Source of the DNA: Pocillopora verrucosa
Lineage: Eukaryota > Cnidaria > Anthozoa > Scleractinia > Pocilloporidae
Reading direction: 5' to 3'
Assembly: GCF_036669915.1 (NCBI RefSeq)
Contig: NC_089314.1
Location: forward strand, 25,760,220 to 25,824,219
Length of the DNA: 64,000 bases
The translations under genes and the position numbers were made by a program. Each line of letters starts with the position of its first letter. Position 1 is the first letter of the stretch. Below are positions 1 to 64,000 of the stretch, in pieces. The notes under the pieces are model-generated. The model was not told the DNA's origin. It searched no databases and saw only the letters and a program-made list of their open reading frames with translations.

Positions 1-2
1 AA

Positions 3-416
3 CTATGTGACATCGCTGAAATGGAACGCTTCTCCGCCATGACCAAGGTCTTCTTTAAGCACAGTCAAGGAGCCATGGTGTTTTGGGGACCTCACAACCC
101 ATCGTCACTTGCTGGAGCATTGCAATGGCGGAGGAAGATCAGGGAGGATATATCGCTTCCGATTCCTTGCGTTCTTGTCACAGACAATGTGACAGACTCT
201 TGCTCGAGTTCAATAAACTGGATTGGGCCGGGGAAGATATTTGAGAGCGAGCTAGCGCTGGATCAGTTCTGTAAAGATCACAACTTTGAAAATCATTTTG
301 AGATCACGGCACGCGATTGGGTGTCCGGTGAAAAGAGTGTTTTTGGACAGGCTGTGAACTGTCTTCTTGACGGGATTTTGCAGAGCGAAAAGAAAGAAGA
401 ACAGTCTTGCGTGTAA
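3..416 (+). CDS. Rab32-like degenerate small GTPase, copy 1 (5' partial)
   Basis: The frame is open from base 3, upstream of the first in-window ATG (base 21), and reads LCDIAEMERFSAMTKVFF. This aligns with the Rab switch II region WDIAGQERF, so the N-terminal half lies outside the window. The visible 138 residues cover G3 through the C-terminal helix. The G3 glycine is glutamate (DIAE). The NKxD region reads VTDNV, followed by a family-specific WIGPGK stretch. The G5 region reads EITARDW and leads into SGEKSVFG. The protein ends QSCV, which is neither a CC, CXC nor CAAX prenylation signal. The family is closest by eye to Rab32/38. Whether it binds nucleotide is doubtful. It is followed on the same strand by two further copies. 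Confidence 0.8.
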   Translation, partial: LCDIAEMERFSAMTKVFFKHSQGAMVFWGPHNPSSLAGALQWRRKIREDISLPIPCVLVTDNVTDSCSSSINWIGPGKIFESELALDQFCKDHNFENHFEITARDWVSGEKSVFGQAVNCLLDGILQSEKKEEQSCV

Positions 417-1375
417 CGCAATTATTCAGCGACTGATGTCCTTCGCAGCCGATGTTAGGTTTTATCTCACAACGAACTCCGCGTTTCGTGTCGAGACTAA
501 GTAACGGCTACGAAAGAGACTGTTAATTAAACGTGTACCAGACTCAACTGCAAAGTTACGTGTTAAATGACTATGCATCAAGAATTTAGCATAAGAAGTT
601 TGTTTGTAGATATCGTTATAATTTACTAATTGGTGATTTTACGCTATTTTGTCACGTAACTCGCAAATACCGGTTTCCTCGGAATGTCACGCAACGTTTC
701 TTCCAAAGAACGGTTTCCAGTAGGAGATCAAGCTTGAACGTGTTCCAGGTGTTGTCACGCAACTTAGCAAAATAATTATAATTATGTTAAGCAATCAAAC
801 AAGTCAAATAATCAAGACCATTTGAAGTTAGAATGCATTGGAAAGGGGTGCTCAAAATGAGCAACGGGAGAATTTAATAACCGCGAGCGTTGATTTCACA
901 ATTTCGTCGAGTTTGCAATATAATTTGCTCTATGGGGATTTACCGCTGCTTGATTAGCAAGCCACTAGATAGAGGAGCTGAGAAAATAAAGAATGGAAAC
1001 AAAAACAGTCATACTAGAGGAATTTTTGTAACCGTGCCGTAACAGGCGATGTATTCTGTAAATCAACCCCTATTCACTTCTCGATCACTTTTACTCCCAG
1101 TTGGTAATAACCCCTACCCCCCTCTTCCACCCTTCCGACAAAACAAACAGAGGTAAACCAGAGACGTTCAGGTTTCTAACTGCAACTTTCATTGGAATAT
1201 TTAGACTATCCTCGCTCATTCATCCAAAAAACAATGTTCTATACCATCAGCGATCAATCTTCAGCTGGTGTTCAAGGGGAAACCGCTCTAAGCTGAGTTA
1301 CTTCTGTGAAGCCCTGAGAAAACACGGCGGTCTCAGAATCGAAGAAACCGGAAGTGTCGTTTCTGAACTGTGAAT
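417..1375. other. Intergenic spacer between Rab-like copies 1 and 2
   Basis: This AT-rich spacer has no convincing coding segment. The last 35 bases before the copy-2 ATG hold a GAAACCGGAAGT motif (1344-1355) that recurs upstream of copy 3, so the 3' part probably contains the copy-2 promoter or 5' UTR. Confidence 0.5.
1344..1355 (+). promoter_or_regulatory. ETS-like motif upstream of Rab-like copy 2
   Basis: GAAACCGGAAGT lies 20 bases before the ATG of copy 2. The identical 12-mer lies 51 bases before the ATG of copy 3. The core CCGGAAGT matches the consensus of ETS-family activators. It may be a shared promoter element or simply duplicated 5' sequence. Confidence 0.35.
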
Positions 1376-2125
1376 ATGCTGCAGTCAAACTCTCTGTCCA
1401 GTGTAGCTTCGAACTATGAATTGCCAGAGGAGGGCAACGAAAACTGTTTAAAGAGGCTGGGAAAAGACGTCGAGATGAAAACATTTACAACGAACGAAGA
1501 ATTTTTAGAACGCGAAATCGATAGCGATCGACTAGGAAACAAAATCGTGAAAATCCTATGTATCGGCGGAGTGGGAAATATGGGTGTTCTTATCAATGAT
1601 TACCTCCAAGTAACGCCTCCAGTTCGAGGACTTCGCCCTTCTGCTCTCTTCGTGGATCAGTATTTGAAGAGAATGAAATGGCTCAGAAATGAAGTAGAGA
1701 AACCGATCTTTATCAACCTGCGAATCTTGGAGATAGGTGAACTAGGACGTGTATCAAGCCTACGGAGGATTCTCTTTAAGGACTGCCATGGAGCGCTGGT
1801 TTTCTGGGATACACTAAGGCCTTCTTCGCTGAATGAAGCTGTAAAATTGAGGAAGATGGTAATGGAGGTTTGTCCGTCTGTTCCATGTGTATTTGTTACT
1901 GATAACTTAGGAAAAGAGCTATCACAATGGATTGGGGCTGGCAAGACATTTGAAAGTGAACTGGCATTGAATCAGTTTTGCCACAATCACGGCCTTGTGA
2001 GTCATTTCGAGATCGTTTCACGCGATTGGGTGTCCGGTGAAAAGAGCGTTTTTGGAAAAGCTGTGAACTGCCTTATGAAGGAAATCTTTCAGAGCGAGCA
2101 AACAGAGGAAGAGACCTCGATGTAA
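1376..2125 (+). CDS. Rab32-like degenerate small GTPase, copy 2
   Basis: A single open frame gives 249 residues from ATG 1376; an in-frame GTG lies two codons earlier, but the ATG is the likelier start. An N-terminal extension of about 55 residues contains NYELPEEGN, shared with copy 3. The P-loop is badly eroded (GGVGNMGVLI in place of GxxxxGK[ST]). Switch I reads ALFVDQYLK where Rab32 has TIGVDFALK. G3 reads LEIGELGRV, so both DxxG and the catalytic Gln context are lost. The G4 region is VTDNLG. The G5 region ends SRDWVSGEKSVFGKAV, almost identical to copy 1, including 26 identical bases at the DNA level. There is no C-terminal cysteine (ends EETSM). A non-catalytic Rab-fold protein is inferred. 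Confidence 0.82.
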   Translation: MLQSNSLSSVASNYELPEEGNENCLKRLGKDVEMKTFTTNEEFLEREIDSDRLGNKIVKILCIGGVGNMGVLINDYLQVTPPVRGLRPSALFVDQYLKRMKWLRNEVEKPIFINLRILEIGELGRVSSLRRILFKDCHGALVFWDTLRPSSLNEAVKLRKMVMEVCPSVPCVFVTDNLGKELSQWIGAGKTFESELALNQFCHNHGLVSHFEIVSRDWVSGEKSVFGKAVNCLMKEIFQSEQTEEETSM

Positions 2126-3350
2126 TGCAACTGACCGTTTTAGTGTGAAATGCGTACACCATGAACTATGAACCATTAATCATCGTAATGAGATCACGCG
2201 AATCAGAATACAATTCAATTTTTTTTGCAAATACTATTTATTGCCATGTCTGCCTTTTCATCAGCTCGGTATAGACTGAGGATGTTCCCTGTCTTCTACT
2301 TTTTGGTCATGCAGTACAAAAGCGGCCGTGGAAGGTCTAGCGAAAAAAACAAAAGGACTGTTAACAGCATGTAGACAAATGCGTCCGGCCGCTTTACCTG
2401 GCTTTTTGGAGAACCAGTTGTGAATAAATTCGCGTCATTTGAAAATCATAACAAATAATAATAGGAAGCAAGTGACGAAATTTTGAACCGTGGGGAAAAG
2501 TTTAAATCTTTATAACTAATAGGTGGGGTAATGGGGATGCTATGGGACGGGAGAGAGCCGGACAGGGTTGACGTCTTTATAATGGTGACTTTCTGGGAGT
2601 GAAAATTGTGTAGTGAATATTTAGGAGATGGCCTGAGTAAGAAGCTTAGGGACAATCAAAACATTGGCAAAAATAATCCAGGAATAATTTAGTCATTAAT
2701 TGAATTGATCGACCACTTAGATTAAAAATCTAGTGTTCGCTTCTCTGTTAAATGATCACCTTTCGTGGTACGGTACAGAGACAGGAGGCTGTACATTAAA
2801 CAAGAGGAAAAGATTTGAAATAACATCAACCCGGATACAGATTGCATGCCAAACAGTGAGAGCTTAGAAATTTTATGGGTCTGACATTCAACGAGCGAAT
2901 GCGCATTAGGCTATCAGCAAAAATGGAAACTACAACGCAGCGGGAGGGACAAAGTTCTTAAAACAGTTTTACGACTAACTTTGATTTTTACTTTTATTCT
3001 CCGCCTATAAATGTTAAATTTCTTCCAAGTCTTCCAATACCCCCCTCTTCCCCCCCCCCTCCCCCCTCTCCATCTTGAAACCACGGAACCATCCCCACCA
3101 TCCCCACCTATTACTAATGCGAGCTAACGTTATAAGCTCGCGATCGTTTATCCGACCGGCCATGTTTAATTTGGAGTTAGAGTGGACAATGGGGGTAAGA
3201 AGCGGGGGAGGGGCTCCCCTTCCCAGCTTATTTCTGACCGACGACCGCCCCCTTGGTACAAATTTCTTTCCCTCCTCAGCCTTCGGCTGCCATTAAAATT
3301 AAAGATATAGCGGCCATAATTTTCGATAAGAAAATACTGAACACTCGCGC

Positions 3351-3386
3351 GGGATCAGCGATACCTTAAAAGGGATCAGCGATACC
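3351..3386. repeat. Short direct repeat, two 15-base units
   Basis: The 15-mer GGGATCAGCGATACC occurs at 3351-3365 and again at 3372-3386, separated by six bases. It has no relation to the nearby genes that I can see. Confidence 0.7.
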
Positions 3387-3905
3387 GTCTAACCGCTTGT
3401 GAGTTCTGCGATTATTTTCCTCTACTGGGTGCCAATCCTTTCATTCGTATGCGATAAGAATCGATAATGACCTTCCAAAAGAGATTATAGACTGAATCTC
3501 TTCCCATCCAAGTGACCTTTCATAGTATCCCTTCTGTAACTCGGGTAAAGAATGGGACGCCATAGAGACACCACGAACAACAACATACAGTAGAACTGGG
3601 TTGAATGCGTGACAAGACATTGAGAGTTAAATTTAAAAATCGAGTTTGTTTGGTCATAAATTGAAAGAGCGAGCCTGGATAAGATTATAAGTTAAGGGAG
3701 AAAAAATTAATCCTAAGAGAAATAACATTCAGTTCCATAATTTCCCCATCTCCACCCCTCTTCTGAATTCTGCGATTAGCCATCCAGAAACTATCCCCAC
3801 CTCTCCGCGGATATGGCTGCGAGGGGAATGAATCTCGCCCCAGGTCTAATCGCGTCACCTTACCAAACATGACTATGGCGTTACACAACTATTTCCTTAT
3901 GAGTG

Positions 3906-3929
3906 CAACATGATCTCGAGATCATGTTG
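3906..3929. repeat. 24-base perfect palindrome
   Basis: Each half is CAACATGATCTC and its exact reverse complement, with no spacer and a central CTCGAG. It sits about 225 bases upstream of the copy-3 start codon. It could be a cruciform-prone site or a dimeric protein-binding site. Confidence 0.7.
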
Positions 3930-4090
3930 TATGAGTGGGATGCTACTGCCTACTGAAAGCCAAGACAGACAATCATTCCGTTGTTAGGCGTTTAAAATCC
4001 TAGTGGCGTCGTCAGAGATCAAAGAGAACGAGCATAGCAACCGAAAAGAGACCCTCAGAAAGCCATAAAGATATCCAAGTACAGCTGTAC

Positions 4091-4102
4091 GAAACCGGAA
4101 GT
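4091..4102 (+). promoter_or_regulatory. ETS-like motif upstream of Rab-like copy 3
   Basis: GAAACCGGAAGT, identical to the 12-mer upstream of copy 2, lies 51 bases before the copy-3 ATG. See the copy-2 motif at 1344. Confidence 0.35.
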
Positions 4103-4153
4103 TTTCTTCCTCACTCTTTCGGTGTTGACATTGAACTAAGATTTTTCTATACA

Positions 4154-4867
4154 ATGGCATCCAACTATGAATTGCCCGACGAGGTCAATGACACCCGATT
4201 GGAGAATCTAGGAAAGGAAGTAGAAATGGAAACGTTTAACTCGAACGTCGAACTAGAAAAACTTACGATCGAAAGCGATCGCCAGGGAGAAGAACTACTC
4301 GTAAAAATCGTATGTGTCGGTGGCTTCACTGGTGGAGTGGGTACCAAAGGCGTCTTCATAGATGATTACCTCGAAGTGTGGCCTCCTGTGCAAACGTATC
4401 GTTCTCCACTAATCGGAGTAAAATTTTATTTGAAAACAATCAGATGGCAACGAGGCGACACAGAGAAACCGATTTCTATCAAACTACAACTCTGGGAAAT
4501 TGCCGAACAGGAACGCTTTTCGAACATGTTAAAAATTTACTTCAGGGACTGTCTCGGAGCACTAGTTTTCTGGGGAACACAAAGGCCGTCGACGCTGAAT
4601 GAAGCTGTATTGTGGAGAGAAAAGGTCAAAGAATTTTGCCCATGTGCGCCATGTGTCCTTGTCACTGACAACGTAGGAAAGGAGCCACTGAAATGGATTG
4701 GGGGTGGGGAAACATTTAAGAGCGAAATTGCGTTCGATCGGTTCTGTGAGGAGCACGGATTTGTGGATCATTTCGAGATCAAGGCACGTGATTGGGAATC
4801 AGGGGAGAAGAGCATTTTTGGACGAGCTGTGACGCGTCTTCTCGATGAAATTTTTAAAAATCAGTGA
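4154..4867 (+). CDS. Rab32-like degenerate small GTPase, copy 3
   Basis: An intronless 237-residue ORF begins MASNYELPDE at ATG 4154. Residues 1-48 are an acidic N-terminal extension. The P-loop region (about 54-66) reads GGFTGGVGTKGV: it is one or more residues too long, and the lysine is followed by Gly rather than Ser/Thr. Switch I (about 87-93) reads LIGVKFYLK, so the Mg-binding Thr is Leu. G3 (114-119) reads WEIAEQE; glycine is replaced by glutamate but the Gln is kept. G4 reads TDNV (171-174). G5 reads EIKARDW (208-214), followed by SGEKSIFG. It ends FKNQ with no prenylation cysteine. The fold and the order of motifs fit Rab32/38. Loss of P-loop Ser/Thr and G3 Gly argues against normal GTP hydrolysis. 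Confidence 0.85.
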   Translation: MASNYELPDEVNDTRLENLGKEVEMETFNSNVELEKLTIESDRQGEELLVKIVCVGGFTGGVGTKGVFIDDYLEVWPPVQTYRSPLIGVKFYLKTIRWQRGDTEKPISIKLQLWEIAEQERFSNMLKIYFRDCLGALVFWGTQRPSTLNEAVLWREKVKEFCPCAPCVLVTDNVGKEPLKWIGGGETFKSEIAFDRFCEEHGFVDHFEIKARDWESGEKSIFGRAVTRLLDEIFKNQ

Positions 4868-6670
4868 AGCGAATGATGGTAGGAATTGTGAATGATCAAT
4901 GTCTTTCGAGGAACTAGGTATTACGTCAGTAGAGTTAACCATCGACCAACAGAAGCTATTTCCTTTCCTTTGTGAAATTCCGACTAAATGTCGTTCATTT
5001 TGAATATAATCGTGTTGAATGACATGTGGTTATGGGCGTCTGTGTATTTACAAAGGTTACGCTTCGATGGAGACCTTTTAGCGCAGAAATGAATAACTGT
5101 AATTTATGCAACTGTAACAAGAGGGCATGCAATACGTGCATATTATTACACACCCTTACCTGCGGTACTTTGCATTTTTACGTCGCATGTTCTGTTCCTT
5201 GGCAACATTTTGTCCAATTTGTGCATTCATATTTTTTTCCGTTATAAATCAAGAGCTTTTAAACACAGGTAATAAGAGTTGAAAAGTTCAAAAGTCAATT
5301 ATCTTCGTTATCCTGTTTCCGACACTTACGTCCTAGACATCGTTACTTCACTCTTACCGTAAGGATGACCATATGGCGGGCTACTTCTAACAATTAGTTA
5401 ATATAGAAATCATTCCCTAGTTGATGGAGTGTATATAATCAAACCAGCCAATCACGATTATGGAATATATCACAAGGAATATATCGGAACTCATAACTCA
5501 GGAGTCCATTAACTTGCTCAAAGTAAAAAGAGACAACCTCCCTGAAGAGCGGGAAAACGCAAGTGATCGCCATGTCGTGATAGGTTTAAGGCAAAGCAGT
5601 GATGCAAAGAAGCCAATTCAACATAGACAAGGTCCACTTTATTTCATATTTACAAGTATTACATGTTGGTATTCCTGTTAACCGACTGAAAATGGACAAA
5701 ATTCATCAAAACTTTACGCTTCCCACAAGGAAGTAACGATTGATAAAAATTTACGTTGAGAAAGACGCTTTAAACAAGGCTGTAATTTCTTCTGGCACAT
5801 TAACGACATTGGGGTGGGAGCTTCTGTACATAATAACATTCCATTTGTAATTTGGTGCTCAATTGAAATCGAACGATATATGGACGAGGACTGTTCACCT
5901 TGCTCTGCCTTTCAAAAAAGGAAGAACGAAACAACTTCGAAAAAACAAAACAAAACAAAGATTTCTACTTGATGGCATTTAAGTGTACTAACACCACTTA
6001 CAAAACACAGTTTAAGATAGGGACCTCTTTGGTTTCTTAAATATTTCCCTCGAGAAAAACTGTTCCCTGAAGCAGACCATAAAATCTTATAATGCTACCT
6101 GTAGTGTCGGAACAAATTTACCTTAAATTTTCTACTTTAAGCTTCAACGCAATGAGTTTGTGTGTAAATTAAAGATTTACGAGAAAGTTTACGGAACCTG
6201 AAAAAAGTCTTCGCTCACATGCAGCTGATATTTTTTACGATTCATTTAGCCATGAGATGCTGATAGCTATTTTGGGGTCTCTACCCTCCCCTTCCATGAA
6301 AGAAGAGGATTCTTTCACTCTCTCTAGCAGATGGTTTTGTGAAATACCAGCAGCACCTCATTTTGATTTGTGTTAAAGGCAGTCTCCTTATTCTTGGAAT
6401 CTCCTGGCTCCACATACCCGTAATACTAAGCGATAAAATTGCCTAAATTCTTGGCCTTATTCTACCTGCTTCATACGAAACCTTTTAATCGCAAAGCAAC
6501 ACAGTCACGAGGGAATCAACAAAGATTATGTGCAAATCAAAATCACAATTTCTCAACCATTGGAGGTTCCCTAGACTGACGAGGAAGGCTTCCCTCGAGA
6601 AAATTTCAGTCTTCTATTCTGGCGACTCAATACACGAAGCCACTATTACTTTAACGCGTACTAGTTAATC
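4868..6670. other. Intergenic region and probable 3' UTR of the MTG-family gene
   Basis: No supported coding segment. A short plus-strand ORF from ATG 5461 (73 codons) has no recognisable domain and no clear continuation, so it is not called. The right-hand part is probably the 3' untranslated region of the minus-strand gene that ends at 6671. Confidence 0.4.
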
Positions 6671-9600
6671 CTACGTAGAGGGGGTTTTCATAACATAATC
6701 ACTGAGGGATGAAATGGGGTCGGATGACGAAGTGGGCGTGGTCATTCTGGTGACAGCGGGACTAGTGGTGTTGGTATCCTTAGGAGAGCCCGCGGACTGA
6801 GGACCTCCTCCTTGGGGATTGTCTTCGCCGGCGGCCTGAGCTTGCTGTCCACAGACGTGATGATGGTTCTCCCAATCTTTGTGCTGACAGAACGGGCCGC
6901 AGTACCTCGCCACATTGCATCCACTACATGTCTCCGTGGCCTTTCGCCCGCAATTCCAACAACTCTACGGGAAGAACAACCAATATCCCCATAAGAATGT
7001 GGACATCTTAACAAGAGGGCACGCAGATTGACACAAACACAACAAAACTTTGTTAAAGAAAACAAGAATGCATAGCATTATATCCCTACCTCACTTGAAT
7101 CACTCTGATGATTTGACATGGCTAAGGTGTCTTCAGTGGCCTGTCGGCGCGCCTCTAGCACGGCTTTCTCCATTTTGCCATGCGCACTAGCCACAGCTTC
7201 GTTAGCTTTCTCTTCCGCAGCACGGACAGCTTTCTGTAGTTCCACCACAGCTTGTCTCTTCACGTCACTTACGGCCTCTTCCGCCCGACGTTTGACCTCT
7301 GCTACGCGCTCCTCCGTTTGTTTTAGCGTTTTAGCCATTAGTTCCCCTAAACGAGTTAAAGATAAAGGTTTAACGAGAGATGAAATTTTCAGCCTATTGA
7401 CGAGTAGGCGTTTTCTTAACACCATACTGGACTTAGCTTGTCCACACGAAATGATAAAAAAAGAATTAAGCTCTACACCCACCTGCTCTCCTCTTAACTT
7501 CCGCTTCTGTTTCTTCGGCCGTTTTTCGTGCCCAGGCCAATAATTCTTCTCGATCCTGAGTGCATCGTTGTTGAAGCACTGCTACAGCTCGTTTTGTCTT
7601 GTCAACCATTCCTATTATGCACTGAAGCATCTAAGTACCACAAATATTTAATTGTTAAAAAAAATAAACAAATAATACACTGTAATAATAAAAAATGTCC
7701 TTCACTCATCAAATCCCGGAGGTGATTATCATGTAACTTCTCCCTATAATATCTATATATCATCCAGCAAACAGGTCATAAGAATACTCATACTTATCAG
7801 GTCAAAGGCATTTTCTTTATCTAACAAAAAATTATCCTGACTAATTTACTAGGAAATGTTTACCAGCCAGAGGAGAGAATTAACAATCAGATCTTGGGAG
7901 TTAAGGGTTAAAATGTGACTGCCCTTTGCATAGAAAGCATTAATTAGTCCTAATCCACTTGGTTACCATGCCTGCTACAACCAGGGATTAACTTGAAAAA
8001 TTTAGTTGCAGGAGAATACATTTAAGTAACAGGAGCATGTTCTATGGTCTCGAACAAAAAACAATTCAGTGCATGGATGACAAAGTCAATCTCCAATGCC
8101 CAATAAAAACCTTCTAGCAACCTTGGAAACTCAACCTACCGTGTCCACATGTTTCCAGTCATCCACTACTTCATGTTTGCTATCCAACAGAGCATCTGGC
8201 AAAGTGGGATCACCATCACGTGAACTGCCTGCTGTGAAATAACTAATGATTAATCATACCATCACACATAACTGAAACATCAAATCAAACAGTAAGAACA
8301 CTGAAGACTCTGAGATAATCACATGGTCTGTTTGCTTAAATGATTGGTAACATCACTCAAAAGATAAGAGGGAGTCAACCCTTTGCTACCAAGATCTCCC
8401 TGTTCCCTCTCCATACTGTCTGGCATTCATATTCCATAATTTTAGATCCACAAATTTTGTGTTCAGTGTAAGCAATTTTCTTCAGCTGATACTTTCCTTT
8501 CTTCTCATCACTTGATGGTTTGAAAAGGTTATGATATCATAACAAGACATTTCTTTTGGTAACTCATAGGGGTGAAAGGATTTAAGTTGTCAACTGTCTT
8601 TGCATGTACTTCTGGATGTTTGCTGTTCACAATATTGATTTAACAGAAACAAGAATACAACAAATACATAAGGCAAAATACTGTCTCCAAAATATTGTAA
8701 TTCAACTTTATTTGATTGATTTAATATCAATCATGAACTTCATTAACCCTTTAACTCCTATGAGTGACCATGACAGAATTTCCCTTAACAATATCAATGA
8801 CAGAATTTCCCCTGACAATATCACTAGAGTATACATGTAAAACAGGCAAGTGATGAGAATTAAAAAAATGTCAGTTAGGGAATTATTAGTTGATCCAATT
8901 TCAAATTCACCAAACTAACTTCAGAGGAAGTGTAGGCAGACAGTAAGAATTGCTAATGAGTTCTTGGAAGTGACAGGGTTATGTCATATCTGCATTTCTC
9001 TCTGACTGAGGATAAACAAGGCATATAATAAAGAAATTTTACATATTTTAACCGTTTATCTTAATAAATTCAGAGCATTAATTGTCATTCCATAATGCAA
9101 AGATTGATCTGTTTAGAGTAGCTTTTTGAATAGGTGAGAGAAGATTATTCACGATCTCTTAAATATTACCTTGCGGTATTGTGATGTCTTCCATTCTTAA
9201 CTGATTTGGTTTATTAAAACTGCTGCTGTTGCCTACCCATCAAAATACAAAGCTAGCTCAGTATCAATTAACCATGTAAAGTGATTCTTGTTCTATAACT
9301 GAGATAAAATTCAGTTTACCTGATTTTAAAGCTAAATCAAAATTCCTCGATTCAAAACAAAGCTGTTTAAAATATATATCTTCAGCAGAGATATCACAAC
9401 CAAAAAAGCATTTATTTTGAGGTGAAAGTGGAAAAAGTCATCACATACAAGCTACATTCAGTTTTATAAACGTACCCAAAAAGGGCCTCTTTGGGATAGG
9501 TTTCCCCAGTTCTGCCATCATTTGCTGAAATAAAAAGACTGAAAATTTCAAAACTGTGATAGCCACAGAATGTAGTCACCAAATAGGGAAAGGTGTTAAT

Positions 9601-11488
9601 TTGAAAATTTACACAGCATCTGCAACAGCAACTAAATAACACCACAAACAAGCATAATGTGATGGTAATGAGATGCATAACATAATGTAGGTATTAAATT
9701 AATCTCCTACATCACTTGTCTATATTGATCATTAAATAAGCATGTAAATTCCAGGAAAAAAAGGAAGAAACACTCAAACTCACCATAGCCAGATCAGGAG
9801 GTGCTCCATTTTCCTTAGGTCTGAAAAGACAGGGATTTATTTAGTACTCTTATTGAGAGTTCTACTTCCATGTACCATTGTACACCCTGACATAATTCAG
9901 GGCTCTGCCATGGCAGGGCCAAGTGACCCCTTGGTATGTTACTTTTGCTCTTTGGCAACCAAGGAATCTTACCTGTTCCATAAAACAACTGTACACTCAT
10001 GTTACATGAAAAATGCACTTGTTTTCAGCCACTCAAACATGCATCATTTTTCATGTTATTAATCAATTAATTTCTACAATGCTGCTGTTGGAGGAAGGAC
10101 AATCACAGTCCATTTTCACAGCCATACAAGAGCTGCAATAGTAAATCATAATATTCTCAAAGAAAATATTTAACCAGTATAATTATTAGGAGATGAAAAC
10201 AATTGTTTTTTTGTTATAGCTTTACCTCATACTATCTGAAGGAGCCTTTCGTTTCCCATTTTCATTTATTTCTAATGGATTTAGTTCCTCTGGATCCAGA
10301 GGTGTTGTTTCTCTTTCATTTAAAATATCTTCATGTTGTCTGAGATATTGTGGTGGAGTCTGCTTAGCCATCTGAGCACACTGTAACAGTTCTCTTTGTA
10401 ACAGGGGTAGGTTTGCCTGGAAATACCATAAATATCATACCTTAGAAATAGTTTGATAAGTCAACATATCTGAATGGGGGCAGTTCTATTCTGGGGTACC
10501 TTATTTACTTGTGTATAAGTCGAACTTGTGTATAAGTCAACAACACTTTGTCAAGGTCAAAAATTGGATTTTTCATCATTTCTAACCAAAGAAGTTAATC
10601 TCTTATTTCTGAGAATATATTGAAAACACGAGGAATTAAAAAAAATGCAGAGCAAAATGTAACTGTGTGCTGTGAAGTTGATATTATTAGCACTTGTTGA
10701 TATCACCACAATTTAAGCATATACAAGCACTTACTGGAGAAGTATTTTATCATATTTTGTGAATCACATTGAAATGAAATCTTCTTGCATTGAAATAACC
10801 TTCATCTTAATGTTGAGTTTGAAAGGAGATTAATTAGACCAAAGGAAAACTTAAAAATTTCAAAGGATCACACGTAACATAAAAAACCATGCGAGCCAGG
10901 TCACTAAGCCACAGAAATCATTCAATGAGAACTAAAGTCCAGCACTGTTCACAGCAGCAAAGCTGCAGGCAAAAATGTCTGCCCTACAGTCCAAAGACAC
11001 AATAGAAGTCAGCTCCAGCAGCTTTTTGTTAAGCCACTTAAAATTTATTACTTCAAACTTTTTTGTTGAGGAAGAATGCACTAAAAAGTGACGAAACTCG
11101 AATACAATTAGAACTGGTTTTATAAACTCAGTTTTCCTAACGGACTTCAGGCGATTTTTATGCTAATTTCTTGGATTGCTTGTGTCAGGTCTTTGTGTAT
11201 GACTTGTGTATAAGTCGAGGGTGATTTTTTGGGCTGATTTTTTGGTCATAAAAGGTTGACTTATGCGTGAGTAAATACGGTAATTTGGTATTATCAACTG
11301 ATTTGTTGACATAAATTGGCCACTGTAAAAAAGAAAGCTGGCCTTTTGAGTGTTAGTCCTTCCTCATTTGCTCTGACCTAATTAACCTAATGCTGAAACA
11401 TCAGCTTTGAAACTCTTTACAGTGGCCAATTTACATTATAACCTCAGTTGATAATACCACACTACCTTGTTATACTCTCCCACTGCTA

Positions 11489-11522
<34 letters not shown>

Positions 11523-12807
11523 CATTCAGTTCTTTCCTAGGCCCTCAGTTTACAAGTATAACTTAGGATCAACAAAATTATACACACAAAAAATTAAACA
11601 GTCATTATCTGGGCCACTCTATCCAAACCTTAGTTTCATACTGAAAAATTCACTTTGCTATTTGTAGTAACAAACACTCCTAAATAAGTTAAGCATTATA
11701 CTTATTACTGAGTTTGAAATATATGTTATAAACCAATTTTACCAGAAACTAAATGTTCTTGATCCCAATGCCAAAAAAGAAATAGGAGTTCCATCAACAA
11801 AAATATACTCATTTCAAAAGAAATGTCAAACTTTTAAGTACAGGAAATAATATTAGCCAATTTCCAAGCAAAAGGTAATAAAATACTGCCTTCTTTTCAC
11901 ATGCCGCCACTTAAACTGAGTAAAAGTCCTCATGAAAATCAACCATAAATTCTTATCAACCATGTTAATCAAGGACAGACCAAATAGCAAAATTTCAAGC
12001 TGAAAGGTGAAGATTAAAATCTCAACAATATTGTTTGATTGACCACCATGTTGTCAAGGCTAAAATCATAACAAATTTAAGGTAGATGATGCACAGAACT
12101 GATATTTAGTTCTTGGCAATGAAAAAGTTGTGGTACATGTATGCACCACAAAAATTATTGTGGAAACAAAGTAAAGCTTGGGCAAGAGGGAGCACCATGA
12201 CTCAGTTCAGCACTAACTGCATGAATGTCTTCCCTAGTATACCAAGCTATACATGCTCTGATTTAATTAATGTAAACAGAGTTCAGCATACCTTTAGAAA
12301 TGGTATAACAAATGGTCTGAGAGGAAAATTTGTAGCTTCTTGAAGCTGTGCATGAAATTCTTCTATGGATATTGTTGAGTTCTGAAATAAAAATAGCCAA
12401 AAGTTAACATCATGTCTCTGAACACAAACACCTATCATCCCAGGAGTACCAAAATGTGTTACAAATTATTTCCTCACCACAAGGTTCATAACAAGTCCTC
12501 GCACTCTTTCTCCAATTTCAGGAGAGATATCCGAACCAAACTGTTGCAGAGTTGTCAGGAATCGCTTCAACTTGCTAAGTTGTCGAGCACCACAGGCAGG
12601 AGGCAGCTGGGTTACACTGTTTCCTATACTGCTAGGAGACACAGGGCCTGTGGGGCTGGTATGTGCACCATTGACAGCAGGTGAAGTGGAATTATTAAGA
12701 GACCTTACATCAGCCACAACTGGAACTGAAGTAGGATTTGCATTTGGTGATGACACTGGAGGTCCCTGAGGAGGATGAGCTGCTGGGTCTGTTGGTGAAT
12801 CTGGCAT
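6671..12807 (-). CDS. RUNX1T1: RUNX1T1/ETO/MTG (nervy) transcriptional co-repressor, ten coding exons
   Basis: Coding exons (minus strand): 12478-12807, 12292-12381, 10226-10416, 9784-9820, 9476-9524, 9170-9232, 8140-8231, 7483-7630, 7090-7346, 6671-6964. All junctions have GT-AG signals and matching phases, giving 516 residues (vertebrate members about 570-600). The start MPDSPTDP matches the family start MPDSPVD. NHR1/TAFH covers about residues 75-170 ([15 protein letters not shown], then [20 protein letters not shown]). NHR2, the tetramer helix, covers about 270-335 ([21 protein letters not shown]). The NHR3 coiled coil covers about 345-415 ([16 protein letters not shown]). The MYND zinc finger covers about 420-460 ([17 protein letters not shown], then [13 protein letters not shown]) with its Cys/His ligands present. 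Family members scaffold histone deacetylases and NCoR on DNA-bound factors in the nucleus. Exon 1 stays open upstream to an acceptor at 12825-12826, so further 5' exons are likely. Confidence 0.93.
7725..7907. repeat. MITE-like repeat, diverged copy, TTAA-flanked at one end
   Basis: The right end reads AGATCTTGGGAGTTAAGGG followed by TTAA (7908-7911), matching the right terminus of the better copy at 61159-61356. The interior (CTTCTCCCTATAATATC, CAGGTCATAAGAATA) matches segments near 37660 and 49480. The left terminus is not clear. It lies in an intron of the MTG-family gene. Confidence 0.5.
8743..8984. repeat. piggyBac-like MITE copy
   Basis: It begins TTAACCCTTTAACTCC and continues TGAGTGACCATGACAGAATT, as in the copies near 41883, 50468 (inverted) and 61159. 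The right end decays to GACAGGGTTA. A duplicated internal segment (ATGACAGAATTTCCC appears twice) is seen in this copy. It is located in an intron. Confidence 0.6.
10499..11280. mobile_element. Non-autonomous DNA transposon with terminal inverted repeats and TA target duplication
   Basis: The left end CCTTATTTACTTGTGTATAA is matched in inverse by the right end (reverse complement CCGTATTTACTCACGCATAA). Both ends are flanked by TA (10497-10498 and 11281-11282). The GTGTATAAGTC motif repeats internally near both termini. At 782 bases with no open reading frame, it looks like a MITE of the Tc1/mariner-pogo type. It lies in an intron of the MTG-family gene. Confidence 0.65.
11283..11522. repeat. 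Coral-type palindromic repeat, diverged copy 1
   Basis: This segment has the inner pair ATTATCAACTGA and CTCAGTTGATAATACC, the GGCCACTGTAAA and TTTACAGTGGCC arms, and a right-hand tail (CCCACTGCTACAGCACCACAG). The same elements are found in the better copies near 37.9 and 38.5 kb. The central hammerhead-like core is decayed here. Confidence 0.6.
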
Positions 12808-12824
12808 GCTTGCCTCTCTTAAAT

Positions 12825-15060
12825 CTACAACATAACAAACATTATTTGATCTGTCTGCTTTTGACCACATATTAGTATAAGGAGAGGCTACATGTACATG
12901 TCCACCTTTAAAAAGGGATGCTTACTCTTAGAGGAATTTTTACATGAGTAACCAAAATGATGCGTGATTACATTGGTTCGGATTGACAGTACTATGCTTT
13001 GTGATTGCTTGAGAATACTTGAGCCACATTCTTAACCAATTCAGTGCAAAACCAACCATGCCTCCAAAACATACAGTTGCCCTTGGTCAAGGTAACAAAA
13101 ATGTACTTATTTTGAGTTTTTATTGGCTTGTTGTACAGTTTTCACTCTGTGGTCCAAAAATAAACAGTGTGAACCACAAAACATTCATTTAAAAACTGTA
13201 TCACTTTTTCCAAATAATAAAGATTGATATTCCAAACATAGCATACTATCATAGTGTACAAACTAACTTTTTCTATAGAGGATACATATTCTAACAACCT
13301 ACCAATTTTTTTGGAAATTGTTGTCAGGTACCATTTAGATGGCTTAAATGGTCTTATACTCAGACTGCTAAGATAAAATAATATTAGAACTTGGGAATAA
13401 AAAATATGTATTAAACTCCTTGAGCCATTTTCACATCAAACAGACTAGGTATTTAATATTTACATCTCTACATTGCTGTAAACTGGTCAGTAATTCTAAA
13501 TCCTCTGTTGTTCTGTCATGTTTTTTTTTTTTAATTTGTTGACCAATTTACGATATCCAATACATTTAAAATGTTCACCTGTATTACAATATAGTCGCGA
13601 TATGAAACACAATATGAAAACAATAAGTCATAAAACAAAATATGACATAACAGTTTCCCTGCTGAATTGAGTAATAACAAATCATGATAGCTATTAAACA
13701 TACAATATATAATTCTGACAAAGATCGACATTCCACTCAACCAACAGTCAATGAGTGAAAAAATATGCAACCTCATTAAGTTGACATGCATGTTGTTAGT
13801 AATACAGACTACAATTGACCGAGAACAATCAACAGTTGTGCTTGGTTGAACATTTAACTTCAATGGATAAGAGCATATATTGGTATGGTCTTAAGTTTAT
13901 GCGTATGTTCAAAATGTTTCGGAAACAAAGTAATTTGCATTCAAACGATTGGTAAAGAAGAACTCTTGTCCAAACTTGACAACACAATTCTTAGCATTAA
14001 GCCACTCGGATATATAGCTAAAAACAATCATTGGGTAATAGTTTTCTGATTCTTCATCTGTCGCTTTTAATTTCACATTTCAGAGCTATTATGAAAATCC
14101 TTAATTATAAACGAGTTCTATAACGCCTTGTTTATCAAGCGAGTTCAATCTTAAATTATCGTTAGCCTCGAACAAAATTTCAGAGACACAAAAGATCGCA
14201 TCAATGGTAGAGTCACGAAGATGACCGATTTCTTCTTCAAAGGCACAGACAAACGAAGTAAAGTATTATAAAGTCTTCATGAATAACCTTGGAAATACGC
14301 ATAACTCTCTTGATAGGATTTTAATGACACAACCAGAATTACTAAAGATCTATTAAGAAACATACTGTGATTCACGGAGTTAAACTTCGAGCATGGAACT
14401 TGTGGCCATCGAAAGACACAAAATACTGTTACCGTCTCATAACCAGGTAACTGAATTCTCATTACATAGGACGAATATATAAGATGAGTAAATTGTTTTA
14501 ATTTTCTCCTTAAAATTGAGCGTCACGACCAACAGGGTTTACAACAAAAAAGTTACAGCGGGCGAGCGAAATAGCTTAATATCATATCGCGACAGAGGTA
14601 GCGACACAAGGGATTTATAAAACGAGGTTTTGCGCGCTTGTAGGGCGAGAACCTTTGCGCAAATCACGATTACAGCAAACAGGAATAAGAAATTTCAAAT
14701 AAGAAATTACAAGAGTTTCCAGGACATACATTGCATTATGAGATAAGCATTATAAATCGTTGTAACAAATGTTGGTAACGCTGTGTCGCTCCTCTCACCG
14801 AAAACATAAATAAATAAAAACTCATGGCTCCGTCTAAGCAACACAAGCGTAAAAAGAAATTTGATTTGCATCCCGATGTACTCACGTCTTCGAAAAGTTT
14901 CAATTCCCTTTTAAACAAATCTTAAGAGCTATGAACGATAACCAAGCGTATTCTGGAGTCCTCGTCTTAATCCATAGCTAAACAAAACAAAAGAAGACGA
15001 AGCAAAATCGGACGCCATATAAAAGAACTCCGTCATTACACTACTCAAGGTGGCGCTTTG
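12825..15060. other. Region upstream of the first recognised MTG-family exon
   Basis: No coding exon is recognised. The acceptor at 12825-12826 implies at least one further 5' exon, coding or not, on the minus strand in or beyond this interval. The GC-richer stretch near 14,540-15,060 is a possible promoter area. Both statements are inference. Confidence 0.35.
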
Positions 15061-18000
15061 AAAACTTCAGTATCGGAAACGCGCGTGGCGATCAAAAACA
15101 ACTAGATGCGTTTGCTTTTTGTAGTGTTATAGACTACAAGCAATATATTGGCAAATACCTGAAGTTACAGCCGGCATTACAGACTTCTTGCTACACCAGA
15201 AAGGGGCTTTCGTATGACTCCCATCGAGTAACTCTGCCACCGGTGAGGCAATTAATTAGTGACGTCATGGAGTGGGTCACGTGATCTTTATGTTATGAAT
15301 AAATGAATAACGCTGACGTTTGAAATATCTTGAAATTTTTTAATGCATTGTTTATAACAAAATTTTAGCACGTGCCGTACGGTCCATTAAACGAAGGAAA
15401 AAATAGCCGGTAGGAGCGGAAAAATTTTGAGAGAAAGCGCGACTAGTTGATAACAGCAAAGATTTTCCGTGGGAAAAATAATCCTCATCGGAAAACTATC
15501 ACCGAATATCTTGCTTAATATTTAACTAGCTGTCACCAACACAAAAGTAATTTCAATTTTCATTTTCCTGTTTGAAAAGCGAAAACGCAAATTTATCTAA
15601 ATTTCGTGCGGAAGCTGCAGGTTTGTTTTTCATTGAAATCTTTTCGTTTGCAAATGAAACTGAAGAACGAATTGGCGATCAAAATGAGAGAACGCGAAAA
15701 AACGACGAAGTCTGTTTTGACGCTCAATTCACTGAGATTTTCCCAGCCGCTTTTTTTTTCAACACAATATGCAATATCGGCGCACAGATAACACTCCTTA
15801 TCAACTATCAGGTGGTATAGAGCGACTGCCAACAGCTGTGCATACGGGAATCTAGCGACTGTCGGTAGCAGGTGCACCCATACTATACCCTCGTTCCATT
15901 GTTTGCGTTTCTAAATATGGAAGTCAGGCCACCGTTGCTAAGATATACAGAGAGCCTGGGTTCCAATGCTGATGCAAAGATTTAGGGACTTCTATTGTTA
16001 TGATATTTCAAAAATAAAATATTAAAATTCAGAGATAAAGTGAAATGTTGTAGATTAGAAATTATCAACGCGCTGTAAAACTCGAAAGGATTTTGTTGTC
16101 CGCCTCATCTTCGAATCGAAAAAAATTGTAGAACTAAAGAAACCATATGCTTCGAAAGCTTTTCAGTCGCTTAAGTAATAAATAATTAACCTAAGGTTCA
16201 TTAAAATAGATCTCTCACACACGTGCCCTCGTAAGGAATAATGATTTTGGCCGAAATCGAACAGTGTTTCCGTGTAATACGATACCTACTTTGCGAAAAA
16301 CATAATGATCGCATGACCAAAAAACACGAAAACATGCGATAATGGAAAAAAAGCACGAAAATAAAATACAAAAACTCTCAAAATAGCTTGTTTAAATTGT
16401 TTTTGTTGGATCTTTGATGAGAAGCAAAAGAATAAATCGATAACCGGTAAACCCTGCAATTCAACCTGGATTGTGATTGGCCGATTCCTGCACGTGCAAA
16501 TTATTCGATTGTTGGTGTAGTTATTGTATCGTGTGTACATCTGTTTCAACCACTCACTAAGGACATTAAAGAAAACGAGCTGTTTTCTCCTGTCGAAACG
16601 TTCCACTGACAACTTATGTTTTATTTACACAAGGCCTTCTAAGTGGTGGTAAGGCGGTGAGGCGTTCAACAAGGCCAACTGTATGCCCGTAATTACTTTC
16701 CCAACGACATGAAAAAATTATACCACAAAGATACCAAACGGACGGGGGATTTAGTCGAATTTTTTTTTTCTTTTTGTTTGTGACTGGGTCACTGAGAAAA
16801 ATTCTCAGGGTGAAACAAAAATCCTACAGCGAAATTTAAATGGTTTCAGTGATATTTTAATTTCTTTCTTCCTGCAACCACCAGCGAAAAAAAAATTACG
16901 GAAAATTTATATTGACAAAATAGTGAGTACGGTATAAATGCAAGGGGAAAAATCAATGGCAAATTCATTTTAAAGATAAAAAAGAATTCGTACCGTTGTA
17001 TTTGTGGTGATGCATTCCGCCGACGAATTTCATTGATCCTTCGGTGAAAAGAAAAAAAAAAGGCGTTGTATTGAAGATTCAGAGCGGCGGCTGTCTCGCC
17101 AACAAACTTGTATAGCAAAGCAAGGCGTAACGAATAGTGAAGTTTTCTCGCGCGCGCGAATCACCACCTGCACATCCGGGAACCTAAGGCATCTGTAGCA
17201 GCTGCCCACACAAAGTGCATGTCATCATTAATTAACGAAAGCTCGGCATTTGACAGATATAATTCAGTGAATTATTTACATCTGCCTCTCTGACATCAGC
17301 AAGGCGCGCCAGCGAATTAATAGATTTAGAGATCTCTGCTTTAAAATTCATGGCCGTAAAGTAAGGCTTTAGACACGTTGGCATCGAGAGCGCGAATTTC
17401 TCTTACCGGAGTTGTTATGTAGCTTTGCGCTTATGATGCGTCTAAAACTTTCAGAAATTCACACAAGCGAACGATTTTGTTGCACCTGTAGTAGAACTTT
17501 CCTTAAATGGAGAACGGCGATTTTAAGCAGACTTCGGAGGTCACATTATTAACAAAGGGTCGGGCTCTTTCTGGCTATTCTTTCCCTATTCCCCCGTTGT
17601 CGCTTTCAGCTGACGAGGCTAACAATTTTATTTCACTTTAAACCTCATCGTCAAATCTTTTAGAAAGTTTTAGGCCCTTCACAGAAATAAAAACTCAAGA
17701 ATATAAATAAGCTTCGGTTTTACGATTCGATAAGAGTAATAAAATTCGGGAAAATGATTGGCGGGATTCTATGGAAAACATCTGCTCCCGTTATGCAAAA
17801 CTTTAAGGCAAAGAAAACCCATCAATGTCCAAGGAATAGTCTCTAGTGGGGTGCCTATACCAAAAAATAATAATATTTTTTTTTTGAACACAACTGAAAG
17901 TTATCTTTGTTTTCAACCATCCGGCGCGCATTATTTCGGCCTTAGATATTTTAGTAAGTCTTTTTCCTCACAAACTTCAAAACGCTAGTGCACGCTTCTT

Positions 18001-19991
18001 AAAATTGATGCAATGAGTTTGTTTCCAATTTGGATTTCAGTTTATGTAAAAATTGCTCTCAAGCAATTTAGTTTTGTCGCTAAAAAAGCGAAATGGCTTT
18101 CTGAGAGTCTAAAAAGCGTAGGCGCTAAAAGCTGACAGGAAAAAAAGGCGAAGTGGAAAACAGAAAACGTCAAACTATCTTTTATTGGACGCTGCTGCAA
18201 GTCTATAACAAAAGATAACGCGCTCAAGTATTTCCAGTTTTTAGATGCCGGATTTGAAGAGGACCCTTAAACAAATACTGCCATTTCACTGACGACATAC
18301 AGTCAATTCCCCTCCGACATTTCGGAGCCACAATTGATTTTTTTTTGCGTTTTTCCACTTCCCATCTTTGTTTCTACATACATGAATAAAATAACTGTGA
18401 TAAAACTAAATCAAGACGTGAATTTATTTAACACGATCGAGGTGTCCTCGTTATTCTTATTTATATGTTTTGTGATTTTTTTTGAGGCTTTGAAACCTGT
18501 TTGATGAAATTAAAATAAATATTCTGGAAGTCTCAATTTAAGGGTTCTGTCATAACCCGAATCTCAATATGTGCCACATTTGAAATCCTTGATGTTTTCA
18601 AGTTGTTTCTTTGCCTTTCCTGACCCAGGAATATTTCCATTTAAATTCATGATATATTGGAGAAAACCATTTAAAACAAAAAATCGATGCAAAAGAAGCT
18701 AATGACAATTTACTGACCTCAGTATACAAGCTTGAAATAACTCAGGCTAGGATGTAAGATACAGTCTAAGATGTAAAAAAATGCTATTTTTCGAAATTTT
18801 TAAAATTTGCTTATTAGCAAAGAAATGAGATTCTTCGGATTTTTTCAATTCGGTTGGTGATATACATCAAGGCTATTATCAAACTCAACAAAGAAATTGC
18901 TATTCACAGAATGTATTTTACGAAAAACATTAATCTTTCCGACTTTAAATTACGCCATGTGAATTTTTCGTGCATTGAAAATCGTTGCATGGTAATACAA
19001 AAATATTGCATTATAACCATTTAACGAGTAAAATGAAAGGGTCCCGAGTTTACATAATTTCTACGAATGAACCATCACAAAGGCCTTTCATTTGCCCGAA
19101 ATTTTTCCTCAGATAAAGGGTAGAATTCCACATTTCTTTTCAGAAGTTTCTAGTTCAGTTTTCAAAATAGAGTTTAGATCTGACCCCTTGGGGAAAAAAG
19201 GGAAAATTTGGTTGCCATGAAAATTGAAATGTTTCTTTCAATTTACATAATTTAATAAAACCATTCACATCCACTAATAACCTAGCCTGCTGGCGTTTAA
19301 AAAACCGGTTTTAATCTCGCCATTTATTTTTAGGAAACTTGGCAGCTAGTTTGCTTCGAGTGTAAGACCCGTAATCTTGGCAAGCTTTGAAAAATTACAG
19401 TATTCCAAACAAAAATTTGATTTTTTCTTGAAACAAACGCTTATTAAAGAAGTACACGCGAAACATATATTCTAAAATTTTCAATTTACATTGTTAGCGT
19501 GTGTGTTGTCATTGAGCCTCTTGTCTGTCAATCATTCTCTATTGTGTATAGGGCATCTAATGATATTTGGAGGCAATAAATATTTTACATGTCAATCCCA
19601 ACGTCCGGTTTGCTTCGAAATTTGATAAAATTGAAAAATCATTCGGCTACATTCGATAACTATATGTACTGTTTAGGAAAGATTTGGGGGCTGATATTAG
19701 ATGTTTCGTCTTCATCTACAACTTTACTAAGCTGTTTAACCAAACAATCCCGCGACTAAGTGGATTTGAAACGGTTGTTAACAATTCAGAAGTCTCCATG
19801 GTCACATGTAAACTAGTTCAAAATTCTCGTCTACACCATGTTGAAAGAAGAAAAGATTCGTGGGCTGCCTCTAATAGTTACCGAGTGATGTGTATCTCCA
19901 CTATCGCTGAAATATAAAACACTTTTCACTATCGTGAGACAGAACTGAAAATATGCGTCCCATCGGAGGATCAATCAGTTAGATCTCTCTG
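15061..19991. other. AT-rich, gene-poor stretch
   Basis: Homopolymer runs and short frames only. No frame here has a recognisable domain, and no multi-exon structure could be assembled by eye. Two plus-strand frames (17755 and 19684) were looked at and left uncalled. Confidence 0.4.
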
Positions 19992-21103
19992 CTATTTCGC
20001 AGTTGAATACTCAAGACCTAAGTTACAGAAAACTCTTTGGCACTCGAGTTGTACTCTAAAAAGTTCACATGTGACGAGCCTGTCCTGTATACTGCATGGA
20101 TCAGTAAAGACGAAAGCATCCTATTCGGAATATTGTGAATAAAAATCGCGTTCGTCGACCAAAAATCGATGCCAGAAATTTGGCATTGTAACTGACTTAT
20201 TTAGGATCTTTTATTCCATTCATTTGGGAGATTTTAAGGTTATTTATTCGACCTTTGGAGAAATATAAATAGATCTGTGAGGAGCCTTAACAAGACCTCA
20301 ACTGCACATGGATAGACCCCGGACATCTAATTTGGATACAGACTTTGTTTGGCTCGAACATTTTTAGCTTTGACGAAACTCGATTGCAACATACAGTTTC
20401 GAACGTAAAGCATTTTTTCAACTTTTTTTACGCTTTTGCAGTCAATACCACTCTCTTACCTGAGTTCGGCCAGTGCGTGGCCCGCCTTTAAACATAAATC
20501 ACCCACGTTATCTAAACTTGCTCTATTGATTTTGACTGAGAATAAAGATTTAACAGTGACCACGACATTTGACTTAGTCTTTTAAGAGAACTCGAAACAG
20601 CCGTTAGATGAAGTTATGATTTGACGGGCAGGTACAGAAGTTCAGCAAGTTTATTTATTATGCATGAGATGTACAAACAATTTTAACACGTGTTGTATTT
20701 TTGACAAGGTTGTGCAAAGTGCCTGTGATTTTCTTTAAAACACAAGTTGTGAGTGAGTTGTTGTCCTTGATGATGTTGTTGTTATCTTTACTGCTATTAC
20801 TGTTGTAGTTTTAAACCTGAATGGAAGCAAGGAATTGTCTTTGAAAGTTACCCACCGTTTCCTTTTACATCTATGAATGAGTCCCCACAAAAGAATCTCT
20901 GAGTGTCAGACACCTGTAAGAAACACGTGCAACTACCCGGAACAAAACACAATCCAACATGAAAATATTCCAGCTTTACGCAATTTTGTACCTGTTGTAA
21001 GTTCTGCTAAAAATTCTCGTTTCACTTCCTGTCTTAATTTGCTAAAGAGTGTATAAACTGCAGTGAGATAATTCTCCGAGCCAGTTTTAACGCAAACTTT
21101 CAT
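19992..21103 (-). CDS. Possible small three-exon gene, unknown function
   Basis: Three minus-strand segments join in frame. Exon 1 is 20992-21103, starting at an ATG (MKVCVKTGSENY) with donor CAG|GTACAA. Exon 2 is 20460-20535, with acceptor CTTTATTCTCAG and donor CTCAG|GTAAGAG. Exon 3 is 19992-20055, with acceptor AACTTTTTAG and a TAG stop. Phases are 0-1, 1-2 and 2-stop, giving 83 residues. The product would be mostly helical and charged (SKLRQEVKREFLAEL, then DNVGDLCLKAGHALAEL). I recognise no family. Exon 2 is also open on the opposite strand, so the strand is not certain. Splice signals are the main support. Confidence 0.25.
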
Positions 21104-21565
21104 TTCAGTTAACAATCAATTTTACAACCAAGTGACTTCTACAAACTGATTGCAGATGAAGCTGTTGAACCTTTGACTTCCAATTGAGATCATCACAAAA
21201 CACGATGCTTAAATGTGCAGTTAACTCAAATTAAAACACCTCATAATCGCGAACTTTGCTCGATCAAAATAAACAATTTCTAAAACAATAAGCACCCGTA
21301 TTAATGACATATTACAAAAAAAGTTGCGTGCAATTTGCAATAAATTACCGTACAACATCGGCAGTAAACCCCGAAAGACAATGAAAAAAATTCCTCTCAT
21401 CATCATTATCCTGTAATTAAAATCCATTATTAGTTACATAGGTAATATTAAGACACCAGCATGTCTTTAAATCTAGTCGACAGATATTCAGCCATTGTGT
21501 GAGTCTTCGAGAATTTCTCCAAACCTGTCGCTCGGTGTTACACGTGTTGACGTGATATTTCACAG

Positions 21566-22872
21566 AAGTGTCGGACAGATCTACATCTGCCCTCGTTGTC
21601 GACCGAAACCAGCTTTCCGTGAGACGATATTGGTGGCAGAAGAGCAGGTATCTTACAAGCTGAACAACAGCAGGTGCTATCTTTTGTTTTCTCTGTGTTT
21701 TTCTCTCTATCTCTTTTAAATAATTCTTGTCTGCTGAGGCATGTTATGTCAACACTGTGATATGGAGGGAATGTTTCTTTTGGTGTTTTTATTTTTTCTC
21801 ATTTCTTGGCCCAGAGTGCTACTTTCGGCATGCTCAATCCAATAAAATTTGTACTCTCTTAAATTTGAAATTTTCAATAACGTTAAAGTTGTCTTCATTG
21901 CTTTTCCGTCGTTTCAAACAAGTAACCTCTTTCTCTAGGACTTCTTTTCTAAAATTGTTTTAAACCGTAACACTGTGATTTAAACCATATCATCGAAAAG
22001 AAACCATACTTTTCTGTAAGCTGAATCCCTCCTTTCATTACCCAGAGCACTGCCCTTACAAGACTTTTGGTCTCAGACAAGTAGTAAAAAGCCTACAAGT
22101 TTTCTTCCTACAAGGAAGCCGAGGGTCAGGACCATTACTGTACCTTGCTCTTGAACCCGCCAAGCATTATCCAGAAACTGGGTGATGATAATGAACAAAC
22201 TTAACACTTTCGCCTGGATCCAAAACCTTTAGAGCACGTGTCGCATGACTTTTAAGGGACCTCTCAATGATCTCTCACAATGGGCAAAACTGGACAAAAA
22301 AATCTAAGTCATTCATTCTATAGGGTGTCGAGAAGTTTCTGCAATAGTGACACATGAAACAGCTGTAACTGGACGTAAAACCTTGTCCGGGCACGTGAAG
22401 GAGGCCTTGTACGCTGTTTTACAGCAGTTTGACTTCGCCACCAGTTTCATGTGGGATATGAAAAGTAGGATGTTAACAACTCATGCACAAGTCACGCAAA
22501 AAGATTATGCGAGCACGTGAGTTCCACGTCCTCGGCCCAGACCCCACCAAACTTCGTATCAGGACAATTTCGTAATAGTGTATGTCTGGTTCTGTCCGAA
22601 CGAAAAAGTCTGAATAAAATTTAAAAACCGGGAAACTGAGAAGAAATTTCTTAAAAATCTCCCAGTGTTCCAAAGAGTACCAACCCAAACTCAATGTAAT
22701 TTCAAGCATTCACGAAAGAAAATTGTTGAGGAATGAAAAGTGCGTTGGTGTAACTCATGTCAGCAACATTGTCAGTCTCAAATTTGCACACAGGCGGTAA
22801 TAGTGTGGTGGACATACAGATCTATCTCAAATCTTTGAATTTTATTCTAGTGAGTTGAAATGTGCATCTTAA
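21566..22872 (+). pseudogene. Coding-like segments, apparently broken
   Basis: The segment 21566-21647 is bounded by TTTCACAG and CAG|GTATCT and reads IYICPRCRPKPAFRETILVA. The segment 22048-22185 is open (begins HCPYKTFGLRQVVK). A third frame from about 22195 to 22509 reads protein-like text such as TFKGPLNDLSQWAKLDKK and LSGHVKEALYAVLQQFDF, but is interrupted by TAG and TAA. A donor (AC|GTGAGT) after 22509 could join a short terminal exon at 22851-22872. The phases of the second and third segments do not match. Together this looks like a decayed gene or transposon-derived coding remnant. The family is not recognised. Confidence 0.25.
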
Positions 22873-25800
22873 CGTATTGACATCACCAGAATTGCACGAG
22901 ATCAGAGTCAAAGACAATCATCTGGTGGATTAAAGATCTGTGACAAATGGCTTTTAGGAAAAAAGTCTTCCAGGAAAAATTGTACGAAGATCTTTTATCT
23001 AATGGTGTTCTTTACTCTCAACCAATTAAAGCACCAAAAACGCTCATGAAACTGAAGTAATCGCTTTTATCCGCACTCAACGACCGCCTCGTTCCTTGAT
23101 TGCTTCGTTATAGTGCACACGTGTGCTCAGATCGGCTGTCGTGTTGATTGGCAACCGCTTAAGCCTTAAAAGCACAGGTGTAAGAGCTTAACGTAAGAAG
23201 TTAAACTGTAATTTGAATCCTATTCCAGTCACTAATGAAAAAAGAGTGACAAATCAAAAAGCCTCGTCATTTGTGATGCTTCAATGCAGACCACTGTGAA
23301 CCGCACGAATACCAGACAAGTGCCGTATGGCCATCTACCCTCGCGCACTTTTACTCTTAAAGCTTGATAGAATTTTAGGTAGCGCAATTGCGTTCGCTTA
23401 AATCGAGAGGATTGCTTCTGAAAGCAGAGCATCTCGTCTGAAACCGAAAACAGTCCACGATCGCATGTATTTATTGAATTTTGTTTGTTTCTTTCCGTTC
23501 TTCCGGCCTGAAAAACAGCAATCAACTTCCATCTCGGTTCTCGGCAAGTCGATTTTATCTATTTACGTAAGAAAGTAATATTCCAACAAAAAGATCCATC
23601 TTGAAGAATTTAGTAAGTCACTACAAAAACTTTAGAATTTTTACTCTGGCTTCTTAGTTTCAGCAACACTTGGTCAACTATGGCGTTTCTAAACTGAAGA
23701 ATACGCCCAAAATTATGCTCTGCTTCGAGGGTTTAAAAAACAGAAACAACAGCAAAATTTTAAGTAATAATTCTATGCACTTCCTTGACCGTTAATCGAA
23801 AAACACGGATATTTACTAATAGACGAAGATTAGAGTAAAAAATTACAATTAAAATAAGAAATTTTTCTAAGTCTTGGATGTAGTTATGGTAACAGTGCCA
23901 CCTTAATTTGACAGACGTTCTCAATGTAACTTAAAATCATCGTTTTAAATGCTAAAGTAACACCGTGTTTCTCTTTTGGATTGGCAAGTTGAAACGGTAT
24001 GCATTTAGAACCCCTTCAATCCAGCCAGCTTTAGAAATTTGTAATGTGTTGCAAATGGGATTTTTAATTTGTATTAACGTAATAACCCACATTAGTTAAA
24101 GAGCGCCATCTGCTCAAAGTATTCTAATCATTACAAAAATGAAATAAATTGAAGCGCGATGAATATTTATTTTTGCAACAAATCTATTTTTGAGCAGCAC
24201 AAGAGCTATAAATTTCTTGAAAGTTGTTTGTTTTTCCTTTACATCTCTAACAAAAAAGATAAAACAATTTAGAAGTAAAATCTATAAAATTTTCCTGGAA
24301 AATGTGTATGGTTTCATGAAATATTGTCAGTTTTACTTTGAAAAGCATTTTCCGGCTATTATTCAAACACCATTGAGAGAGAACTTTAAATATCAGGCGG
24401 AAAAATTTATGAAAAGCCTTGAACTTTAGCTTCTGTATAAAACTCAGTCTTTGGCCCGATGGTTTGCGACTAAAAAGATCTTTTTCCTTCGAACTATAAA
24501 ATATTTCTTCATCTTCTTAAATTTCCATGACGACATGATTGACAGTTCAACCAAGGCTACTTGTGTGGGTTCGCACTTTGTGTGAAGCACAGTATGTTTG
24601 AATCAGGCTACAGGCTTGTTTGTTCAGTCACCTTTACGGAATATACTCAGCTGCCTTGCTACTCTTTGGGGAGTAAAATAGTATTGATTATCAAACACTC
24701 GCTTTTTAGAATGACTTTCAAATCGTCGCGATGCAAATTTGTCAGAATCGCGGGGGTAGGCATGACAAACGGATATAGCCAAGCGACGTTCTGTCTGTTA
24801 CAGATAAGGAACCCCTTAGGTAAAAGATACCCGAGATGAAATCTGTTGCCAAGAGACTGCATTTTTGCGTGAAAGATGCGTTTCGCGGGAAACTGGCTCA
24901 GCAAAGGGTGTTCATCACAAAGGACAACACCACGTCTCATGGTAACACTTTGACATCTTGTCCTAATTATGTATGACTGAGGGTAAAAAGGGACAAAATT
25001 CATAATGAGGCAAATTTAAACAAAACCGAACTAGCATAAAACAGAAGAATTGTGAGTGAGAAAAATTGCAGGTCACGTTTGCTGTTTATATCGTTAAATC
25101 TATGGTCGTAGTTTATGAAAGGAAGACATTAAATGGAATTTTTTTGTGTATGTGCGTGAAATGGACTTTCATTTGCTAAGACGAAAACATGGTCCATTAG
25201 AAGTGTTCGTCTGAGTTTTGTCGCGTGCACGATTAATCAAAATCATCTTTAGCATATCGCATGTCCGGTCTTAAACAAAAACCCTCTCTCATAGCGATCG
25301 AAACTGTTCATTTAGATCGCTTGATCACGTAAGGAGATTTCGGCGAAATAATTCCATATTCAGTAAAATGAAATGTGGCGTTAGGCTAAACTTCCTGATG
25401 ATATATTTTGTCAAAATGAGGTAAAAGTAAACCGCTTTCCAGGGACTTAAATTACGCTTAATGGTTGGCCATACTGAAGTGTCTAACAAGCTGCAGAAAT
25501 AAATATTACTTATTCATGAAGCGATTTAAAACAACCTGAGGTTTTGCCCGTGAACTCAGTTACAAGCACATATTTTCACCGCCAACCCAGCAAAATTTTA
25601 CGATCTATGCTGCTTGTATTTCAAATATGAGCTTGTAAAAACAGTATCTATTGATTTGCAGTACGCAATGAAAAATAGACTTGTTCGAAGAAAATTGATA
25701 TTCTGATTCAAAAACACGGACTGCCATCTTGTAGAGATTGTGATAAAAATCTCATGAACTATTCCCTTACAAACCATAATTCATTTCAGATTTCAGATGT

Positions 25801-28800
25801 TCAAAATAATTTACGCGGGATTTGAATGCAAAATTTGTTTCGTTTCTTTTTAAACTTTTGATAGTACGTTGTACCATAACAGTGTTTCAAACGCTGTATT
25901 TTTCACATTAAGCAAAATAGTATGTCCCAAAAAAAAAAACTTGTATTTCCTCGAGGGACGAAGCTTTCCAATATTGTGCTCTGAAAATAACACCCTCTTC
26001 TAAAGCGTCTAAATAATGCAAGTCATGGTACGAAAATAAAAAAGAAAGCGCTTCCGCCAAATTTGAGGCATGAAATAAAGAAAAAATAGGAACATTTTCA
26101 ACTCACATGATCGTCTCTGTGTGGGATAAAGCTTCGATAAATCGCTTTCAAGCATAGTAGGCAGCTTTTGAACCCGAATCAGATGAAGCTGTTGTCTCTT
26201 TGGTAGCATTCGTCGTTTAAAACAGCGAGGCCTCGCTCATAGTCGACGTTCGTCTCTGGTGCTGGCAAGGTGGTCACAGCTATATCAGCCGCGCAACTGT
26301 ACGACATCAAAACCAACTCACGGTCACAGTACCTTGCAGGTGTTCGGCGGAATAAATGCATTCACAAAAACTCATATTTGTTTACATGTGGCGGGCGGGC
26401 GGGCAAACATCCACTATTTCGTCGTCTTGATTGTTAAATTCAACATGCGATTAGCCGCTTGTGAAAAGTGGAGTGATCACGTGATCACCAGCAGGTGCTC
26501 AACGCGGGGAAAAAATGCAAAAAATACGCGAAACGAACCAATCCATCACAAATTCGCATTTTCATTCTTAATCACTTTGACAGATCGAGCGAAACCTAAT
26601 GTCATTTTAAAACATTGTAAATTTTGTCGGTAATAATCATTCGCGGGAAATTGTAGCTTTTCTTATGAAAATGACCACAACAATTTCAGTAAGAGAAAGC
26701 AAAAACAAAAAGAAAATTGGACAAAATAAGGTGTTTTCTTTCAAATTTAGTAATTCGTAAAACACGCGAATATTACGCCTGATAGCGATAATTGTAACTT
26801 TCAACATTAATCAATATTCTGAGGTATAATTAATGAAGTTGTGAGGCAGGTGCAGTTATTGGGCCTCTCAGCTGACGTTACTTGAGAGGACAAAAAAACC
26901 CTTTGGCGGACGAAAAAAAAAATAGACAGGTGACACTGTGGGCAATTGGACAACAAATGAATAAAACCTAAGATTAAAAAAATTAACCACGATTCACTTT
27001 TCTCTGCATTAAACATTTTAAACATCTTTTTCCCAATGCATCTTTTCCAATAAAACATTCTCCTTTAGACGGGTTAAAAAAAGTTGATAAAGATGGTTGA
27101 ATCAATAGCAAGATTTCTCGCACGTTCTCACCAATTTAGCCACTGTTTATCTTAATTGCATGGAAAATTTATGATGGGTTTTTCTTCTGGAAGACGGCTG
27201 ATGACATCTGAGTAATTGCTCTTTTCTCAACTCAGTTGGGAGCCGAAAGTCAATTTCCTACCCTGTACTTCGGTTGGGATTTTAAGCGTCTGAAGTACAG
27301 TTAAAGCTAGCATGTCATTGTCATAAAACGTTTAAATTGCGCGTGGTAGCAAAGTTACGGGGGCCGTCTGCAGTGCGTTAAAAGAATGGTAAATATGAAA
27401 ACGCTGTGAATTCATATATTTTGGAGACTACTTTTCTACGTGTAATTACAGAACAGGAAAACATAAGTACAACAAATTGCGATTTCCTCCACGTATTGTT
27501 TCCAATTGGATCTGAATATATTTTAATTTATCTCATGGAACCAGCGCTTTTTTCCTTCAATAAGAAATCAATTTGCCACTTAAAGAGAAGGATTTGAACA
27601 TGACAAAATCCTACAAATTAGACAAGATTCTCAATTTTGATCTGAGTTTTACATCTCAAGGAGAAACCCTGACAGCACTTTGGCGAGAAAAAACCACAAG
27701 ATGAAAGGCTTTTTTAAAGTTAACAATTATTATCACATCAAAACGAAACCTAGTAAAATTGAAAAAAAAAGATGAATAAGCTTTGATCTGGAAATTAATG
27801 CCGCTTGGAGAAGTACAGGTGAAAACTAATTTTAAGCCAAAGTAAACAACACGTTTGAGCCGCGTAAATAATGAAAATATTCGAGAAATGCTGAACTCTG
27901 AACGGAATAACTTTCACGTTCAGTTTTTAAAAAAGACGTAGAGAGTCTTGCAGTTTCTGTTTTTTATTTTCTGGACAAAAATTATAACCATTTATACTTG
28001 CATTGAAACCTTCAAAAAAGTTATATACTTTATTAAGAAATTTCACGGAAGTACTTGATTTTTAATTGCTTTAGTTTCCCTCTGTGCTCCGGCCTTGAAT
28101 GATTAAAAATTAACACAAAATTATGCCTAACAATCTATCAATCGAGAGGTACTGCTTTTCAGTAATTTGCTTTGGAGAAAATAAGATCTTAAAATGCAAA
28201 AGGATTAACTGTTCTGATGAAACAAGGATTATCACTGAGGGTTTTGATGAGGGAGGTAAAAACATCAATCAAATATTGAGAATTCTTTTCGTCTGGCAGC
28301 TAAAATCTCTTCAATTACTTTTTTTTTATTTTTTTGCTTAAAAGAGCGCATCAGTTGTAGTAGTTCTGACGAATGATTCCGCAATTGATCTGATGAATGG
28401 GCACAACATATCAAAAGGTGAAAAAACATGTTTTACCTCGCTTTTTTTTTAACTAGAAAGAGGTTTTGTAACTGATAAACTGAATTAAATTCAACACATT
28501 CGTTTCCGTACAAGAATCCTTTTCTTCAAGGAAACAAAAAGATAGTTTTTTGAAGATCACTCGAAAATGTGAAAAAAAAGATAAAGCCTGATCTGATAAG
28601 AATGTTTCACTTGTATGATAGGTAAGTATTTAAAATTATTTTATTGACAATAACTCTATATTTCATACACATATTCCAGAGTCTTCGCTATCAGTTTGAC
28701 TGGTTTTTAAATAAAAGCAGCAAAAGCGTCAGCTGCTAAGATATTTGGGTTTGTATGTACGAGTCTTCGAAGCAACATGGGTGGATTTTGTGAAGTTATT

Positions 28801-31190
28801 TGAAAATTCTCATTCAGGAGTCTCCTTATCCATATTTCGCTTGACTGACACAATCTCCTAATGTTGAATGCATTGTATTATAGTTACGCTTCAATATTGT
28901 GCTGGCAATTTTCACGAAGGAAATTTCGTTTGTATAAACAATTACCGCCTTGTACCGAGGAGGGGGGAATCTGCCAAATTTTTTCCCCTTAGCATACCAA
29001 GGGTAGCTACATTTCAAAATTAGTTGACTCGAAATGGAATTCGCTGAATCCTATCCTGAACCATCACCAAGTAAACATTTTATGGCTTTTCATTACAGCA
29101 CCAAAAACCCCTCTCCGTGGAAGCGGCTGAAAACTTCTTGAACTATCACTAGTTTGAGCCTTTCTTGATCAAAACAAATCAATCGCAACGGCCAATCAGA
29201 GCTTAGTAAATATCACAAGAAGGCAGTGAGAACTCAAACTTTCTAAAGCGCGGGAAAACGCCATCGACCAAGTCGCCGTTAGTTTTGGTTTGGCACCAGT
29301 TTGGCTCAGACAGAGGCGTGAGATTCCCAGATCAATCACAGAGCAAAGCTCGTAACACAAAACTAGAGCTATCCAAAATATCTTTCTACCATCAATCGGC
29401 AATTCTAATCAACCCTTTATACAATCACCAAAATATGCTGTATAGTGTCTTCTCACAGGAGAAGGCGAATGGAGCGAAAGCCATGCGAAGGCATGGGTGG
29501 GGCGAAAGTGAACTAAAGAGGCGGGAGAAGGGAGAAATTCGACTCATTTCCAACACAAAAGCGATATTCAGCTATAAATGACTGAAAGACTTTCTTTGGG
29601 TTTTTGATTGCGTACCACTCTAGTCATTGGCGGTCTTAATCTACAAGCCAAAAGTTATTTACACATCATAATCTGTTTAAAACCTGGCTGAAATTATAAA
29701 GGGTGACGTAAAAAGAGGGTGTACAAGGAATTGACGGTCATGGGCTTCAGAGGGGGAAGGGGTCAGAAAGAGAAAAATCCTTTGTGAAGTGTCAACCTGT
29801 TTAGAAATAAAGGCGCACTCAGGAGAGGATCCACCGCTTATTTCCGATTGCTCATTTCACTGAAAAACATTGACAGCAACGGTGTGATTTTATGTCCTTT
29901 ACTTTCCAAATGCTTTTATGAATGTGATCACAAGACTTTTGGTTGTGAAATAAAAGACTTAAAGATTTTCAGGAAAAAAAGCCAAATTGACTGAGGGAAT
30001 GACCTTTGCCGAAAAAATGAAAAAAAAAAAATGTCATGGAAAATTGTTAAGAATAAGGTTCTCACTGCTTACGACCGGCTGTAAGAGACACGATCAATTC
30101 TATGCTTTAGTTCAGAGAGTACTTTGTATAATATTCTAGTTTACAAATTGCTAACGTATATGTCGACCACTGTGGCAAATTTTCATTCACATTTGAACGT
30201 CTGCTATGAAAAGTTATTTCCCCGGGAACCCTCCACTTTTCAGTGTTCTCGCCATGAAGAACGAATGGCTAATATGCATCAAAGTATCAAAACAATATTA
30301 CTGCAGTTATCATTTAAGTTTGAAAATGGGTCTAAGCTTGCTAGCACGGCTACATTGTGTTCTCTAGCAAATAATTTTCGATAAAAATTAAATCACTAAG
30401 GATGGAAAATAAAGGGAAAAATTAACTTCTTGTGACAATAAATTTATGCAGACTGGGTGTGTGAATTGCTTTCACATCAATCCTTGAAATGCCTGATCTA
30501 CTTAGTAAATTATCATTGAACTATAAAAAACACTTTTTCGGGATATTTCTAAACATATTTATATTCTTTACCTCGTCTTTGCCAACTTGATCCTCTTCAT
30601 ATGAGTGTGTTGAGTTTAGCTCAATCCCTTGACCTGAAAGCCAAAAGTTCAGTCTTGTTATCACCAATTTGGAGAGCCTGTCCAAAATAATGTGAAAATT
30701 TGACATATAAGTACAGGTCAGTGGATGGAAATAGTTCTTTTACTGAGCAATGTACGATTATTCACCTCTTAACACTCAAATTGAAAGTAAATATTTTGAG
30801 AAGCTATGCGAAGGTTAACCTCGACAAAGCTGACGAATGCCCACGGCACTTGGTAACCGCCCGCCGGGGATTTTGGCGCGAACTTTTTCATCCCTTGCGA
30901 CACAAGACAGACACAACATAAAAAATGTGAGTGAACAATGTGAGTGAACAAGTGTTATGAAATTAAGTGAAGGAAAATTAAAATATTCTTTGAAATCTGT
31001 TAAAGGAAACAAAAGTAGGGAAAAGGAAAACTCGAGACTTTTCGAACATAAAGCTTATTTAAGTGCGGGTATCCCGTTGACTTTCCATTCGGTTTTAAGT
31101 TTTATCAAAAGCGTTATACGCTTTCTAAACACCGTGACTTACTGGCTTATGTGGTTGATCGGTAACTTGTGTGAGACAATTTGGTTCAGA
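22873..31190. other. AT-rich, gene-poor stretch
   Basis: No supported genes. A GC-richer island with short frames on the minus strand is seen at about 26,110-26,530, next to a 16-base palindrome. Several open frames of 60-115 codons (for example 24659-25003 minus) have no recognisable domain and lack supporting splice structure. Confidence 0.4.
26473..26488. promoter_or_regulatory. 16-base palindrome with central CACGTG
   Basis: GTGATCACGTGATCAC is its own reverse complement and contains a canonical CACGTG E-box; CAGGTG lies 5 bases further on. It lies in a local GC-rich island in otherwise AT-rich DNA, so it may mark a promoter or enhancer. This is inference only. Confidence 0.3.
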
Positions 31191-31194
31191 CGGC

Positions 31195-31310
31195 CTAAAA
31201 GTACGTCACAGCATTTGCACATGCGCAGGCGTTCAACCGCTGTGTACGTCGCGTTTGGGCTCTTGCGCGCGCTTTTTACGTCATGTTGTCGTGTTGTACG
31301 TAATAAGTGA
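31195..31310 (+). promoter_or_regulatory. Probable promoter of the coiled-coil gene
   Basis: This GC-rich segment has several TACGTCA or ACGTCA CRE-type half sites (near 31202 and 31278) and a CATGCGCA NRF1-like site (near 31220), shortly upstream of the ORF beginning at 31445. Assignment is by motif and position. Confidence 0.4.
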
Positions 31311-31444
31311 ATCCAGGGCAACGAAGAATAAACACAATTTCGGCAAATCGCTGACACGGCTGGGGCATTTCGCAAGTGATTGTGAGAAGTGCTCGTTATT
31401 ACAGTTATTGTAACAGTGTTTTCAAAATTAGAATACAAAAAAAG

Positions 31445-32735
31445 ATGTGTGGATCACTTCTGTCGAAGTTTAAGAATCCAACCAACAAGATACACTCAGG
31501 AAACATCAGTTTTACGAAGCCACACCAGGCTCTAAGTAAGAAAAGGCTGGCCACGGAAGGCGTGGATAGGAATGAAGACAAAGAGTTTTCTAAAGATGGA
31601 CTTCAAGCTAGTGCATCGAGCGTTCGTTCCATGGAAAAAATCCCCAGCACCAGCTCTTTCAAGCAGGGGTCTTCCTACGAAACTGATTCTTCGTCGCTAG
31701 ATGAAACAGAATCTGCCGTGCGCGCATTGGTTGACCAAAGTAGAAACATATTCCCTGCCGCGCGCATGAACAACAGCAAAGATCGGCTCCGTGTTTTGGA
31801 TCGCGATGATCAGTTGTTGGAAACTGCTCGTGAAATACTTACTTTTCAACTCTGTGCTTCCTCGTCAAGCTCCAATTCTACCCGAGCCGTCAAGCCCTTC
31901 AGTTCAGCCGTTTCCTCTGCTCCAAATAAAACGCAAGCCGCAGTGGCATTTGACATTCCTGCTGGAAAAGCGAAATCGGTCTGTCCGCCTGCAAAAGTTC
32001 CAAGGCGCTTCAGACAGTGTAAAGTAGCACCTGAGCCTAATTTGGAGGATATGGAACAGAAGATGCGTGCTGCTGAGGAGAGGAAGCTGAAGGAGTTGGA
32101 GCGCGTCCGAGAGAGTGCTCGTAGCAGGGCTAGGCTGGGGCGACCACACCCTGCGGAGACTTCTGCCCGAGCCACTGCTGTAAAAATCGCCGTTAAACAA
32201 GCAGCTGCGGAAAGAAAGCGTAGCGAAGAAATGGAGAAGCGAAGACGAGCTGGAAACAAAACGTCCCGAAATAGGAGCAGAATTGCAGAAGCACAGGCCT
32301 TCGCCAGGGACCGGCTTCAGTTGTCTATTGAACAGAAAGAGGAGCAGACCAAGCAGAGGAAAGTAAAACGGCAAATGAAGATTGATAAGCAGAATAAGAT
32401 GAAACAGAAGTACGCCAAGAAAGTCAAAGATAGAGTAAGTAACATTTGATGTCAAACTCGGGTTTAGCACCCTGACTAGGTAGGAGGATCTATGATTTAA
32501 GGAACAGCGATTTAGGAGACTTTGGGCATGAAGAACATTCATTGCTATGGGGGCTGATTACACTTTCTTGCGGTTCTAGGTGACTCGAAGACTACAGGAG
32601 GAGGAAGCAGAAATCCGAGCTGACCTTCGAGATATGGAGACTTACAAAGCCTCCGGCGATAGCAGCGACGAGTCTTGGGGAGACGAAGAAAAGGAGAGAG
32701 TCAAATACGACTGGGAAGATTTCTTCTCAGACTAA
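31445..32735 (+). CDS. Charged coiled-coil protein, two exons, possibly stathmin-like
   Basis: Exon 1 is 31445-32434, with donor AGA|GTAAGT. Exon 2 is 32580-32735, with acceptor CGGTTCTAG, ending in TAA after DWEDFFSD. Phase 0 joins them to give 381 residues. The ATG at 31445 (MCGSLLSKF) is preferred over upstream non-ATG in-frame starts. Residues 1-190 are low-complexity and Ser-rich. From about 195, a basic stretch (VPRRFRQCK) leads into a long Glu/Lys/Arg helix with LEDMEQKMRAAEERKLKELE, resembling the stathmin-like helix. The C-terminus is acidic (SSDESWGDEE). The Cys near the start could be lipidated, but that is speculation. A tubulin or cytoskeletal role is only a suggestion. Confidence 0.75.
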
Positions 32736-35700
32736 GACTGATCTCTGAACCAAGCGGTTTTCGATGACTGTAGAAAACTACAAGTTTGCATGTAGCTTGA
32801 CTAATCATAACAGGCACAGAGTTGATCTTGACTAATCGGAACATAGTTCTTTTTGCGCGCGTGGCGAGGGACAGGTTGTGTTACGAGTTCTGATTGGTTA
32901 ATTTCACCGCTGTAATTTGTTGTGATTGTTCAGATTGCATGCTTACTTGTTTGAATTCCCGGCAGTCATTCGAAATCGCTCTACTTGAACCAACCAAAAA
33001 AAATAAATAACTAAATAAAATAAACAAATAAATAAGCAATGGCTAATGAAAAGTGGAAATATTTGAAAGTGGTCTTGAAGTTTGACAAAACATGGAAATG
33101 AAGCTGTAATTGTTCATAAGGATGCAAATGAATTAAATTTCAAACAATGACTACTTATTTGAAACTTTCTTTTCGCATTATATACTAAACTGAAAAAGAT
33201 GATGCTTTATCCTCCACAAAAGTAAAACATCCCAAATATTTGCAACGTTTGAAAACACATATGCATAATTCGGTATAGTTGCACTTTTTTGCGTTTATGA
33301 AACTCATTTTGAATTGTTACTTCCGTCCTGATCTTACACCCTAGTCACATAATCTTACTTCCCTTCAATCTTCCAAGGAGGTGGATTTGCAACAATAGTC
33401 CTGCGTAGCAAACAGACATTCATTTTCATACTCTATGCTCCAGACTAGGATTGTAAAACAGCAAGTATGTTTGTCAACAGTGCTTTGAGGGAGGGTTTCT
33501 CTCCGAAGTGTTTCGCTTGCTTTTAATTTGACCCGATAGGATGGGTGCTGATTTGAGGAAAAGTGCTCATTCAAGGATTTCCGATGCACTTAAACAAATT
33601 GCGCGTTAAAAATCAACGTAACTTCTGATAACTAATGGCAACCATTAACTTCATTACGCAAGATCATCATGGTCATTGCTATTCATTAGTTGACAAAGCA
33701 TGATTCCATAAAGTTTTGTAACTCATCAATACGTTGTGGGAATAGTTACTGGTGATAGGACTGAGTGGAGTCCTACTTAGTCTGTCATTACACGAGTGAT
33801 AAGAAAGTCAGGCGACCACGCAGCGTAACTGTGGTTTGCTTATCACGAGTTTGAATGTGATTGGCTCATTGAACTGTCCGATAACAAACTATCAGATAAC
33901 AACTCGGCAAATGAATTAGAGCAAAATAGGAGTTTTTAACCAATAACATTCGAGGAAATTGTAATTTTTATGATTTAGAAATAAAGAGTGTCTTCCATAG
34001 TTATTTCGGTACATTACATCGGGGTGGGGCCATCCTCATGTTAGGCCATATCGGATGTGCCTGCTTTCGGGGTTTCAAGGCTTTAGCAGCGGCCATCATC
34101 TTGCGTTGACCCCAGAGGCATGGCCAGAAACCCGTAAGTACTTCAATGCCGCAGGTTCTAGAGGAACGCTTAGCAAATAATTTCCTAACATGCCGTGGGT
34201 TGACCCCACGAGCTAGCTCCCAATACCCGCGTCAGTCTTCCTTGAGGTACGACGATGACGATGCTCGGTCGATAGAGATCACACACGTGTGGTACTATTT
34301 TTGTCCTTAACCGTCTGAGTTAATAAAATGGGAATGAGTAAGTGCGGCTTATATAACCCAACCAGTCACTATGAGCTGTCTTTTCTCGAAGGGGTCAGAG
34401 AAATAAGAGGATTTTGTTTTGAGTAGGGTCAGGGTTCGAGGCCTTGCACGTCACACCCCTGTCCAAACTTCGCTCGCAAGTGCCCGCAAATGCAACCCCC
34501 CCCACACGCACGCACGCACGCACACACAACGCAACAAATGAACAAAAAGAGAATACTGACGCCACAGTTGTATTTATGACATTTGTTTAAATGCGTCTTT
34601 ACCAAAGGGCACTTAATCATAACACGTTATAAATTTCATAGATACAATAAATGCCATTTTATGAGAAGGCTGTTCAATAACTTAAAATACTGGTCATATA
34701 TATATATTTATATGGATAGATGTCATTCAGATTAAAAGGTAAAAGAATATACTAAGGCATTGCTCTAAATATTTCTCGCGTATTAATTTAAAAGGTTTAC
34801 ACTTTGATGGGAAATCATTTCTTCATGGAATCGCGTCACATAATTCTATGAATAAAAACGTAATTAATCTGGTCATTTAACAGATATTTCACGCTTTTAG
34901 CTGTTTTCTTTATGTAGTTTAACTGACTGACAAAGTGCTAGCTACTTGGGGTGTAAAAGCGAGAGCGCTGGTCAACTAAGGCTCGAGAAACTAGAACCAA
35001 AGTTGTCAAAGTTAGTTTGACATTTGAAAAGATGGCGAGAGGTTTTTTCCCTAATCAATAAATCGCAAGACAAAAGCAGTACTGTCTTGATTACCTCTTC
35101 ACTCCATCAAAAATCGCTTTGCGGTGTCGCATTTACGTTGACAAACCAAACGCAATGAGAGCACTTTAAAATAATAAGCCCCTATTATAGTTTGTTTTGA
35201 GACTCAAAAAAACTCGAAGCACTTTTTTTTCGCACTACCTTACTCAGGAATACTAGCTGAATAAGAAGATTTGAACAACATTACAATGCACGGAATAAAT
35301 TCTCCGAAAGCTCAATCACCATGTGAACAGCTTCGAAAGTAACTCGGCATTGTGATTTCCAAAGGGAGATAATTTCATTGATCATTTAAATAATGATAAA
35401 CCAATCTCACTCGTAATTTACAAGTACAAAGTCGCTGTCATCGAAAAGAAAAAAGAAGTTGACATAAAAAATTTAATTGACACCCACTTTCTTTGTTACC
35501 ATGGCAAACAATTTATCCAATGTTTTGCACCAAAACCACAGTACACCAATCTACCTTTTGAGAAATTGATGTCAATTCTAAGACTCCATCGGATAAATTT
35601 CAAGTCAATACAAACAAGTAAATAATTTATTTGTAGCCTTCTCAGGCAAATTAACTTAATGAGCACCCCCACACCGTCCAGCGGGCATTCGTTCACCTAA

Positions 35701-36250
35701 ACAGGGGCAATGAAATGTGCAAAAACCATAAAAATCATTCCTTATACTCTTCAGAATTGAATTTTAAAGCCAGCGGTAGAAACAGTTTCACTTCCATCGA
35801 GAGTCGATCTATACTTCAATAAAAACGTTTTCAGTTCGTGTTTGCTTTATGGGCCGAAAAGACCCTCACGTGAATACGAAATAAGGTGCCTCTCAGAAAC
35901 ATTATTTCTAAGAATTTAAGACAAGAACCTGAAAAATTATTTGCCGTTGCAAGATTGCCCCAATATTAGTAGAATGGAGGCCACTTTTTTAATCTTCACC
36001 TATAAATCAAATCACTTCAGAGAAAAGTCATCGCTGTTTGCATATTCCATTAAATCACCATACGCGGAACTGAAAAAAAAAGAAAAAAAAAGGAAAAAAT
36101 GCACAAGTAAATAAAATCCTTTCTTCCCTCCCCCCCAAAAAAATTCATCAGATTCAAAATAGATTTGCTGACATTGCCATCAAACCCTTTCCGAAAACAT
36201 AGATATAAGAACTACATAAGCGTATGCATAGAGAACTACAATAAAATAGA
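32736..36250. other. Intergenic region
   Basis: No supported gene. The left part probably holds the 3' UTR of the coiled-coil gene and the right part the 3' UTR of SNRK. It contains an A/T-rich run (32996-33040), a GC-rich island of unknown nature (about 34013-34260) and a CACG/CA microsatellite (34503-34530). Confidence 0.45.
34503..34530. repeat. CACG/CA microsatellite
   Basis: A short run of CGCA and CA units follows a C-rich tract. It is a simple-sequence repeat. Confidence 0.7.
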
Positions 36251-39200
36251 TCAAAATATTTGACAACAGTTACTCGTCACCGTTTGAATTGCTGGGTTGT
36301 GAATCAAACTCATATTTTTCTTGGATTCGTCGACTAGCCGCTTGGTATCCTTAGACTGCAGGCTCATGTCTGTGAGTTCTATACTAACCACGCCCTCCAG
36401 CGAGTTGGGTTCGTTTTTGTCGCATTCCTCATTCCCATCGTTATTCTTAATGTACTTCGATGCGCTGTTTCTTTTCTCTAAAAAGCTGTTGCTTCGAGCT
36501 TGCTCCGACATATCTCCTTTAGAAGCCAGAACGCCGTACTCTTCGATGAGTGAACTTCTCTTTCCGTTGTGAATCTCCGCATTAGTTTGATTCACCTGTT
36601 CTTCCACATTTCTATCGACGTTTTCTTTGTTACTCTCCTGTATAACATCAAGATCTTCGCAAAGGGGTGCAAATACACCCATATTCACATTCAAACAACT
36701 CGTTTTCCCATTATTCCCCTGTTTCGAAGAAGGATTTTTACCCGAAGATTTCTCTCCATTCGCACCATTTACCGAGGGAATTGGGTATGTGGTTCGCAGG
36801 CTATTGCCTCCTCCAACTCCAGTCCCCCCTCCGCTATCTCCGTCCGTGTTGCCATCGTCATTGTTAGAGCGCCTGGTATTCAATTTACAACCGGAAGTAG
36901 TTTTTAGCCTACGCATGTGTTTTTCTATTTCATCTTCGTCCGAACTACTGCAACTAGAAGAGCGCCGGCTGCTTCCTGAGGGCACTGGGGACAGGCGGCG
37001 TGTAGTCCTTTTAGATTTGATCACCCCTCCCCCGAGATGTTTTCTTGTCCGTTCAACTCGCGGTGAGTTCACCGGACTGTCTTCAAGATCCGATTCGCGT
37101 TCCTCGTGAATCTGATTCAAAGATAAAGGAGCACTGTTTGAATTTCGCAACCTATTGTGATGAACAATTCTCCTTTCGTGCGGGCGCGACAGAGACGGTA
37201 AACTGGGTGTGATCTCAGTGGAAAACTGTAAGTTCGTTGAAGTGCAAGGTTTGTTTGAAAGCGCGCCCACCGTGTGAAACTTTCCATGTGTTTTGTGATG
37301 ACTTCCAGAAGCTACATGGTCATCTTCTTCCATTGAACTGTGCAGAATTTCTTCCGCCTCGATGGCGTGAGTTTTGATCGTTTCATTCAACATTTGTCCT
37401 TCCCTTGGGGCCAGTCTCCCAGAAGAAATGCGACGAATCCTCGGAGATCCCGAGCCTGAACTACTACCATCCAGCTGAGTTTCCAAATCGTCCTCTTGAT
37501 CTACTTTTAATTCCAAGCCTGGTGAACTGAGGGAAAACACCAGATTCGATATGAAAAGGCATATTGTGGATTGTTTTAAGAGGGAAAGTTGCCATATTGA
37601 GGTTGAAAAGTCAACAGCTTAAACCCTTCTGACCCCTTAAAGGGACTAGCCTCTGATCTCTCCTTATAATATCAGCTATGAATCACACATTCAGGTCACA
37701 AGAATAGCGGAATAGAATATCTTGACTGTTAAAAGTTCTCCCGCTCAGCACCTTGGGAAATGTATGGATAACAGTATGGTGATTACGCACACTGATGCTA
37801 GGGTGAAAAATGTTGCGGTAAATGTTAAATCAAGAACGACGGAGGACGGCTGAGACTCAAATATAGGGTGTAAGATTCTAAAGAGACTGTGGTGCTGCGT
37901 CGGTGGGGGAGTATAACAAGATAATTTTGGTTTTATCAACTGAGTTGACAATGTGAATTAGCCACCATAAAGAGTTTCACAGCTGACGTTTTGGGCGTTA
38001 GTCCTTCGTCAGAGCAAAAGATGATTCGCTCTGACGAAGGGCTAACGCTCGAAACGTAGCTTTGAAACTCTTAACGGTGGCTAATATACGATATCAGTTC
38101 TGTTGACAACACCAAATTATCTCGAGACTGTGATAGATGGCAAATGATACCTGGGAAAATATTCAATTGAGATTCGAAAGCAGTTGTGTATGGCATTGGC
38201 CGGTGTTTCTTTTCTACACTTTGTGGACTTGTCCGACCTTCTTATCCAATCAGATGCAAAGCTAACACCAGTCACTTTTGTTTTCCCGAGCTTCAGGAGG
38301 TTTTCTTTTTTAACATTTTAGTTCTCATTTGCTGTTAGCAACAATGTCCTTCTTTCTTGACAGCGGCTGTGTTTACTTTGGTTTTGGGGCACTCAAACGA
38401 GTAGCGCACTATTTGATTCACGTGCTTTACTGTTAAAGATCACGACACTATTGACGCAATAAAGGGGGTAAGTTTCAAAGAAACCGTGGTACTGCGTCGG
38501 TGGGAGAGTAAAACAGGGTAACAGTATTATCAACTGAGTTGATAATGTAAATTGGTCACCGTAAAGAATTTAAAAGCTGACGTTTCGAGCGTTAACCCTT
38601 CGTCAGAGCGATTGTATCTTGTTTTCCAATTAGTTTTTACATTATCAACTCAGTTGATAATACTAAATTACCCTATTGATACACTACCTTGCTGTTGGTT
38701 CCTGTCGCTTGTTCTCAGGCAAAGATCGCCGCGCATCGATCCTTCGAACAGAGGGCTTCAAACTATTATGGGATGTTTTCAAACGCCTTAAGAGCTGCTC
38801 CGCTAGCAAATAGTAAGTGGCCGCTATGTGGTCGTATGCGTTTTCTTCCAGGGACCTGTGCAGATTATATACAAATATAGACTAAATTTTGGGTGACAAA
38901 GATGGTTTTTAAAGTTATAGTGCCTTAACTATGTCTGTCTTTGCAGGTCAGTATTTGAGTGAAAAGGAAAAGGAAGGGAAGGATATGAAAACACGGTCCA
39001 TAATGACTGACACTGTCCGTTTGTCAGTTTGTCTGTCTTTTCACATTATCCTGTTTGTCGATTAGTTTGTTCCAAATCAGTGTCTGACGTCAGCATCTGA
39101 CTTACTGACTGACTGGCTAGCTGGCTGTGGACAGGCTGAGTGATCAGCTAACTGACTGACTGACTACCCAGCGTACTAACTAACTGACTGGCCGAATACC

Positions 39201-42200
39201 TAACAGACTAACTGACTGACTGACTACCTAGCCTACTAACTGACTGACGGACTACCTAGCATACTAACTGACTCACTGACTAACTGCATCACTGACTTAA
39301 TCACCGAGTGACAACCTGACACATGCCTGACTCACTGACTACTTAACTGCCTTACTGCCTGACTGACTAACTGGCTACCTAACTGACTTACTACCTGAGT
39401 GACTGGCTGACTGTGACTTTCAGACTCTTTAACAGAATGACTAGCTATTGTTCCCTTTCTAGGCGCTGGTTGACCATGCTGGCAGGCTCTACTTTTATGA
39501 AGATTGGCCTAACCAGCTGCAAAATTGCAGTGCTTGATGCTGCTTCAATTGGGCACTCAATTATGTACTGGTAAGTCCAACTTATAACAGCAACATAACT
39601 CACTTTTTAACTTTCTCCCTATTTGCAATTTTTCCAGTCTCCATGATCTCCACCACATAATTATGTTCCTCAGGGGTGAGGGGTAGTTCAGTTACCAAGG
39701 GTACAGGAGTGGGAAGTACAGGCGGATGTCCCCCTTGGAACCAAGGATCCTCCATAATACTCTCCACTGAACAGCGATGGTATGGCTCTCTCACCAACAT
39801 TTTTTCAATCAAACTGTAGAGAATAGAGAGATGGGGCTATTTATGATCAGTGGGAGACATGGCCAGGATATTTGGATGTGTTCTTGGGCAAAAACACTTG
39901 GCTTTCATGGTACCTCTCTCCAGCCTGGAGAATATATGAGAACTGGTAAACTGTCAGTGAAGCCTGACGAAATGCTAGGGGGTACCCTAGCAATGGACTG
40001 GCAGCCCATCCAGGGAAGAGTTGAAATACTCCTAGTCATTTCATGCCATGGTACTGATCAGATCCCTTCAGGTGTGAAAATTCCTATGAAATTGGCATAG
40101 CTCTCAGCATGTCATGTTGCAGTTCAGTTGGCAATAGACTCAAACTGGAATCTACAAGGCACAGGTTCACTCCTTGTTAAGGCCTTTTTCTGGTTCATAT
40201 TTCTGCAATAATTTCAATTTCTGCTAAACTGTGAGGTCTAAGTACTAACTTCTTGCAAATTTTCATTGCATATTTCCCTTGCAAACTTTAACCCATAATT
40301 GCTTATTTCCTATTGTGTATAAGTAATTTTGTTGGATCTGTTGAAGACTTGTAATTCATTTCTCTTAAGAGAACAGTGGAATCCAAGGGAAATTGACAAC
40401 AAATCTTACTTAAAGCTTTCAGAAACAAAAAAAGTGTACTACCAGCAGTTTGAAAACACCAAACTTAACCTAAAGCTAAGCAACTAACTGCAAAAGTCAG
40501 TTAGGGTAAATGTAATTTTCACATGCAGCCAAAAGGAACTCAAAGCAAATACGCATTATTGGCCTCGTGTAGTTAAAAATGGGAGTAATTAAGTGTTTTG
40601 GTTTAGCATTTGATTAGATGAAAACCAAAACAATTTCATATTATTTACCACAATCATGGTAATTTGAGTGAACAATTGATAAAACATTGTCACTGCTTTC
40701 CTGTTTATCAATAAGAGCCCCACCATGTCTGCTCTGTACCCAACCTAGCAGCCTTGGCTTGGACCAGTGTATCTACAATAGTATAGGTAACTGTTCCCCC
40801 ACTTAGAGTTAACGCAAATACCCTTCTCTTGACCCCCCCCCTTCTTACACCATTCCAACATGTTTCATAAACACTTAAGCAGTAGAGGTTAACCTCTATC
40901 CCAAACTAACCACCTCCCCCCTCAATTTAACATGTTTCCAAAATGTTACACCGGTGGAGATCAAGACATAATGAATGTGGGGGGAAGGGGGGAAGTGGGG
41001 TCCTGGGGTGCCCATGACCCTGCATTTCAAGCCTTTTTTGTCACATTGAGTATAACACAGCGTTGAGGTCAACATACGAATATGGTGAGTACCATCTGTT
41101 TGATACAGAATGATTCCCCCCCCCCCTCCCAGGAAAAAAACCTTGGTTATGCCCCTGGAGATTAACACCCTTCCTCAACCTTTCTCCTCCACTTCAACAA
41201 GTTTCCAAACACTAGATTGGGAAAGAGAGGAACTACAAGTTTACCGTGCCTTCCTCAGAGGCATGTTACAATGACCCTAAGAAGGCCTCACAGATACATT
41301 ACAGTAATTGAAATTTACAATATCTTTAAGTATTCTGTAATATCATGGAATCAATTATTAATCACTCATATGATTACAGACCAAATTGGACTCCACTCAG
41401 TCCAATTACCATCATTAACAATAGGGTTAACATTTACCTTTGACAGGGCTGAGATACATGTCCAGATACACTGTACCGAACATCCATGATGTTGATGAGT
41501 GTTTCGCTGTCATTTGCCTCATAAAAGGGAGCACGGCCACACACTAACATAAAAAGAATGACTCCAAGGCTCCAAACATCTAAGACAGACAAAATTTGAA
41601 TGAAATCATTCATTTAGGATTAAAATTTTATCATTAATTCATCATTTAACAATTTCCCTGTTATTAGAGAGAAACCTGTAATAACTACTGTATTTTCAAA
41701 ATTTTGGCTAAAAGGAAGGGCACTTATTGGGTGGAGAGTGCTTATGCAATGGGAGGGGGTGCTTATTCATTTTCAACTGTTTTCTTCAAACACACCCCAA
41801 TAACTTGATTATTGTAGAAATTACTGGTCCTTATAGACTACACTGCCCATTGCCCAAACATGTTCTATTTATTCCAGGGAAGTTAACCCTTTAACCCCCA
41901 TGAGTGACCAAGACAGAATTTCTCCTTACAATATCGATATCAATACAATATCAACCAAGTAAGTGATGAGAATAACGAAAAATACAAATTTGGGGATAAC
42001 AAGTTGATCCAATACCAAGCACATGGAGATAGAAGTAACTAGAAGTGACTTGACACACACAAAAAAGAACTATTTTCCTGTAGTGATTCCATTGTAGTTA
42101 AAACTCAAAAAGTTATATATAAAGTAGCAACAGAAACAGATTTTCCCCGTTTCCCCAGGAAATATGGTATTTTAACTAAGATTCAATGAGTAATTCTCCT

Positions 42201-44650
42201 TCCTGACTGTATTACACAACCTTGTAAATTAGACAGGAGAATTTGGTGTCACATCAAGATGATACCCTCTAACACTTGAGCATATCTATTTTCATCACCT
42301 CTTTACACTATAACTTATCAAATTGTGAGAAGTTACATGTTAAGTTACATTTGTGGTAATTAAGGAAAAAATTCCTAAGCAGTTATATGGTAAATCTGTG
42401 TAACTATCAGCAATAAACATAAGAACCTTTTTCTAAATCCACCATAATGATTGCCACAATTTTTTCTTCCCAACTACAATGATCACCACAGGGCTATAAT
42501 AATAATGTAATCTGACCATTGAGATTTCTCTAAACTGGGACTGAAACATGACATTTTTCATCAATCAAGAAACTGCAGTTTATTATGAAATAAATTTCAA
42601 AATTGTACCATATCCCTCCACAGAAAAGAAGAACCCTCTGAAATGTGCCCTGCGTCCAACATGTAGCTTCATAGTTCAGTTGGTAACTGTGAGGATCATG
42701 GCTTTACTTAATCAAGAATCTCCTGCACTTAAGACTTGACAAGTTATAAAGAAACATCTGGCTGCTGGGTAAGCAATTATTACATTGAGCTTTAGCTCGC
42801 TGAAACCATACAACAGAGCAAACAAACTATGATGATTTAATATCAGTGTATATCAATACTCAGAACCAGAAGTGACAAGAAAACATGCAAGCATGATCAT
42901 GAATATCAGTTTTAGCCTCTATAAGAAAGTTCCTTGGTAAGGAACATGACAAAGGTTGTAATGATTCTCCCTTTTATAAATTTAATTGTCAGAAAGTCTC
43001 TGAATAGGTCATCAACACTTCTAAATAATCCAGACACAATCTTAATTATTACTGCTAAGAGTCAACAATTGCTTTCAAATACCTTTGTAGTGTAAACATT
43101 TTATGAATTTATACATTAGGTGCAGAGCTATCTTGAAAAATTTGATGAAATTGCAAACGATTATCACAAATTAAAATAGAGCAGTTTCAAATTGAGAATG
43201 TGTTCATTCAAAATTGTAATCTTTGATACCTAATGGGTGTATAAATAACACGACACCGACCAAAAAAACTGAAACAAAAAGTGTTATTAAAATGCTATAA
43301 CTAAACATGTTAACCTTTCGCTCCTTAATATGAATGAAAAATTAAATTTATGTGGAGACAGAGGCTTATTCTAATTATTGTTATTATTCTTTTTCCTCTG
43401 GCCAGGTGCTGATTCCGGCGGTGATCAAAATTCTGACACAAGATTAAATATCATTCGATATTGTAAATGTAATTCTCAACTAAAGTAATTTCAAGAATTA
43501 TTTTAAGCATGACTTGGCAATTGAAACTTCATACTGGCCAATCAAATACTATACATTTTCCACACAATTACTCAGTAAAATTCGAATGCTCACCTCCTAC
43601 TGAGAAGGAGCAGTAAAACTGAGTTAAGCTGAAAATTTGAAGTGTGTGAATTCATTACACCGCATTTTAATGCACATCAAAAGAGGTAAATATATGCGGA
43701 CACGAGCAACGTGCTCTTCGAATGTCCTTCATAATTTGACTTAGAATGAAACTATTTCCCATGGATGGACATAGGAGAATCGCAAAGACTACCATCATTA
43801 ATTGGACACCGAAAAATTCTTGAAGCCGCTTCGAAATCAAACAAAATTGTACAATTTCCTGCTACATGTTGAAAGCCGCTATCAACTTGACTCTGGAACA
43901 GAGAGGCATGTTATTAGATGAAACATGTGAAGACGAACCTTATTCATTAAGATTAACGCAAGGTAAAAAACCGCTAGGAAATGAGCACGCAATGTTCGAG
44001 GAAAGCTTTTTATCCCACGGAGATGATAGTAATAATGATAAAAAATACTCACCTACTGCTGGAGCATCGTACGAATCTCCCAGTAGAACTTCGGGGGCGG
44101 AATACGCTAACGATCCACACGAAGTATCAAGCTTTTGACCGGGAGAGAACTTATTCGAAAGACCAAAATCCGTTAGCTTAGCAACATCCAAACTCTTAAA
44201 GAATATCACATTTTCAAGCTTTAAATCCCGATGTACAATGTGCAGTTTGTGGCAATAGTCAATGGCGAGAACAATTTGTTGAAAATAATGGCGAGCTTTG
44301 TCTTCGGAGAGGCCTTGTTCGTGGTTCATGATATATTCATACATATCCCCACCATCGCCCAGTTCCTGAACAAGGTACAGTTTGGTTTGCGTATCGATGA
44401 CTTCGTACAATCGGACCACATTTGGATGTTGGACGAGTTTCATGCATCGAACCTCCTTGACGAGATGTGCTCTAGAGATCTCATCGAGTTTTGTTTTATC
44501 GATCACTTTCACAGCAACTCGTTCTCCCGTAAAAACGTGTCTCGCAACTTTGACAACAGCAAAGTGACCGCATCCTAGCGTTTCTTGCAAGTCGTATAAT
44601 CCAGCGATTTGTCCATCTTTCAAGGTTGAATTGAAGGAGTGTTTCGCCAT
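36251..44650 (-). CDS. SNRK: SNRK, SNF1/AMPK-related Ser/Thr kinase, four coding exons
   Basis: Exons (minus strand): 44053-44650, 41438-41579, 39604-39813, 36251-37526. Phases are 1, 2, 2, giving 741 residues (human about 765). The kinase domain spans residues about 15-270: glycine loop [17 protein letters not shown] lysine, catalytic HRDLKLEN (usual HRDLKPEN), DFG in [10 protein letters not shown], activation segment [17 protein letters not shown], and [14 protein letters not shown]. The C-terminal tail keeps SNRK signatures: [12 protein letters not shown], a Ser-rich [11 protein letters not shown], and a terminal SNCCQIF resembling the family's CC-x-x end. After the kinase, [20 protein letters not shown] matches the start of the SNRK UBA-like segment, but its remaining helices were not found. 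Activation by LKB1 at the T-loop Thr is known for the family. Confidence 0.93.
37625..37745. repeat. MITE-like repeat fragment
   Basis: This fragment (CCTTATAATATCAGCTATGAATC, then CAGGTCACAAGAATA) matches segments near 7740 and 49480. It lies in SNRK intron 3. Termini are not resolved. Confidence 0.45.
37866..38128. repeat. Coral-type palindromic repeat, copy 2, with hammerhead-like cores
   Basis: Arms carry TTATCAACTGAGTTGACAA and ATATCAGTTCTGTTGACAAC, and GCCACC(A)TAAAGAGTTT with its inverse. The centre holds two inverted GCTCTGACGAAGG cores (37981-38015 minus, 38028-38060 plus). The left tail has GACTGTGGTGCTGCGTCGG. It is inserted in SNRK intron 3. Confidence 0.65.
38464..38690. repeat. 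Coral-type palindromic repeat, copy 3
   Basis: It has the same tail (GGGTAAGTTTCAAAGAAACC), the paired TATCAACTGAGTTGATAATG and its inverse at about 38641-38662, and a hammerhead-like core on the minus strand (38575-38609). A single core is present. It lies 340 bases from copy 2 in the same intron. Confidence 0.7.
38575..38609 (-). ncRNA. Hammerhead-ribozyme-like core
   Basis: Read on the minus strand the order is GCT, CTGACGA, a short stem GGGT-TAAC-GCTC, GAAAC, GTC, AGC. This is the order of the hammerhead core (CUGANGA, stem II, GAAA, GUC) with a 3-bp stem I. An extra A follows CTGACGA, and stem III would have only two base pairs with no loop, so a monomer would be weak. Hammerheads are known in Penelope-like retroelements of many animals. 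Activity is not shown. Confidence 0.3.
38719..39065 (+). CDS. Possible two-exon gene fragment inside SNRK intron 3, opposite strand
   Basis: Exon 38719-38812 (acceptor CTTGTTCTCAG, donor AATA|GTAAGT) reads [20 protein letters not shown]. It joins in phase with 38947-39065 (acceptor CTGTCTTTGCAG), which reads [17 protein letters not shown] and then a hydrophobic tail to a TAG stop. Together they encode about 70 residues. A start exon was not secured; a small ORF at 38344 with a possible donor exists. I recognise no family. It may be a nested gene, a captured exon pair or chance. Confidence 0.3.
39090..39420. repeat. Imperfect CTGA/CTAC tetranucleotide array
   Basis: About 330 bases are built from degenerate CTGACTGACTAC and CTAACTGACTG units, with larger repeated blocks (for example GACTACCTAGC appears several times). 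It is a simple-sequence minisatellite in SNRK intron 3. Confidence 0.8.
39463..39570 (+). other. Exon-like open segment on the strand opposite SNRK
   Basis: It is bounded by TTCCCTTTCTAG and ACTG|GTAAGT and open throughout in one frame ([19 protein letters not shown], then a mildly hydrophobic run). Its entry phase does not match the end of the exons at 38719-39065. Not recognised. Confidence 0.2.
41883..42290. repeat. piggyBac-like MITE pieces
   Basis: It starts TTAACCCTTTAACCCCCATG and continues GTGACCAAGACAGAATTTC, as in other copies. From about 42185 a second piece resembles the family in inverse orientation (GAGTAATTCTCCTTCCTGAC, then GGTGTCACATC). Two nested or adjacent decayed copies are the simplest reading. 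It lies in SNRK intron 1. Confidence 0.5.
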
Positions 44651-46761
44651 GTTCTGATATTAAACATTATGGATCGGCCATTTCGATTGTACGCTGTTGA
44701 TGCAAACAATGTTGAGAACAGACAATGGAAACGTCAGTTTACATCACAGAGCCAATCAGAACACAAGGAATTGCGAAAGGCAGGAATTGGAACGATCGAT
44801 CGGAATCGAATCTTCCCTAGAGCGCCAAGAAATGTCATAGAAAGCAGGTTATCAAATAATATGGCAAATATTATTACGCATTCAAACATATTTAGTAACA
44901 AAATGAAAATTCCAAAATTTAATGTAGAAACAGTACTAGAACAGTGCTTTTTTTTTAAACACAGAACTAAAATGGTCTTTGATTGCTCCTTAAAAAATTG
45001 CAGATTGACAGAAACGTTATTTTGAAGTTTACAGATATGAAATTAAACTAAAATTTCACTCTTTCCCCTCCGAAGTTAAAATATTTTAAATCTGGCAATC
45101 AAGAGAAAATCCGGGACTATTTTTTACAGCTGCAGCTGTACGTGGGAATCAGTTGTATGTTTGCGTGCATGAAATAAATCATTTCGTTTTCTATGTTTAC
45201 ATTCGTCTATATCATGGAAAATCAAAGTATTTGTTGAAATTTTTATGAAATTAAATCAAGGCTTGCGGTGTATATTTATCGATGAAAAATATCCTAAGGG
45301 TGCATTATTAACAAGTTTATTCTGAAAAAATGAACTTGGCAAGTGATCGGCGTACAATACACTGAGCCGAGGACACTTCACATCCCCCAACCCACTCCTC
45401 CATGAAAAATAATAGTCACGACAACGATGGTGATGATAATGAAAACGCAAAAAAGTAGAGAAGAATTTACATGAACATAAGCATAAGCATGAACATAGTA
45501 TTGTCACTGGATTGTAAGAAAATGGTCGGAGATGAAATTACTATAGCGATGACGAAACTCTATAAACACAGGCTGGGCTCCGATTGGACGGTCTGTTACC
45601 ATCTTAAAGAGGCTGCCCGCGATGAAATTTGATGATGTTAACTCTAATGGTGATACAATGAAGCTATGAGAATGAAAATTACGTTTATGATGCACCCTCG
45701 TACATAGCTCTTCTTGTGTGGCTGAATATCTGATAACGTAGAGAATGATGATGATGACGATGATAATAGTGATGATTGAGTCGGGTTAGACTCACACTCA
45801 AGAAACTGGAAGAATCAATCAAGGCAGCCCATTTGCCGGAAATTCAGTAATGGTTAAACATTCGAAAGGTAAGAGAGCTCGACTTTACCGATGTCCGGGA
45901 AATATACCCAGAACCATATAATAGAGTGGCGTTAATTGAGGATTCAGTCTCTGTATCGGTTTACACCCATAATTTACACTTGATTTCTCACGGGAACCTC
46001 CGAAAGGCGACATGCTTCTACCTGTCTGTTGAAACTGGTTCACGCTATTTGAACTCTGTGAAAAGCAGGTTTACAATACAAACATTGTTTCATGGCATAA
46101 ATGCTGACCTTACCATATTTGTCACGGCTGGATGACTGTGCGTTTTCTATCATTACATAATCTTTACCATCTTGTATTTCTGAAATCTTAATGCTGCTGT
46201 TCATTAGTTGTGAGTATTTTCCGAGCTCCTACTTGCTGACAGCTAAAAATTTTCAACAAATGTTTGATTGATGGACAGTCGACCAACAATTACACTCTCC
46301 GATTTTATTCCACGATTTCTCCTCATTTTTCGTCGTCTACTTCTTTCTCAAAGCGGGAGGTTCTTGCTTGATGTCTAATATCTAATTAGTTGTCGTAAAA
46401 TTCGTTACTTCTCGGAAAATTTCGTTGCTGTTTCAGTTTCGTGATAACTCGTACTTTGGTTGGGCAGGTTCCCGCCATCGAAATTACTGAAATAGATATG
46501 ACACTTGTTTGGTGTGGCCTTACTGTCTCAGCCAATCAAAACCAAGACCACCTCAATATCGTCACTCGTAGCATTGTGTTACAGCCAATCAAATCCTTTG
46601 TTTTTCACAAATACCGATTCCACGTGCTCAAAGACAGCGTTGAAGTTCCTTTCAAGCGCTAAACAATAACACAACGTTGTGTCAGCAGTTCACGTTTGTG
46701 TACGCAGAAGTTGGACGCACAGTTCCTCCCTTTTTTCTCTTCTCTGAACGGTAAAAAAACT
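44651..46761. other. Intergenic region between SNRK and a small orphan ORF
   Basis: No supported coding segment. A GAT-rich microsatellite lies at about 45747-45775. The SNRK promoter should lie next to 44651, and CCAAT boxes for the gene at 46762 lie near its right end. Confidence 0.45.
46530..46590 (+). promoter_or_regulatory. Paired CCAAT boxes
   Basis: TCAGCCAATCAAAA (CCAAT at 46532-46536) and ACAGCCAATCAAAT (CCAAT at 46585-46589) lie 53 bases apart, 170-230 bases upstream of the ORF at 46762. They match the NF-Y consensus. Promoter function is inferred. Confidence 0.4.
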
Positions 46762-47130
46762 ATGCCTTCAACGAAAAACTACTACCACGGAAGTCTATGG
46801 ATGAAAAAAGGAGAAAACGATGGAATGGAGTCGGTGATTTCAGATTTTCGAGACCTGCTTCAAGTCAACCAGAAAATCGATGCGGAAGAAATGAGATATG
46901 GTGATATGTTAGACTGTGAGCGTCCTTCGGTGGACGATTCAGAAATAACTCTGCGAGCCTGCATATGTCCTACGGCAGATCCATTGAGGAAGTCTGCGGC
47001 TTCCTCTTCGTCCTACAATTTACTGGTTGAGCTCATCGAGCAGGGAAATTTGATAAAAGAAGCCGTTCGGAGGTTGAATACCTCTCCCTGTCGGAGTAAA
47101 CAGTTGAAACGGCTCGACCGCTGCAGATAA
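46762..47130 (+). CDS. Small single-exon orphan protein
   Basis: The ORF of 122 residues starts MPSTKNYYHGSLWMKKGEN. An in-frame non-ATG extension upstream is not preferred. A central region reads SVISDFRDLLQVNQKIDAEE, followed by an acidic linker. A C-terminal helix reads LLVELIEQGNLIKEAVRRLN, with a basic Cys-containing tail (SPCRSKQLKRLDRCR). There is no signal peptide or membrane segment. I recognise no family. Two CCAAT boxes upstream and protein-like composition support a real gene; short single-exon structure could also fit an immediate-early-type regulator. Function unknown. Confidence 0.55.
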   Translation: MPSTKNYYHGSLWMKKGENDGMESVISDFRDLLQVNQKIDAEEMRYGDMLDCERPSVDDSEITLRACICPTADPLRKSAASSSSYNLLVELIEQGNLIKEAVRRLNTSPCRSKQLKRLDRCR

Positions 47131-48549
47131 CTGGAAATCACTGGGGTCACAGGACATGCCGACGATACAAGTTATACTAAAAATGAGACTTATTTTGAAG
47201 CATTTGAATAGCATTTTCCATCTCTGATCTACCACAAAAAGTCGCATTTCTCGGAAAACTGAGTTTTGCGGTTTGCAGACTGCTTTTGTTTACACTTTGA
47301 ATGCTCTAGCGAACGAAGTTACGTATTACGTAAAAACATTTGAGCAGTCTGGTACATTTGTTATCCTGATAAACATTTATGACGGAACTTTCATTTGGAA
47401 TCGATGGAAAGCGAGCAAGACAATCGTATTTGAACTATTACGTGCACAGCGGCAAGATTCAGTGAATGTCGCCATTCATTCTCTGCGCAGACCGGTTTCC
47501 TGCATATTAATGAGTGGTGTTGAACAAATAAACAATACGTTAAACAGTCAAGTAAGGTTTCGTCCCGAACAGAGTACTACGGATATATCAGTCGCGAAGA
47601 ATTATATTTAATAAGAACTGATTATTACATTTTGTTGTGGTGTTCTCTCAGTGACTTGGTTTAGGACAAACCGTGTAAATGTCTCAGAAAGAATTCATGG
47701 AACAGTAATGTGCGTCACAAATAAAATCGAGTAGGCTTAATCAGTTTCAAGCTGTTTTCTCTTAACCTTTAAACGTATTAGTTGGAGAATAATAAACAAA
47801 CAGTTTATTGCGGTCATGAAACGAACTTAAGATCCATAAATACCACACGGATTGAACTTCCGTGAGATAAGAACACTGTCAGACATTAAATTTTTTATGT
47901 GGAACAGTCATGATGGATTAGCACAATATAACATTCCATGGACATCTGAGGCCGAAACGTACTCCTTCTCAGAGCAATGGTATTTTTCTAGTTTGAAGAC
48001 TGATTTCATATCCCTTGAGGTATATGACCAGAGTTATTGTAAACACTATGATGTTTTTCCTTAATAGTAGCAAAAAGAGATGCCTGAGGCTTAAGGCATC
48101 AACCAACAACAAACAATAATCAGCTCATTTACTGAACTAGAAATTTTCTGGCCTAAAACAAGATCAGTGGTTGCTCTTGGACCAAGGCTCAGACCCTCAA
48201 TAACTTGATGCAATGCTTAACGAAACCCAGAAAATTATTCATATATTTACTGGTGAGTTAGTGGGATAATCATGATTTGCAGTTATTAAACCAAGTTTAA
48301 AAGGGTATGTATATGTTCCCTGACCAGGGAACAAAGGCATTCAGGGCTATTTCTTTTTGTTTCAACACTTTTGAATCTACAAGAATTATCAAACTAGCTG
48401 ATTTTGTCATTAGAGACAATTTCTCCAAGAGAAAATTTCCTTGTAAAATTGAATTTAGGGCAAGGATCAGTAGAAAGTGTTGATTTTCCTTTCCCTCCCC
48501 TCCTGAGTCATGAGTTTTACTCGTACAAAGAAAACTGGGCTCGAATAGG
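47131..48549. other. Intergenic region upstream of MDP1
   Basis: No supported gene. The left part may be the 3' UTR of the orphan ORF. A 112-codon frame at 47273-47611 has no recognisable domain or codon character and is not called. Confidence 0.45.
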
Positions 48550-51532
48550 ATGACTGCAAGCAAAGATGGCGGAAAATTTCTGCCAGAACTTGTCGTGTTT
48601 GACTTAGGTGAGTGTTTTTTCTCGTCTCCTACTGTTTAAAATTATTGTCAAACAAATCTAGTTATGTCTAACAATTTAAGGGTGTAGACAAATGGGCACC
48701 CACTTGTAGTCTGTGCGTTAGTCTGGCAGTCTGTAGTATTAAAGACGTTTGTTCTGTTCGAAATACCAATATCACAATTTTTGAAGTTAGAACTATCAGT
48801 CTCATTCAAGTTCTTGTTTTGTGAGATGAAGAAATGTGATCATAGTTTTAAAATTTTTAATAAGAGCGACTTCACTGTGATAAGAACAGCACTAAATTAA
48901 GAGTCTCAACGTAAAAAAGAAATATATTGAAAACAAATTCAGCGTGTCAGTTATTTTATTTTAAGTGTCCTTCAAATGAGAAATTTCAATTATTTTAACA
49001 TTCTTTTCTCTAATCAAGAAATTAATTACAAGAAACTCGGGTCGATAAAAACGTACTGAAAGTGAGAAACAAGTTCTCTGAATGAAGAAATCAGATTTTA
49101 GAGTAAACATTGGCTGGCAGGAGTTAAACTGACATGAACTGTTACCCAGCGAACCACACGCATTGAATCATGGCCAGTATGACAATTAAACCTGTAATAT
49201 TTATTTAGACTGTGGAGCTCACAAGTGTTTGATTTTACAAATGGGATGATACAATATTTCCTGTGACTGAATAATTGCAAACAAGTTATTGAAATGTGCT
49301 GGAAAGGGTTTTGCTTATGGCTTAATATTTTGTAACAGATTTTACAGTGTGGCCATTTTGGGCTGACACTCATGTTTCTCCACCTTTTACAAAAAAGAGG
49401 TGAGTGTTATGTAATAGTAGGTATGCTATACTATTCTTAAGCCTTTTACCCTTAAGAGTGACTGTTATCTAAATTCTCCTTACATTCTCACCCCTGAATC
49501 ACACATCAAGGTCATGAGAATAATGGAAATGATCACCAACTGAAGAAGCTCTTGATTGTTTGTAATATTATCTTTTGATGGTTTATGGATATTTTCTAGA
49601 ACATCACATAGTCATCTCAACCGTACTTCTGGCTTCCTTGGTAAATTTTTTATGACGGTTTGGTCAACCATGAATTATTAATTTCTGTTTACGTCATTTG
49701 CTTTAAAGTAATGGCTCAATACAGGACAGTGGTGGAAACAAGGTGAAACTGTACGATGACATGTTGGAAATTCTGAAGCATCTCAGCTCTAAAGGAGTGC
49801 GTCTTGCTGCAGCTTCTAGGTGAAGATTATATTAAGTTTTGAAGGTTACAAAATTTTAACTTAACCCTTTGCCTCCTGGCAGTGACCAAAAATAAAATAG
49901 AATTTCTCCTAAATATATTAGTTTTCATACAACAAAGATCAAGAGAATATAAGGAAACATACATCAACAAGGGTTATTTTTTATTTAAGTCCAAGCTTAA
50001 TTTACAGGAGATGTGTGTTAATTTAGTGCACTTAGAGCTGTTAGTGCACCACTGAAAATGTATTTTATGCCACCAATCACATTACTGACCTCTTGTGAAA
50101 CATGAGCACTTTTTCAGAGGCATTAAAAAGTTATGCTCTTGAGTTGTTGTGTATTATCTATGCTTTCAGCTGTCTAGTAGCATTATTGTTGATAGCAGCA
50201 TAAAACAAAACAGAAATTTTGTTTAATAGTTATATACAACATTCACTTTTAAGCCAACATGTACGAGACCCTTCCCCCCTTAAAGATTGATTGACCAATT
50301 TGATACTCTCCCCTCTTCCCCTCAATAACAAATTAAGAGTGGTGCTTTATAATTATTGTGTGACCCTTATCTGGATTATCACCACTTTTGTTCTGGGATA
50401 GGAAACTTGGGTCCAAGGTAGCTAAAGTCTTTGGTGTTACAGGCGTCTCTTAGCTTTAGCATTTAACCCTTTAACTCCCAAGATCTCATTAGTAATTCTC
50501 CTTACTGTCTGCTATACAATCATTCTGATGTCACATCTGAAAATTTGGTATTGGATCAAATAATAATCCCCTAATTGATACTTTTCTTGGTTCTCATTAC
50601 TTGTCTCCTTGATTTTGTATTGATACTGTAGGGGGAAATTCTGTCTTGGTCACTCATGGGAGTTAAAGGGTTAAGTTATTCATATGTAGACAAATAATAC
50701 TGACAATATCCCAAATGAACTATTTTGTCCTACAGAACTGAAGATCCTCCCACAGCCCAGGAATTATTGAGAATTCTTGACATAGACCAGTATTTTTCCT
50801 ACAAGGAGATATATCCTGGGTCAAAACTTACTCATTTTAAAAGGTTGGTTTGTAAATCAGTAATTTTATTTTCCACCAGGGTTTATCCAGCAGCACAATG
50901 CAAAATTTAAGTGCATGTTGCTGTAAGTGATGTTCATGGAAGTGTTCAAACTCAAGTCCGTATTTTTGTGAGAAGAAAGGGGTTCACATAAAAATAGTCT
51001 GTATTGTTTTTTTTTTCATTTTTACCAGATTTGTAGAGGCTAGTGGAATTGCATACTCTAATATGCTCTTCTTTGATGATGAAGAAAGGAATATTCATGA
51101 AGTTAGTAGATTAGGTAAGCAATTATTTGGTACTTGTGGAAGAAAAATATACCCAAATTATGGCCCAGTTGGGTGGCACAATCTTCTTTGAGACCAAGGA
51201 AGGGTTAAAAATTTCTTTGTGTGAAAACCTACCAGTAAATCTCACTTTTTGAGCTAATTACAGTTTCCATAACAACTAATGACCTGCATTTTTGCTACTT
51301 TCACTAAATTGGATGTTGCTTCATAACAGGTTACCTGCAAAATTTAGCCTGGAATGATTTCCAAAATAAGAAGCAAACATTAAGACTTTCCATTTTCCAG
51401 ATATTTGAATTCTAAGACATGTTAAATTTTCTAATTATTCTTTCAGGCGTAACTTGTGTTTTGGTGAAAAGAGGAATGACCCATACTGTCTTACAAAGTG
51501 GACTTGCGCAATTTGCAGCTAAGCATAAGTGA
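48550..51532 (+). CDS. MDP1: Magnesium-dependent phosphatase 1 (HAD superfamily), six exons
   Basis: Exons: 48550-48607, 49339-49399, 49730-49819, 50736-50843, 51029-51114, 51447-51532, phases 1, 2, 2, 2, 1; 162 residues (human 176). HAD motif I spans the first junction: VVFDL joins DFTVWPFW, giving the DLDxT nucleophile motif with both aspartates. ADTHVSPPF then matches the MDP1-specific segment. Motif II lies in LAAASRTEDPPTA. EIYPGSKLTHFKR supplies the motif III lysine region. NMLFFDDEERNIHEV is motif IV with DD. The protein ends LAQFAAKHK. Family members dephosphorylate sugar or protein amine-linked and tyrosine phosphates with Mg2+. Exon 3 requires the acceptor GGACAG|T (the earlier AG gives a frame with a stop). 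Confidence 0.93.
49440..49565. repeat. MITE-like repeat fragment
   Basis: The sequence (TTCTCCTTACATTCTCACCCC, then AAGGTCATGAGAATAATGG) matches the fragments near 7740 and 37660. It lies in MDP1 intron 2. Confidence 0.45.
49861..49975. repeat. piggyBac-like repeat terminus
   Basis: It begins TTAACCCTTTGCCTCCTGGC, then AGTGACC, a typical piggyBac-type end after TTAA, and then AGAATTTCTCC as in the MITE family. The other end was not located. It lies in MDP1 intron 3. Confidence 0.5.
50468..50670. mobile_element. piggyBac-type MITE, intact termini
   Basis: The 203-base element has perfect 14-base inverted ends CCCTTTAACTCCCA and TGGGAGTTAAAGGG, flanked by TTAA at 50464-50467 and 50671-50674. 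TTAA target duplication is the hallmark of the piggyBac superfamily. There is no coding capacity. It lies in MDP1 intron 3 and is the best-preserved copy of the family in the window. Confidence 0.85.
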
Positions 51533-52187
51533 AAATATAGTTAAGACACAAATGGTACCTTCATGAAAGAAATGATGCTATAACCTCAGCTGAAATGAAA
51601 TGCAGATGCACTAATCAGCATGGTGATTGCTGTGGAAATAAGGAATCTTTATCACAATAGGGAAATTTGGGAAAATCTTTATAAGAAGCAGAACGTGCAC
51701 AACAAATTTGACACAATATTTAAAGATTAATATCTGCAAAGGGGTTCTAAAGGTTCGTTTTCTCATCTTTTTCTTATATCATCACTACTTTTTTTTCGTT
51801 GCTCTGCGCAATCTCATTGCAGGTCATGTACTTGAATGGGCACTCGTGCAAAAAACATATTCAAAGGCCTCTTTAACCTTTCTGTTTCTGTTCTCTGGTA
51901 GTATTTGCTGTTTTTGTGAGCCATATATGTTTTTCTGTTTATTTTTCGTAGAAAGCTAACAAAAATACAGCGTGTGCAATTATTTTGATCAAATTTTTGT
52001 GACATGGTTTGAAATTTTTCCCAGTAAAAAAATTTAGAAGCCAGTTCGAGTATTCACCTATGTTCAGATTTTGAGAGTGAACTCAAGGCAAAGGAAATTT
52101 CGACAAAATGTTTGTAAAGTTTTCCTTTCGCCATCTCCATGGTCCTGTCATCCCCTGTTGCGTGACGAGACATAGTATTCTGGAGTT
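51533..52187. other. Intergenic region between MDP1 and a Rab-like gene
   Basis: Convergent 3' ends: probable 3' UTRs of MDP1 (plus) and Rab-like copy 4 (minus). No coding segment supported. Confidence 0.5.
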
Positions 52188-52940
52188 CTATCTAGAAGAA
52201 TGATCTCTGCCTTTTGTGTCATACTTCAGTTTCCAATCGCCCCAGATTGTCACGCCATTTCGAGACAAATCAGTTATTTCTTGTAGAATTCTATCCACAG
52301 CTTTGGCGATCACCCGCTTGTAATCGTCAATCTTGCGTGATGGAAGTTCAAACCATGTGACATATCCATAGTGTGAACAGTACTTGTCCATTTCCGCCTT
52401 CCTTTTGACCATTTCTTCACTTCCTGGAAAGGAACCTTCGTTTGCATTATTATTTATCGCGATCAAAACGATTGGAACCTTAAAGCCGTTTCGTTCATAG
52501 CTAGGATTTGCTGCTTGTATGAGCTCGAAATTTTCAAGGGCGATGGAAAGCGTTGACGGCTTCTCTACATCATAGAACAGCAACGCGCCATCACATGATT
52601 TGCACAATTTGCGATTACCACAGTGAAAACGAAATCTGTCGATGAGCGAAAGCTCCCAATACTGGATCTTCAGAGTGTAAGAATGTGAATTTGACGAATT
52701 TCTCCACACTATCTCCTCCCGATGTAACCACGGGGTACAGAATGGGATTATTTTTGAAGACATAAGATTCCTTTCTTTCCACTTTGGGTCGCCTAAGATT
52801 ATTATTTTCAGATGAAGCTGATCTCCATTTTCCAGAATGTTTTTCTTGAACGATTTCAACTGTATTTCTTCGCCAAGTAAGTTCAGGACTGCTTTGTTCT
52901 CTTCTTCCGGTTTCTCGTAGGACACAACACAAGTGGTCAC
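52188..52940 (-). CDS. Rab32-like degenerate small GTPase, copy 4, no ATG at the expected start
   Basis: The open frame gives about 250 residues. The expected N-terminus aligns with copies 2 and 3 (VVSYEKPEEEN against NYELPEEGN), but the codon at the expected start is GTG and no ATG lies between it and the upstream in-frame stop. The first in-frame ATG is about 60 codons in. The P-loop is gone (ILGDPKWKERNLMSS), G3 reads YWELSLIDRFRF, and G4 reads IAINNNAN. The G5-like segment reads ELPSRKIDDYKR. The C-terminus extends past the usual helix (GVTIWGDWKLKYD) and has no prenylation Cys. It is the most divergent copy. Either an upstream exon supplies the start, GTG is used, or this is a pseudogene. 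Confidence 0.65.
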   Translation of the reverse strand: MTTCVVSYEKPEEENKAVLNLLGEEIQLKSFKKNILENGDQLHLKIIILGDPKWKERNLMSSKIIPFCTPWLHREEIVWRNSSNSHSYTLKIQYWELSLIDRFRFHCGNRKLCKSCDGALLFYDVEKPSTLSIALENFELIQAANPSYERNGFKVPIVLIAINNNANEGSFPGSEEMVKRKAEMDKYCSHYGYVTWFELPSRKIDDYKRVIAKAVDRILQEITDLSRNGVTIWGDWKLKYDTKGRDHSSR

Positions 52941-53859
52941 GGTTGAAAGTAGGTATTCGAAGTTGACAATTGTGTTTTCTTAGTTTTCAAGCTGTCGAGG
53001 TTATATTCTTCTTGTTTCTATCTTAAATTGGCAGTGTGGCAGCTAGATAGAAATGTCCTTTGAGTTTCGAAACCGGCAATGCAAGATTTCGAAGATTTCA
53101 TACGTGTAAGCATGTTAGGCGCCTGTCACGCACGGAAGGCGGCCGTAAGGATGATGCAACTGCATTTAGCGCCTTTTATCAATCTTAAAGCCCTTGTACA
53201 TCCCAAATTAAAAGCCACAGTTTAAGAATTGTGGCAAGCGCCGCAACTCTCAAGGCTACCGTGCGCGTCACGATAAGGTGTGTGCCTAGGCTCCCCTGTG
53301 TGTTCTCATATCACAAGTTTTGTTACTGCGTCTGGCTCGTTCAGAAGCATTTCTCTCATCCTGAACCTGGCCCTTGATCTGGAAGAGGTTTTTAGAAAGT
53401 TACACGGAAGTGTGTTTGAATTCAAGAAGTTGTCTACGTTTCTAAGAAACCCGCTCTAGATGCAATTACATGAGATTTGATTACTTTTGTATATTTTATA
53501 TGCTCCGTCGCGCGAAAAAAAAAAAAAAAAAAAAATTTCGGCGAAGAAAGAACTTGATGTTAGCCCGATGTTAGCCCGCTGTTAGCTAAGGCCTAACTCC
53601 TATAGTTCCGTGCGCCGCGTAACGTCAATTTTTTTTGCGCTGTTTTCTTTTGACTTACGCGATGTTCTTCGTTGTTTACATGTTTGGTATTGGCGTGTAG
53701 TGGTGGCGAGAGAGGTATCTTTGAAACCATTCGGCAGTAAAATAAGTTAATCGGCGGAGTAATTAAAGCGTTTACACCATCACTAGTTTTATCTTTAACA
53801 GAACGAGTCACTCGATCCTTCCCCCGTTTTTGATATGTTGGACTTCCTAGAAGAGGACG

Positions 53860-53992
53860 ATCTATCTTCTATCTTCTATCTATCCTAGTTAGGAAGATAG
53901 ATATACCTTTATAGATAATTAACAACTGATGGAAATACCGTGTATAAATAAAGTTATCTTATCTTTATCTTATCTTATCTTATTCTGTAAAC
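53860..53992. repeat. CTATCTT/TTATC microsatellite cluster
   Basis: Runs of TATCTTC and then TCTTATC units, with an inverted GGAAGATAGATA between them. Confidence 0.7.
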
Positions 53993-54116
53993 CAAAACTG
54001 AACCAAATTATATTTGGATACCGTCCTCATCACAAACTGATTGCATTTATAAAACTCCGCGTTTGTGAAGCCCGACCAATCCCCTTTCGTCCATATTTGA
54101 TTCTGGAGTGGATTTA

Positions 54117-54190
54117 GCCCACGTACAGTCGTACCTTCCACCCCTAAGGAGTTTCTCGGGGGGGGGGTAGGGAAGGGTACGGCTACATGA
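54117..54190. repeat. Hairpin repeat A
   Basis: Imperfect inverted arms (ACGTACAGTCGTACCTTCCAC against GTAGGGAAGGGTACGGCTACA) flank a G-run loop (CTCGGGGGGGGGG). Same type as hairpin repeat B. Confidence 0.6.
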
Positions 54191-54386
54191 AGGTCAGAGC
54201 TAGAGTAGATTTAGTAGGTTCTCGTTATTAGCGCTGTACGACGCGGGAAGATGAGAAGAGTCAGGGGGAGGTTTTCCAGGGGTCTGGTGCTAATAGTGTT
54301 AAACCCCTTCGCACACCTTTTGCCGCTCGCGTTGCTCAAGGCCCGGATAATTTCCCGCGGGCGAAGAAAAGCTCGCGCCTAATAAT

Positions 54387-54471
54387 AGCCTACGTGTAGC
54401 CGCACCCTTTCACCCCCCCCCCCCCAGGTTAAACGGAAGCGAGAGGGGAGGGTGCGGCTACAGGTAGGCTA
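54387..54471. repeat. Hairpin repeat B
   Basis: Near-perfect inverted arms (TAGCCTACGTGTAGCCGCACC against GGTGCGGCTACAGGTAGGCTA) enclose a C-run of 13 and a GGAAGCGAG loop. The GTAGCCG-CACC arm matches the reverse of hairpin A's GGTACGGCTAC, so both appear to be copies of one foldback MITE. Confidence 0.65.
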
Positions 54472-55546
54472 GCCTAATGAGGGCGTGCTCGCAAGCTTGA
54501 GAGGAAAAACTAAGGATTTGCCTCATGCGGCACTAGAACCCTACAGAGTTAACCCAAGACCCCCCGCCCTCTCCCCTTCCCCTTAATCCTGAATTTTTGC
54601 GTGAGAAATCAAAAAACAAATTTTTTTTGTTATTGTTTTAGCGGTAACCGGCTTTAGAACTACTGGGTGTTAGGGAAGATTGGAGTTAAGCAGGGCACAC
54701 TCCTTTAATCTGTTTACGGATTATGGTGAGGAAATTAGATGTTTTCACCGCATTCTACGTGCTCATGAAAACTGAAACACTGCTTAATGTCTGTCGAGCG
54801 CTGTTTACCTTCAGACAGCCAAATACTTGTTTATTTACTATCTTGTTCACGGATGTGTTTGTTTTTTCTCAATGTCAACTGATATAATCATGGAATATAC
54901 TGTCTAAGTACCAAGAGGCAGCCAAGGGTACTCCAAAATTTTTTTATTCTTCTAGCGAAGTTAAGTCTCTCATTATCTTAACATTTGATTTTGAACATTA
55001 CCTATAGAGAAAAAAAATTATAAAGAGATTCTCTTTGGGGCTTAAAAGTCTAATAGAATTTTGCAAAATTATTTTAATAAATAATAAAAACCCTGAATAG
55101 GTCCCACAACATTATTTTTTGTCTTGTTTCTTAATTCAGTCGCCGAATTCAAAACTATTTCTCTTGCTGTACAATTAATGATATGGAGCGTAATATAGTA
55201 AATGTCACGAAACGATGCTACAATAACCCACGTTCACGAGTTTGATTTGCTCCAAATTATCGTTCGTTTTCCTTCAAAAAGCATGGAATGAACTTCACGC
55301 ACGGTTTAAAGAGTTCGATGACAAATCGTATTTCGTGATTTTCAAGTTAGAAGCTGTTTTTGGTTTTATGACTTCAGGAATTTACAGAATGAACTTCCGA
55401 ATACGGTGTTTGTGAAGAAAGCCACTTAGTATCTCGTGACTGTTCACAACCGCTCAGGGTAACAATGATGTAATTGAACACCGAGACCGGAAATACTTAC
55501 AAATTTGGCATGCATTCAGTATCCACACCAGAAGTTCAAACAATCG

Positions 55547-56278
55547 TCAGGGCTTTCGGAGATTACGTTGTTTGAAAATATTTTGAACAAGACAGTCTAC
55601 TGCTCTTGTCATCACGCCGGTATAACCATCTTCTTCTCTTGACACGAGCTGAAACCAACCAACGAATCCATTCCTGGCGCAAAACTCATCCAGCAGAACT
55701 TTGTTTTCGATTAATTTCCCGGGGCCGATCCAATCAACAGGTTTGCCCCGTTTGGACGTTGGAATGTTTTCTATAATAAGAACCAGAGGTATATTGGCGT
55801 CTTTTGGGTTCGCTTCTTTAATCTTTTCGCCCCACTTTAAAACACTGCCAAGAGGAGATGGGCTCTTTGGTCCCCAGAACACCAATGCGCCGACGCAGTT
55901 CCTACAAAACACACTTGTCATCTTGAGAAAGCGTTCATGTTCGGCGACATCCCAAAATTGCAGTTTCACAGTGAAGTCTTGATTCGTTGTCTGGTCGCTC
56001 CATGTAATAAAATTTAAGTAAAAATCGACTCCGATCGTCGGCTTGTGATAAAAGCTTAGCGGCCGACGATGTATATAATCCGACACAAAGCCTCCCTTCT
56101 TTCCAAAGCCCGTGTAGTCTCCAACACACATTATCTTGAAAGTGAAATCCGTCTCTCTAGATTTCATTTCTTGAAAAATCTCTTCGTCTCTCCGCACAAT
56201 CGCAGCATCGCTGGCCATTCCCGAGTCCGTTTCTGTGGCCATAAAACTTTCACTTCGCTGAAGCTCAGTATCCGACAT
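55547..56278 (-). CDS. Rab32-like small GTPase, copy 5, least degenerate
   Basis: The ORF gives 243 residues from ATG 56278 (MSDTELQRSES); a longer in-frame extension lacks an ATG. A Ser/Met-rich N-terminal extension (about 50 residues) precedes the fold. P-loop GDYTGFGKKGGF keeps GD and a lysine but has one residue too many and no Ser/Thr after the lysine. Switch I is intact by eye (KPTIGVDFYLNFITW, against TIGVDFALK in Rab32). G3 is WDVAEHERF, with Asp kept, Gly to Glu and Gln to His. G4 is IENIP. The G5 region is LVSREEDGY. WIGPGK is shared with copy 1. It ends RNLRKP with no cysteine. It is probably nearest to the ancestral copy. Confidence 0.82.
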   Translation of the reverse strand: MSDTELQRSESFMATETDSGMASDAAIVRRDEEIFQEMKSRETDFTFKIMCVGDYTGFGKKGGFVSDYIHRRPLSFYHKPTIGVDFYLNFITWSDQTTNQDFTVKLQFWDVAEHERFLKMTSVFCRNCVGALVFWGPKSPSPLGSVLKWGEKIKEANPKDANIPLVLIIENIPTSKRGKPVDWIGPGKLIENKVLLDEFCARNGFVGWFQLVSREEDGYTGVMTRAVDCLVQNIFKQRNLRKP

Positions 56279-59200
56279 ATTATATACTTTCCCGTTCTTA
56301 AGAGAGATCTTTATCAAACATCAACCACGCAATGTAGTGTGCAACTTGTATCGCAGTTAACAAATGGACTGAAACGTTCTGCGATGACGGAAATCTGATA
56401 CTACAGGAATTGTGTGTCACGTCTCGAATTCATGCCCTTCATCACCTTCTTTAGATATCATTCTTATATCACCATAAAAGTCAAACATTGCCGACTTATT
56501 AAAGATATTTGGTCTCTATGAATCGCGTTTTAAAATAATTTCGCGTGTTGCAAGGAAGAACCCAGCTAGATGTTCAAGAACGCGTATCAATGCAACTCTG
56601 CAATTCTACACGCAACAGCACTTGAAATTTTGTGAGGCTTTCAAAGCAGAAACCCTTGAATCGTAAACACTAAATATTTAATATACGTGGAGGTGTTTAT
56701 GGCACACGTCCAAGAATTGATATTTAACGAGACGCTCTCGTTTCCAAGAAACCATGCGCTGTTAAGCCTTCCTCTCATTGTGTTTCAGAAAATCCGTCGA
56801 TAATCGGAAGAAAATCCGACGATAAGTAATCTTTTTATTAAAAATAATTCAATTCATACTTCATTTTTTTTCTTTCAACGTGCAAATAATTTTTATTTCA
56901 TCTCAAATTGTTTAATGTTTTTCCGGTCTTCTGTTAAAATGTTTACACAAAATATAACAGGTACTTAAATGAAAAACGTTCATTGTCGAAGATCAATTTT
57001 ATCCCTAGTGGAAAATTTTGAAATGTATCGCGATCCGTAGGAGTCGAGAGTTATTAACGATATCCTTTCCCGTACGGAATATTAAAAATTCCAACACTTT
57101 TTTAAAATGTAGGCGTTGTAGTTCCGTCGGCATAATACTGTCGCAGAGACCAAATATTACCGGTTATGAAGTAATATGAATAAGCATATTGCTTGACGAT
57201 GACAGATTACATCCCAAAATAAAATTATATCGTTGACGTCTTTTTTGTCAGAATCTTATTTTTTTTCTTTATCTTACATCATCATTCCGATTTTATGACT
57301 CGCTCTGCTTTCGACAACAAAATATTTTTGAAAAATTCAAATGTCTTTCCACGTTCCACCAAGTTCCTCATTGTTTGAAAAATTTTACAAGTGTATAATT
57401 ATCGCACAGAGAAAAAAGGAAAGAAGACTTTCTAGCGTCGACGGCCAAGTAAATCAATTTGCTAAGGGCAATACATGATTTGATGGAACACAGCAGCCCA
57501 TTACTTGAGTAATGGGCTCCTGTGGCACATCATTCGCGTCATCTATTGACCCACAATTTGCGTGCAATTATTTCAAGACTTTTCCAGACATTTTCTTTAT
57601 TACCATCATGTCCATTTCTCTGTCCGTGCTTGCAAAAAAACTTTAAGCTAATCCAATTTCCTTAAAAACTTAAGTACCTTTTTCAGACTAATTTCTGTTT
57701 TCTTTATTCGACGACGGAACTAAAAATTTACCATCGTTCTCTCACTCTATAAACACACTTCGTGATTTCAACTTAGCTGATCTTAGCATTATTCAGAACG
57801 CTGGCCATGCATGAAGCTAATAGTGACTTGGTTCACCACAGAATTCCCTGAAGCTCGTTGGCAGGGCCTCAAAGCCAAATATCTGGAGGTCTGAGATTTG
57901 ATTCCACGTGGAAGACTCAGACGATGTCCCTTCCACGCTCTTGGCAACCAACACTCTAAAATTTCCTTTATTCTAGCCTGCAGAGCAGGCGTAATTTTGG
58001 CGAGCGAGTGCCCTGTATTTTTCGAGGTGAAAATTATAGCTGCCCTCTTTGATATCTACAGCTGTAAAAGGCTGGGCAGAGAAAGAAATTTGTACCAAGG
58101 GAACGAGCGACGGTCACTGAGAAAGGAGAGGGAAGGGGGTGGGCCTTTCCCTGCCCCCTCCCCTCACCGTTTACTCTTACTCTTATCAAACATGACCCGC
58201 CCAATCCGACAAACGATCACAAGCTTGCAAAATTAACACGCTCCAGTAAGACGTCTGCACTACAGGCTTCCTTTTTTTTTTCTCGATTCACGATTTTTTT
58301 CAAATCTTTCTCTCTGTCTCTGCAGGTGCAAACTGTGCACAACATGTTCTCGGTGGGTAAGGACAAGTGTTTTTTAATGTTTTTGGGGCATTTGCCTCTG
58401 AACCTTAAAAAAAATTTATATGCGAACCACTTTTTTTTAGTTTTAACGGATCTGGACCTGATTTTTCGTCCGTGTAAACAGTCTTTCAGGGACGATTCCT
58501 CACGGGAATACCGACTTTGATATTTGTACCTCGCTCCTGACAAGACGAAAAAATATCTCGCTCCCTACGGAACCTGTGTAATAGGAAACTAAGCACTCAG
58601 TGAACCATTATTTACGGAAAGGTACCTTACCTGTCCCTATAGCTTTAGTTCTACTGTCATAGCACACAGGCTGTCACCCTGACGATTGCGGAGAATGTTG
58701 GGAAGAACGCAGAAACCTTCGCACTTCCTTTATGCGATGCGCTCCGATCAAATCTTTCTCACGATCGACCTACAACTTGTAACTAAACCTTGGCTGAAAA
58801 CATTGGTCTTTGGCGTCATTTTGGAAAGAAATTTTTAATTCATACAAAAAAAGTTTTTGTTCCTTTTTGTAATATTTCCAGCAGTCTGCGTAACTGGCGT
58901 TTCTGTGTGTGCTTTGAAGCGTTTAGCGGTTTTGCCAAGGGAGGCTTTGTACGGTTTCTCCACTCAAATTTCGCGGTTGCGCTGTGTAGATTTTCCCAAA
59001 GCGCCAAACAAAAAAAATAATTAAATAAATAAAAAATAAAAAAAAAAAAAACGGCGCCGGTAACGCAGGCTAATTCGGTACTAATCCCGGCAGAATACTA
59101 CAATAGAATTTCCTATTTAGAAATTCCATGTCCTTACTTTATCATCATGTCATATATTCTAAGCTGGAATTTAAGAAAAACTTTAACCTATCATATGTAT

Positions 59201-59573
59201 TTAAATACTGACTTGGTTGAAATTACACTGTTCTCTTACAAACTCGCATTGATTTATGAATGAAAATGTAAGCTCTTATTTTGCCAATACCCTTACTCAA
59301 TTATTTCTTAACCTGTCATTGTTACATACAACGTCCCTTTTAACAAATACGGTTATAGACCACGGTAATGATGTGATTTATAATTAAGAACTATTATTCT
59401 AGTGTTCTCCAAATGTTGATAAACTTAGAATATTTCTGTAGCATTAAAACATGATTTTCTGATGGGTGACTTTTTTCCACCAGAGATAAGAAAAAGTAAC
59501 CTGATTCTGTACTCTAGACAGCTCATAAATTCTTGCTTTTTTCTCATCTTGTTTTAATTTTCTTGTTCTATCT
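56279..59573. other. Intergenic region
   Basis: No supported gene. The left end should contain the promoter of Rab-like copy 5. It holds a 24-base interrupted palindrome at 57495-57518. The frames at 57898-58236 and 58217-58543 have no recognisable domain and lack splice support. Confidence 0.45.
57495..57518. repeat. 24-base palindrome with 2-base spacer
   Basis: AGCCCATTACT, TG, AGTAATGGGCT: perfect 11-base inverted arms. It could be a dimeric factor site or a small foldback remnant. Confidence 0.65.
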
Positions 59574-62500
59574 TTATCTGTCTGTCGTATGGCTTGTGCT
59601 GTCATCTGTGGGCTTGTCCGGCGAGGAATTATCCGTCGCAGATTTTTGAGTATCGTCACCTTCGACCGACAGTTCCTCTGTTGTTACTTGACCAAGGAAG
59701 TCACTTGTTTTGAACACAGCTGGTGCTTTCCAGTCTGAGAAATTTTTCTCTTGCTTTGTAGGACCCTGAGTCATCTGAAGACGAAAAGGCAAAACAGAAG
59801 CTTACCCTGCTGACTTGACGGAATTTTTTTCTTTTGTTGTTTTGAAGGGGGGGGGGGGGGGGCGAGGGGCAAGCGCAAGGTGAATGTGAGCGTTAAGCCC
59901 CGATCAAACAATAATAATAGTTGATAATTGCCGACGCTAGTTTCAACATTTAATCACTATCATTGACTCTCATGTTTGCATTCTAACGGTTAATGATAGT
60001 TGACAAAATCATGCTACAAGATCGCGTAGCTGTAAAAAAAGTTTAGCGCGCGCTGAGGTCTGCAATTTTGATGGCATTTGGAATTTTAGTCAAGAAGTTG
60101 TGAGTTGAAGATACTGAAGCCTGCCAGGAGACGATAAGAATGAACTGCTGGACATTCTGCGCAATTTTGAGGGCTACTTTAGTCATTTTACCACCTGCTA
60201 TTTCGGTTTGAACCCGTTTTTGGCAAAACTGCTGACTAAAAAACAATCGTGCAGTCTCATCAACTCTCATGTCGAATTTTAATATGTTCAAACCAAATGA
60301 TAGTTGATGATACTCGATGATAGTGTATGACAGTTTGTGTTCAAAGGCGCGTGATAGTTGAAACTATCATCAACTATCGTGACCGTTTGAATAGGGTTTA
60401 AGAAGAATAGCTCCTCCTCTCGGGGGTGAACGGCGCTCGTCTTCGCCTAACTTGCGATGGGGCTTTGTCTTTTCGGGATTGGGAAAAGAATGCTTGATCG
60501 CAGGTCAGTCTACGCCCATCTGGCGAAAGGCAAGCGGAGACAAGCACGAGGTGAGCGCGAGATGAACACCGAGGGTGAGTGTTTACATATATTGGCATGC
60601 CTTGTCATAGAATACATTCAGCTTCAAACTCACCTGTCTAAGTCCTGCTATGGATTTTAGGACTTTTTGAATTTTATGACTTCCAAGTTCCCTTTCCGCT
60701 GTTGACACACTTTCCTCCATTTCATCCACGTTTTTCTTGACTGCATTTACAAAAGCCTTGGTAGGACACATCAAACAAGGTTTAGTACAGACTGAATGCA
60801 CACAGGTTACAGGTTCACCTCTCTTGTAAAGTGATCCATCTGGACAGAGGTTATTTTGGTTTGGACAGCATGAAGTGACTGAGAGTATCACTAATCCCCC
60901 CTAAATGGGCTGCTAGTCCGTCAGAAGTTACCCACAAGTATTTCTATCCCTCCCCTGATGGGATGCCAGTCCATCACAGGTTACCAATCAACATTGTGTT
61001 AATTTTTCTTAATATAACGAAAGTCTGAGCATTCACTTTCCACATGATAAATAATCATTGACAAGGCAAACCCTAAGAAAAACTAAAATGTGGAAAAATA
61101 TTTTAATTTATATTTTTCAAAATATTACTCTTCACAACAGCACCATAAGGAAGGTTAAATCTTTAACTCCCATAAGTGACCAAGACAGAATTTCATTAGC
61201 AATACAATATTGAGAAAAGTGATGAGAATAAAGAAAAATATAAATTGAGGAATTAATAGCTGATTGATCCAATACCAAATTCTTCAAACTTTCATCATAA
61301 GAATTGTATGGCAGATGGTTAGGAGAATTACTAATGAGATCTTGGGAGTAAAAGGGTTAAAAGTTCTGCATGTATGATACAATTTGTCTATACCTCTAGT
61401 TGATCAATCTTTCTGAAGATTGTTGGAAGTTCCTGAGATCTTTCATAAAGTTGTGGAATAATTTCTATCAAGGATTGTGAGGAATCATTGCGTATCTGTA
61501 TGTAAAGAAAAATTAATACAAAGAGATCTTCTTAAAATAAGTTTTTTTAATAACTATCATATCATTAATTGCAAGTAAGCCATCTACAGTTCTTATAAGT
61601 GCCACTAATAGAAGTAAAGTGTAACCAATATTTGTGTAGTAATAAAGATAAATTATTGCATGTAGGGATGTTACAACATAGAATCCAGTACAAATAAGTC
61701 ATAAAAAAGCAAATTAAAGCTATAATTTAATGTAATTACAGAGAGAAAGGTACTAGTGCTGTAAGTAAATGTTAAATGATTAAAAACAACAATCAAATCA
61801 TTATCATAGGACAAGAGAAAAAAACAGTTCATGAAACTTTTTTTAATTGGTACAACAACCTGAATGGAAGAGTCAGCAATTTCATGATAAAAACTAAATC
61901 ACACAGGTCTTTTCAAGGATGCACTAAATCACTCATCAAAATATTTTCTTAACCAACAATTTCTGGAAAATTGCTTGCCTAGTTAATTGACATAAAAAAA
62001 CAAGTTTGAGTTGAAAGCTTGAAAGGTTTGAACTGGCAATTTACATGTGCGTATTAACACATAACTATTGATGAAGATGTGCCAATTTATGTCACTTGGA
62101 GATGAGAAAAGGACATGTCTGTGTGGGCTTTGGTAATGGATACCAAATAAAACCCTGAAACTAACTACTTTCCATACATACACCGAGTTTAAGAACAACC
62201 AACTAGCGGGCACCTTCTGCGGTTCCTTTGCATTAATTACCCATAGATCTTCTTAGGGTATTTCTAATAATCCTTCCCAACTAGGAAGGGTTCCAAAAAT
62301 TGCACGATCACTCAATAAGCTCGTGCGTGTGCGTTGTACATAAGGGTGTCAGCAAGACAATTCTCACATAACGATCATGGAAGAGTCGAGCAGCCCCCGA
62401 TAAGGACGTCAACACCCAGATTGTAAATTAAAGAAAATATGACTGCTCAAAAGCACCAACCATGTGGGACGAAAAAAGTCCATTAACATCGAAACATGAA

Positions 62501-63064
62501 AGGACATGAAGCTTTGAACTGTTAAAACCTTTGAAAACGTGATTTCTTCTGAGATCGGACTTTTTACTCCGAAAGAATAATCAAGAAAAGAAAAAATACA
62601 GTTAAAGAAAAATGGAAACACATTCTAATTCCCTAACAGTCATGCGCCTCAGAAGAAACAATATTCTGTGAATATATTACACAGACAAATGAGCACCCCC
62701 TAGGAAGAAAGCTTACGGAAAATAACAAACATTTTCAGACCACTTACCGAGTCAGCTAGATGAGAAAATTCGTCCAAACGAACAAGCATATCCTCGATGG
62801 TTTCCTCGATAACTTTAGACTAAAAATAGATCAATACATATGTGGTAAGATCCAAATTCTCTCTTGTCACACAATCTCTAGGAGACCAGAAATTATCTCT
62901 TTCAAATATTTCACAAACTAAGTCATCAGTGGGTACGATACCTCATTCTTTACATCAACTTGACAATATTGCGCAAATTCTGCAGCACATTTCCTCACAT
63001 CAAGCTCTACTTCGTCCTCTCTTTTCTCGATTTCTGAGGGAGCTTTTTCTTCAACATCCGCCAT
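59574..63064 (-). CDS. BLOC1S4: BLOC-1 subunit 4 (cappuccino), five exons
   Basis: Exons (minus strand): 62942-63064, 62748-62819, 61394-61495, 60634-60756, 59574-59774, all phase 0, total 206 residues (human 217). It starts MADVEEKAPSEIEK. The helical core aligns with human cappuccino: DMLVRLDEFSHLADS with DLLTRVDEFVGMLD, then IRNDSSQSLIEIIPQLYE, then FRKIDQLEAFVNAVKKNVD with YSRIDRLEAFVRMV, then MEESVSTAERELGSHK with MEEQVTKAEAELG. The acidic tail includes PAVFKTSDFLG, like the family's PVLFRTEDYF. The product is a coiled-coil subunit of cytosolic BLOC-1, which acts in sorting to lysosome-related organelles. It is divergent to SNRPB with 154 bases between start codons. Confidence 0.9.
59846..59862. 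repeat. Poly-G run
   Basis: A run of about 17 G within BLOC1S4 intron 4, next to the TTAA element at 59897. Confidence 0.8.
59897..60397. mobile_element. 501-base MITE with inverted ends and TTAA flanks
   Basis: The left end GCCCCGATCAAACAATAATA, continuing ATAGTTGATAA, is matched in inverse by the right end (reverse complement ACCCTATTCAAACGGTCACG, then ATAGTTGATGATAG). TTAA at 59893-59896 and 60398-60401 fits a piggyBac-type target duplication. Subterminal GATAGTTGA repeats occur near both ends and suggest transposase-binding motifs. It lies in BLOC1S4 intron 4. Confidence 0.7.
61159..61356. mobile_element. piggyBac-type MITE copy
   Basis: Left end TTAAATCTTTAACTCCCAT, then AAGTGACCAAGACAGAATT. 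Right end GATCTTGGGAGTAAAAGGG followed by TTAA. TTAA flanks at 61155-61158 and 61357-61360. The size and interior match the intact 203-base copy in MDP1 intron 3, in inverse order. It lies in BLOC1S4 intron 3. Confidence 0.75.
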
Positions 63065-63218
63065 TTTAAAATTGAAAGGTCGGATTATGAGCCGAATTCA
63101 CCTTGACCAGCGGAAGCCGGAGGGAGGGAAACGTTGAAAAGCGTTTCTGCTAGCAGTTGTAGTTTCAAAAGGTGGCAAGTTTCAATCTGCGTAAACCGCG
63201 AACATCTTTACCGCCAAA
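63065..63218. promoter_or_regulatory. Bidirectional promoter, BLOC1S4 / SNRPB
   Basis: The 154 bases between the two divergent ATGs lack a TATA box and contain GCGGAAGCCGGA, an ETS-like pair. Head-to-head housekeeping genes at this distance commonly share a promoter, so both are probably expressed from it. Confidence 0.6.
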
Positions 63219-63560
63219 ATGGTATGTAGAACTCTTTAAGTCTCCTTCATGATCCTCTTTCGGCTAGGTCTCATTATTTTTACATCTTTTTTTCAGACGG
63301 TGGGAAAGAGTTCGAAGATGCTTCAGCATATCAACTACCGAATGCGGTGCACATTGCAAGATGGCCGCAGTTTTATAGGAACATTTTTAGCTTTTGACAA
63401 GCATATGAACATTATTTTAGGAGATTGTGATGAATTTAGGAAAATAAAACCTAAGAGTAGCAAAGCACCGGAACGCGAGGAAAAAAGAGTTCTTGGTTTG
63501 GTTTTATTGCGAGGAGAGCACCTTGTTTCATTGACAGTCGAAGGACCTCCATCATCAGAT
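63219..63560 (+). CDS. SNRPB: SNRPB (SmB/B'), 5' part
   Basis: Exon 1 holds only the ATG (63219-63221, donor ATG|GTATGT). Exon 2 is 63297-63560 (acceptor TTTTTTTCAG, donor GAT|GTAAGT). The 89 visible residues ([17 protein letters not shown], then [42 protein letters not shown]) are a full Sm fold with Sm1 and Sm2 motifs and match human SmB closely. SmB is a core ring protein of spliceosomal snRNPs, nuclear. The proline-rich tail and further exons lie outside the window. A start-codon-only first exon is a conserved layout for this family as I recall it. Confidence 0.95.
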
Positions 63561-63738
63561 GTAAGTTGAGTTTATTGATTTACCTCATGTGATTAAGTAA
63601 AAATTAATGTTAAAGAAGATTTGTTATCTTGAAAAGTTCATATTAGGACACAACACAATTCCATAACTGATGTTAACTTGCAGTAGGGTGATTAAATTAA
63701 TTTTGTGATTGATGATGTGATGCAAAGAATTCACCTCT

Positions 63739-63900
63739 AGAATTGCACAGTCTGCTGAGTATGGCAGAACTCGACAAGATCTTGTGCCTGCAAAGGGGAT
63801 TCTTCTATGTGAGATGTATGGTTAGAAAGGAATAAATTACATGTGCATCTGCCATACCCAGCAGACGGGAGAACTGAGTTAGGGTTAGGAGAATTGCACA
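63739..63900. repeat. Inverted repeat with flanking 11-base direct repeats
   Basis: AGAATTGCACA at 63739-63749 recurs at 63890-63900. Between them, TCTGCTGAGTATGGCAGA (from 63751) is matched in inverse by TCTGCCATACCCAGCAGA (63848-63865). An insertion with target duplication, or a foldback structure, in SNRPB intron 2. Confidence 0.55.
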
Positions 63901-64000
63901 CAAGGCTTTAAACCAGGTTCATATACAATAACCCACCTACATATTACAAGAAAATGCAATGCCAAGAGCTTTTCATTCTTTGTTTGAAATAGTGAGCTTA

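Follow-up and report, generated by a model that had tools for sequence, protein, structure and literature searches.

A single cluster of six Rab32-like genes in a coral genome encodes a putative pseudo-GTPase family, two members of which retain a Rab32-type effector face

The pseudo-Rabs EhRabX10 and EhRabX3, as described in PMC8514894, and the pseudoGTPase domains of p190RhoGAP, as described in PMC5593906, combine the small-GTPase fold with broken G motifs. The Rab32/Rab38 subfamily belongs to Rab supergroup III, and its switch I is reported to end in the motif FALK (PMC4728774). According to the same source, two introns at conserved positions are found in the Rab32/38 genes of several animals, and switch II of Rab32LO (Rab32B) contains two histidines. 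The accounts in PMC4059916 and PMC12491506 supplied eleven Rab32 positions in contact with VARP or LRMDA. In cnidarians, Rab32 has been discussed for symbiont maintenance and heat bleaching (PMC6643889, PMC7563517). The coral copies described here resemble the Rab32/Rab38 subfamily in sequence, in predicted fold and in an FC..HGFV.WFE-type block. They differ from it in their eroded G motifs, a WIGxG insertion and an N-terminal extension, and they lack the usual prenylation end and any intron across the domain.

The analyzed stretch of DNA, called the window here, covers 64 kb (C3:25760220-25824219) of a 353 Mb genome in 52 contigs. It contains five open and uninterrupted Rab32-like frames, three on the plus strand at 3-4867 and two on the minus strand at 52-56 kb. 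This arrangement, proposed in a preliminary description of the locus, was confirmed by the open reading frames and by tblastn with the five copies over the window, which returned the five copy loci and two chance-level matches (E 0.6). A sixth copy of 223 codons lies 4 kb past the window end (C3:25828250-25828885, minus strand). A genome-wide search with copy 3 found seven places at E <= 0.001, namely the five window copies, the sixth copy, and a weak ordinary-Rab exon. Within the reach of this search, the Rab32-like pseudo-GTPase family is a single cluster of six copies in about 69 kb.

Copy 1 (3..416, plus strand) is represented by its C-terminal 137 codons, with DIAE in place of DxxG and a PF00071 score of 24.1 bits against a cut-off of 21.6. 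Its 5′ end is cut by the window edge, and its start is invisible because the assembly reads N upstream. Copy 2 (1376..2125, plus strand, ATG at 1376) is an uninterrupted frame of 249 codons with the P-loop GGVGNM, EIGE, and DNLG; it is 56% identical to copy 3 and scores 14.3 bits, under the Pfam Ras cut-off of 21.6. Copy 3 (4154..4867, plus strand, 237 codons) and copy 4 (55547..56278, minus strand, 243 codons) are likewise uninterrupted and score 41.2 and 40 bits with Ras, respectively. Copy 5 (52188..52940, minus strand) is the most diverged, with a P-loop deletion and a Ras score of 12.4 bits, under the cut-off. Its frame opens with GTG, and the first methionine in frame comes at residue 60, possibly as a result of decay or of a 5′ exon that escaped view. 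At its C terminus, copy 5 also has some 16-20 residues (VTIWGDWK onward) that are absent from the other copies. Other genes lie around the cluster. Two similar open B-box and filamin-repeat (TRIM-like) genes are located upstream (L016 3081-4412 and L018 6469-7746, both minus). On the minus strand of the window, a partial MYND finger (6674-6913, just under cut-off) and a TAFH/NHR1 exon (12469-12870) would fit an MTG8/CBFA2T-type gene, and a protein kinase exon (43943-44650, Pkinase 5e-50) is one that we take to be SNRK-like.

Alignment against Rab38 bore out the earlier view that the GTP-binding motifs are eroded. None of the six copies retains NKxD or the DxxG glycine. GK[S/T] is lost in all five copies in which it can be read: in place of the P-loop end GKT of Rab38, copies 2, 3, 4, and 6 have GNM, GTK, GKK, and GKE, respectively, and copy 5 has a deletion. 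In copies 1 to 6, SAK of Rab38 is replaced by TAR, VSR, KAR, VSR, PSR, and KAR, respectively. Only copies 4 and 6 retain the switch I threonine. Copy 3 keeps 4 of the 14 nucleotide positions and copy 4 keeps 6 (5 in the motif alignment just described). C-terminal prenylation cysteines are a hallmark of Rabs. None of the six copies ends in CC, CxC, or CCxx, so the claim that a terminal prenylation cysteine is missing holds for these endings, but copy 1 ends in -SCV, with a cysteine second to last. The small-GTPase fold and the loss of nucleotide motifs by which pseudo-GTPases are recognized are both present in the copies. Judged from sequence, a Rab32-derived pseudo-GTPase family is the best-supported identity of the six copies. 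The statement that they could not be matched to a described group can be refined accordingly: their sequence points to the Rab32/38 subfamily, and their motif loss to the pseudo-GTPase class.

Kinship to Rab32 and Rab38 was found by several routes. In PDB searches with copies 3 and 4 singly, Rab38 and Rab32 ranked first for both; copy 4 was the better match to Rab38 (8e-23, against 1.8e-18 for copy 3), and these E-values exclude chance likeness. A six-copy profile searched against PDB chains ranked Rab38 (6e-29, 104 bits) and Rab32 (4e-26, 95 bits) above Rab7L1 (4e-17, 65.5 bits) and the next chain (5.5e-14, 55 bits). Copies 2, 5, and 6 fall singly under the Pfam Ras cut-off and join the family via copies 3 and 4. 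An unrooted tree of 12 rows was built without the partial copy 1 and without Rab7L1. In it, five copies form one group (100/99) in which copy 5 has the longest branch, Rab32/38 (87/81) lies between the copies and the ordinary Rabs, and five of the genome's ordinary Rabs (100/98) are split from the family plus Rab32/38. The preliminary description had named a position outside the Rab clade as grounds for rejection, and the copies instead group with Rab32/38, apart from the ordinary Rabs. It had also proposed a structural comparison with Rab32; according to AlphaFold models of copy 3 (mean pLDDT 64, pTM 0.69) and copy 4 (mean pLDDT 66, pTM 0.68), both adopt the Rab fold. An ERF..M switch II is shared with Rab32/Rab38 by copies 1, 3, and 4. 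FALK itself does not occur; FALK-like stretches are FYLK in copy 3 and FYLN in copy 4, with QYLK in copy 2 and more distant forms in copies 5 and 6, the region of copy 1 being outside the view. The switch II of copy 4 has one histidine (AEHERF), compared with Rab32LO by description only.

Some sequence blocks are specific to the family. Of the motifs first thought common to copies 1-3, SGEKSxFGxAV stood and is limited to these three copies, and copies 1 and 3 match EIxARDW exactly (EIVSRDW in copy 2), but IAEQERF and LIGVKFYLK are exact in copy 3 only, with IAEMERF in copy 1 and IGELGRV in copy 2. The N-terminal extension, compared without copy 1 owing to its cut 5′ end, is common to copies 2 and 3 and has a related form in copies 5 and 6; that of copy 4 appears different, which narrows the original claim of a shared extension. 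A WIGxG block is present in five of the six copies (all but copy 5) and absent from Rab38.

Copies 2-6 are open across the whole domain, and the two conserved Rab32/38 introns are absent from them. An intron-bearing gene of the same genome (L076 561-746 and 1115-1195, plus strand), which we take to be Rab7L1/Rab29-like, has introns within the domain. Because the copies are open across the domain, they likely derive from a retrocopy of a Rab32/38-type gene that was then duplicated in place; the description as intronless applies to the domain, and 5′ UTR introns may be present. The element CCGGAAGT, presumably an ETS-type site, occurs three times in 64 kb on both strands. Two of these occurrences closely precede copies 2 and 3, at 1348..1355 (plus strand, 28 bases ahead of the copy 2 ATG) and at 4095..4102 (plus strand, 59 bases ahead of the copy 3 ATG). 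The 300 bases that precede each of copies 4, 5, and 6 contain no such element.

A dN/dS ratio near 1 had been named as a mark of dead copies. Pairwise codon maximum likelihood gave an omega of 0.28 for copies 2-3, 0.22 for copies 1-2, and 0.20 for copies 1-3, and omega = 1 was rejected for each pair (2dL 42.7, 31.7, and 34.2, respectively). Seven pairs were tried, of which three were saturated, and copy 1 was compared over 125-133 codons. In a neutral simulation of copy 3, which ignores indels, the number of stop-free sequences in 4000 runs was 32 at 0.2 changes per site, 2 at 0.45, and 0 at 1.0. Since omega is well under 1 and neutral change would almost always bring stops, the copies as a class do not appear to be dead, and purifying selection is indicated as a between-copy average. 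Copy 5 may be an exception to watch on decay, given its GTG opening, the methionine at residue 60, and the P-loop deletion.

The feature newly found here is the retention of a Rab32-type effector face in copies 3 and 4. The face positions are V60, D61, F62, L64, 69, W80, M91, R93, V94, Y95, and K97, where the text of the source paper has L at position 69 and the Rab38 alignment shows W. Identity to Rab38 is 8 of 11 in copy 3, 9 of 11 in copy 4, 5 of 11 in copy 2, 3 of 11 in copy 5, and 2 of 11 in copy 6, and copy 1 matches at two of its six visible positions. Five ordinary Rabs of the genome, used as controls, match at 6, 6, 6, 5, and 4 of the 11 and keep 13-14 of the 14 nucleotide positions. 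The face is enriched over the rest of the domain in copy 3 (one-sided Fisher, 0.0024) and copy 4 (0.00056), against 0.08-0.68 in the other four copies and 0.04-0.27 in the controls. Comparison of the face with the nucleotide positions gave borderline values of 0.036 for copy 3 and 0.058 for copy 4. Copies 3 and 4 are the reverse of an ordinary Rab, with the switch gone and the Rab32-type face kept, and the other copies are not.

These observations tentatively suggest a soluble effector sponge formed by copies 3 and 4, and perhaps copy 1, a reading to which we give somewhat less than an even chance. A processed, intron-free Rab32/38-type copy would have been duplicated in place to yield a soluble pseudo-GTPase family, whose proteins would fold without GTP and remain cytosolic. 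Copies 3 and 4 (perhaps 1) would bind Rab32/38 effectors, for example of the VARP or LRMDA type, via the retained switch/interswitch face, and would titrate them off membrane-bound Rab32 as a constitutive sponge that escapes the usual regulation by GEF, GAP, and GDI. With much of the face lost, copies 2, 5, and 6 may have other partners or be decaying. The decoy idea of the preliminary description gains from this for copies 3 and 4 only. A nearly as likely explanation is a neofunctionalised scaffold or adaptor, in which the Rab fold would provide a rigid body with a new surface in use. Candidate marks of this surface are WIGxG[K/E], found in place of the loop that follows G4, the N-terminal YExP...LGKDVEMxTF-type segment common to copies 2, 3, 5, and 6, and SGEKSxFGxAV. 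A scaffold accounts also for the copies whose face is largely lost, but its partner is hypothetical only, and it leaves unexplained the Rab32-type face of copies 3 and 4.

Alternatively, soluble Rab32 look-alikes could soak up microbial enzymes that attack Rab32. Switch I of the Rab32 subfamily is a known target of bacterial proteases (PMC7779776, PMC5752668), and a pathogen or symbiont decoy would fit both the IGV that copies 3 and 4 have at the switch I end and the tandem array of diverging copies close to the upstream B-box/filamin genes. The average omega, well under 1 and without sign of positive selection, and the absence of IGV from copies 2, 5, and 6 make this unlikely. Functionless, decaying retrocopies are improbable to a similar degree: the missing ATG and P-loop deletion of copy 5 and the sub-threshold Ras scores of copies 2, 5, and 6 would fit, but six frames are open despite deep divergence, omega is low among copies 1-3, and copies 2 and 3 share a promoter-like site. 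Still less probable is an active atypical GTPase with a different mode of nucleotide binding, which has been discussed for the amoebic proteins EhRabX3 and EhRabX10. EhRabX3, which lacks G2, is termed a functionally active hydrolase in PMC8514894, and the P-loop lysine and switch I threonine are kept in copy 4 and, in the Rab38 alignment, in copy 6. Against it stand the NKxD and DxxG glycine losses throughout the family and a P-loop length that varies between copies.

The effector sponge may be extended to a broader, rather doubtful proposal, in which multicopy, constitutively nucleotide-free Rab32 mimics titrate effectors and so set phagosome maturation, for example around algal symbionts, possibly with the canonical Rab32/38 reduced or lost. 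Canonical Rab32 was not recognized among 17 candidates scored with a copy 4 query, nor in 52 regions (two overlapping) around part of the Ras-family matches, where the Rab7L1-like gene was found. If the sponge is real, Rab-derived pseudo-GTPases with an effector face and without a switch would represent a simple and natural way of inhibiting lysosome-related trafficking, and in a symbiotic cnidarian host the family would be a directly testable candidate regulator.

Compared with EhRabX10, EhRabX3, and the p190RhoGAP domains, the coral copies are animal, Rab32-derived, clustered in multiple copies, and stand-alone, and they are known from sequence only. RabTitan, as described in PMC3425129, is similarly Rab-like and without C-terminal cysteines; it is reported to be very distant from Rabs, whereas the coral copies are specifically Rab32-like, a comparison made by description only. 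The nearest precedent for the proposed sponge logic is, by analogy, RagB-long (PMC9481464), a GTPase paralogue that binds GTP poorly and titrates a shared partner. The RagB-long isoform takes up a GAP interface, whereas the coral copies would occupy effectors.
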